Shown here: positions 1 to 64,000 of the stretch, piece by piece
Layout: the number at the start of each line of letters is the position of its first letter
Position numbering within the stretch: position 1 is the stretch's first letter
Source of the DNA: Mycolicibacterium sarraceniae
Lineage (GTDB): Bacteria; Actinomycetota; Actinomycetes; Mycobacteriales; Mycobacteriaceae
NCBI RefSeq assembly: GCF_010731875.1
Contig: NZ_AP022595.1
Coordinates: forward strand, 4,588,001 to 4,652,000
Length of the DNA: 64,000 nucleotides
Direction: 5' to 3'
Translations under genes and position numbers: made by a program
The notes under the pieces: generated by a model
Told to the model about the DNA's origin: nothing
Seen by the model: only the letters and a program-made list of their open reading frames with translations
Database searches by the model: none

Positions 1-169
1 GACGGCCGCGTTGCACGATGACGATCCCCAGATCGCGCTCCAGCCTGCGGATCGCCACCGACAGCGTCGGTTGACTGATGTGGCAGCGGGCGGCCGCGCG
101 CCCGAAGTGGCGCTCCGCGGCGAGCGCCAGCAGGTAGTCCAGGTGCTGCAGCAATACGTCGCTCGCCAT
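1..169 (-). CDS. LysR-family transcriptional regulator, N-terminal part (cut by window edge)
   Basis: Reading leftwards from an ATG at 169, the translation begins MASDVLLQHLDYLLALAAER and continues into a classic LysR winged-helix core (FGRAAARCHISQPTLSVAIR, then RLERDLG). Only about 56 residues are inside the window; the effector-binding domain is off the edge. It is transcribed away from the formate-dehydrogenase-like gene, the usual arrangement for a LysR protein that controls its divergent neighbour. A perfect inverted repeat lies just upstream of its start. The target is inferred from position only. Confidence 0.85.
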   Translation of the reverse strand, partial: MASDVLLQHLDYLLALAAERHFGRAAARCHISQPTLSVAIRRLERDLGIVIVQRGR

Positions 170-179
170 CGATCTGACG

Positions 180-194
180 ATAGCCCTGGGCTAT
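180..194. promoter_or_regulatory. Probable LysR operator (7-1-7 palindrome) between LysR and fdh
   Basis: ATAGCCCTGGGCTAT is a perfect 7-bp inverted repeat around one base. It sits 10 bases upstream of the LysR start and 76 bases upstream of the fdh start. LysR proteins typically bind interrupted dyads beginning with AT and ending with AT in such divergent promoters. The binding is inferred; the symmetry is directly visible. Confidence 0.6.
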
Positions 195-270
195 CACCGC
201 ATGTCAAATACCGATTACGAACCCCTTGTATCTGGTGTGGGTCGCCGATAACGAGGGCTAAATTGGAGGC

Positions 271-2598
271 ATGGCCAGTGCCAAAGACGTCAATGCGGAC
301 TTTGACGAACGGGACGTCGAGGTCAGCGGCCCCAAACACGAGGCGGCCGGGGTGAAGGCCGTGATGGTCAGCATGCAGCGCGGCCTGGCCGAGATGGGGC
401 CGGTGCGCACCCTGGCGACACTGTCTCGGCTCAATCAGCGGCACGGTTTCGACTGCCCGGGCTGCGCGTGGCCCGAGGAGCATGGCGGCCGCAAGCTGGC
501 GGAGTTCTGCGAGAACGGCGCCAAGGCGGTGGCCGAGGAGGCCACCAAACGGCGGGTCGCCCCGGACTTTTTCGCTCGCCATACCGTCGCCGAGTTGGCC
601 GCCAAACCCGAGTACTGGCTGTCCCAGCAGGGCAGGATCACCCACCCGATGGTCCTGCGCCCCGGCGAGCAGCACTACCGGCCGATCGGCTGGGACGACG
701 CCTTCGGCTTGATCGCCTCCCACCTGCGCGATCTGGGCTCCCCGCACGAGGCGGTGTTCTACACCTCGGGGCGCACCAGCAACGAGGCGGCGTTCCTGTA
801 CCAACTCCTGGTCCGCAGCTTCGGCACCAACAATCTCCCCGACTGTTCCAATATGTGCCACGAGTCGTCAGGCACCGCGCTGACCGATTCCATCGGTATC
901 GGTAAAGGCTCGGTGACCGTCGATGACGTCGAACACGCCGACGTCATCGTGATCGCAGGACAGAATCCGGGTACCAACCATCCGCGGATGCTGTCGGTGC
1001 TGGAGAAGGCGAAAGCCAACGGCACCAAGATCATCGCCGTCAATCCACTTCCCGAGGCCGGCCTGATCCGGTTCAAGGATCCGCAGAAGGTGAATGGCGT
1101 TGTCGGCCATGGGGTGCCGATCGCCGACGAATTCGTGCAGATCCGCCTCGGCGGCGACCTGGCGTTGTTCAAGGGGCTGGGCCGCCTGCTGGTGGAGGCC
1201 GAGGAGCGTGACCCCGGCAGCATCATCGACCGCGAGTTCATCGCCGCGCATTGCCACGGATTCGACGAGTACCTGGCCGATGCCCGCACCGTCGACCTGG
1301 ACACCGTCACCGAAGCCACCGGCGTCGGGGGGCCCCAGCTGGAGCGAGTCGCGGGCATGCTGGCCGGCTCCCAGCGCACGATCGTGTGCTGGGCGATGGG
1401 CATCACTCAGCACACCCATGCCGTCGCCACCATTGCCGAAATGACCAACCTGCTGTTGCTGCGCGGCATGATCGGCAAGCCCGGCGCCGGGGTGTGCCCG
1501 GTGCGTGGGCATTCCAACGTCCAGGGCGACCGCACGATGGGAATCTGGGAGAAGGTCCCCGAGACCTTTCTGAGTGCACTGGACGACCGGTTCGGCATCA
1601 TCAGCCCCCGCAAGCACGGTTATGACACGGTCGACGCGATCCGGGCTATGCGTGACGGGCGGGCGTCGGTATTCCTGGCCATGGGCGGCAATTTCGCCTC
1701 GGCCACCCCCGACACGACGGTGACCGAGGCGGCGTTGCGCACATGTGCGCTCACGGTTCAGGTCTCCACCAAGCTCAACCGCAGCCACCTGGTCCACGGC
1801 CGCACGGCACTGATCCTGCCCACCCTGGGCCGCACCGATCGCGACTTGGTAGGCGGCCGCAAACAGGTTGTTTCCGTAGAGGACTCGATGTCAATGGTGC
1901 ACCTGTCGCGGGGCAGCCTGACGCCACCGAGTGACGAGGTGCGCAGCGAAGTCGCGATCATCTGCCAGCTGGCCCGCACCCTCCTCGGCGCCGACCACCC
2001 GGTGCCCTGGGAGACCTTCGCTGCCGACTACGACACGATCCGCGACGCGATCGCTGCCGTGGTGCCGGGCTGCGGCGACTACAACACCCGCGTCCGTCAG
2101 CCCGACGGTTTCCAATTGCCGCACCCGCCAAGGGATTCCCGCGAATTCCCGACCATCACCGGCAAGGCGAACTTCGCGGTCAACGAGCTGAACTGGGTTC
2201 CGGTGCCGACGGGTCGACTGGTGCTGCAGACATTGCGCAGCCACGACCAGTACAACACCACTATCTACGGGCTCGACGACCGCTACCGCGGGATCAAGGG
2301 TGGCCGTCGCGTCGTCTTCGTGAACCCGGCCGACATCAAGGCACTCGGGCTGGCCGACGGCGTCCGCGTCGACCTGATCTCGGAGTTCACCGACAGTCGA
2401 GGCGAGTTGCAGGAACGCCGCGCCAAGGACTTCCTGGTGGTGCCGTACGCCACCCCGGTCGGCAACGCGGCGGCCTACTACCCCGAGACCAATCCCCTGG
2501 TGCCACTCGATCACGTGGCCGCCAAATCGAATACACCGGTATCGAAGGCGATCGTGATCCGGTTGGAACGCAGGCAGGAGCAATCATGGGACGGGTGA
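271..2598 (+). CDS. FdhF/YdeP-family molybdopterin oxidoreductase (formate dehydrogenase-like)
   Basis: 775 residues, the normal length of the FdhF/YdeP branch of the molybdopterin oxidoreductases. The N-terminal region has the family block with [13 protein letters not shown] (Cys62 and Cys65), followed by the molybdopterin domains ([22 protein letters not shown], then [11 protein letters not shown]) and a C-terminal dinucleotide-binding domain near residue 650. Many family members are annotated as formate dehydrogenases, but the substrate of this branch is not settled. It overlaps fdhD by 13 bases, consistent with co-expression with its maturation factor. The ATG at 271 has GGAGG only one base away, so the real start may differ slightly (other ATGs at 361 and 373). 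Confidence 0.88.
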
Positions 2599-3413
2599 CC
2601 GCACGCCGGCGGGCCAGCCACGTCATCGACGGCACCGTCACCGAACGCCCCGAGACCCTGGTCGTCGAAGAACCGCTGGAGATCCGCGTCAACGGGACCC
2701 CGCTGAGCGTCACGATGCGCACGCCGGGATCCGATATCGAACTGGCGCAAGGCTTTCTGCTGACCGAAGGGGTCATCGCCCGCCGCGACGACGTGCTCAC
2801 CGTCCGCTACTGCCGCGGCTCAGAAACCGAAGACGGCACCAATACCTACAACGTCCTCGACGTGACGCTGCACCCCGATGTGCCGGCACCGGAGGTCGAT
2901 GTCACCCGCAACTTCTACACCACCTCGTCATGCGGGGTATGCGGCAAAGCGTCGATCGATGCGGTCCGGCTGACCAGCCAGCACTCCCCCGGCGACGACC
3001 CGTCGATCGTCACCGCCGCGGCGCTGACCGCTATGCCGAGCCAACTGCGTTCGGCGCAAAAGGTGTTCGCCAGCACCGGCGGGCTCCACGGTGCGGCGCT
3101 GTTCGGTAGCGACGGCGCGATGCTGGCGGTACGGGAGGACGTGGGCCGGCACAACGCCGTCGACAAGGTGATCGGCTGGGCGCTGGAGGCCAATCGCGTC
3201 CCGCTCGGCGGCACCGTCCTGTTGGTCAGTGGCCGCGCGTCCTTCGAGCTGACGCAGAAGGCCGTCATGGCCGGCATCCCCGTCCTTGCCGCGGTGTCCG
3301 CGCCGTCCTCACTGGCCGTCGACCTGGCCACCCAGTCGGGTCTGACGCTGGTCGCGTTCCTGCGCGGCGAATCGATGAACGTCTACAGTAGGGCCGACCG
3401 CATCACGCGTTAG
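2586..3413 (+). CDS. fdhD: FdhD, sulfurtransferase for formate dehydrogenase maturation
   Basis: 275 residues matching FdhD throughout. It contains the conserved [13 protein letters not shown] segment near residue 115, whose cysteines carry sulfur from a cysteine desulfurase to the molybdenum cofactor. Further family blocks are [23 protein letters not shown] and [15 protein letters not shown]. It starts inside the end of the molybdoenzyme gene (13-base overlap), so translation is probably coupled. Its product is needed for activity of FdhF-type enzymes, which fits the neighbour exactly. Confidence 0.95.
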
Positions 3414-3416
3414 CTG

Positions 3417-3677
3417 TCAGTGATCTCCCGCTCGACGCTGAGCCAGCCACGCTCGACTGTTGTGCTGAATCGCGCGGGCGAGCAGCCGTGGTGAGGGTGT
3501 GGGATAGAGGCTATCGAGCAGGCTGGTGCGGCGGACGAACCACTCGGCGAGCACCGCGTCGGACTCGGTGGCTCCCAGAAATTGGTCGAAGAGCTGGTAA
3601 GCCGAGGCGTACCACCAGGGCTGACGGCCTTGGGCCCGGTGAGCGCCGATGTCCACGATCGCGTTCATCATCCACAC
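3417..3677 (-). CDS. Small hypothetical protein or gene fragment
   Basis: An 86-residue frame rich in plausible protein sequence (QPWWYASAYQLFDQFLGATE, then FVRRTSLLDSLYPTPSPRLL). No family is recognised. Its start abuts exactly the point where homology to a glycosyltransferase begins on the other strand, suggesting that a rearrangement truncated both. It could be the C-terminal end of a once longer protein or a chance frame. Confidence 0.3.
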   Translation of the reverse strand: MWMMNAIVDIGAHRAQGRQPWWYASAYQLFDQFLGATESDAVLAEWFVRRTSLLDSLYPTPSPRLLARAIQHNSRAWLAQRRAGDH

Positions 3678-3999
3678 TGGCGAAAACTCTGATCGCGGGA
3701 CTGTCTGCGGCCGGGCACACCACCCCGTTGCTGGCGGTTGCGGGCAGCCTGGCCCACCGCGGTATCCGGGTCACCGTGCTGACCTCGCCGCGGCACGCAG
3801 CCAAAATCAGTGCGTGTGGCATCCGACTACACCCGCTTCCGCCCGAGGCCGACCTGGCCGACGGTCAGGTCGGTGAGCGCGCCGAACGGGCCGGGAGTGG
3901 CCGCAGGTGTGGGATCGTCGGGAGCTGGGATCAATCCTGAAGACGGCTTTCGCCCAGTGGGACGGGGCGGCCGCGATAGCCCTACTGCTCAACAAGTGA
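3677..3999 (+). pseudogene. Remnant of a UGT/MGT-type glycosyltransferase
   Basis: From 3677 the plus strand encodes LAKTLIAGLSAAGHTTPLLA and VAGSLAHRGIRVTVLTSPRH, the typical N-terminal nucleotide-fold half of glycopeptide or rhamnosyl-type glycosyltransferases. The start codon position holds CTG rather than ATG. The frame breaks after about 65 residues, and a second coding-like piece ending ALLLNK with a stop at 3999 is in another frame. The donor-binding half is absent. It cannot encode a working enzyme. Confidence 0.6.
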
Positions 4000-4005
4000 T
4001 CGCCG

Positions 4006-4028
4006 AGCGCGGGACGCGAGTCCGCGCT
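4006..4028 (-). terminator. Possible hairpin terminator after clpX
   Basis: AGCGCGG at 4006-4012 pairs with CCGCGCT at 4022-4028 around a 9-base loop, starting at the clpX stop codon. There is no U tract, as is common in mycobacteria. The assignment is weak. Confidence 0.35.
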
Positions 4029-5308
4029 TAAGCGCTCTTGTCGCGACGCTCGGGGCGGGCGGGCTTGCGCGGGACGATCGTCGGCAGGACGTTGTCCTGG
4101 ACGGTTTCCTTGGTCACCACGACCTTGGCGACGTCATCGCGGCTGGGGATGTCATACATCACCGGCAGCAGGACTTCTTCCATGATCGCGCGCAGCCCGC
4201 GGGCACCGGTACCGCGGTGGATGGCCTGATCGGCAATCGCGTCCAGCGCATCGTCGGCGAACTCCAGCTCGACGCCGTCCATCTCGAACAGCCGGGTGTA
4301 CTGCTTCACCAGAGCGTTCTTCGGCTTGGACAGGATCTGCACCAGCGATTCCTTGTCCAGATTGGTCACCGAGGCCACCACCGGCAGACGGCCGATGAAC
4401 TCGGGGATCAGACCGAACTTGATCAGATCCTCGGGCATCACCTCAGCGAAGTGATCCTGGGTGTCGATTTCAGCCTTGGACTTCACCTCAGCACCGAAGC
4501 CCAGGCCGCGCTTGCCGACGCGGTCGGAGACGATCTTCTCCAGCCCGGCGAACGCCCCAGCCACGATGAAGAGCACGTTGGTGGTGTCTATCTGGATGAA
4601 TTCCTGATGCGGATGCTTGCGACCGCCCTGCGGCGGGACCGAGGCCTGAGTGCCTTCGAGGATCTTCAGCAACGCCTGCTGCACACCCTCACCGGACACG
4701 TCCCGAGTGATCGACGGATTCTCGCTCTTGCGGGCGATCTTGTCGACCTCATCGATGTAGATGATGCCGGTCTCGGCGCGCTTCACGTCATAGTCGGCGG
4801 CCTGAATCAGCTTGAGCAGAATGTTCTCGACGTCCTCGCCCACATACCCGGCTTCGGTCAGCGCGGTGGCGTCGGCGATCGCGAAGGGCACGTTGAGCAT
4901 CTTGGCCAGCGTCTGCGCCAGGTAGGTCTTACCGCAGCCGGTCGGGCCGAGCATCAAGATGTTGGACTTGGCCAGCTCCACCGGCTCGGAGCGGGAGTCG
5001 CGGTGCTTCTCCTGGGCCTGGATGCGCTTGTAGTGGTTGTAGACGGCAACGGCCAGCGTGCGCTTGGCGGTGTCCTGGCCGATGACGTAGTTCTCCAGGA
5101 AATCCCGGATCTCGGCGGGCTTGGGCAGCTCATCGAGTTTGACGTCGTCGGCGTCCGCCAACTCCTCTTCGATGATCTCGTTGCACAGATCGATGCACTC
5201 GTCGCAGATGTAGACGCCCGGGCCCGCTATGAGCTTCTTCACCTGCTTCTGGCTCTTACCGCAGAACGAGCACTTGAGCAGGTCACCGCCGTCTCCGATA
5301 CGCGCCAT
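4028..5308 (-). CDS. clpX: ClpX, ATP-dependent unfoldase subunit of the Clp protease
   Basis: 426 residues, full length for ClpX. The N-terminal zinc-binding domain shows the four cysteines C13, C16, C35 and C38. The AAA+ module has Walker A GPTGCGKT, Walker [14 protein letters not shown] and sensor regions, followed by the small domain ending in a basic tail. It unfolds tagged substrates and feeds them into ClpP1P2. It lies 603 bases downstream of the clpP2 stop on the same strand, separated by a broken mmuM on the opposite strand, so it probably has its own promoter. Confidence 0.98.
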
Positions 5309-5568
5309 GGTGGTGAGGTCCTACTTTCCTTCGCCGGGTCTTCGATCGTTGCCAGTTAGTCAGTGCCGGTGTCTGTCCCGACGCTACCCGCTTGCTCTGC
5401 CACGGTGCGACACATAAAGCCGTATCGCGTCGATGGTATTCACTTGATGGTGAACATATCGCCTGACACGGCTCTCGTCGCCCCGGAACGCTTAGCCGTG
5501 TTTTTGGCGTGTCGCCGCCGTAACCGAACCGAAGCGTTGGGCTGCGCCGAACGCAGAGTCGCGCCATC

Positions 5569-5915
5569 GTGTTCGCCCTTGCCCACGATACCGTGCTGAT
5601 CGCCGATGGCGGTTAGGCCACTGAGCGGGAAAGCCGTGGTCACGACCTGTCCGACGTCGGCTGCGCCGGTGGGGTGGCCCTGTTGGTCGGGCCGTATGGC
5701 GCAGCCCTGGCGGGCGGCGAGGAGTATGCGGGTCGCTGCGGCCCGACTGTCGCCCAACTGACCGAGTGGGACGGGGTGGCGCGGACCTGGGTGGGCACCG
5801 GCTGCTTCGACGCGAACGCCGCGACCCAGCGGGCCGCGGCGGCGCGGACATCATTGGCGGATGCTGCCGGGCGAGCCCGGCAGCCATCGCCGCGATCAAG
5901 CTTTCTCGGGCCTAA
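5569..5915 (+). pseudogene. mmuM: Broken mmuM (homocysteine S-methyltransferase) remnant
   Basis: The plus strand begins with a frame reading AHDTVLIADGG followed at once by a stop, then RGHDLSD. In the next piece it reads VALLVGPYGAALAGGEEYAG, then ARTWVGTGCFDANA, and it ends [10 protein letters not shown] plus stop at 5913. These match the N-terminus, middle and C-terminus of MmuM/BHMT-type homocysteine methyltransferases, with the middle hundreds of residues, including the zinc cysteines, deleted. M. tuberculosis has mmuM (Rv2458) at this same place between clpX and clpP2, so this is a decayed ortholog. Its stop overlaps the end of clpP2. Confidence 0.75.
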
Positions 5916-6568
5916 GCATTTTGGGCCGAGAGCTTCCGGTACTCCAGAACGGTGTCGATGATCCCGTACTCCTTGGCCGCTGCGGCGGTCAGGATCTTGT
6001 CGCGGTCGGTGTCCTTGCGGACGATTGCGGGATCCTTGCCCGTGTGACGGGCCAGCGTCTCTTCCATCAGGGTCCGCATCCGCTCGATCTCGGCGGCCTG
6101 GATCTCGAGGTCGGAGAACTGACCCTGGATGACGCCGCCGAGCGACGGCTGATGGATGAGGATGCGCGCGTTCGGCAGGGCCAGGCGCTTGCCCGGCGTG
6201 CCAGCGGCCAGCAGCACCGCGGCGGCCGAGGCGGCCTGTCCGAGGCACACCGTCTGGATGTCGGCACGCACGTACTGCATGGTGTCGTAGATCGCCATCA
6301 GCGAGGTGAACGAGCCGCCCGGCGAGTTGATGTACATGGTGATGTCGCGGTCGGGATCCAACGACTCCAGCACCAGCAGCTGGGCCATGATGTCGTTGGC
6401 CGAGGCGTCGTCCACCTGAACGCCGAGGAAGATGATGCGTTCCTCGAACAGCTTGTTGTAGGGGTTGGACTCCTTCACACCCCAGCTGGAGTGCTCGACG
6501 AACGAGGGAAGGATGTAGCGCGCTGTAGGTGCAGTGCCCCGATAGGTCTGTTCAGTGTGGTCAAGCAT
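5912..6568 (-). CDS. clpP2: ClpP2, ATP-dependent Clp protease proteolytic subunit
   Basis: 218 residues from the ATG at 6568 ([11 protein letters not shown]), which matches mycobacterial ClpP2; longer readings extend antisense through clpP1 and lack similarity. The serine protease motif [15 protein letters not shown] carries the nucleophile, [13 protein letters not shown] the histidine, and the aspartate lies in the KDTDRDK region. The first 8 bases overlap the end of clpP1 (stop at 6561), so the two are translationally coupled. ClpP2 pairs with ClpP1 in a mixed two-ring peptidase that is essential in mycobacteria and is driven by ClpX or ClpC1. Confidence 0.97.
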
Positions 6569-7157
6569 TGGACACTCCGTTGAAGTGGGCGCGGGTGATG
6601 ATGTGATCGACAAAGCCGTACTCCAGCGCTTCCTGCGCGGTGAACCAGCGGTCGCGGTCGGAGTCGGCCTCGATGCGCTCGATCGTCTGGCCGGTGAACT
6701 CGGCGTTGAGCCGGAACATTTCCTTCTTGATGAGCGCGAACTGCTCGGCCTGGATGGCGATATCGGCCGCGCCACCGGTGATACCACCCAGTGGCTGGTG
6801 CATTAGGATGCGCGCGTGCGGCAGCGCGTAGCGCTTACCCTTGGTGCCGGCGGCGAGCAGGAACTCGCCCATCGAGGCGGCCATGCCCATGGCGTAGGTG
6901 GCGACATCGCACGGCACGAGCACCATGGTGTCGAAGATCGCCATACCCGCGCTGATCGAGCCACCGGGCGAGTTGATGTACAGCGAGATGTCTTTGGTCG
7001 GGTCCTCGGCGGCGAGCAGCAGAATCTGCGCGCACAGCCGGTTGGCGATGTCGTCATCGACCTGGGAGCCAAGGAAGATGATGCGCTCGGCGAGCAACCG
7101 CTCATACACCGAGTCAGAAAGATTCAGCCCTGGCATGCCTGAACGCATATCAGTCAC
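6561..7157 (-). CDS. clpP1: ClpP1, ATP-dependent Clp protease proteolytic subunit
   Basis: 198 residues from a GTG at 7157 ([20 protein letters not shown]), chosen because M. tuberculosis ClpP1 also begins around VTDMRS and because AGG lies nine bases upstream; an ATG at 7148 is the alternative. Catalytic motifs are [15 protein letters not shown] (Ser) and [14 protein letters not shown] (His), with the usual DRDRWFTA end. It is first in the clpP1-clpP2 operon, separated from tig by a hairpin. Confidence 0.97.
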
Positions 7158-7216
7158 GACTTGATACCTGCTTTCTCCGGACTTCGTTCTACCCGACCCT
7201 AACCAACGCAGCGCGC

Positions 7217-7240
7217 AGCGCACTCCCCAGAGAGTGCGCT
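7217..7240 (-). terminator. Hairpin terminator after tig
   Basis: AGCGCACTC (7217-7225) and GAGTGCGCT (7232-7240) form a perfect 9-bp stem with a 6-base loop. It lies 13 bases beyond the tig stop and upstream of clpP1. There is no U run, as in many mycobacterial intrinsic terminators. It probably separates tig from the clpP operon, which may then have its own promoter in 7158-7216. Confidence 0.6.
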
Positions 7241-7253
7241 TTCGCTGTCGGCT

Positions 7254-8675
7254 TTATTCGGCCTTGTCGGCCTGCTGCTCAGAGGCCTCGTCGGCATCGA
7301 CACTCGTACCGTCCGTGTCGGCTTCTTCGATCTCGATGCCTTCGGCACCCTCGGCCGGCGCGCCGAAGAACTCGGCGGTGTCGACGACGTTGCCGTCGCT
7401 GTCGGTGACGGTGGCCGCCTCGACCACCGCGGCCACGGTCAGCCCGCGGCGCACGTCGGCGAACATCGCCGGCAGCTGGTTATTCTGCTGCAGGATCTGT
7501 AGCAGCTGATGCGGCTCGATGCCGTACTGCCGCGACATCAGGACCAGTCGCTCGGTGAGGTCCTGCTGGCCGACCTGGATGTCGAGGTCGTCGGCGATCG
7601 CGTCCATCAAGAGCTGGGTCTTGACGGCCTTCTCGGCGGCTTCTCGGGTCTCGGTGTCGAACTTCTCGCGCGAGCTGCCCTCGGCCTCCAGCGCCTCGGC
7701 GAACTTGTCCTCGTCGTGGTCGAGAACGTGGATCGCGTTGTGCACGGTCTGGTCGACCTGGGCTTGCACGATCGCCTCGGGCAGCGGAACCTCGACGGTC
7801 TCCAGCAGCAACTCGAGTGCGTTATCGCGGATCATCTCGGCCTGGTGAATGCGCTTGACCCGCTTCACCTGTTCGACGAGGTTCTCGCGCAGTTCCTCGA
7901 TGGTGTCGAATTCGCTTGCCAATTGCGCGAATTCGTCGTCAGCCTCGGGAAGCTCGCGCTCCTTGATGGACTTGACGGTCACGGTGACTTCAGCGTCCTC
8001 GTTGGCGTGCTCACCGGCGGCCAGCTTGGTGGTGAAGACCTTCGACTCGCCCTCGGACAAGCCGACGATGGCGTCGTCCAGGCCGTCGATCAGCTGGCCG
8101 GAGCCGACCTCATGGGACAGGCCCTCGGTGGCGGCGTCGGGAAGATCTTCGCCACCGACGGTGGCGGACAGATCGATGGAGACGAAGTCGCCGGTCTGGG
8201 CGGGACGCTCGACACCCTTGAGGGTGCCGAAGCGGGCGCGCAGTGATTCCAGCTCGGCATCGACCTCCTCGTCGTTGATCTCGATGGTGTCGACCGAGAT
8301 CTTCAGCGCGCTCAGATCGGGCAGCTCGATGTCGGGCCGCACGTCGACCTCGGCGGTGAAGACCAGCTCCTCGCCGTCCTCGATCTTGGTGACCTCGATC
8401 TCGGGCTGGCCCAGCGGGGTGACGGCGGTGGCGGTGACCGCTTCGCTGTAACGGCTCGGGAGCGCATCGTTGACGACCTGCTCCAGCACGGCGCCGCGGC
8501 CGACGCGGGCTTCGAGCAGCTTGGCCGGGGCCTTGCCGGGACGGAAGCCGGGCAGCCGTACCTGCTTGGCGAGCTCCTTGTAGGCCCGGTCGAAATCAGG
8601 CTGCAGTTCCGTGAAGGGCACCTCCACGTTGATGCGAACCCGGGTAGGGCTCAACTTCTCGACGGTGCTCTTCAC
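7254..8675 (-). CDS. tig: Trigger factor, ribosome-associated chaperone and prolyl isomerase
   Basis: 473 residues from a GTG at 8675 ([20 protein letters not shown]), preceded by GAGGAG seven bases upstream. The N-terminal ribosome-binding domain has the signature [19 protein letters not shown] near residue 45. The FKBP-type isomerase domain spans about residues 155-240 ([18 protein letters not shown]), and the C-terminal chaperone domain ends in an acidic tail rich in Glu and Asp. It binds nascent chains at the ribosome exit. Position beside clpP1P2-clpX is conserved widely in bacteria. Upstream lies tRNA-Pro on the same strand. Confidence 0.97.
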
Positions 8676-8725
8676 TGCTGGACTCCTCGGGTCGATGTTC
8701 GGTCGTGGGACATTCGTTGGGCGTG

Positions 8726-8799
8726 TCGGGGTGACAGGATTTGAACCTGCGGCCTTCCGCTCCCAAAGCGGATGCGCTACCAAGCTGCGCTACACCCCG
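8726..8799 (-). tRNA. tRNA-Pro (anticodon TGG)
   Basis: 74 nucleotides on the minus strand: acceptor CGGGGTG pairs with CACCCCG plus discriminator A, anticodon loop TTTGGGA in a CCGCT/AGCGG stem, and T arm GCAGGTTCAAATCCTGT. CCA is not encoded. It lies just upstream of tig on the same strand. Confidence 0.95.
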
Positions 8800-8933
8800 C
8801 GCTCTATTTCTCGCGCCCGAATCCTACGGCCCAATGCCTGTTCAACGGCAATCGACCTCGACGATGCGCTTTCAGGTGGGCCGATTGGATTTGATCAGAT
8901 CGGCGCCGGTACATTTGGGGCCGCGTACAGCAC

Positions 8934-9004
8934 GCGGGCGTAGCTCAATGGTAGAGCCCTAGTCTTCCAAACTAGCTACGCGGGTTCGATTCCCGTCGCC
9001 CGCT
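8934..9004 (+). tRNA. tRNA-Gly (anticodon TCC)
   Basis: 71 nucleotides: acceptor GCGGGCG with CGCCCGC and discriminator T, D arm GCTCAATGGTAGAGC, anticodon loop TCTTCCAAA in a CTAG stem, and T arm CGGGTTCGATTCCCG. CCA is not encoded. A strong intrinsic terminator follows nine bases downstream. Confidence 0.95.
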
Positions 9005-9756
9005 CTCGCAGGACCGCCCCCCTGGGGCGGTTTTTGCGTTTCGATCCACTGCTGACCGGCCTTGGCGGCGCGGGACAGAGCACCGCATTCACCGAGGTAC
9101 GCGGCCACCACGCCCACAGCAGGAAGCATGGCCACGTAGCGGAATGGCGCGCGCGGATGGGGCCGCTTCGCGAGTTCATCGCCGATCGCATCGAGGACAC
9201 CCGCCAAGTTCCACAGCGCTTTGGCGATGCCCAACGGGGTCAACGGGATGCTGACCGGCGGGTGCCCATCGTGGACCACCACCGACAGGTCCCGCCCGCA
9301 TAGCACCCACGCGAGCAACCTGACCTGACGCCGATAGTCGGTGACGCCCAGTTCGCGGGCCACTGCGCACAGCACGATGGCCTGGCTGGCGAACCCGAGC
9401 AGATCCTGAATCGGCAGTCGCCGCGCGAGGACGCCCAGCACGCCGGGGAACGCCACCACGATGGTGTTCAGTGCGCCGACCCGCCATACCCACCAACTGA
9501 TCTTGTCGTCGGTGCTCAGGTCGTCCCAGGCGAGCGTGCCCGGGAAATCGGCGGCGTTGAGTGCCCAGGAGACGGCATTGGGCGGGGTGCGCCGCTTGAG
9601 GTCGAACGGGTCGGTTCGCCACAGCACGTACAGCAGTGGATTGATCACCGCGACGGCATGCCTGAGCGCGTCTTCGACCTCGGCATCGGTGAGCGTGACG
9701 TCGGGTGTGGGCAGCAGCTTCACGGTTCCATCATGTCCGATTCCTCGTGCGCTCAA
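8959..9756 (-). CDS. Hypothetical actinobacterial protein; C-terminus runs antisense through tRNA-Gly
   Basis: Up to 265 residues from a TTG at 9756; a GTG at 9723 (VKLLPTPDVTLTDAEVEDAL) is a likely alternative start. The centre is coding-like, with conserved-looking aromatic stretches (WWVWRVGALNTIVVAFPGVL, PIQDLLGFASQAIVLCAVA) and one probable membrane segment near the C-terminus (YVAMLPAVGVVAAYLGE). No family is recognised. The last 25 or so residues (PPQGGG through ASLED) are the antisense of the tRNA-Gly terminator and the tRNA itself, so the natural stop was probably lost or the stop inside the tRNA has been adopted. The gene has no relation in function to tig that I can see. Confidence 0.55.
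   Translation of the reverse strand: MSARGIGHDGTVKLLPTPDVTLTDAEVEDALRHAVAVINPLLYVLWRTDPFDLKRRTPPNAVSWALNAADFPGTLAWDDLSTDDKISWWVWRVGALNTIVVAFPGVLGVLARRLPIQDLLGFASQAIVLCAVARELGVTDYRRQVRLLAWVLCGRDLSVVVHDGHPPVSIPLTPLGIAKALWNLAGVLDAIGDELAKRPHPRAPFRYVAMLPAVGVVAAYLGECGALSRAAKAGQQWIETQKPPQGGGPARAGDGNRTRVASLED
9013..9035 (+). terminator. Intrinsic terminator of tRNA-Gly
   Basis: ACCGCCCC pairs perfectly with GGGGCGGT around a short loop and is followed by a run of T on the plus strand (9031-9035). It is the best U-tract terminator in the window. It lies inside the 3' end of the hypothetical gene encoded on the opposite strand. Confidence 0.85.
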
Positions 9757-9987
9757 AAAGCCGAGGTTAACGCGCGCGAATGTGATGTTCCATTGGCCTG
9801 TTCAGCTGGCCGACGGCGGAAGGTAATGGTGCACCGAGGACTCCCCAGCACGGTTGTCCGGTCCAATACTGCCGTCGCCAGCGCCGGCATCCTGACGTTG
9901 GGTGTGGTGACGGCCCCGTCAGACACCCCCACTCACATTCCTCGGGTACCGAAATTCCCGGTCTGTTTGGCCGGCCAGAGCGGCGGC

Positions 9988-10210
9988 TCACTGAGCCGGC
10001 GTCAGCGCTATCGGTACCCAGTGGGCGCCCAGCCCCTCCCCGGGGCAACCGGCTCCACCGACGACGAGGGTCCGCTCCCCCCACATCAGCACTCGCTTGG
10101 GCGTTGCGGCCGCCAGATCGTAGTTCGCGAGATCCGAGTCCGGGAAACCGGCGAGGTACAGGTCGAGCGATTCGACGAAAAAGCAGCTGCCCCAGTAGCT
10201 TTCCTCGATC
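9988..10210 (-). pseudogene. C-terminal fragment of an unrecognised protein
   Basis: The minus strand reads GPILIEESYWGSCFFVESLD and LYLAGFPDSDLANYDLAAAT, then KRVLMWGERTLVVGGAG, ending ALTPAQ with a stop at 9988. The composition is convincingly protein-like, but no family is recognised. Upstream of about 10210 the frame continues only as the antisense of an amine-oxidase fragment, so the 5' part has been replaced. Confidence 0.35.
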
Positions 10211-10434
10211 AGGATTGGTCCGCCAAACGGTACTCCGACGGCGGCATGCTCAGCCATTGCCCACCGGGCGTGCTCACCGAGTTCGGGCCGGCCACCACCA
10301 AACCCTGCGGTCGCATCCACTGGGCAGGTACCGAGACGTCGGGAGTCATGCACGGGTGGGTCGACGGCGCCGTCCGCTCCTCTGAGCGCGCAGCCAAAGA
10401 AGTCATCCGGCACGAACCAGCAACTGTGACCTGA
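10211..10434 (+). pseudogene. C-terminal remnant of a flavin monoamine oxidase
   Basis: From about 10211 the plus strand encodes DWSAKRYSDGGMLSHCPPGV, then GRIHWAGTETSGVMHGWVDG and AVRSSERAAKEVI. These are the conserved FAD-binding C-terminal motifs of flavin amine oxidases (the GRIHWAGTE and GAVRSGERAA signatures). The remaining roughly 350 residues are missing. The sequence immediately upstream is a different gene fragment on the other strand. Confidence 0.6.
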
Positions 10435-10691
10435 AGCAGTCGGGGGTCAGCTGAACAGCACGGCGAAGCAAATCGTCCTGACGTGTAAGTGGCGTTGGCG
10501 CACTGTTAATGGCATCGAACTACCGTGCGCGGGCATAGGTTTCGACGGAATGCGCATGATCGCGCCCACTCAAAGCGAGTAGAGTCGGCACCCGTTCTTC
10601 TTGACGCAGCTAATTCCCTGAGCTAAGTTACGCCGTGCATTCTTGAGTCGTCCACTCGGTCGGCACCGCGGATGACACCAGGGGGAATCAC

Positions 10692-12338
10692 GTGGTCGAG
10701 CGCCGCTTACACAATCGTCGGATATCGCTGCAGATGATTCTGCCCATCACCTACGCGGTCGTAGCGGGCGGCGCGTTGGCCGGCGGCATGGCTATCACCA
10801 TCGACAGCGATCCGACCGCCGCGCACGCGCCCGCCGTGGTGTTGGCATCGACTGAATTCGCTTTGGCTCCACAGACTCCGGCGACCACCACCGACGACGA
10901 TCTCTGGTTATTCGATCACAACGCGAACGCCCCGGCGGCCGCGGCGTCGCCCCCGGTGACACTGGCGGCAGCGGTCGGTGCCACCCGGCCCGTCATCGGC
11001 TACGGCGGCTGGCTCATCGGCAACGGGGTGGACGCGCCCCTGAATTGCACGGGCGCGGCGTGCAACGGCGGTAACGCCGGCCTGCTCTGGGGTAACGGCG
11101 GCAACGGTGCCAATGGCGGCAACGGCGGCAGCGCAGGACTATTCGGCAATGGCGGTGCCGGCGGCAACGGGGCGGCGGCTGTCTACACCGTCGACGGCAC
11201 CCTGGTCTCCGATGCGACCGCCGGGGGCAATGGCGGACGCGGCGGTCTGATCGCCGGCAACGGCGGCAACGGCGGCAACGGCTCCACCGGCCTGTACTAC
11301 AGCAATGGGGACTCCGCACCAACCAACGGTGGTAACGGCGGCAGTGCCGGCGGCCTCTTCGGTAATGGCGGAACAGGCGGCAAGGGCGGCGACAACTTCA
11401 ACCCGTACCGGAGCCAGCAGACGGCCGCCGCCGCCGGCGGAAACGGTGGCATGGCCGGCCGGCTTGGCGGGTCCGGAGGGGCCGGCGGCGCCGGCGGCAA
11501 CGCGACAGCAACCGCAACCGCAGGAGGTGCCCAGGCGATCGGCGGGGCGGGCGGAGCCGGCGGAGAAGCACAGTTCGGAAACGGCGGTGCCGGTGGAGTC
11601 GGCGGGGTGGGTGAATCCACAAGCGCTCGCGGGGACGGTGGCGCGGGCGGCGCAGGCGGCTCCACCCTCGTCGGCGTCGGTGGCAGTGGCGGCACCGGCG
11701 GTCTAGGTAGGTCGCAGACCTGGGGTGGCCTTGGTGGCAATGGCGGGAGTGGTGGTTTCGCCGCCGTCGGAACCGGTGGCGCCGGTGGCACCGGCGGAGC
11801 AGCACAGGGTGGGGGCAGCACTAACTCGAAGGCCGGAGCCGGCGGTGACGGCGGCGCCACCATCGCGGGAACCGGCGGAGCGGGCGGCACCGGCGGCGCC
11901 GCGGAGACCACCGGCTCAGGCAACGCCCTTGCAGGCAATGGCGGTCTTGGGGGCAATAACTTCGGCGGCGTCATCCCGGTTTTCGGCACCGGCGGTCGCG
12001 GCGGCGATGGCGGCGACGCGCGGGCGCGTGGAACCGGGAATGCCTTCGGCGGCACGGCGAACGCCGGTGGTCCTGGCGGCTGGTTCCTTGGCACTGGCGG
12101 CAACGGCGGCAATGGCGGATTCGCGAGAGTCGATGGTGCGGGAACTGCTAACGGTGGCGCGGGCGGATCCGGCACGTTCGGCGGACAGTTCGGCGGCACC
12201 GGCGGGAACGGCGGAAACGGCGGTGACTCAAGTGCGCTCACGCGGGAGAACTCCAAACCTGGTGCCGGAGGCAAGGTTGGCTACGCCGGCGTGGGCGGTC
12301 AGTACGGCCGCGGCGGTTTCAACGGCAAACAGCGTTAG
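10692..12338 (+). CDS. PGRS-type glycine-rich secreted protein lacking a PE domain
   Basis: 548 residues from a GTG at 10692 with GGGGGA six bases upstream. The N-terminus is a membrane signal (ISLQMILPITYAVVAGGALA, to about residue 45) followed by a short Ala/Thr/Pro-rich linker to residue 95. From about residue 110 to the end it is built of GGxGG and GNGG repeats (LLWGNGGNGANGGNGGSAG and so on), the polymorphic GC-rich repeat type known from PE_PGRS proteins. There is no PE domain, so ESX-5 targeting by a PE head is not possible; export presumably uses the N-terminal signal. Sixteen bases separate it from the downstream aspartic-protease gene, suggesting an operon. The function is unknown. 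Confidence 0.85.
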   Translation: MVERRLHNRRISLQMILPITYAVVAGGALAGGMAITIDSDPTAAHAPAVVLASTEFALAPQTPATTTDDDLWLFDHNANAPAAAASPPVTLAAAVGATRPVIGYGGWLIGNGVDAPLNCTGAACNGGNAGLLWGNGGNGANGGNGGSAGLFGNGGAGGNGAAAVYTVDGTLVSDATAGGNGGRGGLIAGNGGNGGNGSTGLYYSNGDSAPTNGGNGGSAGGLFGNGGTGGKGGDNFNPYRSQQTAAAAGGNGGMAGRLGGSGGAGGAGGNATATATAGGAQAIGGAGGAGGEAQFGNGGAGGVGGVGESTSARGDGGAGGAGGSTLVGVGGSGGTGGLGRSQTWGGLGGNGGSGGFAAVGTGGAGGTGGAAQGGGSTNSKAGAGGDGGATIAGTGGAGGTGGAAETTGSGNALAGNGGLGGNNFGGVIPVFGTGGRGGDGGDARARGTGNAFGGTANAGGPGGWFLGTGGNGGNGGFARVDGAGTANGGAGGSGTFGGQFGGTGGNGGNGGDSSALTRENSKPGAGGKVGYAGVGGQYGRGGFNGKQR

Positions 12339-12353
12339 TGACTGGGGGCAGCG

Positions 12354-13973
12354 ATGAATCAGACCAGGGCCACACGACAGCCCTATGCCTGGCTGGGTGC
12401 CGGTGCGCTCACCCTCGGCATCGGTGCCGCACTGGCATCAGGGAGCGCGACAGCCTCTGCCGACACCGGTCATTCCGGAACGACCTCGGGAAAGGTCGAT
12501 TCCTCAGTCTCCAACACCAAACCCTCTGCCGCTAAGGCTCATTCGCGCCCGAAGACCCCTCGAACGGTCGCTGGCTCGGCCCGATCTGTGCCCGACGCCA
12601 GTTCGCAGCCCTCGAGTACGGTATCCGCGCGTAAAAACGCGGCTTCGACAGTCACCGACGTCGCCGATATCTCTACGAACGCCGTGCCCGGCTACGGCGA
12701 GACCTCGTATCTGCCCGACAACGAGGTGGTCGTGCCGGGCGAAGCGGTGAGAGAATCGTTACGGCAGATCACTCAGACCCAGCAGTTGCTTCACGCCCAG
12801 ACCTGGGGTGCTGGCAATGTCGCTGCCGGGCTGGCTTCGGTTGTGCCCCAGACGTTTTTGGCGCAAGCGGCGTGGTCGCTGACGATGTGGCAGAACTCCA
12901 TCGAGCCGGTGAAGGCAGCGGTGGCCAACACCGTCGGGGTTCCGGTCACACACCAGTTGGCGCAGGCATCGCTGTTGGCCACGATGCTGTTGCCCACCGT
13001 GGCGGGTATAGCTCTGGATGCCGCGAAACTGACCACGCCCCTCGTCGGACTCCTAGGTGCACCCACGGCCGCCGCCGACGCGAGAGCACTGGTTGCCCAG
13101 GCCAAAGACAACGGCCAGGTCTACGCGGTTCGGCTGATGAGGACCGTCTTCACCACACAACAGATCGTCTACATCTCGGTCAACGGCGGGCCCGTCGTGC
13201 CCGTCTTGTTGGATACGGGTTCGTCGGGTCTGACGATCATCAACAAGTATGTTGGCCAGACGAACCTCGGCCCGCCACAGGGGACGGGCACGGGCAGCTA
13301 CGGCGACTCCACCACGTTGGTCACGTACAACTACACCAATTACTTGACGACGGTCGACTTCGGCGGCGGCGCCGTCACCGAGCCCTTCAAGGTGAGAGTT
13401 GTCGACCCAACCTCCGAAGCTTCCTACCTGAACTACTCGAACGCCGGTGTCGGCGTCGTGGGCACATTGGGTATCGGAGCCAACACCCCGTCGGGCCCGA
13501 CGATGACAGCGCTGCTGCCCGGCGAGCTCAAGGACGGGGTCTTGATGTATGAAAACATTATCGGCCCGTACGGCCTCGTTGTCTTCGGCCCCAACCCACT
13601 TCCCTCGAAGGGGTCGATCAGTGGCGGCCCGATCGGTGATTGGCAGGTGCAAATCAACGACGGGACGCCGGTGCCGCTGCGGGGCAATGTCGATTCCGGT
13701 GGCGTCTGGGGCGGCCTGCCGGATTGGGCAGTCGGCGACGCCGCGCAGGAATCGAAGCTCAGGCCGGGCACCCGAGTGTCGGTGTACACCGCTGACGGAC
13801 TGACGCTCCTGTACACCTACGTTGTCGGCACGAAGAACAGCCCAAACATCTACCCGGTGACGGCGACGATCTCGAACCCGAACACCGGCAACATTCCCTT
13901 CCAGCTGGGCCCGGTCTACATCGACTACGGCACTCCGGATCGATTGGGCGCGATGCACTTCGACGTCTGGTAG
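12354..13973 (+). CDS. Secreted PecA-like pepsin-type aspartic protease without PE domain
   Basis: 539 residues from the ATG at 12354, with GGGGGCAG upstream. It has a signal peptide (GAGALTLGIGAALASGSATA, cleavage near residue 38), a Ser/Lys/Thr-rich linker, and a helical linker at about residues 120-240 like those in other mycobacterial exported enzymes. The protease domain runs from about 255 to the end. Both catalytic aspartates are visible: D287 in VLLDTGSSGLTI and D447 in NVDSGGVWG. The domain matches PecA, the protease that processes PE_PGRS proteins after ESX-5 export, but here the PE targeting domain is replaced by a signal peptide. The upstream PGRS protein, also without a PE domain, is the obvious candidate partner; this is inference. 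Confidence 0.85.
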   Translation: MNQTRATRQPYAWLGAGALTLGIGAALASGSATASADTGHSGTTSGKVDSSVSNTKPSAAKAHSRPKTPRTVAGSARSVPDASSQPSSTVSARKNAASTVTDVADISTNAVPGYGETSYLPDNEVVVPGEAVRESLRQITQTQQLLHAQTWGAGNVAAGLASVVPQTFLAQAAWSLTMWQNSIEPVKAAVANTVGVPVTHQLAQASLLATMLLPTVAGIALDAAKLTTPLVGLLGAPTAAADARALVAQAKDNGQVYAVRLMRTVFTTQQIVYISVNGGPVVPVLLDTGSSGLTIINKYVGQTNLGPPQGTGTGSYGDSTTLVTYNYTNYLTTVDFGGGAVTEPFKVRVVDPTSEASYLNYSNAGVGVVGTLGIGANTPSGPTMTALLPGELKDGVLMYENIIGPYGLVVFGPNPLPSKGSISGGPIGDWQVQINDGTPVPLRGNVDSGGVWGGLPDWAVGDAAQESKLRPGTRVSVYTADGLTLLYTYVVGTKNSPNIYPVTATISNPNTGNIPFQLGPVYIDYGTPDRLGAMHFDVW

Positions 13974-14016
13974 CAGCTACCGGGGCGCCAAGCACTTCGA
14001 CTATTTCTGAGCCTCG

Positions 14017-15708
14017 CTAGCGGCGAACCTCACGGCGGTAGGTCAGCTTGTCGAATTCCCGGCCATATTCGTCGACGGCGGTTACATCCATCTCACTGAG
14101 GAGATTGCCGGGGCGCACATCGACCCGGATGAACGCGTAGTTGTGGAACCGCACTCGCGACCAGGCGATGGCCTCGGCCTGCTTGTGACCGTCGGCAGTC
14201 CAGAAGTAGCTGTTGGGCACGAAGGTGTCGGCTACCGCGTGGCCGCGGTAGCTCTCCTGCTCGTCGGGCTGGAAGTTGTATCGCCGCCGGCCGCCGGATC
14301 CGACCGTGTAGTAGACGGTTCCGTCGGTCTCTGGGTAGACGATCGCATTGTCCTCGGCAACCCGGGTCGGCGCGTTGGATCGGATCGGGTCGGTTCGTTC
14401 GAAGGAATGGTTGTGGCCCTGCAGCACCAGATCGACCTGATAGCGATCGAACAGGGGACCCCAGGCTGCCCGCACGCCCCCGTCGCTGGCGTGGTCGAAG
14501 ACCGTGGAGTAGGCGCAGTGGTGGAAAAACGCGACGATGAAGTCGATAGCGGGGTTAGCTCGATGCGCGGCCAATGTCTTTTCCACCCAACTGGTTTGGG
14601 TGCCGTGCGAGTAGCCCTGGTTGGCGGGAATCTCATAGGTGACATCGTTGGCATCCAGCGACAACACCGCGACGTTGCCGTAGGTGAATGAATAGACCGA
14701 CGGGCATCCCGTCGGCCCGTTACCCGGGAAGTCCAGCCGCTTCAGGTGCCCGCCGTAGCCATGCTCCGGGTAGGCAGCTTCCATATCGTGGTTACCGGTG
14801 GCGAACATCCACGGCGTCGTCGATGCGCTGGCCTCGATGGAGCCCAGGTATACGTCCCATACGAACGGGTTGAACTTGTCGAAACCCTTGGGGGGGTCTC
14901 CTTTTCGGACGAACTGCGCCGGCTTACCCCCGCCAGTGGGGTCGGCGTAGGCGATATCACCGGCCAGCACGTGGAAGTCGGGACGCGAAGCGATGATCTG
15001 GTTCAGCACATTCGTGGCATGCGGGGCCGTCGGATCATTGTCCGCTTTGTACGAGTTGTCGTCGTAATCACCAGCGCTGAGCCCGGGCGGAAACGTCGGC
15101 GTCTCGTTGGTGCCTTGGTCCCCCATCATAGTGAACCTGAACCAGCCCAACGTATTTCGCGCGCTCGGCAGTGCGGTGGTAGCCGACCTCACATCACTGA
15201 CGAAACCGTCACTGGTGCGCCAACGATAGAAGTGCGGCGTCCGCCCTGGCAACCCGTCCACCGGTGCGTGGACGTAGAACTGCTCGGCCGACAGCACTCC
15301 CCCACTGCTGTCCGGGATTTGGGTGCGGAGATTGCGGACTTCCGCTTCGATCGTTGCGCCGAGTCCGGGTGTCGGACCGTGGTCGACGAAGACCTTGGTC
15401 GCGCCAGGATTACGCGAGAGCTGCGCGGCCAGCCGCAGCTGGCTCGAGGCGTCCGAGCCGTATCCGACCCGCCGGCCAGCTACCCCTAGAGGGGCGTCTT
15501 GCGCGTAGGCCCGATGCCCGAACGGTGCGGTGCCCAGGGCGGCCACGGCCGCAGCGGCGGCCGAGCCGCGCAGGAAGTTGCGCCGCGAGACCTGGTGGCG
15601 GCGCAGATAGGTCTGATGCCACTCGTGCTGCTCGGCCATCGTCATCCGGGCGGCGAGCTCCGGTGGAATGCCAGTGCTGGGAAACTCCACCCCTGGATCG
15701 TGACGCAC
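14017..15708 (-). CDS. Tat-exported purple-acid-phosphatase-like metallophosphoesterase
   Basis: 563 residues from a GTG at 15708 (VRHDPGVEFPSTG); ATGs further upstream, e.g. 15747, are possible. A twin-arginine signal SRRNFLRGSAAAAAVAALG is followed by an N-terminal fibronectin-like domain and the metallophosphoesterase core with GDQG, GDIAYAD, GNHDME, FFHHCAY and GHNHSFER, the metal-ligand motifs of the purple acid phosphatase class. The closest protein I recall is M. tuberculosis Rv2577. It would hydrolyse phosphomonoesters outside the membrane. It diverges from lipP. Confidence 0.9.
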   Translation of the reverse strand: MRHDPGVEFPSTGIPPELAARMTMAEQHEWHQTYLRRHQVSRRNFLRGSAAAAAVAALGTAPFGHRAYAQDAPLGVAGRRVGYGSDASSQLRLAAQLSRNPGATKVFVDHGPTPGLGATIEAEVRNLRTQIPDSSGGVLSAEQFYVHAPVDGLPGRTPHFYRWRTSDGFVSDVRSATTALPSARNTLGWFRFTMMGDQGTNETPTFPPGLSAGDYDDNSYKADNDPTAPHATNVLNQIIASRPDFHVLAGDIAYADPTGGGKPAQFVRKGDPPKGFDKFNPFVWDVYLGSIEASASTTPWMFATGNHDMEAAYPEHGYGGHLKRLDFPGNGPTGCPSVYSFTYGNVAVLSLDANDVTYEIPANQGYSHGTQTSWVEKTLAAHRANPAIDFIVAFFHHCAYSTVFDHASDGGVRAAWGPLFDRYQVDLVLQGHNHSFERTDPIRSNAPTRVAEDNAIVYPETDGTVYYTVGSGGRRRYNFQPDEQESYRGHAVADTFVPNSYFWTADGHKQAEAIAWSRVRFHNYAFIRVDVRPGNLLSEMDVTAVDEYGREFDKLTYRREVRR

Positions 15709-15889
15709 GTGCCTGCGAGAACGTGGAATCGACAGGAAACTCCACATGAACATATTTTGGAAGGGGCGGCGCTGGGTGCCCACGCTAATCACGACCTGGT
15801 TGCGATTCCGCTCCAATCGTCTTCGCATCTTTGCTGGCTACCGTGATCTCCGTAGATTCAGCTGTGATTCCCGCCGGTCAGGAGGCGCG

Positions 15890-17071
15890 TTGAGCGACCA
15901 GCTACCCATCGACGGTGCGTGCACCGCGGGTTTTGGCGCGGTTCGCGACGCCTTCGAGAAGAACTTCACCGACGCCGACGACGTTGGTGCCGCCGTAGCG
16001 GTGTGGGTCGACGGGGATCTGGTGGTCAACCTCTGGGGCGGCTACGCCGATGCGGACCGTCAGCGGCCGTGGCAGCAGGACACCCTGGCCAGCATCTTCT
16101 CCGGGACCAAGGGCCTGACCGCCACCTGTGTGCACCTACTTGCAGACCGCGGCGAGATCGATCTGCATGCCCCAGTCGCGCAGTACTGGCCGGAATTCGC
16201 CCAGAACGGAAAACAGGACATCACGGTCGCGTCGGTGCTCGGGCACCGGTCCGGGGTGATCGGCCCGCGCACGCGTCTGCACTGGCGGGACACCACCGAC
16301 TGGGATCGGGTGTGCGCCGACTTGGCTGCCGCCGCGCCGTGGTGGACGCCGGGCACCGCGCAGGGCTATCACATGGTGACCTTCGGCTTCATCCTCGGCG
16401 AAGTGGTCCGTCGCGTCACCGGCCGCACAATAGGCCAGTACCTGCGTACCGAGATCGCCGAGCCGATGGGCATCGACGTGCACATCGGCCTGCCGGTCGC
16501 CGAACACCATCGCTGCGCCGAGATGGTCAACAAGCCACACATCCGCGACGTCCTGGCCAACGGCCAGGCGCCGGGCTACCCCACCTCACTCGACGAGCAT
16601 CCGATGGCCGGGATGTCGGTCGCCATGGGGTTCGTCCCCGACGACGAACTCGGCTCCAACGAGCTCACCCGGTGGCGACGCAGCGAGTTCCCGGCCACCA
16701 ACGGTCACGTGTCGGCGCTGGGCCTGGCCACGTTCTACAACGGGCTGGCGCAGGAGAAGTTGCTCGGCCGCGACCATCTGGAATCCGTCCGTGTCTCCCA
16801 AGGCGGCTTCGATGCCGATGTCGTGCTCGGTGCCCGGGTCGCCGATCATGGCTGGGGCCTCGGCTACATGCTCAACCAGCGGGGTGTCGCGGGACCGAAC
16901 CTGCGCAGCTTCGGCCATGGCGGATCGGGTGGCTCGTACGGGTTTGTCGACCTCGAACACGGCATCGGGTACGCCTACGTGATGAACTACTTCGACGCCA
17001 CCAAGTGCAATGCCGACCCCCGCAGCACCGCGTTGAGTGACGCGGTCTACCGCGCTCTCGGCGTGCTCTGA
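15890..17071 (+). CDS. lipP: LipP, class C beta-lactamase-fold esterase
   Basis: About 393 residues from a TTG at 15890, chosen because AGGAGG lies four bases upstream and mycobacterial LipP proteins begin here (LSDQLPIDGACTAGFGAVRD). The family VIII esterase nucleophile motif SxxK is SGTKG near residue 73; the Tyr motif is GYHMVTFGFILGE, and FGHGGSGGSYGF is the C-terminal KTG-like block. Family members cleave short-chain esters. It occupies the lipP position after tig seen in M. tuberculosis (Rv2463), although about 7 kb of extra genes are inserted between them. Confidence 0.88.
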   Translation: MSDQLPIDGACTAGFGAVRDAFEKNFTDADDVGAAVAVWVDGDLVVNLWGGYADADRQRPWQQDTLASIFSGTKGLTATCVHLLADRGEIDLHAPVAQYWPEFAQNGKQDITVASVLGHRSGVIGPRTRLHWRDTTDWDRVCADLAAAAPWWTPGTAQGYHMVTFGFILGEVVRRVTGRTIGQYLRTEIAEPMGIDVHIGLPVAEHHRCAEMVNKPHIRDVLANGQAPGYPTSLDEHPMAGMSVAMGFVPDDELGSNELTRWRRSEFPATNGHVSALGLATFYNGLAQEKLLGRDHLESVRVSQGGFDADVVLGARVADHGWGLGYMLNQRGVAGPNLRSFGHGGSGGSYGFVDLEHGIGYAYVMNYFDATKCNADPRSTALSDAVYRALGVL

Positions 17072-17125
17072 CAAGCAAACTCTCGTTCTTCGGAGCACTC
17101 TCACAGGATCGGTACTGTAGACGCC

Positions 17126-17974
17126 ATGAACGGTGTGCTGGTCGTGCTCATCCTCGTCGTTGTCGCTGCGATCGTGCTGGCGGTGGTGAGTTCGTCGCGC
17201 GCCTCGGGCAATCGCACCGCCGCCTCGCTGGCCGACGCCAAGGCTGACGCGCGGCGGCTCATCGAACGTCTCGGCGGCCAAGTGCTCAACCTGTCGGGCA
17301 ACAACGACGCCTCCACCCAGGCGCTGGCCGACGCGTCGGAACGTTTCACCGCCGCCTCATCGCAGATCGAGCAGGCGACCACCGCCAAACAGGCCATGCT
17401 GGCCAAGGAAAGCGCGATCGAGGGGCTGTACTACGTGCGTGCCGCGCGCACCGCGATGGGCATGGATCCTGGTCCGGAATTGGAGACCATCGCCGGACAG
17501 AAGTCGGCGGGTGCGGTCACCGAGGACCGCAAGGTGCAGTTCGAGGGCCGTGAGATCGAGGCTTCGCCGGTGCCAAGCGAGCGCACCCCGAACTATTACC
17601 CCGGCGGCCAGGTAGCGGGCCGACCGGTGCCGGCCGGCTGGTATTCCGAGCCGTGGTGGAAGACGGCGCTGGTCGCTGGCGCCTGGGGCGTGGGTTCGGT
17701 GCTGCTCTTCGATGCGCTGTTCTCCGGCATGGGCGGCGTCAGCTACGGGGCGTCAGGATTCGAGAACGGTTACGGCTCGGGCTTCGACCAAGGTTTTGAC
17801 CAGGGGTATGACCAGGGTCTGGACGCGGGCACCGGCCAAGACGCAGGCGCGGGCGGCGACGGTGGCGGCTGGGCTGGTGACGGCGGTGGTTGGGGCAGCG
17901 ACGGGGGCGGCCTCGGTGACGGCGGCGGCTGGGGCGGCGGCGATTTCGGTGGGGGCGATTTCGGCGACTTCTAG
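17126..17974 (+). CDS. DUF1542-like membrane protein with Gly/Asp-rich tail
   Basis: 282 residues from the ATG at 17126. A single N-terminal membrane segment (VLVVLILVVVAAIVLAVVSS) is followed by a helical region with heptad-like character to about residue 120. A second hydrophobic segment lies near residue 185 (WKTALVAGAWGVGSVLLFDA), then an FDQG/YDQG repeat and a long Gly-Asp-Trp-rich tail ending in DFGDF. Related proteins are widespread in mycobacteria and are annotated with a DUF1542 domain; function unknown. It converges on the antiporter gene with a 4-base overlap at the stops. Confidence 0.8.
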   Translation: MNGVLVVLILVVVAAIVLAVVSSSRASGNRTAASLADAKADARRLIERLGGQVLNLSGNNDASTQALADASERFTAASSQIEQATTAKQAMLAKESAIEGLYYVRAARTAMGMDPGPELETIAGQKSAGAVTEDRKVQFEGREIEASPVPSERTPNYYPGGQVAGRPVPAGWYSEPWWKTALVAGAWGVGSVLLFDALFSGMGGVSYGASGFENGYGSGFDQGFDQGYDQGLDAGTGQDAGAGGDGGGWAGDGGGWGSDGGGLGDGGGWGGGDFGGGDFGDF

Positions 17975-19659
17975 AGTCTGCTTTCCATCCGGGCGGTCAC
18001 ACTGGCCTCCTGCAGATCCAGCCGACCGAGCATGGCGCGCACGGCCTCGTCGTCGATCTCGCCGGAATCCCGCTCCCGGATCAGCGCGGCCCGCTGGGCG
18101 GCCAAGACCTCGCGATACAACGTCGAGAACACTGCGGCCCGCAGATCGTGCTCCTCGGGGTCGGGCATCTCGTCGGCGTCCTTGGAGTGCCGGGCGATCC
18201 AATTTCGGATGTCGGTCAACACGTGCGGGTCAAGTCCCTCGGGCGGGTTCGCCTCGAACCAGGCCAGCACCTCGTCGGCCGCGGCGTGGACGGTGCCCTC
18301 GGCCTTGAGGGTCTCCTCCCGGTCGTAGGCGCGGTCGTTCTCTTGTGACGACAGCTTGAGTCGCCGGATCAGCGGCGGCAGCGTCGACCCCTGCAGGAGC
18401 AGCGTGCCGACCGCCACCGCGAAGGCGATCGCCTGAATGGTGGCCCGTTCCGGGAACGGTTCCCCGCTGGCGATCGTCGGCGGAATGCCGGCCGCGGCGG
18501 CCAGTGTCACCACACCGCGCATCCCGGTCCAGGACACCACCACGTTCTCCTGCCAGGTCAGCGAGGTGTGGTCAATCATCGACCGCCACTTGCCTGGTGG
18601 CCGAGTTCTCTTGCGGCCGCCGAGCGCACCCCGGCCACCTTCGGGGACCGGCACGCTCAGCTTGCGATCGACGTGCCGGGACAGCACGCCGCGGCCGAAC
18701 ATCACGAACACCGACAGTGGACGGATCACCAGCACGATCGCCAGCACCACCGCCGCGGCGACGCCGACCTCCACCAGCGATTCGTGGGCGGCGCGCAGAT
18801 CTTCCAGGACGAACCGCAGATGCAGACCGATATAGGCGAAGACGAACGCCTCCAGCAGCACGTCGACCGAATGCCAGACGTAACGCTCCTGCAGCCGGGT
18901 CTGATAGCCCGCACTCAACGTGCCACTGCCGACGATAAACCCGGCGGCCACCACGGCCAGCACGCCCGACGCGTGGAACCGTTCGGCGGTCAGGTACGCG
19001 GCGAACGGCACGACCAAGCCCTGGATCGTCTCCAGACTCGCGCTGTTGAGCCGGTCGCGGATCCACAGCGTGACATAGCCCAGAGCCACGCCGACCACCG
19101 GACCGAGAACCGCGCTGTAGCCGAACAACAGCAGCGGGTTGCTGATGAAGGTGTGGGTACCGGCGACCTGGGCGACCGCGATCGAGAACAGCGCCAGCGC
19201 GGCGGCGTCGTTGATCAGGCTCTCACCGGTCAGGATCGTCATCACCCGCTTGGGCAGGCCCAGTTTGCGGCCCACCGCCACGGCGGTGACGGCGTCGGGC
19301 GGTGCGACGATGGCACCGAGGACCAGCGCGGTGGCGAAGGTCAGCGGCACCACGACCAGCCACGCCGAGACAGCGGCGACGGTGAAGGCGGTGACCACCA
19401 CCAGCCCCACCCCGAGGCCGAGGATCGGCTTGATGTTGCGCATGAAAGCCGGGAACGAGAAGTCCAACGCCGCCGAATACAGCAGCGGCGGCAGCACCAC
19501 CGAGAGCAGAACATGGGAATCCAGTTCAGGTGCGGTGAAACCCGGCAGGAACGACGCGGCGATGCCGACGATGACGATCCACAGTGCGGGCTCAAGGCCT
19601 CGCTGCTTGGCGATCGCCGCCACTGCGATGGCGCCGACGACGACGAGAATCAGTTCCAT
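17971..19659 (-). CDS. CPA1-type Na+/H+ antiporter
   Basis: 562 residues with about twelve hydrophobic segments in the first 420 residues and a charged cytosolic C-terminal domain of about 130. The transport core contains GAIVAPPDAVTAVAVGRKLG and TGESLINDAAALALFSIAV, the ND ion-binding motif of NhaP/CPA1 exchangers, and later SWTGMRGVVTLAAAAGIP, the conserved GMRG block. It exchanges sodium for protons across the plasma membrane. M. tuberculosis Rv2287 is of this type. Confidence 0.93.
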   Translation of the reverse strand: MELILVVVGAIAVAAIAKQRGLEPALWIVIVGIAASFLPGFTAPELDSHVLLSVVLPPLLYSAALDFSFPAFMRNIKPILGLGVGLVVVTAFTVAAVSAWLVVVPLTFATALVLGAIVAPPDAVTAVAVGRKLGLPKRVMTILTGESLINDAAALALFSIAVAQVAGTHTFISNPLLLFGYSAVLGPVVGVALGYVTLWIRDRLNSASLETIQGLVVPFAAYLTAERFHASGVLAVVAAGFIVGSGTLSAGYQTRLQERYVWHSVDVLLEAFVFAYIGLHLRFVLEDLRAAHESLVEVGVAAAVVLAIVLVIRPLSVFVMFGRGVLSRHVDRKLSVPVPEGGRGALGGRKRTRPPGKWRSMIDHTSLTWQENVVVSWTGMRGVVTLAAAAGIPPTIASGEPFPERATIQAIAFAVAVGTLLLQGSTLPPLIRRLKLSSQENDRAYDREETLKAEGTVHAAADEVLAWFEANPPEGLDPHVLTDIRNWIARHSKDADEMPDPEEHDLRAAVFSTLYREVLAAQRAALIRERDSGEIDDEAVRAMLGRLDLQEASVTARMESRL

Positions 19660-19767
19660 ACGAAGATTGTCCCGTCCGCCCTATGAGTTCGCCTGGTGTA
19701 GTTACAAACGGGCGTGAACCAAGAAATCGTCGGGGATTCTTGGGTCAGGAAGGCAGGCATGAAGGCG

Positions 19768-20290
19768 TCAGCGAAGGGGCTGCCGGATGTAGTAATCCTC
19801 GAGGGCGGCTTCTGCGATGAATCGGCCGCCGAGTTCGACGCCATCTACGGTTCGCGCTGCTTCCCGCCCGACCCACCAGCGGTGTTTGGACTGCTCGACA
19901 GCAAGTCCAGGACAGGGTTCCCTCCATCACGAAGTTCTCGCCCAGACGCAGAGACGCGGCACGAACACGGTTCGCCGCCTCGGTGGAGGCGTTCTGCACC
20001 CATCGCCGCAATTCGCTGGGAAGGACGGGTTTGCCGTCGGTGAGAACGTGGTTGCGCCAGTAGTCGAGGAATCCGGCCTGGTGCAGTCGGATCAGGATGA
20101 GGTCCTTGAAGTCGTCTGGGTCGATTCGACGGTGATCCGTGGCTAACAAGTTGACTGCGACCGACTTGCCCGCGCCCGGGACGCCGGCGGTAATGATCGC
20201 GGCACGACCATGGGCCGGCGCGTCGGGGCATGTGGCGCGGTACTCGTGTGCGACCTCCTCGATCAGCTGATCACTGAGGTACCGCTCCAC
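19768..20290 (-). pseudogene. Zeta-type toxin kinase, frameshifted and internally deleted
   Basis: From a GTG at 20290 the N-terminal zeta domain is intact: Walker A AIITAGVPGAGKS, then DPDDFKDLIL and FVMEGTLSW. After that residue the frame is lost. The true C-terminus reappears in another frame as EQSKHRWWVGREAARTVDG then LGGRFIAEAALEDYYIRQPL, with a stop at 19768. The middle stretch of the usual zeta fold is deleted. Zeta toxins phosphorylate UDP-N-acetyl sugars and block wall synthesis. This copy should be inactive. The partner antitoxin gene upstream is intact. Confidence 0.78.
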
Positions 20291-20347
20291 CGTGCGGGGA
20301 ACAGCGAACTGCCCCCGTCGTGGAGGGCAGGCAGCTGGGAATGGACC

Positions 20348-20812
20348 CTATTGCGCAGTCGGCGGGTGGACTGCGGAGCTGACACTCTCGTATTCCTCGT
20401 CGCTGAGTAGTCCGAGTTGATGGGCAGTACTCACCTGAGTCCACGTCCCCGGTACCGATCTCTCGTGGGGATAGGGCGCGAACTGGGTGAAGGTGTAGTC
20501 GAGGCCGCAAAGTTGTCTCAGCAGCCTGTCGCGGGGGATCTCACGGACTGTGGCAAGCAGGATGACTTCCTCAGGGGTCGGCGCGTCACCGAGCGCGCTT
20601 GCTCCGCGCAGCAGCCGGCCCACCCGCGGCTGCGTGGTACGCAAAACGTCGGCGATTTCGCGTTGGGTCATACCCGACTGTTTAAGCTGGCTCGCCGCAC
20701 GCATGTCTTCAATGCGCAGCAAGCGCTCCTGTGCCCGACGTATCTGTGCTTCGTGGGCAAGGACTTCAACTCTGTGTTCGACGTCAACAGTGCGTTCGAT
20801 CGTTGTAGGCAT
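20348..20812 (-). CDS. HTH antitoxin paired with the zeta toxin remnant
   Basis: 154 residues from the ATG at 20812. Residues about 25-75 form a helix-turn-helix (QLKQSGMTQREIADVLRTTQ then PRVGRLLRG), and the C-terminal half (FTQFAPYPHERSVPGTWTQV) is typical of the unknown-fold domain in such actinobacterial zeta-toxin partners. The stop is 57 bases before the toxin start, and the toxin frame reads open right up to that stop. It probably represses its own operon and neutralised the toxin. It remains intact although the toxin is broken. Confidence 0.75.
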   Translation of the reverse strand: MPTTIERTVDVEHRVEVLAHEAQIRRAQERLLRIEDMRAASQLKQSGMTQREIADVLRTTQPRVGRLLRGASALGDAPTPEEVILLATVREIPRDRLLRQLCGLDYTFTQFAPYPHERSVPGTWTQVSTAHQLGLLSDEEYESVSSAVHPPTAQ

Positions 20813-21111
20813 GATTCCTCCGTCTGATACAGAGCGTATCAGCTTTTGAAACGTTGCGTATCGCGGACCGCGACGCGAGGGCGGTCGAAGCCGGCTGGCC
20901 TGTCCGTCCCGTGCTCGGCGGCACGTCGACGGACGGTGGCGTCGTCATGGCGCCTACGCACCACAAGTGCCAGTCGGTGCCCGGATTTCCGTAGTTCGTC
21001 GATCGCGCTGCTGGCCGAGCGCAATGCCGATAACTATGTCAGCCTCGGTTGGCGTGAGGCGCAAGCCCTGGCCCAAATGGGCGAAGAGCGTTTCCCGATG
21101 TCCGGGCTCGA
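20813..21111. other. No confident gene
   Basis: About 300 bases between the antitoxin and the nei-like gene. Short frames on both strands look weakly coding, for example minus 20839-21024 with GHRLALVVRRRHDDATVRRR, and a plus-strand piece with ADNYVSLGWREAQALAQMGE. No family is recognised. The proximal part must contain the antitoxin-toxin promoter. Confidence 0.4.
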
Positions 21112-21903
21112 CTACACCTGGCAGATGGGACACCAGAACACGTTGCGGCCCTCCAGCACGGCGGTGAGAATCGGTGTGCTGCACACCCGGCACGGCTCGC
21201 CGGCACGTCGGTAGACGTACGTGCGCGGACGGTTCGGCGCATACGACGGTGCACCGTGGTCGTACTCGGGCTCCACCACCACAATCTTGCCGCGCCGCAC
21301 GCCGACCTTCATCAACGCGACCAGGTCGGTCCAGGCGTCGGTGAACTCCTCCTCGCTGACATCACGGCCCAGCCGGAAAGGGTCGATGTGGTGCCGGAAC
21401 AGCAACTCGCTGCGGTACACATTACCCACCCCGGCGATCACGCTCTGATCCATCAATAGTGCCCCGATAGTTTTGCCGGACTTGGCTATTCGCGCCCACG
21501 GCACTGCCGGGTCGGCGTCGCGGCGCAGCGGGTCGGGCCCGAGCCGGGCCACGATTGCGGACACCTGCGCCTCGTCGAGCACATCACAGGCCGTCGGGCC
21601 GCGCAGATCGGTGCCGTACTCCGTGCCGACCAGCCTCATCCGCACCTGACCGACGGGTAGCGGCATCGGCACCGGCGCCTCGGTGAAGGTGCCGTACAAG
21701 CCCAGGTGGATGTGCACGATCGGGCCGCCGTCGTAGTGGTGGAACAGGTGCTTGCCCCACACCGACGCCCGGGTGAAGACCCGGCCGTTGAGGATCGCGG
21801 CGTCGGCGAACCGGCCCTGCGGGCTCGACACGGCCGCCGGCGCGCCCGCGAAGCGACGTTGATGCAGCCGGGCGAGCCGGTGAAGGGTGTGGCCTTCCGG
21901 CAC
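21112..21903 (-). CDS. Fpg/Nei-family DNA glycosylase-AP lyase
   Basis: 263 residues starting MPEGHTLHRLAR; the proline after the initiator Met is the catalytic nucleophile and Glu3 its partner. The helix-two-turn-helix region is GALLMDQSVIAGVGNVYRSE, and the C-terminal zinc finger has C-R-V-C and C-P-I-C. It removes oxidised bases and cuts the abasic site. It corresponds by position to Rv2464c, upstream of which is rpiB with a 3-base gap on the same strand, so the two are co-transcribed. Confidence 0.92.
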   Translation of the reverse strand: MPEGHTLHRLARLHQRRFAGAPAAVSSPQGRFADAAILNGRVFTRASVWGKHLFHHYDGGPIVHIHLGLYGTFTEAPVPMPLPVGQVRMRLVGTEYGTDLRGPTACDVLDEAQVSAIVARLGPDPLRRDADPAVPWARIAKSGKTIGALLMDQSVIAGVGNVYRSELLFRHHIDPFRLGRDVSEEEFTDAWTDLVALMKVGVRRGKIVVVEPEYDHGAPSYAPNRPRTYVYRRAGEPCRVCSTPILTAVLEGRNVFWCPICQV

Positions 21904-21906
21904 GGG

Positions 21907-22386
<480 letters not shown>

Positions 22387-22396
22387 GGCGGTAACC

Positions 22397-22618
22397 CTAA
22401 CGGGCCGCTACCCCAGCCGCGAGAAGGTCCAGCATTCGCTGGGCCTGCTCGCTTGCTCCACTCGTCAAGAAGATCCCCAACAGGCTGGACACCACGTCGT
22501 CGGCCTGCACGTCAGCGAGCAGACTGCCGTCGGCCGCACCCGCCTTCAGCAGCAGGTCCACGGCCCCGACGACCTGCTGGTCGTGAGCAAGGTCGGCGCG
22601 CGCCACGTTTCGGGCCAC
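22397..22618 (-). pseudogene. C-terminal fragment of a TetR-family regulator
   Basis: 73 residues reading DLLLKAGAADGSLLADVQAD then DVVSSLLGIFLTS and RMLDLLAAGVAAR, the ligand-domain ending common in TetR regulators of the SACE_7040-like group. The DNA-binding half is missing. At about 22618 it is joined to an aldo-keto reductase fragment running the other way. Confidence 0.5.
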
Positions 22619-22620
22619 TC

Positions 22621-22800
22621 GCCTTGGCGCAGAAGCCGGCCGAGCAGCGCGCGGGGCCGGCCCGGATCGTCGGCGTCCAGAACGCCTACAGCCTGCTCAT
22701 CCCGGGCACCGGATCGGTCGGGCGCCTGGAGGAGAACGCCGCCGCCGGGTCTATCACGAGGAGCACCACAGCGATTGCCGAACTCGACGACGTTCCGAGC
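22621..22800 (+). pseudogene. C-terminal fragment of an aldo-keto reductase
   Basis: The plus strand reads ALAQKPAEQRAGPARIVGVQ, then LLIPGTGSVGRLEENAAAGS and AELDDV. This is the NADPH-phosphate-binding end (IPGTxSxxHLEENxAA) of aldo-keto reductases. The barrel is missing. The end runs into the 3' region of the 2OG oxygenase on the opposite strand. Confidence 0.5.
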
Positions 22801-22806
22801 GAGACG

Positions 22807-23760
22807 CTAGCCCACGGTGATGGCGTCGAGGCGTTCTTTGATGAAGGCTGACGACGTCACCGGTGTCAGCCCCTCGACCCGGCCGATGGGCGGTGCCAGC
22901 GGAGTGATCAGCGCGTCATGGTTGGCCTCGTAGAAATAGATTAGCGAGATCAGGTCCTCTTCGGGGGCGTGCGGTTGCGGGGGTAACACCCGATGCCGGC
23001 CCGACGGCCAGCGCAGCCCGCTCCAGTACTCGAGAAGATCGCCGATATTGATGGTCAGCGCGGCGGGGTCGTAGGGCGCGTCCTCCCAGCCGCCCGCCTC
23101 GGAAAAGACTTGCAGCCCAACGGCTCCGGGCTCGCGGTCCAGGATCGTCACAGTGCCGAAGTCGGTGTGCGGCCCGATCCGGAACTGTCCCGGCTCGGGG
23201 TCGCCGACGACGCTGACCGGCGGGTAGTGGTTGATGTTCATCGTCCAAGTCGGCCGGTCAGCCAGCGCGACGAACGGGTTCTCCGGCAGCCCGAGCGCAT
23301 GCGCCATCAGCGCCAGCACGTCATCGGCCAGCCGGCGCATGGCGGCGGTGTACTCGTTGACCAACGTCTGCAGTTCGGCCACCTCGGCTGGCCAGACATT
23401 GGGCGCGAACCAGATTCGGTCGACCTCAGGGTCGCCGACGGCGGTCTCGGCACCCAGGCTGTAGCTCTCCTTGAGGTCGGGCGGCGTCTCGGTGCCCTCG
23501 GCGTAGGCGTTGGCCTCCGCGCCGGGGGCGATCCAGCCGTGGCCGCCGACCGCCACCGAGTACCGCCGCTTGACCTCGTCGGGCAGGCTGAAGAACTTTC
23601 GTGACGCTGCGCGCACCCGGGCAGCAAGTTCGGGATCGATGCCGTGCCCGGTGACGAGGATGAAGCCGGACTGCTGCAAGCCCTCGTCGAGTTCGGCCGC
23701 GACGGCGTCGGCCTGCGCTCCCCCGGCGTGCCAGCGGGTGATGTCGACTCCTGTGATCAC
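22807..23760 (-). CDS. Isopenicillin-N-synthase-like Fe(II)/2-oxoglutarate dioxygenase
   Basis: 317 residues from a GTG at 23760 that overlaps the deaminase stop by 4 bases (GTGA), so translation is coupled. The N-terminal DIOX_N domain has QQSGFILVTGHGIDPEL. The 2OG-Fe domain has the facial triad HTDFG (His and Asp) with the distal His in SGRHRVLPP, and the 2OG-binding Arg follows in the usual place. Related proteins include thymine-7-hydroxylase, gibberellin oxidases and isopenicillin N synthase. Given its deaminase and permease partners, a role in oxidising a pyrimidine or purine base is plausible but unproven. Confidence 0.88.
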   Translation of the reverse strand: MITGVDITRWHAGGAQADAVAAELDEGLQQSGFILVTGHGIDPELAARVRAASRKFFSLPDEVKRRYSVAVGGHGWIAPGAEANAYAEGTETPPDLKESYSLGAETAVGDPEVDRIWFAPNVWPAEVAELQTLVNEYTAAMRRLADDVLALMAHALGLPENPFVALADRPTWTMNINHYPPVSVVGDPEPGQFRIGPHTDFGTVTILDREPGAVGLQVFSEAGGWEDAPYDPAALTINIGDLLEYWSGLRWPSGRHRVLPPQPHAPEEDLISLIYFYEANHDALITPLAPPIGRVEGLTPVTSSAFIKERLDAITVG

Positions 23761-24206
23761 GTGTCGGCTACTCCGATATCTTCGTTCCACAGTGCGGGGT
23801 TCTCGGCGATGAAATCCGTCATCATCGCCACGCAGCGTTCGTCGTCCAGCAGCGTCACGTCGACGCCGTGCTCGGCCAGCCAATCATGGCCACCGGTGAA
23901 GGTTTTGCTCTCGCCGATCAGCACCGCGCCGATGTTGAACTGGCGCACGAGCCCACTGCAGTACCAGCACGGTGAGAGCGTGGTGACCATGATCGTCGAG
24001 CGGTAATCGCGCTGACGGCCCGCCGCACGGAAGGCGTCGGTCTCGGCGTGCAGCGACGGGTCGCCCTGCTGCACCCGGCGGTTGTGCCCGCTACCCAGCA
24101 GCACCCCATCGGCGCTGAACAGCGCGGCACCGATCGGGATTCCACCTTCCGCCAGGCCCTTTCGAGCTTCCTCGTACGCGACCTCGAGCATCTCCAGCGG
24201 AGTCAT
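23757..24206 (-). CDS. Zinc-dependent nucleobase deaminase (cytosine/guanine deaminase-like)
   Basis: 149 residues from the ATG at 24206, which overlaps the permease stop as ATGA; this start also begins at the family's natural N-terminus (MTPLEMLEVAYEEARKGL). The zinc motif is complete: LHAETDAFRAAG supplies His and the catalytic Glu, and SPCWYCSGLV supplies the two cysteines. The fold is that of yeast-type cytosine deaminase and bacterial guanine deaminases. Together with the cytosine-type permease it suggests uptake and deamination of a base. Confidence 0.88.
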   Translation of the reverse strand: MTPLEMLEVAYEEARKGLAEGGIPIGAALFSADGVLLGSGHNRRVQQGDPSLHAETDAFRAAGRQRDYRSTIMVTTLSPCWYCSGLVRQFNIGAVLIGESKTFTGGHDWLAEHGVDVTLLDDERCVAMMTDFIAENPALWNEDIGVADT

Positions 24207-25612
24207 ACCGCGGTTCGTTCGGCGGCGATCTTCGATCGGCATAGCACAAGATAGCTCGCGCCGGCGATCAGGAAGCCCACGAAGAACGTGATGTCGCCGA
24301 GCTGGGGCAGCGTCCTGGCGATGTAGCCGACGAACTTCTCCTGGTTGGAGAACAGCAGCACCGAGACAACCAGGCCGACTGCGAAGGACGCGAATCCGCC
24401 CCAGTTGGCGTAGCTGCGGTCATAGAGGAATCCGGCGATCGACTGGCCCCGGCGCAGGTACTGATCGGCGAACACCACGCCGAGCCACGGACCGATCCAG
24501 TAGGCGATGATCAGCAGGAAGGCTTCGTAGCTGGCGGCCGCATCAGCCAGGGCCCACCAGGCGATCGCGAAACCTGCGACGCCGAAGAACACGGTGACCA
24601 GGGCACGGGCGATGTGGTGCGGAAGTTTGACCCCGATGGTCACGAAAGCCATTGCCCCGGAATAGATGTTGATGGCGTTGGCCGCAATAGCACCCACCGC
24701 GATGGCCAGCAGCGTGGCCTTGGCCAACGGCGAGGCCAGCTCGCTGGTGAACGCCTCGGTGGGGTTGTCGGACAGCGCCGGCCCGATGGTCACCGATGCG
24801 GCACCGACGGTCTCGAGGATCACGCACGACAGGAATAGCCCCATCGAGGCGAACAGCCCGGTGCGAGCCGTCGACACCGTGGCCGGCAGATATCGGGTGT
24901 AGTCGGCGGCGTAGGGCGTCCAGCCCGCGGCATAGCCGAAGGCGGTACCGACCGTCAGCAGGAAGCCACCGAGACCACCGACGCCACCGTCGACCGCGGG
25001 CGCGTCGAAGTGCGATTTGGTCAGGATCACCACGGAGGCGACGGTGAAGATCACCGCGAGCACCGGGAACGACCAGCGTTCGAAGGCTTGGACCAGGTTG
25101 TGACCGAAGAATGCGAAGGCTGTCTGGATCAACACGATGATGACGAGCGCCGGCAGCGGCCCGATGTGGAACAGAGTGGACAGGGCGAACGCACCGCTGA
25201 CGCTGTTGGTGGCGAACCACCCGACGCCCGCGGTCACCGACATCAGTACCGACGGCACCGCGTTGCCCTTGAAGCCGAACGCCATCCGGCCCAGCACCAT
25301 CTGTGGCACACCGTGCAACGGGCCGCGGGCCGACAGGAAGTAGTGCGCGACCGCGCCCAGACCGGTGCCGATCACGATGCCGACGACGGCCTGCCAGAAC
25401 GACATCCCGTAGACGGCCACTGCGAGCACACCCACGAAGATCGTCGCGAATTCGAGGTTGGGTGAGGTCCACGTCCAGAACAGCTGACTCGGCTTGCCGT
25501 GGCGGTCTTCGTGGGCGATGAACTCGTTGCCACCGGGTTCGACGGCCACCAACTTGTCGCGGTAGGTGCCGTCGGTCTGCACGCTCGGCTCAGTCGGGTC
25601 AGCCACTGTCAT
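24203..25612 (-). CDS. NCS1-family cytosine/purine permease
   Basis: 469 residues with about twelve membrane segments. Family blocks include PNLEFATIFVGVLAV, RMAFGFKGNAVPSVL, GYAAGWTPYAADYTRYLP (the NCS1 substrate-site helix) and YWIGPWLGVVFADQYLRRGQ. It is the first gene of a three-gene operon, permease-deaminase-2OG oxygenase, in which each junction is a 4-base stop-start overlap. It imports a nucleobase or related compound by cation symport. Substrate identity is inferred only from the deaminase partner. Confidence 0.93.
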   Translation of the reverse strand: MTVADPTEPSVQTDGTYRDKLVAVEPGGNEFIAHEDRHGKPSQLFWTWTSPNLEFATIFVGVLAVAVYGMSFWQAVVGIVIGTGLGAVAHYFLSARGPLHGVPQMVLGRMAFGFKGNAVPSVLMSVTAGVGWFATNSVSGAFALSTLFHIGPLPALVIIVLIQTAFAFFGHNLVQAFERWSFPVLAVIFTVASVVILTKSHFDAPAVDGGVGGLGGFLLTVGTAFGYAAGWTPYAADYTRYLPATVSTARTGLFASMGLFLSCVILETVGAASVTIGPALSDNPTEAFTSELASPLAKATLLAIAVGAIAANAINIYSGAMAFVTIGVKLPHHIARALVTVFFGVAGFAIAWWALADAAASYEAFLLIIAYWIGPWLGVVFADQYLRRGQSIAGFLYDRSYANWGGFASFAVGLVVSVLLFSNQEKFVGYIARTLPQLGDITFFVGFLIAGASYLVLCRSKIAAERTAV

Positions 25613-25658
25613 GGCTACAAGGTTGTACCTGACGCCCCGGCGCGCAACCGGAAGGCGA

Positions 25659-25720
25659 AAGTTAGTCGAACTTGGGGCGCCGCGATCCGCGTCCGCTTGA
25701 GCTCCCAGAAGTGCGTGGCC
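25659..25720 (-). pseudogene. Duplicated 3' end of the DsbA-like gene (copy A)
   Basis: The minus strand encodes HFWELKRTRIAAPQVRL, matching the last residues ([16 protein letters not shown]) of the intact DsbA-like gene at 31147-31755. Only about 60 bases are recognisable. It lies just upstream of the permease start and is the most diverged of four copies in the next 6 kb. Confidence 0.5.
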
Positions 25721-25904
25721 CTCGGGCGTCGCTGCACGTGACGACTACGGCCTGACCCGCGACGCCGAATTCAAGGACCACCACGTCGTGGCGCGAGTGA
25801 TGGGGGCATCCATGCCGAAACCGCGGTCGGCTGGCCGACCTCGTGTCGGACCTGACGCACAAATCTCCCCGGGTTCGGATCCGAATTGTCCTGGGCTCGC
25901 GACC

Positions 25905-26039
25905 GAACATAGTTCGACATATCTTTGCGCTAATAACTTTCGACAGTTAAGTGTCAACATCAATAACGGATACAAAAATTTGCTGTTGAAACGACATTCA
26001 CATACTAGAGAGTTTCGGCGAGAACATCACAATCACTCC
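25905..26039 (+). repeat. AT-rich leader, copy A of three
   Basis: A sharply AT-rich stretch in an otherwise high-GC window (TTCGACATATCTTTGCGCTA, ACATCAATAACGGATAC). It resembles segments at 28222-28345 and 29990-30080 in composition and in shared words (ATATCTTTGC, TCAATA, GAATAA/AATAACGG). Each lies upstream of an intact or decayed secreted-protein gene, so it probably carries a promoter or a silencer-binding site. Confidence 0.5.
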
Positions 26040-26590
26040 GCTGGCGCTTGCTGCCGCAAGTTTTTCACGGCGCGGCGAATGCAGGCATCGACGTAAACGG
26101 GACCTACTAGGACACGACGTCGGGCGTCTTTCAGACGCCGATTATCACAACCTCGGTTACTGGCACCGCACCGGGCTCGGTGACTGCGCGCTCACCAGTA
26201 GTCATTTCCGTTGCATCGGCTTAATTTACGGTCTGGCATTCGGCATCCGGTTTCCGAGCACAAATATCACCAACATGAAGATGCTCATCCAGATCCGGCG
26301 AATTCGATATATGTGTGCGCTAGCACATCTGGCAACACCGTCTCCGGCCCGACGGCTTTAGGAGGCGATATGTCGCGCAGACCATACCCGGTCCAATTCC
26401 TGGTGGCTCGTCCTGCACGACGCCTGCGGTCAACGCGAACGCGTCGGTCACCGCCGCCCGCTCGGTTGCCAGCCAGTATGCCGACACTAGAACCTCGGCA
26501 TGAGCTTCGACCACGATCATTGCGGGAATGCACCCGTGACAACCAAGTGCTACCCGGGTCCTCGCCAGCGCGACCGCTGCCCAAGCTCTG
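26040..26590 (+). pseudogene. Decayed paralog of the 205-residue secreted protein
   Basis: The DNA aligns by eye, with many indels, to the intact gene at 30186-30803. Shared words include ACAACCTCGGT, CACCGGGCTCGGTGAC, AACATGAAGATG (for AACATGCAGATG), ACACCGCCTGCGGTCA-like and GCAAGTATGCCGGCAC-like segments, in the same order and spacing. Stops and frameshifts break every frame. It is followed by about 690 bases with nothing recognisable. Confidence 0.65.
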
Positions 26591-27282
26591 CAAGTCGGAC
26601 ACACCGGCGGATAGCGGACGACGAACAGCTGACTGCACGCATGGTCGGCGCTGACCGAGTTGGGGTCGGATTCAGCGGGCGATGTGGACGACCGTAGCGG
26701 TGAATGGCTCTCGACGTGGCAGCCCAGGCGGGCATCGTTGCTATTTCCCAGTCGCAGTCGAATGGCGGCCATCCTCTCCCCAGTTCTTTATCGGAGCTCT
26801 TGAAATTCGTCCGCCAATGGTCCTGTGCCGCACCATCGGCGACTCTCGGGAGATAGCGTTTACCATCAGAATTTGCCAAACATATTTCCATAAACTCGGG
26901 AGAATGGAAGGACGACTGATGCCGTTAATAACGCGCGATTCACACTCGCGTTTTCCGACAAGGACTCCAACTCTGCGGGGTTATGAAACACCAATCAGCC
27001 GGGTTGCATACAGGACTGCGCTCCCCGATGAGACGATCGCGCGCACCGGTCTTGGTTGCCGAATACCGACACACGCTGGCCCAATTCGGCCCAAACCCCG
27101 CGTTGCCCGCAGGCCGACCGCACCAGTGTTGGTGTGGCGCTGCGGCTGAATCCGTCAGCGGCGCGTGTTGCCAGCCAAGTTCGCTGTCGCCCCTTCGAGT
27201 ACCCGTGTCGATAAACGCCACGAAGGCCACTCGATCATGCGTATGATGAAGCTCCACCACAAAGAAAAGCCAACGGTCAGCA
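26591..27282. other. No recognisable gene
   Basis: About 690 bases with only short frames on both strands and no family similarity that I can see. Local GC falls in 26760-26960. It may be further decayed material of the duplicated locus. Confidence 0.5.
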
Positions 27283-27322
27283 GAACCGGGTCAAGCCCAG
27301 GCTGGGGAGGTCTTTTCATCGG

Positions 27323-27808
27323 ATGCCAACCGAACTCGCTCGGATCTCGGTAATGCTCAAGAGAAAAATGGAAGCACTTCATGCGTCCTCCGACGACGTA
27401 GCCCGCGAACTGGTGCGAGTGCTCGGCGTCAATCAAACAGACCGACGCGCCCTGGAACTCATCCTCTGCGCCGGCGAGAAGGTCATGACACCAGGACTTC
27501 TCGCCGACCAGCTCGGCCTCACCGCCGCCGGCACCACGATCGCCCTCGACCGCCTCGAAAAACTCGGCTACGTCACCCGTTCCCAACACCCCACCGATCA
27601 CCGCCGAGTAATCGTGGTAGCCACCGAGCTCGCCGCCCGCCGCGTCTCCGAACTCCTCGCCCCCCTACTGAGCCACGGCGGCAAAGTGCTGTTCAGCCAC
27701 TACAACCCAGCCGAACTCGCTCTCATCATCGACTTCCTCACCCGCACCGACGAACTACAACAAGAACACGTGAACCGAATGCGCGAACTCGATCCCTACC
27801 CCCACTAG
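27323..27808 (+). CDS. MarR-family transcriptional regulator
   Basis: 161 residues from the ATG at 27323; ATG 27353 is another possible start. The winged helix lies around residues 50-100: VMTPGLLADQLGLTAAGTTI then ALDRLEKLGYVTRSQHPTDH with RRVIVV as the wing, a standard MarR pattern. The C-terminal helix (LALIIDFLTRTDELQQEHVN) would dimerise. A shortened second copy lies at 30996-31137. Its target may be the adjacent secreted-protein gene or itself; this is a guess from position. Confidence 0.85.
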   Translation: MPTELARISVMLKRKMEALHASSDDVARELVRVLGVNQTDRRALELILCAGEKVMTPGLLADQLGLTAAGTTIALDRLEKLGYVTRSQHPTDHRRVIVVATELAARRVSELLAPLLSHGGKVLFSHYNPAELALIIDFLTRTDELQQEHVNRMRELDPYPH

Positions 27809-28084
27809 GGTTCGCCCGCTCAGTCGAATTGCGGCGGCTCCATATGAGACCGCTTCAACTCCCAAAGTGCGGATTGGCCGCAGACGTCACCGAGATGTCC
27901 CACAGCTTGCCGGCTTCCTCACCGCGCGGACTGCGCGGCGACACCGCACCACGGAAACGCGACCCCGTTTGAGGTGAATCGTCGGCGTGATGACTCTTGC
28001 GCAGAGCGTCGTCATACGACGGGTCCGCCGCAGCCTTGGCCAATCCGGCGGGAAGACCGACTCCGTCCAGCGACTATGCGACGG
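27809..28084 (-). pseudogene. Duplicated 3' part of the DsbA-like gene (copy B)
   Basis: The minus strand aligns closely with 31138-31443, the last third of the intact DsbA-like gene, over words such as TTCGCCCGCTCAGTCGAATT and CTTGCGCAGAGCGTCGTC. A 33-base deletion and single-base indels break the frame, and the thioredoxin active site is not included. It cannot make a functional protein. Confidence 0.8.
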
Positions 28085-28462
28085 CCGATCCAGGCTTGAA
28101 AATGGTTGCGTTATCGCGTGATTGCACTCACCTCGACCACGTCGGGTCCGGCAAGTACCGGGATGTCACCGCCGGCAGGTGGCTTGCCACCTCCCCTGAC
28201 TCTGGCAAGTGAGCCTTCGCCGCTCGAGCATATTCAGTATTCAACGCCTTGCTATCAATAGCTTTATGTAGTTAATTATCTTAAATCGATAACTTTCTGT
28301 CGTTAACTTTCAACATCGAATAACGGCCAGGGACGCGAGACTTTTCCCAGGAGAGACACCACCCAGCTGAGAAATTCTCAAAAACTCCGGCGAAATCGGT
28401 CCCGGCAGCGATCGGGGTGAAGTAATTTACGAGTTCAGGTTACCGATGATTGGGGCAGAGCA
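28085..28462 (+). promoter_or_regulatory. Intergenic leader with AT-rich element, copy B
   Basis: The segment 28222-28345 is very AT-rich (TATTCAGTATTCAACGCC, TTGCTATCAATAGCTTTAT, TTAACTTTCAACATCGAATA) and is related to the leaders at 25905 and 29990. It contains nested inverted words around ATCAATAGCTTTATGTAG. It ends about 120 bases before the secreted-protein start at 28463, so it probably contains the promoter. Confidence 0.5.
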
Positions 28463-29593
28463 ATGCAAACGTTTGTACGGACCAGCATGACCGGCGGCGT
28501 GGCACTGATCGGAGCGAGCGCCATCGCGCTGTCACCGCTAGTGGTGACACCGCAGCAGGTGCACCCGCCGGCGATCCCGGTCTCGAGCATCGCGGCCACG
28601 TTGACCGCGTCGACGACCTCGATGGTCGATCCCTTCACCGAGTGGGTGCAGGTCCTGACGACCACGTTCAACAACCTGGCGGCCATCGGCCAACAGATAC
28701 AGGCCAGCCCTGCTCCCATCCTCAAGCAGATCATCGCCAACCAGATCGGCTACGCCACCACCATCTCCACAGCGCTCGGCAACGCCGGCGGCGCCTTTGT
28801 CGCGGCCGCGAAGGCACTTCCCTCGGCTCTCCTTCAGGCAGCTCAACAAGTGGCCGCCGGCCAGATCAGCGCTGGCCTGTCCACGGCATACACCGCCGCG
28901 CTCGCACTGGTGGTATCCCCCGGCTTCGCACTGATACAAAGTCCGATACTCAACATCCCCGGCCAGGTTTTGCAGAACATCACCAACTTCGTCAACCTCG
29001 TCCCCACTTTTGTTGGGACACTGGGCCTTTCTGCGCTCTACACGGCTAGCGGCGTCGAGAGCGCGTTTGGGGATACCGCGCAAGCGGTGTACGACGCGGT
29101 GGGCGCCGGCGATTTCGGGGCGGCGGTGAACGCGATCGTCAACGCCCCTGCCGTGCTCACCAACGCCTTCCTCAACGGGTATGCACCGGCGGCGTCATGG
29201 GGGATTCTGACTCCGGTCACCTCCGGAACTGGCTTGGTCCCCGTATTTATCGGCTTTCGCGACCTCTTCGCGCAAAAGCTGGGCGCACCGGTGTCATCCA
29301 CGGCGGCGGCGGTCACGTCCTCCCGCGCGGCCGCAGCCCCACCGACACCGGCCGCCACGGTGACACTGGACACCACCCCCGCCACCGCCACCGCCAGCCC
29401 ACGAACCGCGACGAGCACGCGCGGCACAGCGAGCACAAAAGCCACACCCGCGGCAGCCGACAACACCAGCGCGGGCAGCGAAAACAACACACAGCCCGCC
29501 GAGACTCATAACACCCACGGAGCTGCCGCAGGCGGCTCCACAAGCACCGGCTCCTCAGCACGAAAAGCGGGACACGCCAACCGCACACACTAG
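28463..29593 (+). CDS. Mycobacterial secreted protein with Ala/Thr-rich tail
   Basis: 376 residues from the ATG at 28463, with GGGGCAG upstream. A signal-like N-terminus (TSMTGGVALIGASAIALSPL) is followed by a helical domain of about 230 residues with conserved-looking patches (DPFTEWVQVLTTTFNNLAAI, ILKQIIANQIGYATTI, NIPGQVLQNITNFVNLV). The last 100 residues are low-complexity Ala, Thr, Ser and Pro. Proteins of this kind occur in families in mycobacteria without assigned function. The tail suggests a cell-wall or surface location and possible glycosylation; this is inference. Confidence 0.75.
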   Translation: MQTFVRTSMTGGVALIGASAIALSPLVVTPQQVHPPAIPVSSIAATLTASTTSMVDPFTEWVQVLTTTFNNLAAIGQQIQASPAPILKQIIANQIGYATTISTALGNAGGAFVAAAKALPSALLQAAQQVAAGQISAGLSTAYTAALALVVSPGFALIQSPILNIPGQVLQNITNFVNLVPTFVGTLGLSALYTASGVESAFGDTAQAVYDAVGAGDFGAAVNAIVNAPAVLTNAFLNGYAPAASWGILTPVTSGTGLVPVFIGFRDLFAQKLGAPVSSTAAAVTSSRAAAAPPTPAATVTLDTTPATATASPRTATSTRGTASTKATPAAADNTSAGSENNTQPAETHNTHGAAAGGSTSTGSSARKAGHANRTH

Positions 29594-29636
29594 GAACTCA
29601 CCCCGTCGGCCGGAATGCAGCGGCCTAGGACGAAAC

Positions 29637-29755
29637 CTCCACCGCGCGGAATACGGGACAACGCCGGACCGAAGAGCGCAACCCCGCCGACATGAAGCAT
29701 CGGCATACCGACATCCCCGCCGACCGCGTCCAAAACCCCGGCGGCGACCGCCGCC
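29637..29755 (-). pseudogene. Duplicated internal piece of the DsbA-like gene (copy C)
   Basis: About 120 bases resemble 31250-31360 of the intact gene (ACCGCGCGGAATACGGGACA against ACCGCGCGGAATGCGCGACA, followed by CGGACCGAAGAGCGCAACCC and ATCGGCATACCGACATCC). It is more diverged than copy B. Frame is not kept. Confidence 0.6.
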
Positions 29756-29989
29756 ACCAAGGACGGCAGTAAGGCGGTACCGGGCGCTCTCGTTCATGCG
29801 GGCTCCATCCGCGTTGTTCTGCGTCTGCGGCCAGGTCTCGGGCGTCGATGCGTTGAGTGGCGAGGACTGCGAGATGGGTAGCCTCGGCGCCGACAAGGCG
29901 ACCCCTTCGACGGCGAAGCCTGACACATCCGCCAGGGCGGACCCACACCTCGACAGGTCCTCGACTTTTCGCGCAGTCCCCAAGAGTGC

Positions 29990-30080
29990 ACGTCCACAAT
30001 TATTCTGTATTCAATATCTTTGCAGCAATAGCTTTCATTTGCGAATTATCAATAGCGAATAATGGACGCGACACTGCCAT
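29990..30080 (+). repeat. AT-rich leader, copy C of three
   Basis: TATTCTGTATTCAATATCTT, then TTGCAGCAATAGCTTTCATT and CGAATAATGGACGCGACAC. The words match copy B (TATTCAGTATTCAA, TTGCTATCAATAGCTTTA, CGAATAACGGCCAGGGACGCGA) in order and spacing. It lies about 100 bases upstream of the 205-residue secreted protein. Confidence 0.6.
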
Positions 30081-30185
30081 CGAAACGTGTTCGAAATGTG
30101 CCGGGAATTTCCGCGGAGGCGAGATACATTTATCCGCGGCGCGGCACCCTGGCTACGTCGCTACCTTCACCGTTTGGAGAAGAAT

Positions 30186-30803
30186 ATGCGATCAAATACA
30201 TCCACGCTGCTTCGCGCTGGTGCCATCACTCCCATGGCCCTTGCCGCCGCACTTTGTTTCGCTGGGACGGCAAATGCAGCCGTCTCGGTGAACTGGAGCT
30301 GCCAGGCCTCGGCTGGGACGTCGAGCATGACAACCTCGGTCACCGGCACCGCGCCGGGCTCGGTGACCGCGGGTTCTCCTGTGGCCATTACCATCGCACC
30401 AGGTTCATCGACGGTGCCGACGAACCCAATCCCCCTTGTCACGGTCGTCAGCATCAGTAACATGCAGATGATCATCCCGGTCCCGGCCAACTCGACATAT
30501 GTCTCTTCCAGCGCATCCGGTGGAACATTCTCCGGTACGACTGCCCTCGTGGGCAGTAATGTCGTGCTTACCGTTGCCGGCCCGATTCCCGGTGGCTCGA
30601 CGTACACACCGCCTGCGGTCACCATCAACGTGACGGCCAACTCTCCCGGCTCGATTACCAGCAAGTATGCCGGCACCAGCTATTCCAACCCCGGCATGAC
30701 CTTCACCACGACAGTAAAACCAGTGATTGGTCCTAACTTCAATGTCGCAACCTCCTGCTACCCGAATCCTTCTCCGACACTCACCACCACGACTGTCACC
30801 TAA
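30186..30803 (+). CDS. Small secreted protein of unknown family
   Basis: 205 residues from the ATG at 30186, with GGAGAAG seven bases upstream. A clear signal peptide (TPMALAAALCFAGTANA) ends near residue 31. The mature part is Thr, Ser, Val, Pro and Gly-rich and strongly beta-predicted (TSVTGTAPGSVTAGSPVAIT, STYVSSSASGGTFSGTTALV). It has only two cysteines, in NWSCQA near the start and ATSCYPNP near the end, which could form one disulfide across an immunoglobulin-like sandwich. A decayed paralog lies at 26040-26590. Function unknown. Confidence 0.78.
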   Translation: MRSNTSTLLRAGAITPMALAAALCFAGTANAAVSVNWSCQASAGTSSMTTSVTGTAPGSVTAGSPVAITIAPGSSTVPTNPIPLVTVVSISNMQMIIPVPANSTYVSSSASGGTFSGTTALVGSNVVLTVAGPIPGGSTYTPPAVTINVTANSPGSITSKYAGTSYSNPGMTFTTTVKPVIGPNFNVATSCYPNPSPTLTTTTVT

Positions 30804-30995
30804 CCCTGCGGGTCGAATAGACCAGGTGCTGATCGGTTAGGCGGTGTGGGGAGGCTGGGGCCTCCCCGCGCCAACAAGCCCCGCGATCAAACCCCAAAAC
30901 GCCGGCCACACAACGCAATCTGGATACAGTCAGCCTTGCGCCTCAATGGAAACTGACTCGACCAGTCGGCACGGGCCGCTTGCCCTGGTATCGAC

Positions 30996-31137
30996 GAACC
31001 GGGTCAAGCCCAGGCTGGGGAGGTCTTTTCATCGGATGCCAACCGAACTCGCTTGGATCATCGACTTCCTCACCCGCACCGACGAACTACAACAAGAACA
31101 CGTGAACCGAATGCGCGAACTCGATCCCTACCTCCGG
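30996..31137 (+). pseudogene. MarR gene copy with 127-codon in-frame deletion
   Basis: The sequence repeats the MarR gene's start (MPTELA) and jumps straight to its end (IIDFLTRTDELQQEHVNRMR). The missing 381 bases are bounded in the intact copy by two direct repeats CCGAACTCGCT (27330-27340 and 27711-27721), and one copy remains here. The stop of the full gene is also lost, so the frame runs on antisense into the DsbA-like gene. The DNA-binding domain is gone. Confidence 0.8.
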
Positions 31138-31146
31138 TTCGCCCGC

Positions 31147-31755
31147 TCAGTCGAATTGCGGCGGCTCCGTACGAGACCGCTTCAACTCCCAAAAGTGCGG
31201 GTAGGCCGCAAACGTCACCGAAGCGTCCCACAACTTGCCGGCTTCCTCACCGCGCGGAATGCGCGACAACACCGGACCGAAAAACGCGACCCCCTTGACA
31301 TGAATCGTCGGCGTGCCGACATCCTCGCCCACGGCGTCCACCCCGGCGTGATGGCTCTTGCGCAGAGCGTCGTCGTACGACGGATCCGTCGCAGCCTTGG
31401 CCAACTCGGCGGGAAGGCCGGCCTCGTCCAGCGACTGCGCGATGACCTCGTCGAGGTTCTTGTTGTCCTGGTTGTGGATGCGGGTGCCCATAGCGGTGTA
31501 AAGCGGTCCGAGCGCCTCGGCGCCGTGGGCCTGCTCGGCAGCGATGGCGACCCGCACCGGACCCCACGCCTTCTTCATCATCTCTTGGTATTGCTCGGGC
31601 AGGTCGCGACCTTCGTTGAGCACCGCCAGGCTCATCACGTGAAAGCTGACATCGATATCGCGGACCTTCTCCACCTCGAGAATCCAGCGGGAGGTGATCC
31701 AACACCACGGACACAGCGGGTCGAACCAGAAATCGGCGCGTGACTTCTCGGACAT
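31147..31755 (-). CDS. Mycothiol-linked DsbA-family oxidoreductase (Rv2466c-like)
   Basis: 202 residues from the ATG at 31755, with GAGGAG six bases upstream. The thioredoxin fold has the active-site motif [14 protein letters not shown] near residue 13-24, a DsbA-type helical insert, and the cis-Pro region [10 protein letters not shown]. tuberculosis Rv2466c is a mycothiol-dependent reductase of this family that also activates a thienopyrimidine prodrug. It diverges from pepN, as in M. tuberculosis. Pieces of its 3' end are scattered three times upstream along the chromosome. Confidence 0.92.
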
Positions 31756-31840
31756 GCGGGCTCCTCCTCGCGGTTGACGCAGATCTTCATCACAACTCAT
31801 GTCAATAGAACACTGTTCCCGCTCCCGCTAGGTTGGACGC

Positions 31841-34411
31841 GTGGCACTTCCCAACCTCACCCGTGACGAGGCCATCGAGCGCGCTGCTCTGGTCACCGTC
31901 GGCAATTACCGCATCGATCTGGACCTGACTTCCGGGGAAAAGACCTTCCGGTCGACCACGACCGTCGAGTTCGAGGCGGTGCCGGGGGCCGATACCGTCA
32001 TCGACCTGGCCGCCGACACCGTGCACAGCGCCGTGCTCAATGGAGTTGAGATCGACGTGTCGGGGTATGACGAGTCCACCGGCATCCCGCTGGAAGGCCT
32101 GGCCCAGACCAACGTCCTCGTGGTCGAGGCCGACTGCCGCTACTCCAACACCGGCGAAGGCCTGCACCGGTTCGTCGACCCGGTCGACAGCGAGGTCTAC
32201 CTGTACTCGCAGTTCGAAACCGCCGACGCCAAGCGGATGTTCGCCTGCTTCGACCAGCCTGACCTCAAGGCGACCTTCGATGTGACGGTCACCGCGCCGT
32301 CGCACTGGCAGGTGATCTCCAACGGCGCGACCAGCACCGTCGAGGAAAACGGCAAGGTGAAGGCCCACACCTTCGCCACCACCCCGCGGATGAGCACCTA
32401 TCTGGTCGCGCTGATCGCGGGTCCCTACGCGCGCTGGGATGACGTCTACGCCGACGAGCATGGCGAGATCCCGCTGGGCCTGTTCTGCCGGTCCTCACTG
32501 GCGGAGTACATGGACGCCGAGCGGCTGTTCAGCGAGACCAAGCAGGGCTTCGGGTTCTATCACCGCAACTTCGGCGTGCCGTACGCGTTCGGCAAGTACG
32601 ACCAGTTGTTCGTGCCCGAATTCAACGCCGGCGCAATGGAGAACGCCGGCGCGGTGACCTTCTTGGAGGACTACGTCTTCCGGTCCAAGGTCACCCGGTA
32701 CAGCTATGAGCGCCGGGCTGAGACGGTGCTGCACGAGATGGCACACATGTGGTTCGGCGATCTGGTGACGATGACCTGGTGGGACGACCTGTGGCTCAAC
32801 GAGTCGTTCGCGACGTTCGCCTCGGTGCTCTGCCAGGCCGAGGCCACCGAGTATGACCAGGCGTGGACCACGTTCGCCAACGTGGAGAAGTCCTGGGCCT
32901 ACCGTCAAGACCAGCTGCCCTCGACCCATCCGGTCGCCGCCGACATCCCCGACCTGCACGCTGTCGAGGTCAACTTCGACGGCATCACCTATGCCAAGGG
33001 TGCCAGCGTCCTCAAGCAACTCGTGGCCTATGTCGGGTTGGAGCACTTCCTGTCCGGGCTGCGCGACTACTTCGCCGCGCACGCCTTCGACAACGCGACA
33101 TTCGATGATCTGTTGGGCGCGCTGGAGAAGGCCTCGGGCCGCGACCTGTCCGACTGGGGTCGGCAGTGGCTCAAGACCACCGGGCTCAACACGCTGCGCG
33201 CCGACTTCGACGTCGACGCCGACGGCCGTTTCACCCGCTTCGCGATCGCGCAGGGCGGTGCCGCACCCGGTGCCGGCGAGACCCGTGTGCACCGGCTCGC
33301 GGTCGGCATCTACGACGACGACCCGATGACGGGCAAGCTGGTCCGAGTGCACCGCGAGGAACTCGACGTATCCGGCGCGTTGACGGATGTTCCTGCGCTG
33401 CAAGGTGTTTCGCGCGGCAAGCTGATCCTTGTCAACGATGACGACCTGACCTACTGCTCACTGCGGCTCGACGACGCGTCACTGCAGACCGCGCTGAGCC
33501 GGACTGCCGATATTGAGGAACCGCTGCCCCGCACGCTGGTGTGGTCGGCGGCGTGGGAGATGACCCGCGATGCCGAGCTGACCGCGCGGGACTTCGTGGC
33601 CCTGGTGATGAGCGGCGTTCAGGCCGAATCCGAGGTCGGGGTGGCTCAGCGGCTGCTGCTGCAGGCGCAGACCGCGCTGAACTCCTACGCCGACCCGGCG
33701 TGGGCGTGCGCCAACGGCTGGCCGGCGTTCGCCGACCGGCTGCTGGACCTGGCCCGGGAATCGGCCCCGGGGTCGGACCACCAGCTGGCGTTCGTCAACG
33801 CGCTGTGCACCTCGGTGCTGCAGCTGAACCACGTCGCGGTGCTGGCGACGCTGCTGGACGGTGAGCCTGCCGAGGTGAACCTCGCTGGCCTGGTGATCGA
33901 CACCGATCTACGCTGGCGCATCGTCACCGCGCTGGCCGCCGCCGGTGACATCGACGGCGACGGTCCCCAGACGCCATTCCTGGACGCTGAAGCCGCCAAC
34001 GATCCGACCGCGGCCGGTCGCCGGCACGCCGCCGCGGCGGCCGCGGCCCGTCCGCAGCTCGCCGTTAAGCAAGCCGCGTGGCAGCAGGTGATCGAGGACG
34101 ACACACTGGCCAATATCACCGCGCGGGCGATCATCGGCGGGTTCGCCCCGGCCGGGCAGGCCGCGCTGCTGCAGCCGTTCACAGCACACTATTTCGAGGC
34201 GATCCCGGGAGTTTGGGAGCGCCGGTCCAGCGAGGTGGCGCAGACCGTGGTGATCGGCCTGTACCCGTCGTGGGATATCAGCTCCGAGGCTTTGGCGGCT
34301 GCGGACACATTCCTCGACGGCGAGCTGCCGTCCGCACTGCGGCGGCTAGTTCTGGAAGGCCGGGCCGGCGTCGAGCGGTCGTTGAAGGCGCGCGCCTTCG
34401 ACGCAAGCTAG
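31841..34411 (+). CDS. pepN: Aminopeptidase N (M1 family)
   Basis: 856 residues from a GTG at 31841. The exopeptidase motif GAMEN is at residues 264-268, and the zinc site HEMAHMWFGD starts at His298 with the third ligand in NESFATF. The long alpha-helical C-terminal domain is complete. It removes N-terminal residues from peptides in the cytosol, downstream of Clp and proteasome action. It diverges from the oxidoreductase gene. Confidence 0.97.
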   Translation: MALPNLTRDEAIERAALVTVGNYRIDLDLTSGEKTFRSTTTVEFEAVPGADTVIDLAADTVHSAVLNGVEIDVSGYDESTGIPLEGLAQTNVLVVEADCRYSNTGEGLHRFVDPVDSEVYLYSQFETADAKRMFACFDQPDLKATFDVTVTAPSHWQVISNGATSTVEENGKVKAHTFATTPRMSTYLVALIAGPYARWDDVYADEHGEIPLGLFCRSSLAEYMDAERLFSETKQGFGFYHRNFGVPYAFGKYDQLFVPEFNAGAMENAGAVTFLEDYVFRSKVTRYSYERRAETVLHEMAHMWFGDLVTMTWWDDLWLNESFATFASVLCQAEATEYDQAWTTFANVEKSWAYRQDQLPSTHPVAADIPDLHAVEVNFDGITYAKGASVLKQLVAYVGLEHFLSGLRDYFAAHAFDNATFDDLLGALEKASGRDLSDWGRQWLKTTGLNTLRADFDVDADGRFTRFAIAQGGAAPGAGETRVHRLAVGIYDDDPMTGKLVRVHREELDVSGALTDVPALQGVSRGKLILVNDDDLTYCSLRLDDASLQTALSRTADIEEPLPRTLVWSAAWEMTRDAELTARDFVALVMSGVQAESEVGVAQRLLLQAQTALNSYADPAWACANGWPAFADRLLDLARESAPGSDHQLAFVNALCTSVLQLNHVAVLATLLDGEPAEVNLAGLVIDTDLRWRIVTALAAAGDIDGDGPQTPFLDAEAANDPTAAGRRHAAAAAAARPQLAVKQAAWQQVIEDDTLANITARAIIGGFAPAGQAALLQPFTAHYFEAIPGVWERRSSEVAQTVVIGLYPSWDISSEALAAADTFLDGELPSALRRLVLEGRAGVERSLKARAFDAS

Positions 34412-34435
34412 CGTCTGCCGCCTACGCTTTCGGCC

Positions 34436-34783
34436 ATGGCGGCCCCCAACAGTCGGCGAGCACGCGCGGCGCGCAGGCGCACCAGGCGTGTCAAGGCCGT
34501 CGTCAACGACCTGACCGAGGCGCAGTGGGCGACGTTGAAAGAAGCGTGGAGCGGCTGCGCCTATTGCGGGGCGACCGGTAAGCCGCTGCAGCGGGATTGC
34601 GTCATGGCGATATCCCGGGGCGGCAGATACACGATCGACAACGTGGTGCCCGCCTGCGCGGCCTGCAACGCCAGTAAATGCAATGACGAGGTGACCGGTT
34701 GGCTGCGCCGCAAGCGCCTTGATGAACGCTTGTTTCTCGAGCGCTACGTCCACATCCGCGCGCAGTTGCTGGCAACGACCTGA
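34436..34783 (+). CDS. HNH endonuclease-domain protein
   Basis: 115 residues from the ATG at 34436, 24 bases after pepN. A basic N-terminus (SRRARAARRRTRRVKAVVND) precedes the HNH core: CAYCGATGKPLQRDCVMAIS, then NVVPACAACNASKCNDEV, with the two CxxC zinc pairs. In place of the usual DHV the first motif reads RDCVMAISRGG, so the first His is not obvious and activity is uncertain. It converges on the DUF5130-like gene with no gap. Confidence 0.7.
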   Translation: MAAPNSRRARAARRRTRRVKAVVNDLTEAQWATLKEAWSGCAYCGATGKPLQRDCVMAISRGGRYTIDNVVPACAACNASKCNDEVTGWLRRKRLDERLFLERYVHIRAQLLATT

Positions 34784-35269
34784 CTACGGGCGGGAGATGG
34801 CCGCCGACATCACGCGCACGGCACTGACCAGCCCGTCGATGAGGTTGCCCTCTTTGATCGCCGACGCGGCTGCCGACACCCCGAGTGGGGCTGCTGACTC
34901 CGCGCCACGGCCACGAACGTCCGCGCCGTAGACCACCTCGATCGCCTTCTGATCGGGCGACACGGCCAGCAGCACCGCGTTGTTCGGGGTCGGGACGTCG
35001 GCGAGGATCTCGCGGGCCCGGGCCGTGGTGTCGCTGCCCAGATCACCGATGTAGACGGCGAAGCGGGCCTTGGACTGCCGGCTGCCGTACTTCAGCGCAT
35101 CGTCGAGTTCGACCAGCTGGCTGACCGGAAACGGGTAGTGCATCGACAGCTCGCCGGGTTCGGTGACGCCCGAAACCCGTCCGCTGGTGGTCAGCGCAAA
35201 ACCGTACGGCAGGTTGGCCGGATCGACGGTCGCTACCGTCCCGTGCTCACCACTTCCCACTTGCTCCAC
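34784..35269 (-). CDS. DUF5130 (TPM-like) domain protein, Rv2468c-like
   Basis: 161 residues from a GTG at 35269; a second GTG 9 bases on is possible. The C-terminal two thirds resemble the TPM/Psb32 fold ([39 protein letters not shown]). The gene overlaps the small membrane-protein gene upstream by 23 bases, so the two are probably co-translated. In M. smegmatis the neighbouring proteins at this locus were found as extra cytochrome aa3 subunits in supercomplex structures; I recall this from memory and cannot assign the DUF5130 protein itself with certainty. Confidence 0.75.
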
Positions 35270-35486
35270 CTCCCACGTTCACCTCAGCCGCACCGTGACC
35301 GTGATGGCCACCGTCGGGAACGACCTCATCGACGGCCGCCCAGAGGATCGGCGCGTGCGTCCAAGGCTCGGACAACTTGTACGTCGCGGCGCGCTTGCCC
35401 TTGCCGGGAATAATCAACAGGGCCAAGACAGCCGCGAGCCCAAAGGGGATGCCCACGAACAGGCCGTGGACGACAGCAGCATTCAC
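35247..35486 (-). CDS. ctaJ: Small membrane protein, probable cytochrome aa3 oxidase subunit CtaJ
   Basis: 79 residues from a GTG at 35486 ([20 protein letters not shown]). One N-terminal membrane segment is followed by a short soluble stretch [18 protein letters not shown] and a His/Gly-rich end. The locus between pepN and glbO and the size fit CtaJ, an accessory subunit described for mycobacterial cytochrome c oxidase. The name rests on recalled gene position, so treat it as probable. It starts 19 bases after the HNH gene ends and overlaps the DUF5130 gene. Confidence 0.6.
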
Positions 35487-35505
35487 GAGGCAAACCGTAG
35501 CAGTC

Positions 35506-36138
35506 TCACGCCGCGCCCTCACCCAGGTAGCGCACCCAGGCCGGGTCGAGTTCCTTGATGGTGCACAGCAGCCGCCAATGCTGGCCCTTCGGCGGCATCG
35601 GCACCAGTCTCAGCGTCCAGCCCAGCTCGCTCAGGAGCTTGTCGGCCTTGCGGTGATTACACGTCGCGCAGGCAGCCACGCAGTTCTCCCAGGAATGCTC
35701 ACCGCCGCGGCTGCGCGGCACCACGTGATCGACGGTGTCGGCCTTGGAGCCGCAGTACGCGCACCGGAAACGATCGCGATGCATCAACGCGGCCCGGGTC
35801 ATCGGGATGCGCGCCCGGTAGGGCACCCGGACGAAGCTGCGCAACCGGATCACCGACGGCACCACAATTGCCCGGCTGGCCGAATGGATGACCGGTCCGC
35901 CGGGGTCGTCGTGCACCACATCGGCTTTACCGCATAGGAGCATGATCACCGCCCGGCGCATGGGGAGCGCCGTCAGCGGTTCGTACGTGGAATTCAGTAA
36001 CAGCACCCGGCGACGACCCCACACTGATCCGTCGGCCGGGCTGGGTATGTGAGGGTCGGCGTGCAGGCTTGAACTCGGTAAGGACCCGATCGGGCCCGTC
36101 GCGGCTCGGTGACCGCGGTTCCGATTGCGCTGCGCCAT
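35506..36138 (-). CDS. HNH endonuclease (Rv2469c-like)
   Basis: 210 residues from the ATG at 36138, with GGAGG at good spacing; longer readings have no such signal. The N-terminal part has [20 protein letters not shown], conserved in this actinobacterial HNH group. The nuclease core is [20 protein letters not shown] then [19 protein letters not shown], with all HNH and zinc residues. It heads the minus-strand set HNH-ctaJ-DUF5130. The substrate is unknown. Confidence 0.9.
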
Positions 36139-36268
36139 TCGACCTCCAAAGACCAGTCCACCACGGATCGGCCGTAATCGCACGACTATGTGGTCGATGT
36201 TCGCAGGTCAAATCCGTGAACATCGGGTGACGTGGGTCGCGCGGGAGGCGGATGTACACAATGGTGGG

Positions 36269-36679
36269 GTGACGGAAACTCAGTCGAACGCCGATGGACA
36301 GACTTTTTACGACGCGGTGGGCGGCGCTGAGACGTTCCGCCAGATCGTGTCCCGGTTCTACGAGCTGGTCCAAGAGGACGAAGTGCTGCTTCCGCTCTAC
36401 CCGCTGGAAGACCTCGACGGCGCTGAGGACCGGTTGCGGATGTTCCTCGAACAGTACTGGGGTGGTCCGCGGACGTACTCCGATGAGCGGGGTCATCCCC
36501 GGCTCCGGATGCGTCATGCCCCGTTCACGATCGGCTTCCTGGAACGGGACGCCTGGCTGCGGTGCATGCACACCGCGGTCGCTTCGATCGACTCCGCGAC
36601 GCTCGACGACGCGCATCGCGGCGAGCTTCTGGCCTATCTCGATATGGCCGCCCAAGCGATGGTCAACTCCGCCTTCTAA
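36269..36679 (+). CDS. glbO: Truncated hemoglobin O
   Basis: 136 residues from a GTG at 36269 ([20 protein letters not shown]). Group II truncated globin: [20 protein letters not shown], the distal Tyr in [40 protein letters not shown], then the proximal His in RMRHAPF and the Trp in [15 protein letters not shown]. It binds oxygen and NO and is linked to respiration in mycobacteria. It is divergent from the HNH-ctaJ operon, and aglA follows as a remnant, as in M. tuberculosis Rv2470-Rv2471. Confidence 0.96.
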
Positions 36680-36691
36680 GGACGTCGATGA

Positions 36692-37400
36692 CCCACCCTG
36701 CGTGGCGGACCCGCGCGATGTCGATCCCCTGTTCGGCGGGCTGGCCGCACTCGAGCGGCGGATCACCGCGGCCCACGCCCGGGGCATCCGGATCACCATG
36801 GACCTGATGCCCAACCACACCAGTTCTGCGCACACCTGGTGTCAGGCCGCCCCGGGAAGCATTGAGCGAGAACGGTATATCTTCCGGGATGGCAGGGCGC
36901 GGGACGGAGGGCAGGGGCGCAGCGACCCGGGAATCGAGCCAGGCTCGATGTCGCGCACGGGATGGCCGAGCCGCCCGGACTGCCGGATATGGCCAACCCC
37001 GATGTCGGGATGCTCACCCTCGATGACGACGATCCCCGGTTCAATCACGACGCCGTTCACGAGATCCACCGCGGCATCCGTTCGGTGCTCGACGATTACC
37101 CGGATGCGGTGACGATCGGCCAGATCTGGGTGTTCGAGAACGAAGACTTCGCCAAGTATCTGCGCCCCGACGAACTGCACATGGGGTTCAGCTTTCGTTT
37201 GGCACGAGCCGAATTCGACGTCACCAGCATCCGCGTCGCGATCGAGAACGCGCTGGCAGCGGCCGCGACGGTTGTCGGGTGCCGCTGCCGTGGGCGGGCG
37301 ACACTCCCCCGTTCGGCTTTTCGACGAACCCTGACACCTGGCTGCCGATGCCGGCGCCCGTTGATCGACGGCGAGCTGGCGCCGGATTCGGCCGCGTGGA
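36692..37400 (+). pseudogene. aglA: aglA alpha-glucosidase (GH13) remnant
   Basis: Three frames in sequence give pieces of one GH13 alpha-glucosidase: VADPRDVDPLFGGLAALERR with ITMDLMPNHTSSAHTW (the conserved DxxxNH region); then PDVGMLTLDDDDPRFNHDAV, VTIGQIWVFENEDFAKYLRP and SFRLARAEFD; then LPWAGDTPPFGFSTNPDTWL. The N-terminus, catalytic Asp region and much of the barrel are deleted. M. tuberculosis has intact aglA (Rv2471) right after glbO, so this is the decayed ortholog. Confidence 0.8.
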
Positions 37401-37536
37401 TCGCGACGGGCTAGATACCGGAGCCGATCACGTTCACCACGGAGCCGACGATGACCGCCCCGAAAACGAACGACGCGGGCCGCGGGGGTCTTCCCGAACG
37501 ACAGCGTGCCGTGCGGGGTCTGAGCCATCCGGGCTC
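37401..37536 (-). other. Possible frameshifted small membrane-protein gene
   Basis: On the minus strand an ATG at 37528 begins AQTPHGTLSFGKTPAARV. Shifted by one base, the region then reads FVFGAVIVGSVVNVIGSGI and a stop. Joined together this would be a roughly 40-residue protein with one membrane helix. A single-base indel, or simple chance, would explain it. Confidence 0.25.
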
Positions 37537-38187
37537 CTAACGCAGTACCAGCGCGGGATCGCCGCGTCGTCGATACACCGAACCGAAACGGGCGTCGATG
37601 CGCAGCCAGGTCGGCGACAGCCGAACTCGCACGATCTCGTCGGCATCCGGCGATTCGGGCACGAATCCCATTGCGGTGAGGGCGAAGACGCAGCGCATCG
37701 GCACACCGACGGCGGTATCGCCCGAACTCACCTGCAGTACATCCTGATCCAGAAGCGAGGCGGGCGGACCGTGGGCACTGCTGTGCTCCTTAGCCAATCC
37801 TGCCCCGCGTCCCGCCAGATCGATGAGCACCGCTGCCGGCACGTCGTCGAGGTGGCTGAAGCCGGTGTCCGGCGGCAGCGCGCCACGCCACGCGGAGTCC
37901 ATCGGATACCCTGGGTCGACGTGGCCCGAATCGTCGATGTCACGCAGGCCACGGGCCAATCCGTCTGCCCCGCAGGATAAGTCGTTCGGGGTCAGCGCAC
38001 CGGCGATGACCCGCACCGCGAGCACGTCCAAGCCGGTGGCCACCCAGGCCATCACCGCTCCGTCGGAGCGGGCCCGCAGCCGGATCACCGCGGACTCATC
38101 CAGACGCAGCGCGTGCTCGACGAACGCCGCAAGATCGCCGCGCGCAACGGGGTCGCGGATGATCAGGCCACGCTCCGGGCGTGTCAT
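37537..38187 (-). CDS. Conserved mycobacterial protein (Rv2474c-like)
   Basis: 216 residues from the ATG at 38187, which overlaps the thioesterase stop as ATGA. No known domain is obvious. The sequence is soluble, with conserved-looking stretches RPERGLIIRDPVARGDLAAF, IRLRARSDGAVMAWVATGLD and a C-terminal WLRIDARFGSVYRRRGDPAL. It matches the position and size of Rv2474c. Its coupling to the thioesterase and gdh suggests co-expression only. Confidence 0.8.
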   Translation of the reverse strand: MTRPERGLIIRDPVARGDLAAFVEHALRLDESAVIRLRARSDGAVMAWVATGLDVLAVRVIAGALTPNDLSCGADGLARGLRDIDDSGHVDPGYPMDSAWRGALPPDTGFSHLDDVPAAVLIDLAGRGAGLAKEHSSAHGPPASLLDQDVLQVSSGDTAVGVPMRCVFALTAMGFVPESPDADEIVRVRLSPTWLRIDARFGSVYRRRGDPALVLR

Positions 38188-38612
38188 CGTTGCCAGCGTT
38201 GCAAATACTCTCGATGCTTCTCCGAAAGCCGAACCAGTCGTTGCTCGTCGATGTGCACCGCCGCCAGCTGCGTCTCGGCGATCACCGCCGGCCGCGAATC
38301 CGGATCGGCGAGCAGAGACCGCACCTCGTACCCGAGGGTGAAGTCCACCGCGCGTAGCCGCTTGGTCCACATCGTCACCTGCAGCGGTGAATCAGCAAGC
38401 CGCAGTTGACCTTTGTAGAGAACCCGCACCTCGTGAATAAGCAACCCGATGGTCGCGATGTCCTCGGCGAACGGCTCCTGCAGAAAGTCCACCCGCGCCT
38501 CTTCGAGGATCGTCACCATCGTGGCGTGGTTGATGTGCTGGTACATATCGATATCCGACCAGCGCACCCGCACGCCGGTGGTGAATCCGTTAGCCACTTG
38601 ATCCTGTCCCAC
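38184..38612 (-). CDS. 4HBT-family acyl-CoA thioesterase
   Basis: 142 residues from a GTG at 38612. Hotdog-fold thioesterase motif [20 protein letters not shown] with the catalytic Asp, then [11 protein letters not shown]. It overlaps the end of gdh by 23 bases and the next gene by 4, so gdh, thioesterase and the Rv2474c-like gene form one transcript. It probably hydrolyses a short or medium acyl-CoA. Confidence 0.9.
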
Positions 38613-41600
38613 TCGTTCTGGTCATGCTGCGGATCTGGCGGGCCGCTACCGACAGCGTGGCCAGATCCCGTTCATCATCGGCATAGATCTCAGCCAATAT
38701 GCGGCGGGCTCGTTCGACCCGCGACCCGTTGGTGTGCTCCCACTCGGTGATCTTCTGCTCGCCGGTCTCGTCGGGCTCGCCGACGGCCAGCACGTCGAAA
38801 CACAACGCCCGCAGCGATCCATAGATGTCATCGCGAATCGCCAAGCGGGCCAACGAGTGCCAGCGGTCGTCGCGCGCAAGTCCGGACACCGCGGTCAGCA
38901 GCCCGTCGGTGCCGAGGTGATCCATCAATGCGAAGTAGGTGTCGGCGACCTCGGCGGGCTCGCGTTCGATAATGTCGGCGATATCGATCACGTCGAGCAG
39001 GCTGTACTGGTAGAGCCCGCTTGCCACGGTGTACGCCAGGTCCGGGCGAGCGCCATGTGCGGCGAACTCACCGGCCTCCTTGGTGACGATAGCCTTGTCG
39101 TCGCCCCGCAACCAGTCCGGCATCCGAGGCGTCAGTTCGGCGACTTTCGCTGCGAAGCGGTTGATTTCGGCACCGACCGCCAGCGGCTGCGGGCGGTAGT
39201 TCAGCAGCCAGCGCGCGGCCCGGTCGAGCAGGCGGCGCAGGTCCAGCGTCATCCGGTCGGAAACACTGACCGGCATCTCATTGTTGCGGGAGGCCTCCAG
39301 GATGCGCTGCCACACCTGGCCGATACCGAAGATCGCGTCGGCGGCCACGAACGTGCGCACCGCATCGACGTATCCCACGCCGGTGTCTTCGGCGACCCGG
39401 TAGGCAAAGGAGATACCGCCGATGTCGACGACATCGTTGACCAGCATCGTGGTGGTGATCTCACGACGCAGCTGGTGGGTGCGGATCTCGGCGGCGAAGT
39501 GGTCGCGCAGCTGGCTGGGGAAGTACCGCGGCAGCCGCGATGCGCACACTTCCTGATCGGGCAGATCGCTGGCCAGCACCTCGTCTTTGAGCGCAAGTTT
39601 GACGTGGGCCATCAAGGTCGCCAATTCCGGTGAGGTCAGACCGATTCCGGCTTCCTGACGCCGACGGATCTCCTTGTTCGACGGCAGTGCTTCCAGCTCA
39701 CGGTTGAGCCCACGCCGCGCCTCGAGCTCGGCGATCTGGCGGGCATGCACGTTGAGCAGCGAGGCCGCGTTGGCCCGGCTGGTACCCATCAGGTCGTTCT
39801 GGTCGATATTGTCGGTGAGCACCAGCCGCGAGACCTCGTCGGTCATCGAGGCCAGCAGGTCGCTGCGCTCGGCGACACTGACCTTGCCTGCGGTGACCAG
39901 CGAGTCGACCAGGATCTTGATGTTGACCTCGTGGTCGGAGCAGTCGACACCGGCGGAGTTGTCCATCGCGTCGGTGTTGATCCGGCCGCCACACAGGTCG
40001 AACTCAACACGGCCCAGCGATGTCACGCCGAGATTGCCACCCTCGCCGATCACCTTGGCCCGCAGCTGATTTCCGTTCACCCGGATGGTGTCGTTCGCGC
40101 GGTCGCCGACTTCGGCGTCGGATTCCGATTCGGCCTTGATATAGGTGCCGATACCGCCGTTGAACCAGAGGTCCACCGGGGCTAACATGATCGCCTTCAT
40201 CAGGGCGGGCGGCGTCATCTCGTCGGCATCGCCCTGCAGACCGAGCGCAGAACGCATCTGCGGGCTGATCGCAATCGCCTTCTGCTGGCGGCTGAACACG
40301 CCGCCGCCCTCGCTGATCAGTGCGGTGTCGTAGTCCTCCCAGCTGGAGCGCGGCAGGTCGAACAACCGGCGACGTTCGGCCCAGGACCGCTCGGCCACCG
40401 GGTTGGGATCGATGAAGATATGCCGGTGGTCGAAGGCCGCGATCAGCCGAATATGGTGCGACAGCAGCATTCCGTTGCCGAAGACGTCACCACTCATATC
40501 GCCGACGCCGACCACGGTGAAGTCCTCGGTCTGGGTGTCCACACCCATCTCGCGGAAGTGACGTTTGACGGACTCCCAGGCGCCCTTGGCGGTGATGCCC
40601 ATCGCCTTGTGGTCGTAGCCCACCGAGCCGCCGGAGGCAAACGCGTCGCCGAGCCAGAAGCCGTAGGAGTTGGCGACGTCGTTGGCGATATCGGAGAAGG
40701 TGGCCGTGCCCTTGTCGGCGGCGACGACGAGGTAGGCGTCATCACCGTCGCGGCGGACCACCCCGGGCGGGGTAACCACATCGCCGGTGACCCGGTCGAC
40801 ATTGTCGGTGACGTCGAGCAGCCCGGCAATGAACAGCCGATAACAGGCCACACCCTCGTCACCGGGCTTCTTGACGACGAATCCACCCTTGGCGCCGACG
40901 GGCACGATGACCGCGTTCTTGACGGCTTGAGCCTTGACCAGGCCCAGGATCTCGGTGCGGAAATCCTCGCGACGGTCCGACCAGCGCAGCCCGCCGCGCG
41001 CGACGTGACCGAATCGCAGGTGCACACCCTCGACCCGCGGCGAGTACACGAAGATCTCGAATCTGGGTCTGGGCAGCGGTAACTCGTCGATGAGCTGCGG
41101 ATTCAGCTTGAGCGACAGGATGTTCTGCGCGCGCGCCGAGTCTGGACTGGTGACGAAGTAGTTGGTGCGCAGCGTGGCCTGGATCATCGTGGCAAAGGCG
41201 CGCAGCACCCGGTCGGTGTCCAGGCTCACCAGCGCGTCGATATCGACGGCCACGGCGTCCGCCGCGGCGAGGGCATCCAGACCCTTGTCGGCCGAGTACG
41301 GATCGAACATCGCCTCGAAGAGGGCAACCAGTGAACGTGCGGTCCCGGGATTTCCGTTCAGCACCGACTCGATATGCGATTGGCTGTAGGGAAAACCCGC
41401 CTGCCGCAGGTACTTTGCGTAGGCGCGCAGCACCGCGACCTGGTGCCAGGTCAGCCCGGCCCGCAGCACCAGTTCGTTGAAACGGTCGATCTCGGCGCGG
41501 CCCTGCCAGATGGCGGTGACCGCGTCGGCGAACCGCTGGGCGGTGGCGTCCCACTCCTCCTGGGTGGCGGCGTCGGGCATCGACGCGTCCGGGCGGATCT

Positions 41601-43371
41601 TGAACTGGTAGATCCACACCTTCAGCCCGTCCGGGCGCACGACGGTGAACGGGCGCTCCTCGAGCACCAGCACACCCATGCACTGCAGCATCGGCAGCAG
41701 GTAACTCAGCGAAGCCGTGGACCCGCCGAGGTACCAGGTGAGGAAGGCCTCGTTGGCTTCGTCGCCGGCCTCGAACTGCAACTTGACCGAATCCGCTTGC
41801 AGCGCTTCGATAATGCCGATATCGGTGATCGCCTCGGTGGAGGTGACGGCCTGTTTGAACTCCTCGGGCAGCGCGTCGGCATAGTGCTCGGCGATCGCCA
41901 GGTCGATCTGGCCGGCGCGTGCCGATCCGATCAGCCGGTCGCCCCAGGTCCGCAACGCCTCGGTGAGCAGACCCTGGACGCGGGCGCGGTTGGCTTCACT
42001 GTCATCGATCGACTCGCGGCTGGAGCCGTCGGGCAGCCTGACGGTGAAATGTACAACCGCCCAGGGCGATTCACTGACCCGCGCGGTGTAGTCGATGCTC
42101 AGCCCGCCGAACTCGCGGACCAGGATGTCCTGCATACCCAGCCGGACCGCGGTGGTGTATCGGTCCCGGGGTAGGTACACCAGGCAGGACACGAAGTGAC
42201 CGAGTTGGGCGGCGCGCAGGAACAACAGCGCACGGCGGCGCGAGCCTAGGTCGACGACTGTGGTCGCCATCTCGAGCAGCTGTTGGGCGGTTAGGGCGAA
42301 CAGCTCTGGGCGCGGAATGGTCTGAACGATGTCGAGCATCAGCTGACCGGGGTGGCTGGGGTCGTTCTGCGATAGCGTCAACACCTCGCGAACCCGCCGC
42401 GAGATCAGCGGGATGTCAAGCACATTGGCGCTCATCGCCGTCGCCGTGAACAGCCCGACGAACCGGTGTTCCAGATCGGACCCGTCGGCGCGGCGCTCCC
42501 TGATCACCACGATGTACGGGTACGAGCCGTAACGCAGGAAGCTGGGCATCGTGGCTTGAGCGAGCACCAACAAGTCGCCCGGATGCGTGAGCTCGGGCAG
42601 CACCTCGGTGCGCAGCCGCGCCACCCCCAGCCGGGTGGACTCCACGACCGTGGATGTCCCGTTGCCGACGGTGCAGTCCTGGCAGCCCAGTAGCACGAAG
42701 TTGCCCATCAACAGCCACCGGAGCAGGTCGGCGACGTCCTCGCGGTCGGGGCCGGTGAAGCGGGTTCCCGAGTCGTTGTCGAGGTCGCGGGCCAGGTCGT
42801 GCAGCGCAGCACTGAGCGCCACCGAGTCCAGTGCCACCTGCCGCGCATCGGTCACCACCATCGGCAGCATCCGCTCGGCGTCAGCCAGCGCCTTGCGATC
42901 CACCGAGGGCGAGAGCTGAACGTGAATCCAGGACTCTTCGAAGCCCTGCGAATCCGAGCCGGCCGCATCGTCGGCCAACGGCCGGACGTCGAGCAGCTCG
43001 CCGCCTGCGCTGCGCCGCACCCGGAACACCGGGTTCATCAGAGCGACGTAGGCGACGCCCAAGCGGTGCAGCAGCACCGTGACCGAGTCCAGCAGCATGG
43101 TCGCCTGGTCGGTGACGATCTGCAGGGCGGGCCCGAAGCCCGCGGGATCGTCGCTGGGGTAGATCGCGACGAGGGTCTCCCCGACCACGCGGCTACGCGC
43201 CAGGCGCTCCTGTGCGGCGATCAGGCCCGGCGGAACCAGCCGGTCGGCGGCCGCGGTCACGGGCGTACCGGTATCGGTGGCGTCCGGGTCAGGAGCCCCG
43301 CCGTGCGGACCGCGATACGTGGCGAGGTAGGCCCCACCTATCGACTCGGTAGTTCTGGGATCAACCGTCAT
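38590..43371 (-). CDS. gdh: NAD-dependent glutamate dehydrogenase, large (L_180-type)
   Basis: 1593 residues, typical of the giant actinobacterial NAD-glutamate dehydrogenases. The long N-terminal regulatory part carries ACT-like folds. The catalytic region holds [40 protein letters not shown] (substrate Lys region) and [17 protein letters not shown] with [20 protein letters not shown] (the NAD-binding part). It converts glutamate to 2-oxoglutarate and ammonia; in mycobacteria it is controlled by GarA and PknG. Position matches Rv2476c. Confidence 0.97.
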
Positions 43372-43422
43372 ACCTGCCGCTCCTGATCAGCCTGCGAACC
43401 GGCGCTGGTCCGCAGCGCCAGA

Positions 43423-45096
<1,674 letters not shown>

Positions 45097-45170
45097 TGCC
45101 GCGGTGTTGCCTTCCGTCTGGTCGTGAAATGCTCGCCGACCATCCTAGGCGCGCGCGGTGGACGCCTTGC

Positions 45171-45197
45171 GGCCGCGCTGGCCAGGCCAGCGCGGCC
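45171..45197 (-). terminator. Strong hairpin between ssb and ettA
   Basis: GGCCGCGCTGGCC and GGCCAGCGCGGCC flank a single A, a nearly uninterrupted 27-base GC-rich palindrome starting 12 bases after the ssb stop. There is no U tract. It is likely to end ssb transcripts before ettA. Confidence 0.6.
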
Positions 45198-45209
45198 ACC
45201 GGGCCTCGT

Positions 45210-45662
45210 CTACGCAGACAGCGGCAGGCCCGTCCCCTTCTCGGCAGCGTCTGTCTCCAGGGCATCGTCGGCGTCAGGCTCGTCGACGACGGGTTCAGCC
45301 GCCCTGGCCTGCGGTTGTTCGTAGCGCACGATGGCACGCGAGAGGTCGGGGCCGACGGCGGTGGCCCGCATCTCCAGCGACGAGCGCCGGATGCCCTCTT
45401 TGTCGTCGTACTCGCTGGTGAAAACGTCGCCGACGACGATCACCGGGGCGCCCTTGTAGAGGCCAGCGCCGACGCCGGTGACCAGCTTGCCCCAGCAGTT
45501 GACGGTGATGAACAGCGAGTTGCCGGGCTCCCAGGTGCCGTCACCGGTGCGGCGGCGCGAATTGCTCGCCACCCGGAAGCTGATCAGCTCCTGGTCGCCG
45601 ACCACACGGCGGCGCGGGTCGGTGACGACTCGGCCGATGACGGTGAGAGGGGTTTCGAACAT
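45210..45662 (-). CDS. ssb: Single-stranded-DNA-binding protein paralog
   Basis: 150 residues with one OB-fold in the first 110: MFETPLTVIGRVVTDPRRRV, then SLFITVNCWGKLVTGVGAGL and KGAPVIVVGDVFTSEYDD. The C-terminus is acidic but ends GTGLPLSA, without the DDDIPF-type tip through which SSB recruits repair enzymes. It is therefore the second mycobacterial SSB (Rv2478c position) rather than the replicative one. RBS-like AGGACC precedes the ATG. Confidence 0.92.
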   Translation of the reverse strand: MFETPLTVIGRVVTDPRRRVVGDQELISFRVASNSRRRTGDGTWEPGNSLFITVNCWGKLVTGVGAGLYKGAPVIVVGDVFTSEYDDKEGIRRSSLEMRATAVGPDLSRAIVRYEQPQARAAEPVVDEPDADDALETDAAEKGTGLPLSA

Positions 45663-46029
45663 GACTGAGGTCCTTTCGGTGAGTGATGTCGTGCCCCCTC
45701 AGTGGGCCGCAACTCACCGACAGGCGCGTCACGGGACGGCTCCCGATCGAAGAAGGTTGTGGATGAAGCCTGATGTGTGGATAGGCACCAGCACGGGTGA
45801 CGGGTCAGCTCCGATGACCGGTTCTAGGCTTGGCCGATGGGACACCTTGAGGTTTGCCACGAAGCCTCGCAGTCCCTGGCTGGGCAGCATGCACTCGCAT
45901 CAGCGCGGTTAGCCAACGAGGTCCCCGCCAGCCGATGGTCGGGGTGGCCACTCGAAGACCTCACTGAACGCATTGGCGATCTTCCCGAGGCGTACCACCA
46001 AGCACGGCAACCCGCTCTAAATTTCGACG
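45663..46029. other. Intergenic region with one weak frame
   Basis: 367 bases. A plus-strand frame from 45837 reads HLEVCHEASQSLAGQHALAS and WSGWPLEDLTERIGDLPEAY, plausibly the remains of a small protein, but it runs without a stop into the antisense of the next gene. No family is recognised. The ssb promoter must lie at the left end. Confidence 0.35.
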
Positions 46030-48027
46030 TCAGCGGTTGTTCTCGCGGCGCGCCATCTCAGCCAGCATCCTGTTGTAGGCGGCCAGGTCGGCATCGTCGT
46101 CGCGGTCGGCTGCGCGATCAAGCCGTTTGGCGGTGCGCCGGTCGCTGCGGCTCCACTGGATCAGCAGCGCGATCATCACCAGCACGAGCGGGATTTCGCC
46201 TGCTGCCCAAGCGATTCCACCGCCCAGATGCTGGTCGTCCAGCAGGTTGGTGTGCCAGCCCAGCCGCAGCGACCGGTAGAAGCTCTCCCCCAGCACCCGC
46301 TGCTGCCCCATCATCACCACGCCGAAGAACGCGTGCAGCGGCAGTGAGGCGAACACCATCGCGATCTTGGCGACCGGCGGCAACGGCCGTGGGGTGGGGT
46401 CGACGCCGATCACGACCCAATAGAACAGGTAGCCGCTCATCAGAAAGTGCAGGTTCATCAGCAGGTGCGCGCCGTGATTGCTCACCGCGGCGTCGAAGAT
46501 GCCGCCGAAGTACAGGCCGTAGAACCCGGCGACGAACACGATGGTGGCCACCACGGGGTGGGTGAAGAACCGCGACCACCTGCTGTGCAGCACGTCGAGC
46601 AGCCACTCCCGGGGCCCGGGCGGCTTGCCCTTGCCCGCCGTCGGCAATGCCCGCAGCGCCAGGGTGGCCGGGGCGCCCAGCACCAGCAGGACCGGTACCA
46701 ACATCGACAACAGCATGTGCGCGGCCATGTGCATGCTGAACATCGCCGGCATATACCGGCCCAGACCGGACGACGTGGTGAACAGCAGCACTGCGCAGCC
46801 CAGCAGCCAGGCGAGGGTCCGGCCCGCTGGCCAGGCGTCGCCGCGGCGACGTAGTCGGATCACCGCGGCCACATAGACCGCGGCGAGGACGAGGGCGGCT
46901 GTGCCGAAGACCAGATCGAAACGCCAGTCCAGCAGGATCCGCGCAACGGTCGGCGGTCCGGCGAAGTCGTAGCCGATCGCCACTTCCGCCGGTGACGGGT
47001 TGGCGTCCAGCGGCGCGGCTGGCGGGGTGCGGCCCAAGCCGACGGCGATGCCAAACGTGAGACCGAAGACCAGCGCCTCGACGAACGCGAGCCGGATCAG
47101 TACATCGCGCGCCTGCGGGTCGGCCTGCAATGCGGCCACCGGCCCGCGTCGTTGCCGCCAGCCGATGACGCCGAGAGAACACAGTGCGACGATCTTGGCC
47201 ACCACCAGCCAGCCGTACTCGCTGGCGAACAGGTCGGACACCCGCAGCCGCACAAGCGCGTTGATGACGCCGGAGAGCGCCATCGCGATGAAGCACCAGA
47301 ACGCCACCGCCGAGAACCGTCGCGCCGCCAGCCCGGCGTGCCCGCCGCCGCGGATCGCGTGCGCCAGCAGGGCCAGCAGCCCACCCGCCCACAGCGCACC
47401 CGTGAGCAGGTGGATCAACAGGCTGTTGGTGGCCAGATCGTGCGCGCCACCGGCCGACGAGTGTCCGGTCAGGGCCAGCGGAATGAGCGTGATCAGCGAA
47501 CCGGCCACGAGGAACGGCGTCCAGGACCACCGCAGCACCGCCCGGCCCGCGGCCGCCACCACCAACGCCAGAAACGCCGTCCAGCGCCACGCATCGGCGG
47601 TGTCGACCAGGCCCGTCACCGACCACAGCTGGACCGGGTTGAGGTGGTCACGCAGCGGCTGACCGGAGACATCGGAGACGGTCAGCGGCACCAGCAGGGC
47701 AGCGCAGACGGCCCAGGTTCCGGATGCGGCGACACCCATCTTCAGTGCGCGGTAACCAGCGACGTCGAGCACCCCGCTGTCCTGCGGTGGCACGAAGAAC
47801 GTCGCGAACATGAACGAGCCGACAGCCAGCACCGCCGCGATCTCACCGCCGGCCCGCACGAACGGCAGCCCCAGCGTGGTGACCTGGCCGGGATCGGGCA
47901 ACCCGGTTGCCGTCAGGGCGTCGGCCAGCGACAGCGCCCCGATACCGGCAGCGGTGATTCCAGCGAGCAGCGCCACCATCCACAGCACCGGCCATACCGC
48001 GGCACGGCGGTCGGCGGAGGCGGTCAT
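46030..48027 (-). CDS. CopD/CtaG-like bifunctional copper and cytochrome oxidase assembly membrane protein
   Basis: 665 residues with many membrane segments in two halves. The N-terminal half resembles the copper resistance D family (LATNSLLIHLLTGALWAGGL, RFSAVAFWCFIAMALSGVIN). The C-terminal half resembles the CtaG/caa3 assembly family (MFSMHMAAHMLLSMLVPVLL, HLLMNLHFLMSGYLFYWVVI), with conserved His and Met that could bind copper. It may supply copper to cytochrome c oxidase. M. tuberculosis Rv0102 has this fusion. It follows the acyltransferase operon by 15 bases. Confidence 0.88.
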   Translation of the reverse strand: MTASADRRAAVWPVLWMVALLAGITAAGIGALSLADALTATGLPDPGQVTTLGLPFVRAGGEIAAVLAVGSFMFATFFVPPQDSGVLDVAGYRALKMGVAASGTWAVCAALLVPLTVSDVSGQPLRDHLNPVQLWSVTGLVDTADAWRWTAFLALVVAAAGRAVLRWSWTPFLVAGSLITLIPLALTGHSSAGGAHDLATNSLLIHLLTGALWAGGLLALLAHAIRGGGHAGLAARRFSAVAFWCFIAMALSGVINALVRLRVSDLFASEYGWLVVAKIVALCSLGVIGWRQRRGPVAALQADPQARDVLIRLAFVEALVFGLTFGIAVGLGRTPPAAPLDANPSPAEVAIGYDFAGPPTVARILLDWRFDLVFGTAALVLAAVYVAAVIRLRRRGDAWPAGRTLAWLLGCAVLLFTTSSGLGRYMPAMFSMHMAAHMLLSMLVPVLLVLGAPATLALRALPTAGKGKPPGPREWLLDVLHSRWSRFFTHPVVATIVFVAGFYGLYFGGIFDAAVSNHGAHLLMNLHFLMSGYLFYWVVIGVDPTPRPLPPVAKIAMVFASLPLHAFFGVVMMGQQRVLGESFYRSLRLGWHTNLLDDQHLGGGIAWAAGEIPLVLVMIALLIQWSRSDRRTAKRLDRAADRDDDADLAAYNRMLAEMARRENNR

Positions 48028-48042
48028 GCGTTCAGCGTAGGT

Positions 48043-50379
48043 TTACGCGTCTCGCTCGCGTAGTTTCAGCTCGCGGATATAGAACTGCGCGCTGGAGAGC
48101 CCGCTGATGCGGTCCATATCGGCCAGGACGCCGCGGAGCTCGTGCAGGAAGTCTCGCCGGCGCTGCTTCAGATCGGGTACGGCTTCCAGCAGATGCTGAT
48201 CGGCGGCCACCTGGCGTGCAGTCGCGAACAGTAGCGCCGACACCGACTCGTTGCTGCGGATGCGCCCCTGGGCGGCGTACTGAGCGCCCACACCCAGTGC
48301 CAGCTTGGTCAGTTCCTTCTCCTCGATATCGGTCGGCGCGTCACAGAGCACGTCGGCGACGATCTCGTAAGCCTCGATGAACGGCCGCAGCATGGCGTGG
48401 GACATCAGTGGCTGCTTGCGGCGCAACAGGTTGTCCACCGCGTCACCACCGGCGGCCACGTGGATCTCCCAATCCTCTTGCCAGGACATCTCTTCGGCGA
48501 GATGCTCGCGGAAAGCGGCGGAATCGGCGAAATAGAAGTCGAATTTCAGCAGATCGCGCAGCTTCATCGCCTGATCCCAGAACACCGCCACCCGGTCGCC
48601 GTCGGGCGCCCGCCCGGCATGGGCCAGTGCCAGTTCGGCGATCGCGGTTTCCAGAAACGCGTGAATCAGCGTGTTGCGGTAGAAGGCCGCCTCATGTTCG
48701 TGCTCTGGTGCGATCCGCCACACCGGCTCGTGGCCGCCGTCCACCCGGGTCACCGGATGACCATTCGACAAGGCGTCGACAGCAGCACGCACCCCTTCGG
48801 GGGTGCGCAGCCGCAGTGTGCTGTTGGTTACCGGATTCTGCTTGCGCTCAAGGTAATCCAACGAATCCTGCAGGGTGTGATGCAGCTGGCTCAGCGTCAG
48901 CGCGCGGCCGCGGGTGGTCAGCAGCAAGGCCGATAACAACGCAGTCGCGTTGATCGGTGTCACGCGCAGGATCCGCCACGCCACTTCGAAGGCCATTTTC
49001 TGCAGGGCCAGACGTTTGGCATCCGCATCGGAGGCGATCGCACCACCTGGCTCGCCGAGGTATTGCCGCATCGACACCGCTTCGGGGAAGCGGACGTAGA
49101 TCTTGCCGTAGTTGCGCTCACCCTGCGCCTTGATGAAATTGAACAACCACTCCGCGCTCTCCGGAGTCTTCTCCCCGCCGCGGGCGTAGTTGGCGTACTC
49201 GGTGGTTTCGTGCAGCTGGTCAAAGCTGATCGACACCGGCTGCAGCAAGATGTCCTCGCTGCGGCCGTCCAGATACGCGTCGGCGACGTAGGCGAGCAGA
49301 CCGAGTTTGGGCGGCAGCATCTTTCCGGTTCGAGAACGAGTTCCTTCTATCGACCAACTGAGGTTGAAACGCTTCTGCACGATAAAACCGACGAACTGGC
49401 GCAGCACGTACTTGTAGAGCGGATCGTCGAGTTTGCGGCGCAGGAAGATGACACCCGAGCGGCGCATCAGAGGTCCCATGAACCCGAAGGACAGGTTGAT
49501 ACCGGCGAACGTGTGCGCCGGCGGTAACTTGTTCTCCTGCATGGCCACCGGGACGATGACGCCGTCGAGGTAGGAGCGGTGTGACCACAGCAGGACCGCC
49601 GGATGGTCTTCGAGGCCCCGGCGCATGAACTCAATTTCCATCGTGTCGTAGTCAATTCGGGGATCGAATCCGCGACTGAAGATGGCGCGCCCGAGATTCG
49701 GGATCAGATCGACGGAGAATCTGCTCCACCCGGTGGCCAGTTCGTTGAGCATCTCCTCGGCTTTGGCCGGCGTGGACCCGGGGATCTGCTCTAGGCCCTC
49801 CATGAAGCGGGAGGACTCCATCAGCTCGTCGGTGATCAGCCGCGGCGACTTGTATTCCGGTCCGAGCAGCCGCAGTTCCATCCGCTCGACCGCCAATGCG
49901 GCGCGGCGCAGCACGAAGCGCGCGAAATCACGCGGACTCTCGCCAACAGTGTTCTCCTGCCACAGCTGACGCAGTTCGGACACCTTCGCCGGTTCACCGG
50001 CGACGATCCGGGCACGGGAGGGGTCCTTGCGAAGGATGTTGCGCTGCAGGACTTGCGGTGGCCGGTAGGTGTCGCGCCCGGAGATCAGGCCAACGATCTT
50101 CACCCGGGTGGGCAGTCCACCGGGAACCCAGAACACCCGCACCGGGACCACCAGCCGATCCGCCCCGCCGGAGAGCTCCTCGACGAGCGAGGCCACCACG
50201 CCGGGCGGTGGGTCACCGGCGGGCAGTTGCAGCACCTCGACCTTGGTGTCTGGATGCGCGCGACGCTGGGCGTGCAGCCAGTCGTTCAGCAGCTCGAATT
50301 CCGCCTTGGAGGACACCGATGCCAGCACCAGCGCATCGTCGGTGGTGCTGAAGTCGGCCAGGTGGTCGGTATGGGTCAT
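48043..50379 (-). CDS. plsB: Glycerol-3-phosphate acyltransferase PlsB2
   Basis: 778 residues. The acyltransferase block I HX4D is SHRSYLDG near residue 267, followed by [18 protein letters not shown] and the [18 protein letters not shown] block, the standard plsB order. It acylates the sn-1 position of glycerol-3-phosphate, the first step to phospholipid and triacylglycerol. The start overlaps plsC by 4 bases (ATGA). Position matches Rv2482c. Confidence 0.96.
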
Positions 50380-51962
50380 TTTCGGCCCTTGGTGTTCGGC
50401 GTCGGGGCGGCGGGAGCTTTCTTGGCCGGCGTCTTCTTGGCTACCGCTTTCTTCGCGGGCGCCTTCCTCGCTGCCTTCTTCGCGGGCACCTGGTAGATCG
50501 CCGGGACCGGCAGCTCATCCTCCGGCCAGTCCTTGAGCGTGTCCAAATACAGCTGGCGAACCTCGTCGATGCGTTCCGAAAGATTCTCTAGCGTCCAGTC
50601 TTCCACCGAAAGTGGCGGGTAGACAACGACATCCACTTCGCCAGGATTCATGGTAGAAGAATCCCGGGAGGCGATCACCTCCGCGTTGCGGATCACGATC
50701 GGAACCAGCGGAACACCGGCGGCCATCGCCAGCCGGAACGGCCCCTTCTTGAACGGACCGACGGTCCGGGTGTCCAGGCGGGTGCCTTCGGGTGCGATCA
50801 TGATCGACAACCCCTTGGCGACCATTTCCTCGACCTGGTGCATGGTTTCGACAGCGGCCTTGGGGTCGTCGCGGTCGATGAACACGGTGTCGACGAGCTT
50901 GCCCAGCGTGCCGACGACCGGGTCGCTCTGCAATTCCTTCTTGCCGACGCCGGTCCAGTTGTCCCGCAGGAGCGACGCCGTGATGACGGGGTCGGCGTTA
51001 TTGCGGTGGTTGAAGATGAACACTGCCGGCCGCTGCTTGGTGAGGTTTTCGCGGCCAAGAACGTTGACCCGCACGCCATTTGCGAGCAGTAGCAGGTTCG
51101 GGAACGCGGTAGTGAAGAAGTTCAGGCCACGCCGACGGCTGCGGGTCAACGCGCCCCACCAGATCGCACCGGTTGCCGCAGGTACTAACGCACCGACCCC
51201 GAGCAGAGTGCGAACCTGACCCATCACGCCACCGCCGCCGCGGCTGTGGAACTGCAGAATGGGCCAGCCGCGACGGCGGGCCACCGTGGCCATCTTGCCT
51301 TCGGGGTTGGTGGGCCGCGGGTTGCCGACCAGATACATCAGCGCAACGTCCTCGTCGCCGTCGGCGTAGAAGTAGGATTTTTTGAGGTCAATGTCGTTGT
51401 CGGCGGCGAACTTCTGCACGGCGTTCGCCTTGCCCGGGCCCCACAGGATCGGCCGGACGACCTCGCCGGTCAGCACGTCGTGCTCGTCCACCTCGAACCG
51501 GTTAGTCAGGGTGTTCTCGATCCCCAAGAACCTCGCTACCGGTTCGACCTGAAGAGTCAAGGCCGATGAGCTGAGCACCACGGTGTGCCCACGTTCTATG
51601 TGCGCATGCACCAGCTCACGCATCTCGGGGTAGATCCGCTTCTCGATCTTCTGCACGAACAGCCGCTCGCCGATCTCGTGCAGATCGCTCAACTGCCGCC
51701 CGCGCAACGCTTGTGACGCCTTGGTGATCAGCGCTTCGAACTCGAGTCGGCCGAGCTGATGGTTGAGACCGGCGGCGATCATCGTGATCAGCTCACCGAT
51801 GCCTATATCGCGGCTGCGGAGACGCTCTTGGGTGAGGATGACGGCGGTGAAGCCGGCCACCAGCGTGCCGTCCAGATCGAAGAATGCGCCGATCTGCGGC
51901 CCTGCTGGGCTGGCCATCACCTCGGCGACCGATCCGGGCAACCGCATCTCCTTGTCACTCAT
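50376..51962 (-). CDS. plsC: Bifunctional HAD-phosphatase and lysophosphatidate acyltransferase PlsC
   Basis: 528 residues. Residues 20-250 are a HAD/SerB-type phosphatase ([37 protein letters not shown]). Residues 270-480 are an acyltransferase with NHRNNADP near 318 and [21 protein letters not shown] 40-residue Lys/Ala repeat tail ([16 protein letters not shown]) ends the protein and could bind acidic lipid or nucleic acid. It shares one base with the WS/DGAT stop (TGATG) and 4 with plsB. Confidence 0.95.
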
Positions 51963-53437
51963 CAGAAGGACACCGATCCGTTCGTGGAAGGTTGGGCGGA
52001 GTTGTCGACCTGGTCGGGGAATGACGAGGGCACCACGCGCGGCGGCGGATCACCGGCCAGCGCCAGCACTTCGTCGAAACCCGCACGCAGACACCGCGCG
52101 AACAGGTCCTCGTCGGTGATCGACGCCCGGTCGTAGCGAGCGGTCACCGTCGCGAAGCCGCCGCGAGACACCAGCACGACCATCATCGCCACGCCGGGTA
52201 GCGGGCCGATTCCGAACTGCCGCAACACCTTCGCCCCGGCGATGTAGGTATCTCCGGCATAGACGGGCACATTGCTGGCCTGCACATCGGAGATGATGAC
52301 CGATCCGGTCATCGCCTCGAGAACAGCATCGGGCAGCAGCCCGACCACCGGCGCGATGGCCCCCATCAGATCGATGGCAGCTTCCTCCCGCCGTGAGGTC
52401 ATCTGTTTGCGGATCTTCTGGATGCGCACGGCCGGGTCGGCGACGGCGATCGGCGCGGCAAGGTTGACCCCGGCGAACCGGTTGCCGCCGGCCGGGTCGG
52501 CCTCAGCGCGCAGGCTCACCGGCACCGCCATCGGCAGGCTGTTGATCGGGACGCCGAGCGCCTCGTGGTAGCGCCGCAGCGCCCCGCATAACCCGGCCAG
52601 GTAGGCGTCGTTGATCGAGCCGCCCGCAGCGTGAGCGGCGGCGCGCAGATCGCTCAGACGCATCTCGATGGCCACACTGCGCGACGACAGGCTGCGACGC
52701 CGCAGCAGCGGGGACGGTTCGGCGGCGCGGCTCACGACGCGGCGCCCCGAACGGGCATAGTCGACGACGTCCCACACCGCGGTGCCCGGGCTGCGCACGG
52801 CTCGTCCGATCACCGACAACCCGCCCGAGACAGCGCCGAACAACCCACTGACGATCGCACCGGGCAGCTGGTTGAACCCTTCGCGCATCAGGTCGTTGGG
52901 CGTCAGGTCCTGCGGCACCGGCATCGGTGGCGCGGGCCTGGGGGCCGGTTCACGTTCGAGGTCGTAGATCTCGGCGAACATCGCGGTCGCGCCGACACCG
53001 TCGGTCACCGCGTGGCTCAGGTGCAGCAGGGTGGCGGCTTTCCCGCCCTCAAGACCTTCGACGAGGGTGACGGTCCACAGCGGTCGCGAGATATCGAGCG
53101 GCGACTGCAGGCTCACCTCGGCCAGATCGAGGACCTCGCGCAGGGTGCCGGGCTCCGGTACCCGCACGCGTCGGACGTGGAAGTCGAGGTTGAAGTCGGG
53201 GTCCACCACCCACCGCGGCGCCGCGGTCGGCAGGGTCGGTACGACGACCCGTTGGCGCAGGCGCAGCACTTTGCGCGAAGCATTCTCAAAACCCGTCCGG
53301 AACCGGTTCCAGTCCGGTGTGCGATCGAGGATCTCGAGGGCCATGATGCCCGAGCGCGTCCGCGGATTGGCCTCCCCGCGATGCAGCAGCATATCCAGGG
53401 CACCGAGTTCGTCGACAGGTCCGCTCACCCCGACCAC
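51962..53437 (-). CDS. Wax ester synthase/diacylglycerol acyltransferase (Rv2484c-like)
   Basis: 491 residues from the GTG or ATG-like start at 53437; a start a few codons later (VSGPVDELG) is also possible. The WS/DGAT fold begins DELGALDMLLHRGEANPRTR. The active-site motif reads LSHAVTDGVG, i.e. the usual HHxxxDG with the first His replaced by Ser but the essential second His kept. SINDAYLAGLCGALRRYHE and the C-terminal PLPGVAMMVVLVSRGGFATV follow. It would make the last acylation of triacylglycerol, in an operon with plsC and plsB. Confidence 0.92.
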   Translation of the reverse strand: MVGVSGPVDELGALDMLLHRGEANPRTRSGIMALEILDRTPDWNRFRTGFENASRKVLRLRQRVVVPTLPTAAPRWVVDPDFNLDFHVRRVRVPEPGTLREVLDLAEVSLQSPLDISRPLWTVTLVEGLEGGKAATLLHLSHAVTDGVGATAMFAEIYDLEREPAPRPAPPMPVPQDLTPNDLMREGFNQLPGAIVSGLFGAVSGGLSVIGRAVRSPGTAVWDVVDYARSGRRVVSRAAEPSPLLRRRSLSSRSVAIEMRLSDLRAAAHAAGGSINDAYLAGLCGALRRYHEALGVPINSLPMAVPVSLRAEADPAGGNRFAGVNLAAPIAVADPAVRIQKIRKQMTSRREEAAIDLMGAIAPVVGLLPDAVLEAMTGSVIISDVQASNVPVYAGDTYIAGAKVLRQFGIGPLPGVAMMVVLVSRGGFATVTARYDRASITDEDLFARCLRAGFDEVLALAGDPPPRVVPSSFPDQVDNSAQPSTNGSVSF

Positions 53438-53722
53438 GCTAGTCGGCGGGCAGGGATGACGGGTCTCGATTGTGAGACGGCTCGGCCGGCACCAACGGAC
53501 CGAGCCGGCAAAGCGACTTGTGGATACCAGGCAGCGTGTACAACCCTCGAAGCGTCAGGTTTGGCAGCGGCAATCGATTCCGCTGCCCGACTTCAGCGGG
53601 TTCCACGCCGCCTTCCGCAGTCGGACGGGCATCGCCTCAGGGTGGAAGAAGGCCCACAAATCGTTCTCGGCGGGGGCCGTGGTGCTTACGATTGGCCTCA
53701 CGCAGGGCGGTAGGGGACCTCA
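53438..53722. other. Intergenic region, nothing recognised
   Basis: 285 bases between the WS/DGAT start and the small membrane protein. It must contain two promoters in opposite directions. No convincing gene is visible. Confidence 0.4.
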
Positions 53723-53950
53723 ATGCTGCTGACGAAGCTTCGACAAGTACTCAGCTATCAGCTGAGTACCGCCGAGTTAATCGGCATCGGGTTGCTGCTC
53801 GGCGTGCCGTATCTCGCGGTTGGCCTGGTGTGGTCGTCGACGCACACCGAGCACCCACATCAGTTGCACGGTGCCGATCTGGTCGTGTCGTTCCTCGGCT
53901 CGATCGCGTCATGGCCCGTGCTGTTGTTCGCCAATGTCTGTATGACGTGA
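53723..53950 (+). CDS. Small mycobacterial membrane protein
   Basis: 75 residues from the ATG at 53723, with AGGGGA upstream. Two membrane segments: TAELIGIGLLLGVPYLAVGL and LVVSFLGSIASWPVLLFANV, joined by a short His-rich loop (STHTEHPHQLHGAD). No function is known to me. Confidence 0.65.
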   Translation: MLLTKLRQVLSYQLSTAELIGIGLLLGVPYLAVGLVWSSTHTEHPHQLHGADLVVSFLGSIASWPVLLFANVCMT

Positions 53951-54136
53951 CCACCTGGCGCATCGTGCGGCAGCGGTTTAGCGCAGATCTGGCGCGGGCG
54001 ACAATTCGCCGGTGCGACCAATCGCTGTCAGCACGCGTCGGTGCCCGACCATCGTTTAGCGTTATCTTATGTTGACCTTATTTTTCTTAAAGTTCGTGTA
54101 GCGTGGGTATCGCCGCAGCAACGGAAGGAACCCGCC

Positions 54137-54781
54137 ATGCAGCATCCTGCACGCGTCGTCTTGATCACGGGCGCATCGAGAGGCATCGGAGCCGAGGTCG
54201 CGCGCCAGCTCGCCTCCCCCGAGACCCACGTCATCGTGAACTACCGCGAAAAGGTGGACCACGCCAACACGGTCATCGACGCGATCCGCAGCGCCGGGGG
54301 CGATGCCACCGCGCTGGCCGCGGACATCTCCGACGAAGTTGAGGTCGCGGCGATGATGCAATACGTCACGAGCCACTTCGGAAGGCTGGATGCGTTGATT
54401 CTCAACGCATCGGGCGGCCTTGAGATGCGACGCAATGGCGATGCCCAGCGCCAACTCGCGTCGCTGGCGATGCCGCTGATGCCGGCGGGTGCCCGGATGG
54501 TGTTCGTTACCAGCCACCAGGCCCACTTCTACCCGAACAAGGCGGTGCCGAAGGGATATGCGGGCGTTGCGGCCAGCAAGCGAGCGGGTGAAACTGCGCT
54601 CTACGCAATGCGTTCCGCGTTCGACCATGCGGGAATCCACCTGACGGTGGTATCCGGCGACGGGACGAGCATCGTTCCGGCCGAGGAATTCGCCACCGCG
54701 ATCGTCAACGCCGCCGTGACCCCGAGTCCGTCGACGATTGTCTACCGCGGTAGCGCCGACTACCTGATGACGGTCACGTAA
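54137..54781 (+). CDS. SDR-family oxidoreductase
   Basis: 214 residues from the ATG at 54137, with GGAAGGA seven bases upstream. Nucleotide motif TGASRGIGAEVARQL, then NASGG for the NAG box. The usual Ser lies in FVTSHQAH and the active-site region reads YAGVAASKRAGE, with a wider Tyr-to-Lys spacing than the canonical YxxxK, as in a known subset of actinobacterial SDRs. Its substrate is unknown. An AT-rich promoter-like stretch lies at 54055-54100. Confidence 0.88.
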   Translation: MQHPARVVLITGASRGIGAEVARQLASPETHVIVNYREKVDHANTVIDAIRSAGGDATALAADISDEVEVAAMMQYVTSHFGRLDALILNASGGLEMRRNGDAQRQLASLAMPLMPAGARMVFVTSHQAHFYPNKAVPKGYAGVAASKRAGETALYAMRSAFDHAGIHLTVVSGDGTSIVPAEEFATAIVNAAVTPSPSTIVYRGSADYLMTVT

Positions 54782-54784
54782 GCG

Positions 54785-55993
54785 TCAGCTCGCCGAGCCG
54801 ACCGCGACCCTTCTGCTGCGCTTGCCCGCCGCGACGTGCCGGCCGTAAACGATGCCCAGGAAGCTCGCGACGGCCTCGGCCGCGAGCTGGCAGCGCAGGG
54901 TGGCGATGGTGTCGAAGGCATGGTGGGCGTTGGGCAGTTCGGCATAGGAAACCGTGCGGGGAACGGACTTTCGTAACGCGTCGGTGAAGGCGCGCGCCTG
55001 CGAGCTCGGAATGACGGCGTCGTTTTCACCGTGCAGCACGAAGAACGGCGGAGCGTTGCGGTGGATGCGGTGCATGGGCGAGGCGTCCCGGTACAGCTTG
55101 GGGTCGTCAGCCAGGCGGCGTTGCACGACGACACGTTCAAGCAGGGGCATCATCAGCGGGTGCATGTTGTCGGAGTTGGTCAGGTCATACACGCCGTAGT
55201 ACGGCGCGGCGGCCTGCACGCTGGTGTCGGCATCCTCGAAGCCCGGCTGCAGTGTCGGGTCCCCCGCGGTCAGCGCGGCCAGTGAAGACAGGTGCCCGCC
55301 AGCCGAGCCACCGGTGATGGCGATGAATTCCGGGTCGCCGCCGTACTCGGCGATGTTCTCGCGCACCCAGGCGATGGCCCGTTTGACGTCGATGATGTGC
55401 GCTGGGAACGCGTTGCGTGGGCTGCGGCTGTAGTTGATCGAGACGCAGATCCAGCCCAGCTCGGACATCCGGGTCATCAACGGATAGCCCTGTCCCCGTT
55501 TGTCGTTGACCGACCAGCCGCCGCCGGGTACGTGGATCAGGACCGGTGCGCGATATCCCTGCGGCAGGTCGGGGCGGCGCCAGATGTCGAGCAGGTGATT
55601 GCGGCCGCCAGGTCCGTAGGAGATGTTTCTGGTCTTCTTGGCGTACCGGCCACGGTGTCGCATGGCGGCGACAACGCCGGCCAGGTTGGGCCGCCGGGCG
55701 GCGTACTCCTCAAGCGGTTGACGTACCGCCGCGGTGTAGTTCTCGCCGAATGTTTCTTTCAGAGCGGAGTCGAGCACGGTGTCGGCACGCTGGACGGCCC
55801 AGGCGGAGGCGATCTTCTCCAGCGGTGAGGGCACAGCCGAGAGCGCGTGGCCGGTAAGGACGTGTGGGGCGAATTCAGCGGAGAGCCAGCCCAGAACCCA
55901 GCCTGCGGCCGCCGGCGACCCGCGCAGCAACAGGGAACCGGTATGGAACGCCCGCGTACAGCGCGCGGTGACCTGCTCGATCGGGCTGCTCAT
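54785..55993 (-). CDS. lipQ: LipQ, HSL-type carboxylesterase
   Basis: 402 residues from the ATG at 55993; longer readings lack similarity. The N-terminal 110 residues are helical. The esterase domain has IHVPGGGWSVNDKRG near 150 (oxyanion GGG), the nucleophile elbow TGGSAGGHLSS near 229, and a His in PNAHHAFDTI. The fold is the hormone-sensitive-lipase type. It converges on the SDR gene with 3 bases between. Position after Rv2484c matches Rv2485c. Confidence 0.93.
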   Translation of the reverse strand: MSSPIEQVTARCTRAFHTGSLLLRGSPAAAGWVLGWLSAEFAPHVLTGHALSAVPSPLEKIASAWAVQRADTVLDSALKETFGENYTAAVRQPLEEYAARRPNLAGVVAAMRHRGRYAKKTRNISYGPGGRNHLLDIWRRPDLPQGYRAPVLIHVPGGGWSVNDKRGQGYPLMTRMSELGWICVSINYSRSPRNAFPAHIIDVKRAIAWVRENIAEYGGDPEFIAITGGSAGGHLSSLAALTAGDPTLQPGFEDADTSVQAAAPYYGVYDLTNSDNMHPLMMPLLERVVVQRRLADDPKLYRDASPMHRIHRNAPPFFVLHGENDAVIPSSQARAFTDALRKSVPRTVSYAELPNAHHAFDTIATLRCQLAAEAVASFLGIVYGRHVAAGKRSRRVAVGSAS

Positions 55994-56240
55994 AGCTGAA
56001 GACTCCCTTGTCCTTAGCTTGCCTAACACCTCTGTCTTCGGCACCGGAGTGGCGCGTGGACCAGGCGTGTGCCAGTCGTCACACCCTAACTCAACTCCGG
56101 CCGAACCTGAGGAATCCTCAGGATCTGACAGCGCGCGAAGATGTTCACGCAGGCCAGAGGTCAAGATAATCGGCAAAACCTCCCTGGCGGCTCAACCGGG
56201 CAGCGTGTCGCCGGCAAAGTGAACAACAGGTGGCGGCGGA

Positions 56241-56651
56241 TTGGCTGCCAACTTGACTCGCAGGAAACGTCGGGCAATTTCCATAGATGATTTGACGATG
56301 CTTCTCGAAGAGCCGTACCCCGCCTCCGCCGGTGCCCTGACCGCCCGCGCCGAGCCGACGTACATCACGCACACGGCCGTGCCGTTGAGCCGGCGATTCC
56401 CGCGCAAGACGACAGGGCAGGGATTTCACCCCAACGATGCAGCTCAGGCGAGGCTGTTCGGCGAGTTGATGCAGGCCGAAATCGAGGACCTCGAGGACTT
56501 GATCGCGGTTGCTGAGCGCCGCTGGTCCAACCGGCTCGACGCGGGCTGGGGTGCCGAGCGCACGCCCGAACCCGTGTTGCGGCTGCGCGAAAGGCTCAAG
56601 GAAGCACAGCGTTTACAGAAGTCGCTACAGGCCCGTTTCGGGGCCTATTGA
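56241..56651 (+). CDS. Hypothetical mycobacterial protein
   Basis: 136 residues from a TTG at 56241, or about 117 from an ATG at 56298 (MLLEEPYPASAGALTA). The C-terminal half is a probable coiled coil or helical hairpin (LFGELMQAEIEDLEDLIAVA, PVLRLRERLKEAQRLQKSLQ). No family is recognised. It lies just before the tRNA-Arg. Confidence 0.6.
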   Translation: MAANLTRRKRRAISIDDLTMLLEEPYPASAGALTARAEPTYITHTAVPLSRRFPRKTTGQGFHPNDAAQARLFGELMQAEIEDLEDLIAVAERRWSNRLDAGWGAERTPEPVLRLRERLKEAQRLQKSLQARFGAY

Positions 56652-56747
56652 ACGCTCGCCTGGATCTGTGCTCATCAAGATTCCAATTCACAGAGAGCTA
56701 CACGCGCCCCTTGTGGCAAACCAGCCCCGCTAGACTATGCACGCGCT

Positions 56748-56821
56748 GCCTCCGTAGCTCAGTCGGATAGAGCAAGGGCCTTCTAATCCCTAGGTCGCAG
56801 GTTCGATTCCTGCCGGGGGCG
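56748..56821 (+). tRNA. tRNA-Arg (anticodon TCT)
   Basis: 74 nucleotides: acceptor GCCTCCG with CGGGGGC (one G-U pair) and discriminator G, D arm GCTCAGTCGGATAGAGC, loop CTTCTAA, T arm GCAGGTTCGATTCCTGC. In the anticodon stem AGGGC/TCCCT the base pair next to the loop is a C-U mismatch, where an A-U pair would be expected. CCA is not encoded. Confidence 0.9.
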
Positions 56822-56976
56822 CAACTTTTACCAGCTAGATAGTGGTACCTAGTATTACTGATAAGTTAGCTGAAATCTGCTAGTCCGCACTCGGTCCGCA
56901 GCGCGTTATGCCGTGAAGACGACTCGCGGACAACGCGCAGGCGTCGAGGACCGGTGGCATAGGCCTCCTCGCAAGG
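56822..56976. other. AT-rich spacer after tRNA-Arg
   Basis: The segment 56825-56880 (GATAGTGGTACCTAGTATTA, CTGATAAGTTAGCTGAA) is AT-rich and differs from its surroundings. Nothing encoded is seen. Such DNA after a tRNA is a common scar of integrated elements. Confidence 0.4.
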
Positions 56977-57180
56977 GTGACGTGCCCTGTCGGGAAAACC
57001 GTCGCGATCCGCGCCGCAGCCACCGCCCTGGACCCAGCGCGGCACGTCATCATCTACCTGGCCAACCCCACCATCGGGGTGCGCGGCATGCTCACCCACA
57101 TCGTGGCCACCCTCGGACAGTCCCTAAGGTCATTGATGTCTGGGGTTGGAGCCTCGGATGCCCAGGGCGGTGGGGTGTAG
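56977..57180 (+). pseudogene. ExeA/TniB-like AAA ATPase remnant of a transposon
   Basis: The frame reads CPVGKTVAIRAAATALDPAR then HVIIYLANPTIGVRGMLTHI and VATLGQ. This matches the Walker A-to-sensor stretch of the AAA ATPases (GEVGAGKT-type) that accompany DDE transposases. The Walker A glycines have decayed to PVGKT, and both ends are missing. No transposase is left. Confidence 0.6.
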
Positions 57181-57215
57181 CTCTTGTCCGGGGGCGCGAA
57201 GGCCTGTTGTTGGGA

Positions 57216-58856
57216 TTACGGCTGGCGGTGGCGTCCGTCCGTCGGCTCGAGCGCGGGATCGTGGTCGAGGGCTGATGCTGATGCGGAGGGCTGGCTGCGG
57301 ATGAAGGTCGTGGCGATGAGTCCGAGCACGATGACGCCTGCGGCGATGTAGCCGCAAAGAGTGATGCTGTGGGTCATCGCATCCCGTGCGGCGTCGGCGA
57401 CGAACAGTGTCTGCGGTTGCGCGGTGAGCCCTTGAATTGCTGCTCCGGCGCTGTCGGTGACGGCGTGGGTGAGGTCATCGGCTGGCTGCGGCGGGGTGCC
57501 CCGGGCGGTGAGCGCGGTCTTCAATGTCGCGCTGAGTGTACTGAAGAACGTGGTGGTCAGAACGGCGATGCCGAGGGCGGAGCCCAGTTGGCGGAATGCG
57601 CTTTGGATGCCGGACGCTTGGCCCGAGCTCTGCTCGGGCACGTCGTTGAGAACGACGTTGGTGACCTGGGCGGTCGCGAATCCGACACCGATTCCGTAGC
57701 AGAACAGCACGCCCGCCAGGTGCCACCACGGAGCATCCACGGCGGCGACGAAGGCCAAGCCAGCCAGACCTATTGCTTCCAGCAGCAGCCCCAGCCGCAC
57801 CAGGTCCAGCGGGGAGGCCTTGGCGGCCAGCGCGAAACTGGCACCGCTGGCGACGAAGCTTCCGATGGCGATCGGCACTAGGGCCAGACCGGCTTGCACG
57901 GCGCTGTAATCCAGAGTGAACTGCAGCCACAGCGGTAGCACGGCGACGATGCCGAACTCGCCCACGCCGATGATCAGGGTGGCGATGTTGCCGTTGCGGA
58001 ACGAGCCGATGGAGAACAGCCGCACGTCCATCAACGCTCGATCCGGGTCAGAGCTTCGGGTCAACACCGTTTGGCGCACGGCGAAGCCCACCAGCGCTGC
58101 GACGGCGAGAATTAGCGCCACCGCGACCGGCGAAAGACCCCCTGACCAGTTCAGACCGAACATGGTCAGGGGTTCCTTCACCTGCAGCCACCCGTAGGTT
58201 CGGCCCTCGATAAGGCCAAACGCAAGCAACCCCAGGCCCAACACCGACAACACGGCACCGAGGACGTCGACCCGTCCTAGGACCTTGGGTGAGCGGTCCA
58301 GGAAGACCAGCGACGCGGCGAAGATGAGACACGCCAGCGGAATGTTGATGCCGAACGCCCACCGCCACGACACGTGTTCGGAGAGCCAGCCCCCCAGCAG
58401 GGGTCCGAGTGCGGCGGCGGCGCCAATGGTCGATCCCCAGACGGCGAAGGCCTGTCCGCGGGCCTTACCGGTGAAGGAGGCGTTCAGCAGTGACAGCGAG
58501 GTGGGCAGGATCATCGCCGCGCCCGCGCCTTGGGCGAAGCGCGCCACGATCAGCAGGTCGCCGGTCGACGCCAGGCCGGCCAGCAGGCTCGACGCGCCGA
58601 ATACCACCACACCGGTCAGGAAGACCCGTCGTGCCCCGAGGATGTCGGCGACACGCCCAACCAACAGCAGCAGCGCTGCTAACACGATCGCATAGGACTC
58701 CTGAATCCACTGCGACTGAACGGAGGTGACCTTCAAGTCATCGATGATCGACGGCACGATCACGTTCACGATGGTGGTGTCGACCACGATGAGCGCCACC
58801 CCGAGCGCGATCGCGATCAGGCCCAGCCATCGCCGGTTAGTCGTCGAGATGCGCAC
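57216..58856 (-). CDS. DHA2-family (EmrB/QacA) multidrug efflux transporter
   Basis: 546 residues from a GTG at 58856, with GGAGG eight bases upstream. About fourteen membrane segments. Family motifs are DTTIVNVIVPSIIDDL in the first helix, LLLVGRVADILGARRVFLTG (motif A) and GAAAALGPLLGGWLSEHVSW (motif C). It exports drugs or lipophilic compounds with protons. The upstream 58857-58915 is AT-rich and may hold an operator. Confidence 0.92.
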   Translation of the reverse strand: MRISTTNRRWLGLIAIALGVALIVVDTTIVNVIVPSIIDDLKVTSVQSQWIQESYAIVLAALLLLVGRVADILGARRVFLTGVVVFGASSLLAGLASTGDLLIVARFAQGAGAAMILPTSLSLLNASFTGKARGQAFAVWGSTIGAAAALGPLLGGWLSEHVSWRWAFGINIPLACLIFAASLVFLDRSPKVLGRVDVLGAVLSVLGLGLLAFGLIEGRTYGWLQVKEPLTMFGLNWSGGLSPVAVALILAVAALVGFAVRQTVLTRSSDPDRALMDVRLFSIGSFRNGNIATLIIGVGEFGIVAVLPLWLQFTLDYSAVQAGLALVPIAIGSFVASGASFALAAKASPLDLVRLGLLLEAIGLAGLAFVAAVDAPWWHLAGVLFCYGIGVGFATAQVTNVVLNDVPEQSSGQASGIQSAFRQLGSALGIAVLTTTFFSTLSATLKTALTARGTPPQPADDLTHAVTDSAGAAIQGLTAQPQTLFVADAARDAMTHSITLCGYIAAGVIVLGLIATTFIRSQPSASASALDHDPALEPTDGRHRQP

Positions 58857-59009
58857 GGATATACCTCCAGTAAATAGTGATTTGATAATGAAGGTACACG
58901 CCGTGAATGGGGGTTTGTCAATGCAGCCCGCCAAGCGAGGACTGTCGCCGGGCGCATCTGGTGTCGCTTCGATTCCCAGCGTCGGTGTCGCGTTCCTGGG
59001 CAGGGAGCC

Positions 59010-59052
59010 CGTTCTTCATCCGTTGACGTCGGGCGGCCACGGATGAAGAACG
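59010..59052. repeat. 14-bp perfect inverted repeat
   Basis: CGTTCTTCATCCGT (59010-59023) and ACGGATGAAGAACG (59039-59052) are perfect reverse complements around a 15-base spacer. No gene on either side accounts for it as a terminator. It could be a hairpin, a protein-binding dyad or a scar of a mobile element. Confidence 0.7.
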
Positions 59053-59221
59053 CTGTCATGAAGCGTTCGGGGTCCGGCCCAGAAAGCCCGTGTGTGACGA
59101 CCGGACACAGCCGGGCCCAAGGCCGACGTGCGTGGGACATCATCGCCGAGGATGAGGCGGACTCAGGCGCTTTGGCGCGGCAGTTGCTTGGTCGGCTGAC
59201 CGAGGTGGCGATTCGTGGCGA

Positions 59222-59656
59222 TCAGGCCCGATGTACCTCGAAGAGCGGGATCGGCCGGGTGGTCTTCTCCTGGTAGCCGGCATAGGTAGGCTCCATGGCG
59301 GCGACCTTCGGGAAGGCCGCGTCCCGTTCTGCCGGTGGCAGCTCGCGTGTCACGACCTCGTAGGAATCCGTCCCAAGGTCGATGTGTGCTCGCGGGGTGG
59401 CCCGCAGGTTGTGCACCCACGCCGGGTCATAATCGGCGCCGGCGAGGGAGCCAATGAGCAGCATCGTCTAGTCAATGACCAGATAGGACAGCGGAACCAA
59501 CCGAGGCTGACCGGTCTTGGCGCCCGTCGTGGTGAGCAGGAGCAGGTCTTGGCCTGCGAATGGACCGCCAACCTTGCCGCCGTTGGTACGGAACTCGTCG
59601 ATGACGGTCTTGTTGAACGCGTTGATCGCCGCGGTATCGGGGATTTCGTCGGTCAT
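59222..59656 (-). pseudogene. Deazaflavin (F420)-dependent nitroreductase-family gene with one in-frame stop
   Basis: From the ATG at 59656 the first 62 residues (MTDEIPDTAAINAFNKTVID, LLLLTTTGAKTGQPRLVPLS) end in TAG at 59465-59467. The same frame continues with TMLLIGSLAGADYDPAWVHN, LRATPRAHIDLGTDSYEVV and a normal end at 59222. Read through the stop, it is a complete DUF385/DDN-family protein of 144 residues. The single TAG sits between the F420-binding strands. It diverges from the MarR gene. Confidence 0.8.
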
Positions 59657-59717
59657 GAAGCTCCTCGCGCGTTCTTCGAGTTGCCGACAGGGTAATCCCT
59701 TTCTAATCGAGTAGCTT

Positions 59718-59730
59718 CGTCATATAGACG
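59718..59730. promoter_or_regulatory. Possible MarR operator
   Basis: CGTCATATAGACG: CGTC and GACG flank ATATA in the 152-base gap between the divergent DDN-like gene and MarR. A similar site lies at 60541-60559. Binding is inferred from symmetry and position. Confidence 0.45.
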
Positions 59731-59808
59731 GATGCTGGTAGGCGATAGGTTGTGAAGGTCGCGCGACGATCGCGGCGCGACCATGAAGAAGGCAGGTGAT
59801 CGACAGCC

Positions 59809-60303
59809 ATGGACTATCCGGCCACCACGGGCATCGCCGAGCAACACGCTCGCCTGATGGAAGAACTCAGGATCTACGGTTCGAACTTCAACCAGTTCAG
59901 CCGCCTATTCGGGAGCTGGCTCGGGTTGTACTCCACGGACACAGAGGCATTGCTGGAGATCGTGTATGGCGAGGAGCGTGGTGTCCCGCTCTCGCCTGCA
60001 CGCCTGGCGAGCCGCATTGGCCTCACATCGGGCGCCACAACGTCGCTACTCAACCGTCTCGAAGAAGCGGGACACGTCGTGCGCAGTCGGGAGAGTGCCG
60101 ACCGGCGGGTGGTGACGCTGCGCAGCAGTTCGCAGGTCCACAGCCGCGCGGACGAGTTCTTCGCGGCGCTGGCCCACCAGCTCGACCAGGCAATGTCGCG
60201 CTACACACCCGAGTTGCTCAGCAGCTTCGAGGATCTCCTCATCGACCTGCGCACGACCATGAGCGCGCATCTGACCGAGCGTCACGACGAACCTCGAAGC
60301 TGA
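59809..60303 (+). CDS. MarR-family transcriptional regulator
   Basis: 164 residues from the ATG at 59809, with GGCAGG upstream. The winged helix spans about residues 55-105: RGVPLSPARLASRIGLTSGA then TTSLLNRLEEAGHVVRSRES with ADRRVVTLR as the wing. It is divergent from the deazaflavin-reductase-like gene. It probably represses that gene and itself, possibly in response to a nitroaromatic or quinone; this is inference. Confidence 0.9.
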   Translation: MDYPATTGIAEQHARLMEELRIYGSNFNQFSRLFGSWLGLYSTDTEALLEIVYGEERGVPLSPARLASRIGLTSGATTSLLNRLEEAGHVVRSRESADRRVVTLRSSSQVHSRADEFFAALAHQLDQAMSRYTPELLSSFEDLLIDLRTTMSAHLTERHDEPRS

Positions 60304-60583
60304 CGGACGCAGAATTCAACGACCGGGCCGAGCGCGCGCTACTTGACCAGCCGAAGGCGGCGCACCAGTCCCGGCCGTCGCGCGCGGCGCAACCCAAGAA
60401 CACACCGCCGGTCGACGCGATCATCTGCTCGAACACAGAGTCAATGCCGATGGCCGACCGGCTGCACACCGGCCAATGCGCAGAACGGTAGCTGGCAGGG
60501 CTGACAGTGGACAGATCCCAGTATGTCCCTTAAGAATCAAGACTCTTTGTCATAGAGTCGAATCCGAGGTGGTGGACCCGTCC
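60304..60583. other. No recognisable gene
   Basis: About 280 bases after MarR. Frames on both strands look weakly coding near 60300-60480 (ADRLHTGQCAER on plus; SVFEQMIASTGGVFLG on minus), but no family is seen. Confidence 0.4.
60541..60559. promoter_or_regulatory. Inverted repeat related to the MarR site
   Basis: GACTCTTTGTCATAGAGTC has GACTC and GAGTC arms around 9 bases and includes GTCATA, also present in the site at 59718. It lies about 240 bases after MarR, with no gene start immediately adjacent on either strand. Confidence 0.4.
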
Positions 60584-60829
60584 TCACGGAATGTCCCGCG
60601 GCGCGCGATCTGTGTATTGGCGGGGGCCACTAGGTGGCACTAGGTCGAAGGAGTACTGGGAGCAGTGGACATTGGACTTGTCCTGGGGTGTGACGAGCGA
60701 GTGCGGTGACACCGGGTCTCCGCTGTCTCTGCCCTCGGCTCCCCCGCGCCATTTCGGCCAACTGCCCGACTGATCCGCCCCGGCGTGTCGGGAGAGTTCT
60801 TCCGTTGGTAAGGATGGGACGCGTGGGAG

Positions 60830-61495
60830 CGTGGCGGAGGCGATCTCAGCGGGCCCATTGCCGGCCCGAGCGATGAGTGTTGAGGTTGCTGACCAGATCG
60901 CCGAATGGCCGGCGGTGGTGAGGAAGCCTTCCCCGGTCGAGCCGGCGAAGCTGGCCATGGCCACCGGTGCACGGCAGATCGCAGCGATGTGTCGGGCGCG
61001 GCGCTCCTGTTCGACGAGCTCCCAATCGTGGTGAACTACGCCCCAGGCGTAGAGGTCCACGCCCAGTTGCGCTGTGCCGCTTAGGTTTTTGCCGATCCCG
61101 GTATCGCGACATATCCCCAGACCGATGCGCCACCCGTCGAGGCAGATCGCGTGCGGCCCCGGGCCCGACCAGAACGATCCCTTCTCGTCAGCGCCGAGGT
61201 GGGTCTTGCGGTAGACGACGATAGGCCCGTTGGCGTCGACCAAAACGGTCGCAACGTAGCGACGTCCGTAGGACTGCACTGGCGCACCGACCAAGGCTGT
61301 GGAACCCGTTGCCGCGCAGGCTGATATCAGCGGCTCCATGACGGCACCGGCGATATCGACGGTTGTGGTCAACCCGGTGAAGCGCGAGCCGACGACACGC
61401 AGTGGTGAGCCGGTGCGGTCGGCTTGAGCTAAGCGCCGTACGGAGGTTTCTGTCCGTTCCTCGACGACCAACGTTTCAGCCAGTGAGAACAGCAC
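60830..61495 (-). pseudogene. Nitrilase-superfamily amidohydrolase, truncated at both ends
   Basis: From a GTG at 61495 the product reads FTGLTTTVDIAGAVMEPLIS, then YRKTHLGADEKG (catalytic Lys), LGICRDTGIGKNLSGTAQLG (nucleophile Cys) and HHDWELVEQERRARHIAA. The N-terminal 30-50 residues with the catalytic Glu (the PEL motif) are missing, and a stop lies two codons upstream. After about residue 220 similarity ends, and the frame runs on to 60584 without sense. Without the Glu it should be inactive. Confidence 0.65.
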
Positions 61496-61632
61496 CGACT
61501 ACTCAGAGTGAGGCCGCTAGCATCAGTCAAGTTGGTCCGAGCTTCAATGTTGAGCCGGCCAAGCACTAACTGACTGCGATCCACAGTGAACGGGTATGGA
61601 CGCGGCAGGTAGAGCGATCTGATCTCAACAAG

Positions 61633-63779
<2,147 letters not shown>

Positions 63780-63816
63780 GCTCGCTAACAGGGTGCTGCA
63801 CACCGGACCCAACAGC

Positions 63817-64000
63817 CTAGAACTGCGGTCCGTATCGCAGTCCGTGGCCGAAGGTGAACACCGGGTCGGCAGTATCGAACGGCACGTCTGATCGGCTGGC
63901 TGTCACCGCGGCGTGGGACCTGGGCAGGTCAAAGGGTGAGTTCCCAAGAGGTGCGCTTGCCCCGAAAAGCAGGTCCAGCAAAGCATGCTCATCGACACCG
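63817..64000 (-). CDS. GH3 beta-glucosidase, C-terminal end (cut by window edge)
   Basis: Reading the minus strand into the window: HALLDLLFGASAPLGNSPFD, then LPRSHAAVTASRSDVPFDTA and DPVFTFGHGLRYGPQF, stop at 63817. This is the C-terminal fibronectin-like and sugar-site end of family 3 beta-glucosidases (the FGHGL ending). The rest lies beyond the window. It converges on the thiolase gene. Confidence 0.8.
   Translation of the reverse strand, partial: GVDEHALLDLLFGASAPLGNSPFDLPRSHAAVTASRSDVPFDTADPVFTFGHGLRYGPQF

Follow-up and report, generated by a model that had tools for sequence, protein, structure and literature searches.

Copied dsbA ends beside a reduced cluster of MarR and secreted-protein genes in Mycolicibacterium sarraceniae: an imported dsbA allele and a credible role for IS1634-type insertions

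Why does a single intact dsbA gene have three further copies of its 3' end close by, interspersed with regulator and secreted-protein genes of which some are intact and others decayed? The locus lies in a 64,000-nt stretch of the M. sarraceniae genome, referred to below as the window. The original prediction placed it between rpiB and pepN and read it as repeated segmental duplication in place, by which secreted-protein genes have arisen and been lost. The gene directly to the left is actually not rpiB but a codB-like permease gene, which directly adjoins dsbA in cluster-free relatives (L034, L035, L182, L206-L209). Below, tail0, tail1 and tail2 are the dsbA 3' end copies, SecB and SecC the predicted secreted genes, G000 the window's own genome, other G numbers comparison genomes and L numbers the loci compared. 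Repeat scores are given with the maximum of 200 dinucleotide shuffles per comparison (null). The features are as follows.

24203-25612, minus strand: cytosine/purine permease (codB-like), left flank (Pfam PF02133)
25664-25715, minus strand: tail0, the terminal 52 nt of a copied dsbA (score 26, null 18)
25753-25835, plus strand: pepN internal fragment (score 33 with own pepN, null 19)
25880-26030, plus strand: leader A, AT-rich (repeat family D10, alignment)
26032-26516, plus strand: decayed copy of SecC (68% over 500 columns; score 162, null 17)
27323-27808, plus strand: intact MarR-family regulator (PF12802, 41.7 bits, cut-off 27)
27809-28084, minus strand: tail2, dsbA 3' end (score 153, null 17)
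28085-28206, plus strand: remnant, probably of an IS1634-family transposase (residues ~150-190)
28218-28462, plus strand: leader B, whose degenerate dyad is a candidate operator for MarR (8 leader-B sequences aligned)
28463-29593, plus strand: SecB, predicted secreted, helical, distantly GjpA-like
29640-29743, minus strand: tail1, dsbA 3' end fragment (score 64, null 18)
29981-30185, plus strand: leader C (13 leader-C sequences aligned)
30186-30803, plus strand: SecC, predicted secreted beta-sandwich protein, intact
30996-31135, plus strand: MarR remnant with an internal deletion (matches 27283-27346 and 27707-27803)
31147-31800, minus strand: intact dsbA/Rv2466c-like gene (PF22234, 313 bits), allele common to CH28
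31841-34411, plus strand: pepN, right flank, native type (PF01433 and others; gene tree)

The repeats are real. All three extra dsbA ends score above every shuffle and so does the decayed SecC (aligned with 30225-30711). The two MarR copies were judged by identity (98% over 64 nt and 95% over 97 nt, with the deletion between both blocks), and the relatedness of the three AT-rich leaders by repeat families D7 and D10 plus alignment. Tail2 matches the intact dsbA at 87.7% of 261 nt, tail1 at 76% of 105 nt or 83% of 93 nt in two alignments, and tail0 at 38 of 52 nt. Divergence had been described as rising with distance from the intact gene; the copy at 27.8 kb is the closest one, so the trend is not monotonic. 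The predicted recurring order of leader, secreted gene, MarR and dsbA end is complete only twice, because MarR is absent from the middle unit, whose SecB is unrelated to the other two secreted genes.

A related MarR is present in 20 of 396 congeners, own genome counted, and its loci fall into about 11 contexts. Among the dsbA loci of 52 other genomes, only that of Mycolicibacterium sp. CH28 has the cluster at dsbA. M. komossense (L144) and CBMA 234 (L147) have it without an adjoining dsbA gene, in the order MarR'-scar-SecB-SecC-MarR. As these comparisons show, related clusters reside at other loci in other mycobacteria. We also considered carriage of the cluster on plasmids and set it aside: tblastn of a plasmid collection gave nothing beyond two Streptomyces records for SecC (41%, 69% of query); SecB had no match there, nor had MarR at an E limit of 1e-15.

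These data bear on in-place duplication as the source of the secreted genes and of a supposed surface-variation hot spot. The duplicated and decayed parts do exist and the structure differs between relatives at the same place, CH28 having no MarR remnant and hardly any of tail2, and carrying an insertion sequence there. However, SecB and SecC have no relation to each other and occur as a pair in clusters at other loci of other species, so they were not made by duplication here, and the cluster is found at dsbA in CH28 alone of the 52 genomes. In-place duplication as the whole explanation thus seems improbable; segmental duplication, decay and breaks within the 3' end of dsbA stand, while the purely local origin and the gradient do not.

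The relation to CH28 was followed in FastTree phylogenies of codB, dsbA (601-nt alignment) and pepN from 16 genomes. In the dsbA tree, G000 pairs with CH28 (support 1.000) and the pair joins DL592, anyangense, M26 and NBC_00419 (0.973). In the pepN tree, G000 pairs with G018 (0.991) within the clade of G024 and G004 (0.952), and in the codB tree G000 falls with G024 and G004 (0.947; inner node 0.064) and CH28 with anyangense (0.746). Identity between G000 and CH28 is about 93.6-93.7% for dsbA, 85.2% for codB and 87.9% for pepN. The dsbA tree conflicts with both flanks, as horizontal allele replacement would have it. By these trees the dsbA allele here shares the history of CH28's dsbA, which differs from that of its own flanks. 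Since codB and pepN on its two sides place G000 with other species, we regard the allele as imported, perhaps together with the cluster.

Co-transfer with dsbA is made less than certain by the G000-CH28 identities of SecB (82.5%), SecC (85.7%) and MarR (89.5%), all below the 93.6% of dsbA. The identity between the two genomes falls at 31747 (56% of 75 nt), and this is partly an oddity of CH28 itself, which is there 51-59% identical to three other genomes compared. Between CH28 and M. komossense, SecC (92.2%) and SecB (89.6%) are more similar than dsbA (80.5%), suggesting horizontal spread of the cluster genes. CH28's MarR (89.5% to G000 vs 84.4% to M. komossense) and its leaders (leader C 85.0 vs 81.7%, leader B 83.8 vs 82.4%) are nearer to G000, while its SecB and SecC are nearer to M. 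komossense, so the cluster is a mosaic.

The tails carry a history of their own. Tail0 has its best match among 55 dsbA genes in L010 (G018; 86.5%), followed by L020 (G007) and L002 (G024) at 84.6%, and is probably the end of the original native dsbA; as a record of that gene it comprises only 52 nt. Tail2 is nearest to the present G000/CH28 allele (87.7/85.8%; best other 76.6%), and so is the tail1 of CH28 (83.1/81.0%; next 79.0%), whereas for the tail1 of G000 there is a near tie between the dsbA of G004 (77.1%) and of G000 (76.2%). The CH28 copy of tail1 (L143, 11952-12145) has the identical inner end. Each scar might instead be a resident dsbA end displaced by a separate arrival of cluster DNA, joined through homology at one edge and illegitimately at the opposite one. 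Such repeated imports would fit the imported present allele, the closeness of tail0 to the G018, G007 and G024 genes and the movement of SecB and SecC variants between species. They fit less well with tail2 and CH28's tail1, whose affinity to the G000/CH28 allele makes tail2 and tail1 seem to be copied from a single dsbA lineage, G000's tail1 being the near tie. We therefore hold repeated imports to be rather unlikely, though compatible with our preferred reading, which includes one import.

The right junction of tail2 recurs in junction alignments of the M. komossense and CBMA 234 clusters, both of which sit away from dsbA (the CBMA 234 scar scores 36 with dsbA against a null maximum of 14 in 30 shuffles). 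The junction between the dsbA scar and the region before SecB is thus the same in three species, in two of which the cluster lies away from dsbA. One might think that some element integrates site-specifically at the dsbA 3' end and that the scars are copies of its attachment site, as the stop-codon end of dsbA is retained in tail0, tail2 and the tail1 of CH28 (but lost in G000's tail1), like integration into gene 3' ends. But the scars are rather long and irregular for such sites (up to 276 nt, with differing inner ends at about 52, 202 and 301 nt), and no integrase was found among MarR, SecB, SecC and the fragments scanned, a subset of the ORFs. We consider this origin very unlikely.

Insertion sequences offer another source of copied ends. 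The CH28 locus includes an intact IS1634-family transposase gene (NF033559, 397.7 bits, cut-off 100) in an element with terminal inverted repeat ends CCTGAGTTAGGACAT and CCTGACTTAGGTCAT and an exact 376-nt direct repeat beside it on contigs C1 and C7. The CH28 locus is split over these two contigs; assuming continuity, both copies of the repeat would flank one IS copy. Phage genes beside the IS on C1 raised the possibility of a prophage, rejected in favour of a likely misjoin because there are several copies of the IS and the locus carries on in C7. A second CH28 copy has a 244-nt repeat, and in G000 an element with a transposase 60% identical to CH28's has a 381-nt repeat and another element a 60-nt one. 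IS1549 (of M. smegmatis) and IS1634 (of M. mycoides) have been reported to make direct repeats of 8-514 bp (PMC2266710), a range which includes the 376 nt of CH28. In contrast, our locus keeps only a probable transposase relic without ends, and its duplications have decayed.

This relic, overlooked by the original prediction, follows tail2 directly and is what the CH28 transposase matches best in the whole window (E 0.004, 31.2 bits; 67.5% over 77 nt at the DNA level), compared with 28.5 bits (E 0.008) for an unrelated place in L135. It scores 63 with the CH28 transposase against a null maximum of 46 (150 shuffles), and 48 vs 48, 26 vs 47 and 36 vs 59 with three other transposase pieces. A relic in M. 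komossense (L144, 6207-6425) is the best match of the CH28 transposase in that locus (E 3e-4) and scores 78 and 83 against null maxima of 56 and 55, so that two of the four pieces exceed all shuffles there and one of four here. The transposase comparison revealed no relic beside the CBMA 234 scar or after MarR in CH28, and no match of the CH28 transposase after tail1 (29743-29990) or tail0 (25700-26030); the inverted-repeat end of the CH28 element has no counterpart with 4 or fewer mismatches in 25601-31160, and the relic and intergenic fragments match no Pfam or NCBIfam family. As the relic starts at about transposase residue 150, its junction with tail2 marks a deletion rather than an IS end. 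Weak transposase-like matches elsewhere in the locus, mostly to the C-terminal part of one transposase of the own genome, were set aside. The relic after tail2, the long repeats of the CH28 and G000 elements and the published range make IS1634 insertion a credible candidate for the maker of the duplicated dsbA ends.

The pepN fragment beside the leftmost dsbA end, likewise missed before, scores 41 with the CH28 dsbA-pepN region (shuffle maximum 18). It corresponds to pepN sequence ~1.7 kb inside the gene, farther than a target duplication of the reported 514-bp maximum would reach.

The history that we favour, with a probability of roughly 0.57, is that the locus is a reduced array in which a MarR/secreted-protein cluster (MarR, leader-SecB, leader-SecC, MarR) abuts the dsbA 3' end. 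The cluster would have arrived with a CH28-like dsbA allele through homologous recombination that used dsbA as its anchor, and the native dsbA end would have been left next to the permease as tail0, along with a piece of a pepN. Tail2 and tail1 would be direct duplications of greater age, trimmed by later deletion; their most likely source is insertion of IS1634-family elements, which are able to duplicate several hundred target bases. The stretches MarR-tail2 and MarR remnant-dsbA may reflect recent copying or homogenisation, and one MarR, SecB and SecC are still intact.

Alternatively, an insertion between dsbA ends could have been amplified by unequal crossing-over into units of SecB-SecC-MarR-dsbA end, followed by complementary losses that left the SecC pseudogene and MarR of unit 1, SecB of unit 2, and SecC and the MarR remnant of unit 3. 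The order of the remnants fits three such units divided by dsbA ends, the M. komossense and CBMA 234 arrangement equals one unit plus the end of a previous one, and the copy of the MarR and dsbA-end stretch in G000 is recent (94-98%). On the other hand, no unit keeps the whole presumed content, tail1 stands between SecB and SecC, where about 800 nt of M. komossense sequence show no detectable dsbA, and the transposase relic is left unexplained. We regard tandem amplification as unlikely.

We would tentatively speculate, though we think it rather unlikely, that IS1634/IS1549-type elements act as gene-duplication engines: through their unusually long target duplications the end of a host gene, here dsbA, is copied beside passenger surface-protein genes, the IS decays and the end becomes a portable homology arm. 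Such an arm would help a cluster to recombine into that host gene, or to leave it, in other species. The locus is a readable fossil record of cluster movement, with a probable displaced native end, an imported allele and a scar common to clusters elsewhere, and it suggests a testable connection between the long target duplications of IS1634-type elements and duplicated gene ends.

As to the cluster's products, SecB has no Pfam family in a profile search and a weak structure model (pLDDT 57.5). Its residues 12-268 resemble GjpA (NCBIfam NF033942, 'outer membrane porin'; E 4.6e-8), but with 32.7 bits against a cut-off of 100 it is a distant relative at best. Among the nearest known proteins for the cluster is also 3lso (putative membrane-anchored protein of Corynebacterium diphtheriae), at 17% identity and over 44-210 of a 445-residue chain. 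The regulator has a MarR domain above the Pfam cut-off, with no NCBIfam equivalog reaching its own cut-off, and the leader dyad of some species recalls MarR regulators with linked targets; here, however, the linked genes code for predicted secreted proteins without a Pfam family and the operator is only a candidate. Our conjecture is that the intact MarR probably controls the secreted genes via the AT-rich leaders. The leader-B dyad, degenerate in the window, is a perfect palindrome with 11-nt arms in G275; perfect palindromes with arms of at least 6 nt occur in leader B, formed by the dyad itself, in two of the four species checked (G275 and M. komossense, the window's copy not being among them) and in leader C in one of four.

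The locus is a dsbA-anchored, horizontally moved surface-protein cluster that carries comparable scars across species; its parts are ordinary, their combination is unusual. In M. sarraceniae, whose genome is a single contig of 4.83 Mb, it is framed by the following genes:

24203-25612, cytosine/purine permease gene (codB), left boundary
between the permease gene and pepN, intact Rv2466c-like dsbA (PF22234)
31841-34411, pepN, right boundary

Besides intact dsbA, the interval includes three further dsbA 3' ends (at 25.7, 27.8 and 29.6 kb), one intact and one truncated MarR regulator gene, and intact genes for two mutually unrelated predicted secreted proteins, SecB and SecC, the latter also present as a decayed copy. 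The duplication and decay proposed in the original prediction are borne out, as the extra dsbA ends and the decayed secC copy score above dinucleotide shuffles. So does a pepN piece, while the MarR remnant and the leaders were recognised by identity and alignment. Contrary to the earlier claim, decay is not graded with distance from intact dsbA: similarity to the intact gene is highest for the 27.8-kb copy, followed by the 29.6-kb and the 25.7-kb copies. The pepN piece (83 nt) adjoins the leftmost dsbA copy, so that place formerly carried more than dsbA.

The permease gene directly adjoins dsbA in genomes G024, G004, G018, DL592, anyangense, M26 and NBC_00419. Among the dsbA loci of 52 other genomes (45 + 7; some of the 45 limited to 1.5 kb of flank or ended by contig edges), the cluster is found only in Mycolicibacterium sp. 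CH28, where the locus is split over contigs C1 and C7. In trees of 16 genomes, dsbA of M. sarraceniae groups with that of CH28 (1.000), adjoining DL592, anyangense, M26 and NBC_00419 (0.973), while its pepN groups with G018 (0.991) and its codB with G004 and G024 (0.947). Identity between M. sarraceniae and CH28 is 93.7% for dsbA, 85.2% for codB and 87.9% for pepN; it drops near position 31747, where CH28 is aberrant relative to all genomes compared. For the leftmost dsbA remnant (52 nt), the nearest sequences are those of G018, G007 and G024 rather than the present dsbA. On the simplest reading of these sequences, the native gene was replaced by a foreign dsbA allele, perhaps together with the cluster, and the native end would have been left beside the permease gene. 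The pepN piece is about equally near G018 (81%) and DL592 (82%). The closest DsbA in a protein search is a 99% match, apparently from M. helvum.

MarR with at least 68% identity occurs in 20 of 396 genus genomes (own genome counted, one partial) and SecC with at least 74% in 11 of 297 (own genome counted). M. komossense has the order MarR'-leader-SecB-leader-SecC-MarR, with no dsbA gene in the 20 kb covered, and CBMA 234 has the same gene order. Comparison of 3.5-kb flanks (E 1e-20) of 19 loci from 18 genomes, some with MarR alone and one lacking the left flank, gave about 11 groups. CH28 and M. komossense share 92.2% identity in SecC and 89.6% in SecB as against 80.5% in dsbA, while MarR and the leaders of CH28 are nearer to M. 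sarraceniae than to M. komossense. Cluster parts have therefore moved horizontally, and the cluster is a mosaic.

Another MarR lineage, 46-51% identical to the window MarR, is present in 14 of 396 genomes (loci L067-L072 and further matches), and M. sarraceniae has a SecB paralogue at C1:1318532-1318870 (L032, L142 7227-8039; 44% identity over residues 1-274). Distant CodB-type permeases (26-33%) near the MarR cluster in two more genomes (L130 15710-17089, L136 1533-2878) are perhaps there by chance.

The dsbA end at 27809-28084 gives way at 28082-28085 to sequence upstream of the secB leader (leader B). In CBMA 234, decayed dsbA sequence (L147 5286-5371; score 36, null maximum 14) joins this upstream sequence at an identical position. 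In M. komossense about 24 nt of this scar are left (L144 6182-6205), identified via alignment to M. sarraceniae and not by a direct dsbA match. Given the common junction, the cluster probably already carried the 27.8-kb scar when the clusters of these three lineages separated; those of CBMA 234 and M. komossense are now located away from dsbA. In CH28 this scar is gone, save perhaps some 20 nt after MarR, judged by eye. M. sarraceniae and CH28 have in common the scar lying between secB and secC, with an identical inner end; it was undetected in M. komossense and CBMA 234.

A 1764-nt element of the IS1634 family splits the CH28 cluster; next to it, contigs C1 and C7 carry an identical 376 nt, comprising the secC leader (leader C) and the start of secC. 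At another CH28 copy of the element the repeat measures 244 nt. According to PMC2266710, the direct repeats produced by IS1549 and IS1634 range from 8 to 514 bp. IS1634-like copies of M. sarraceniae (C1:1990374-1992002 and 2392602-2397366; L217, L219) comprise one flanked by an exact 381-nt repeat, its transposase 60% identical to that of CH28, and a group nested in or adjoining one another; of the further elements one has a 60-nt repeat and a third match, with indistinct ends, a 48-nt repeat. Phage-type ORFs (capsid- and protease-like by eye) adjoin the CH28 copy on C1 (L128 2108-4179), probably through a misjoin at the multicopy element, since C7 continues the locus.

Immediately after the shared scar, M. 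komossense has a transposase relic (L144 6207-6425) scoring 78 and 83 against null maxima of 56 and 55 for two of four transposase pieces (150 shuffles), the other two not exceeding the shuffles. A shorter relic at 28085-28206 in M. sarraceniae scores 63 against 46 with one of the four. Both are the best matches of the CH28 transposase, in L144 (E 3e-4) and in the 64-kb window (E 0.004), but as this transposase also matches L135 (E 0.008) at a position with no scar nearby, the window relic would be weak by itself. The relic after the shared scar lacks an IS end, and no relic was found next to the remaining scars, in CBMA 234 or downstream of MarR in CH28. IS1634 is thus a plausible and favoured, though unproven, maker of the duplicated dsbA ends.

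SecB and SecC both start with putative signal peptides, judged by eye. SecB is a distant GjpA-like protein with a helical fold predicted at low confidence; SecC is modelled confidently as a beta-sandwich (pLDDT 85.8), with a membrane-anchored protein of C. diphtheriae as the best structural match. Surface variation as the function of the locus, also part of the original prediction, is conjecture. The leaders align well (leader B, eight sequences; leader C, 13), and a leader B dyad, perfect with 11-nt arms in genome G275 and degenerate in the window, is a candidate MarR operator. Beyond pepN, similarity of 36701-37474 to CH28 is limited to short, unevenly spaced pieces; this looks like a decayed gene, possibly for a glycosidase.
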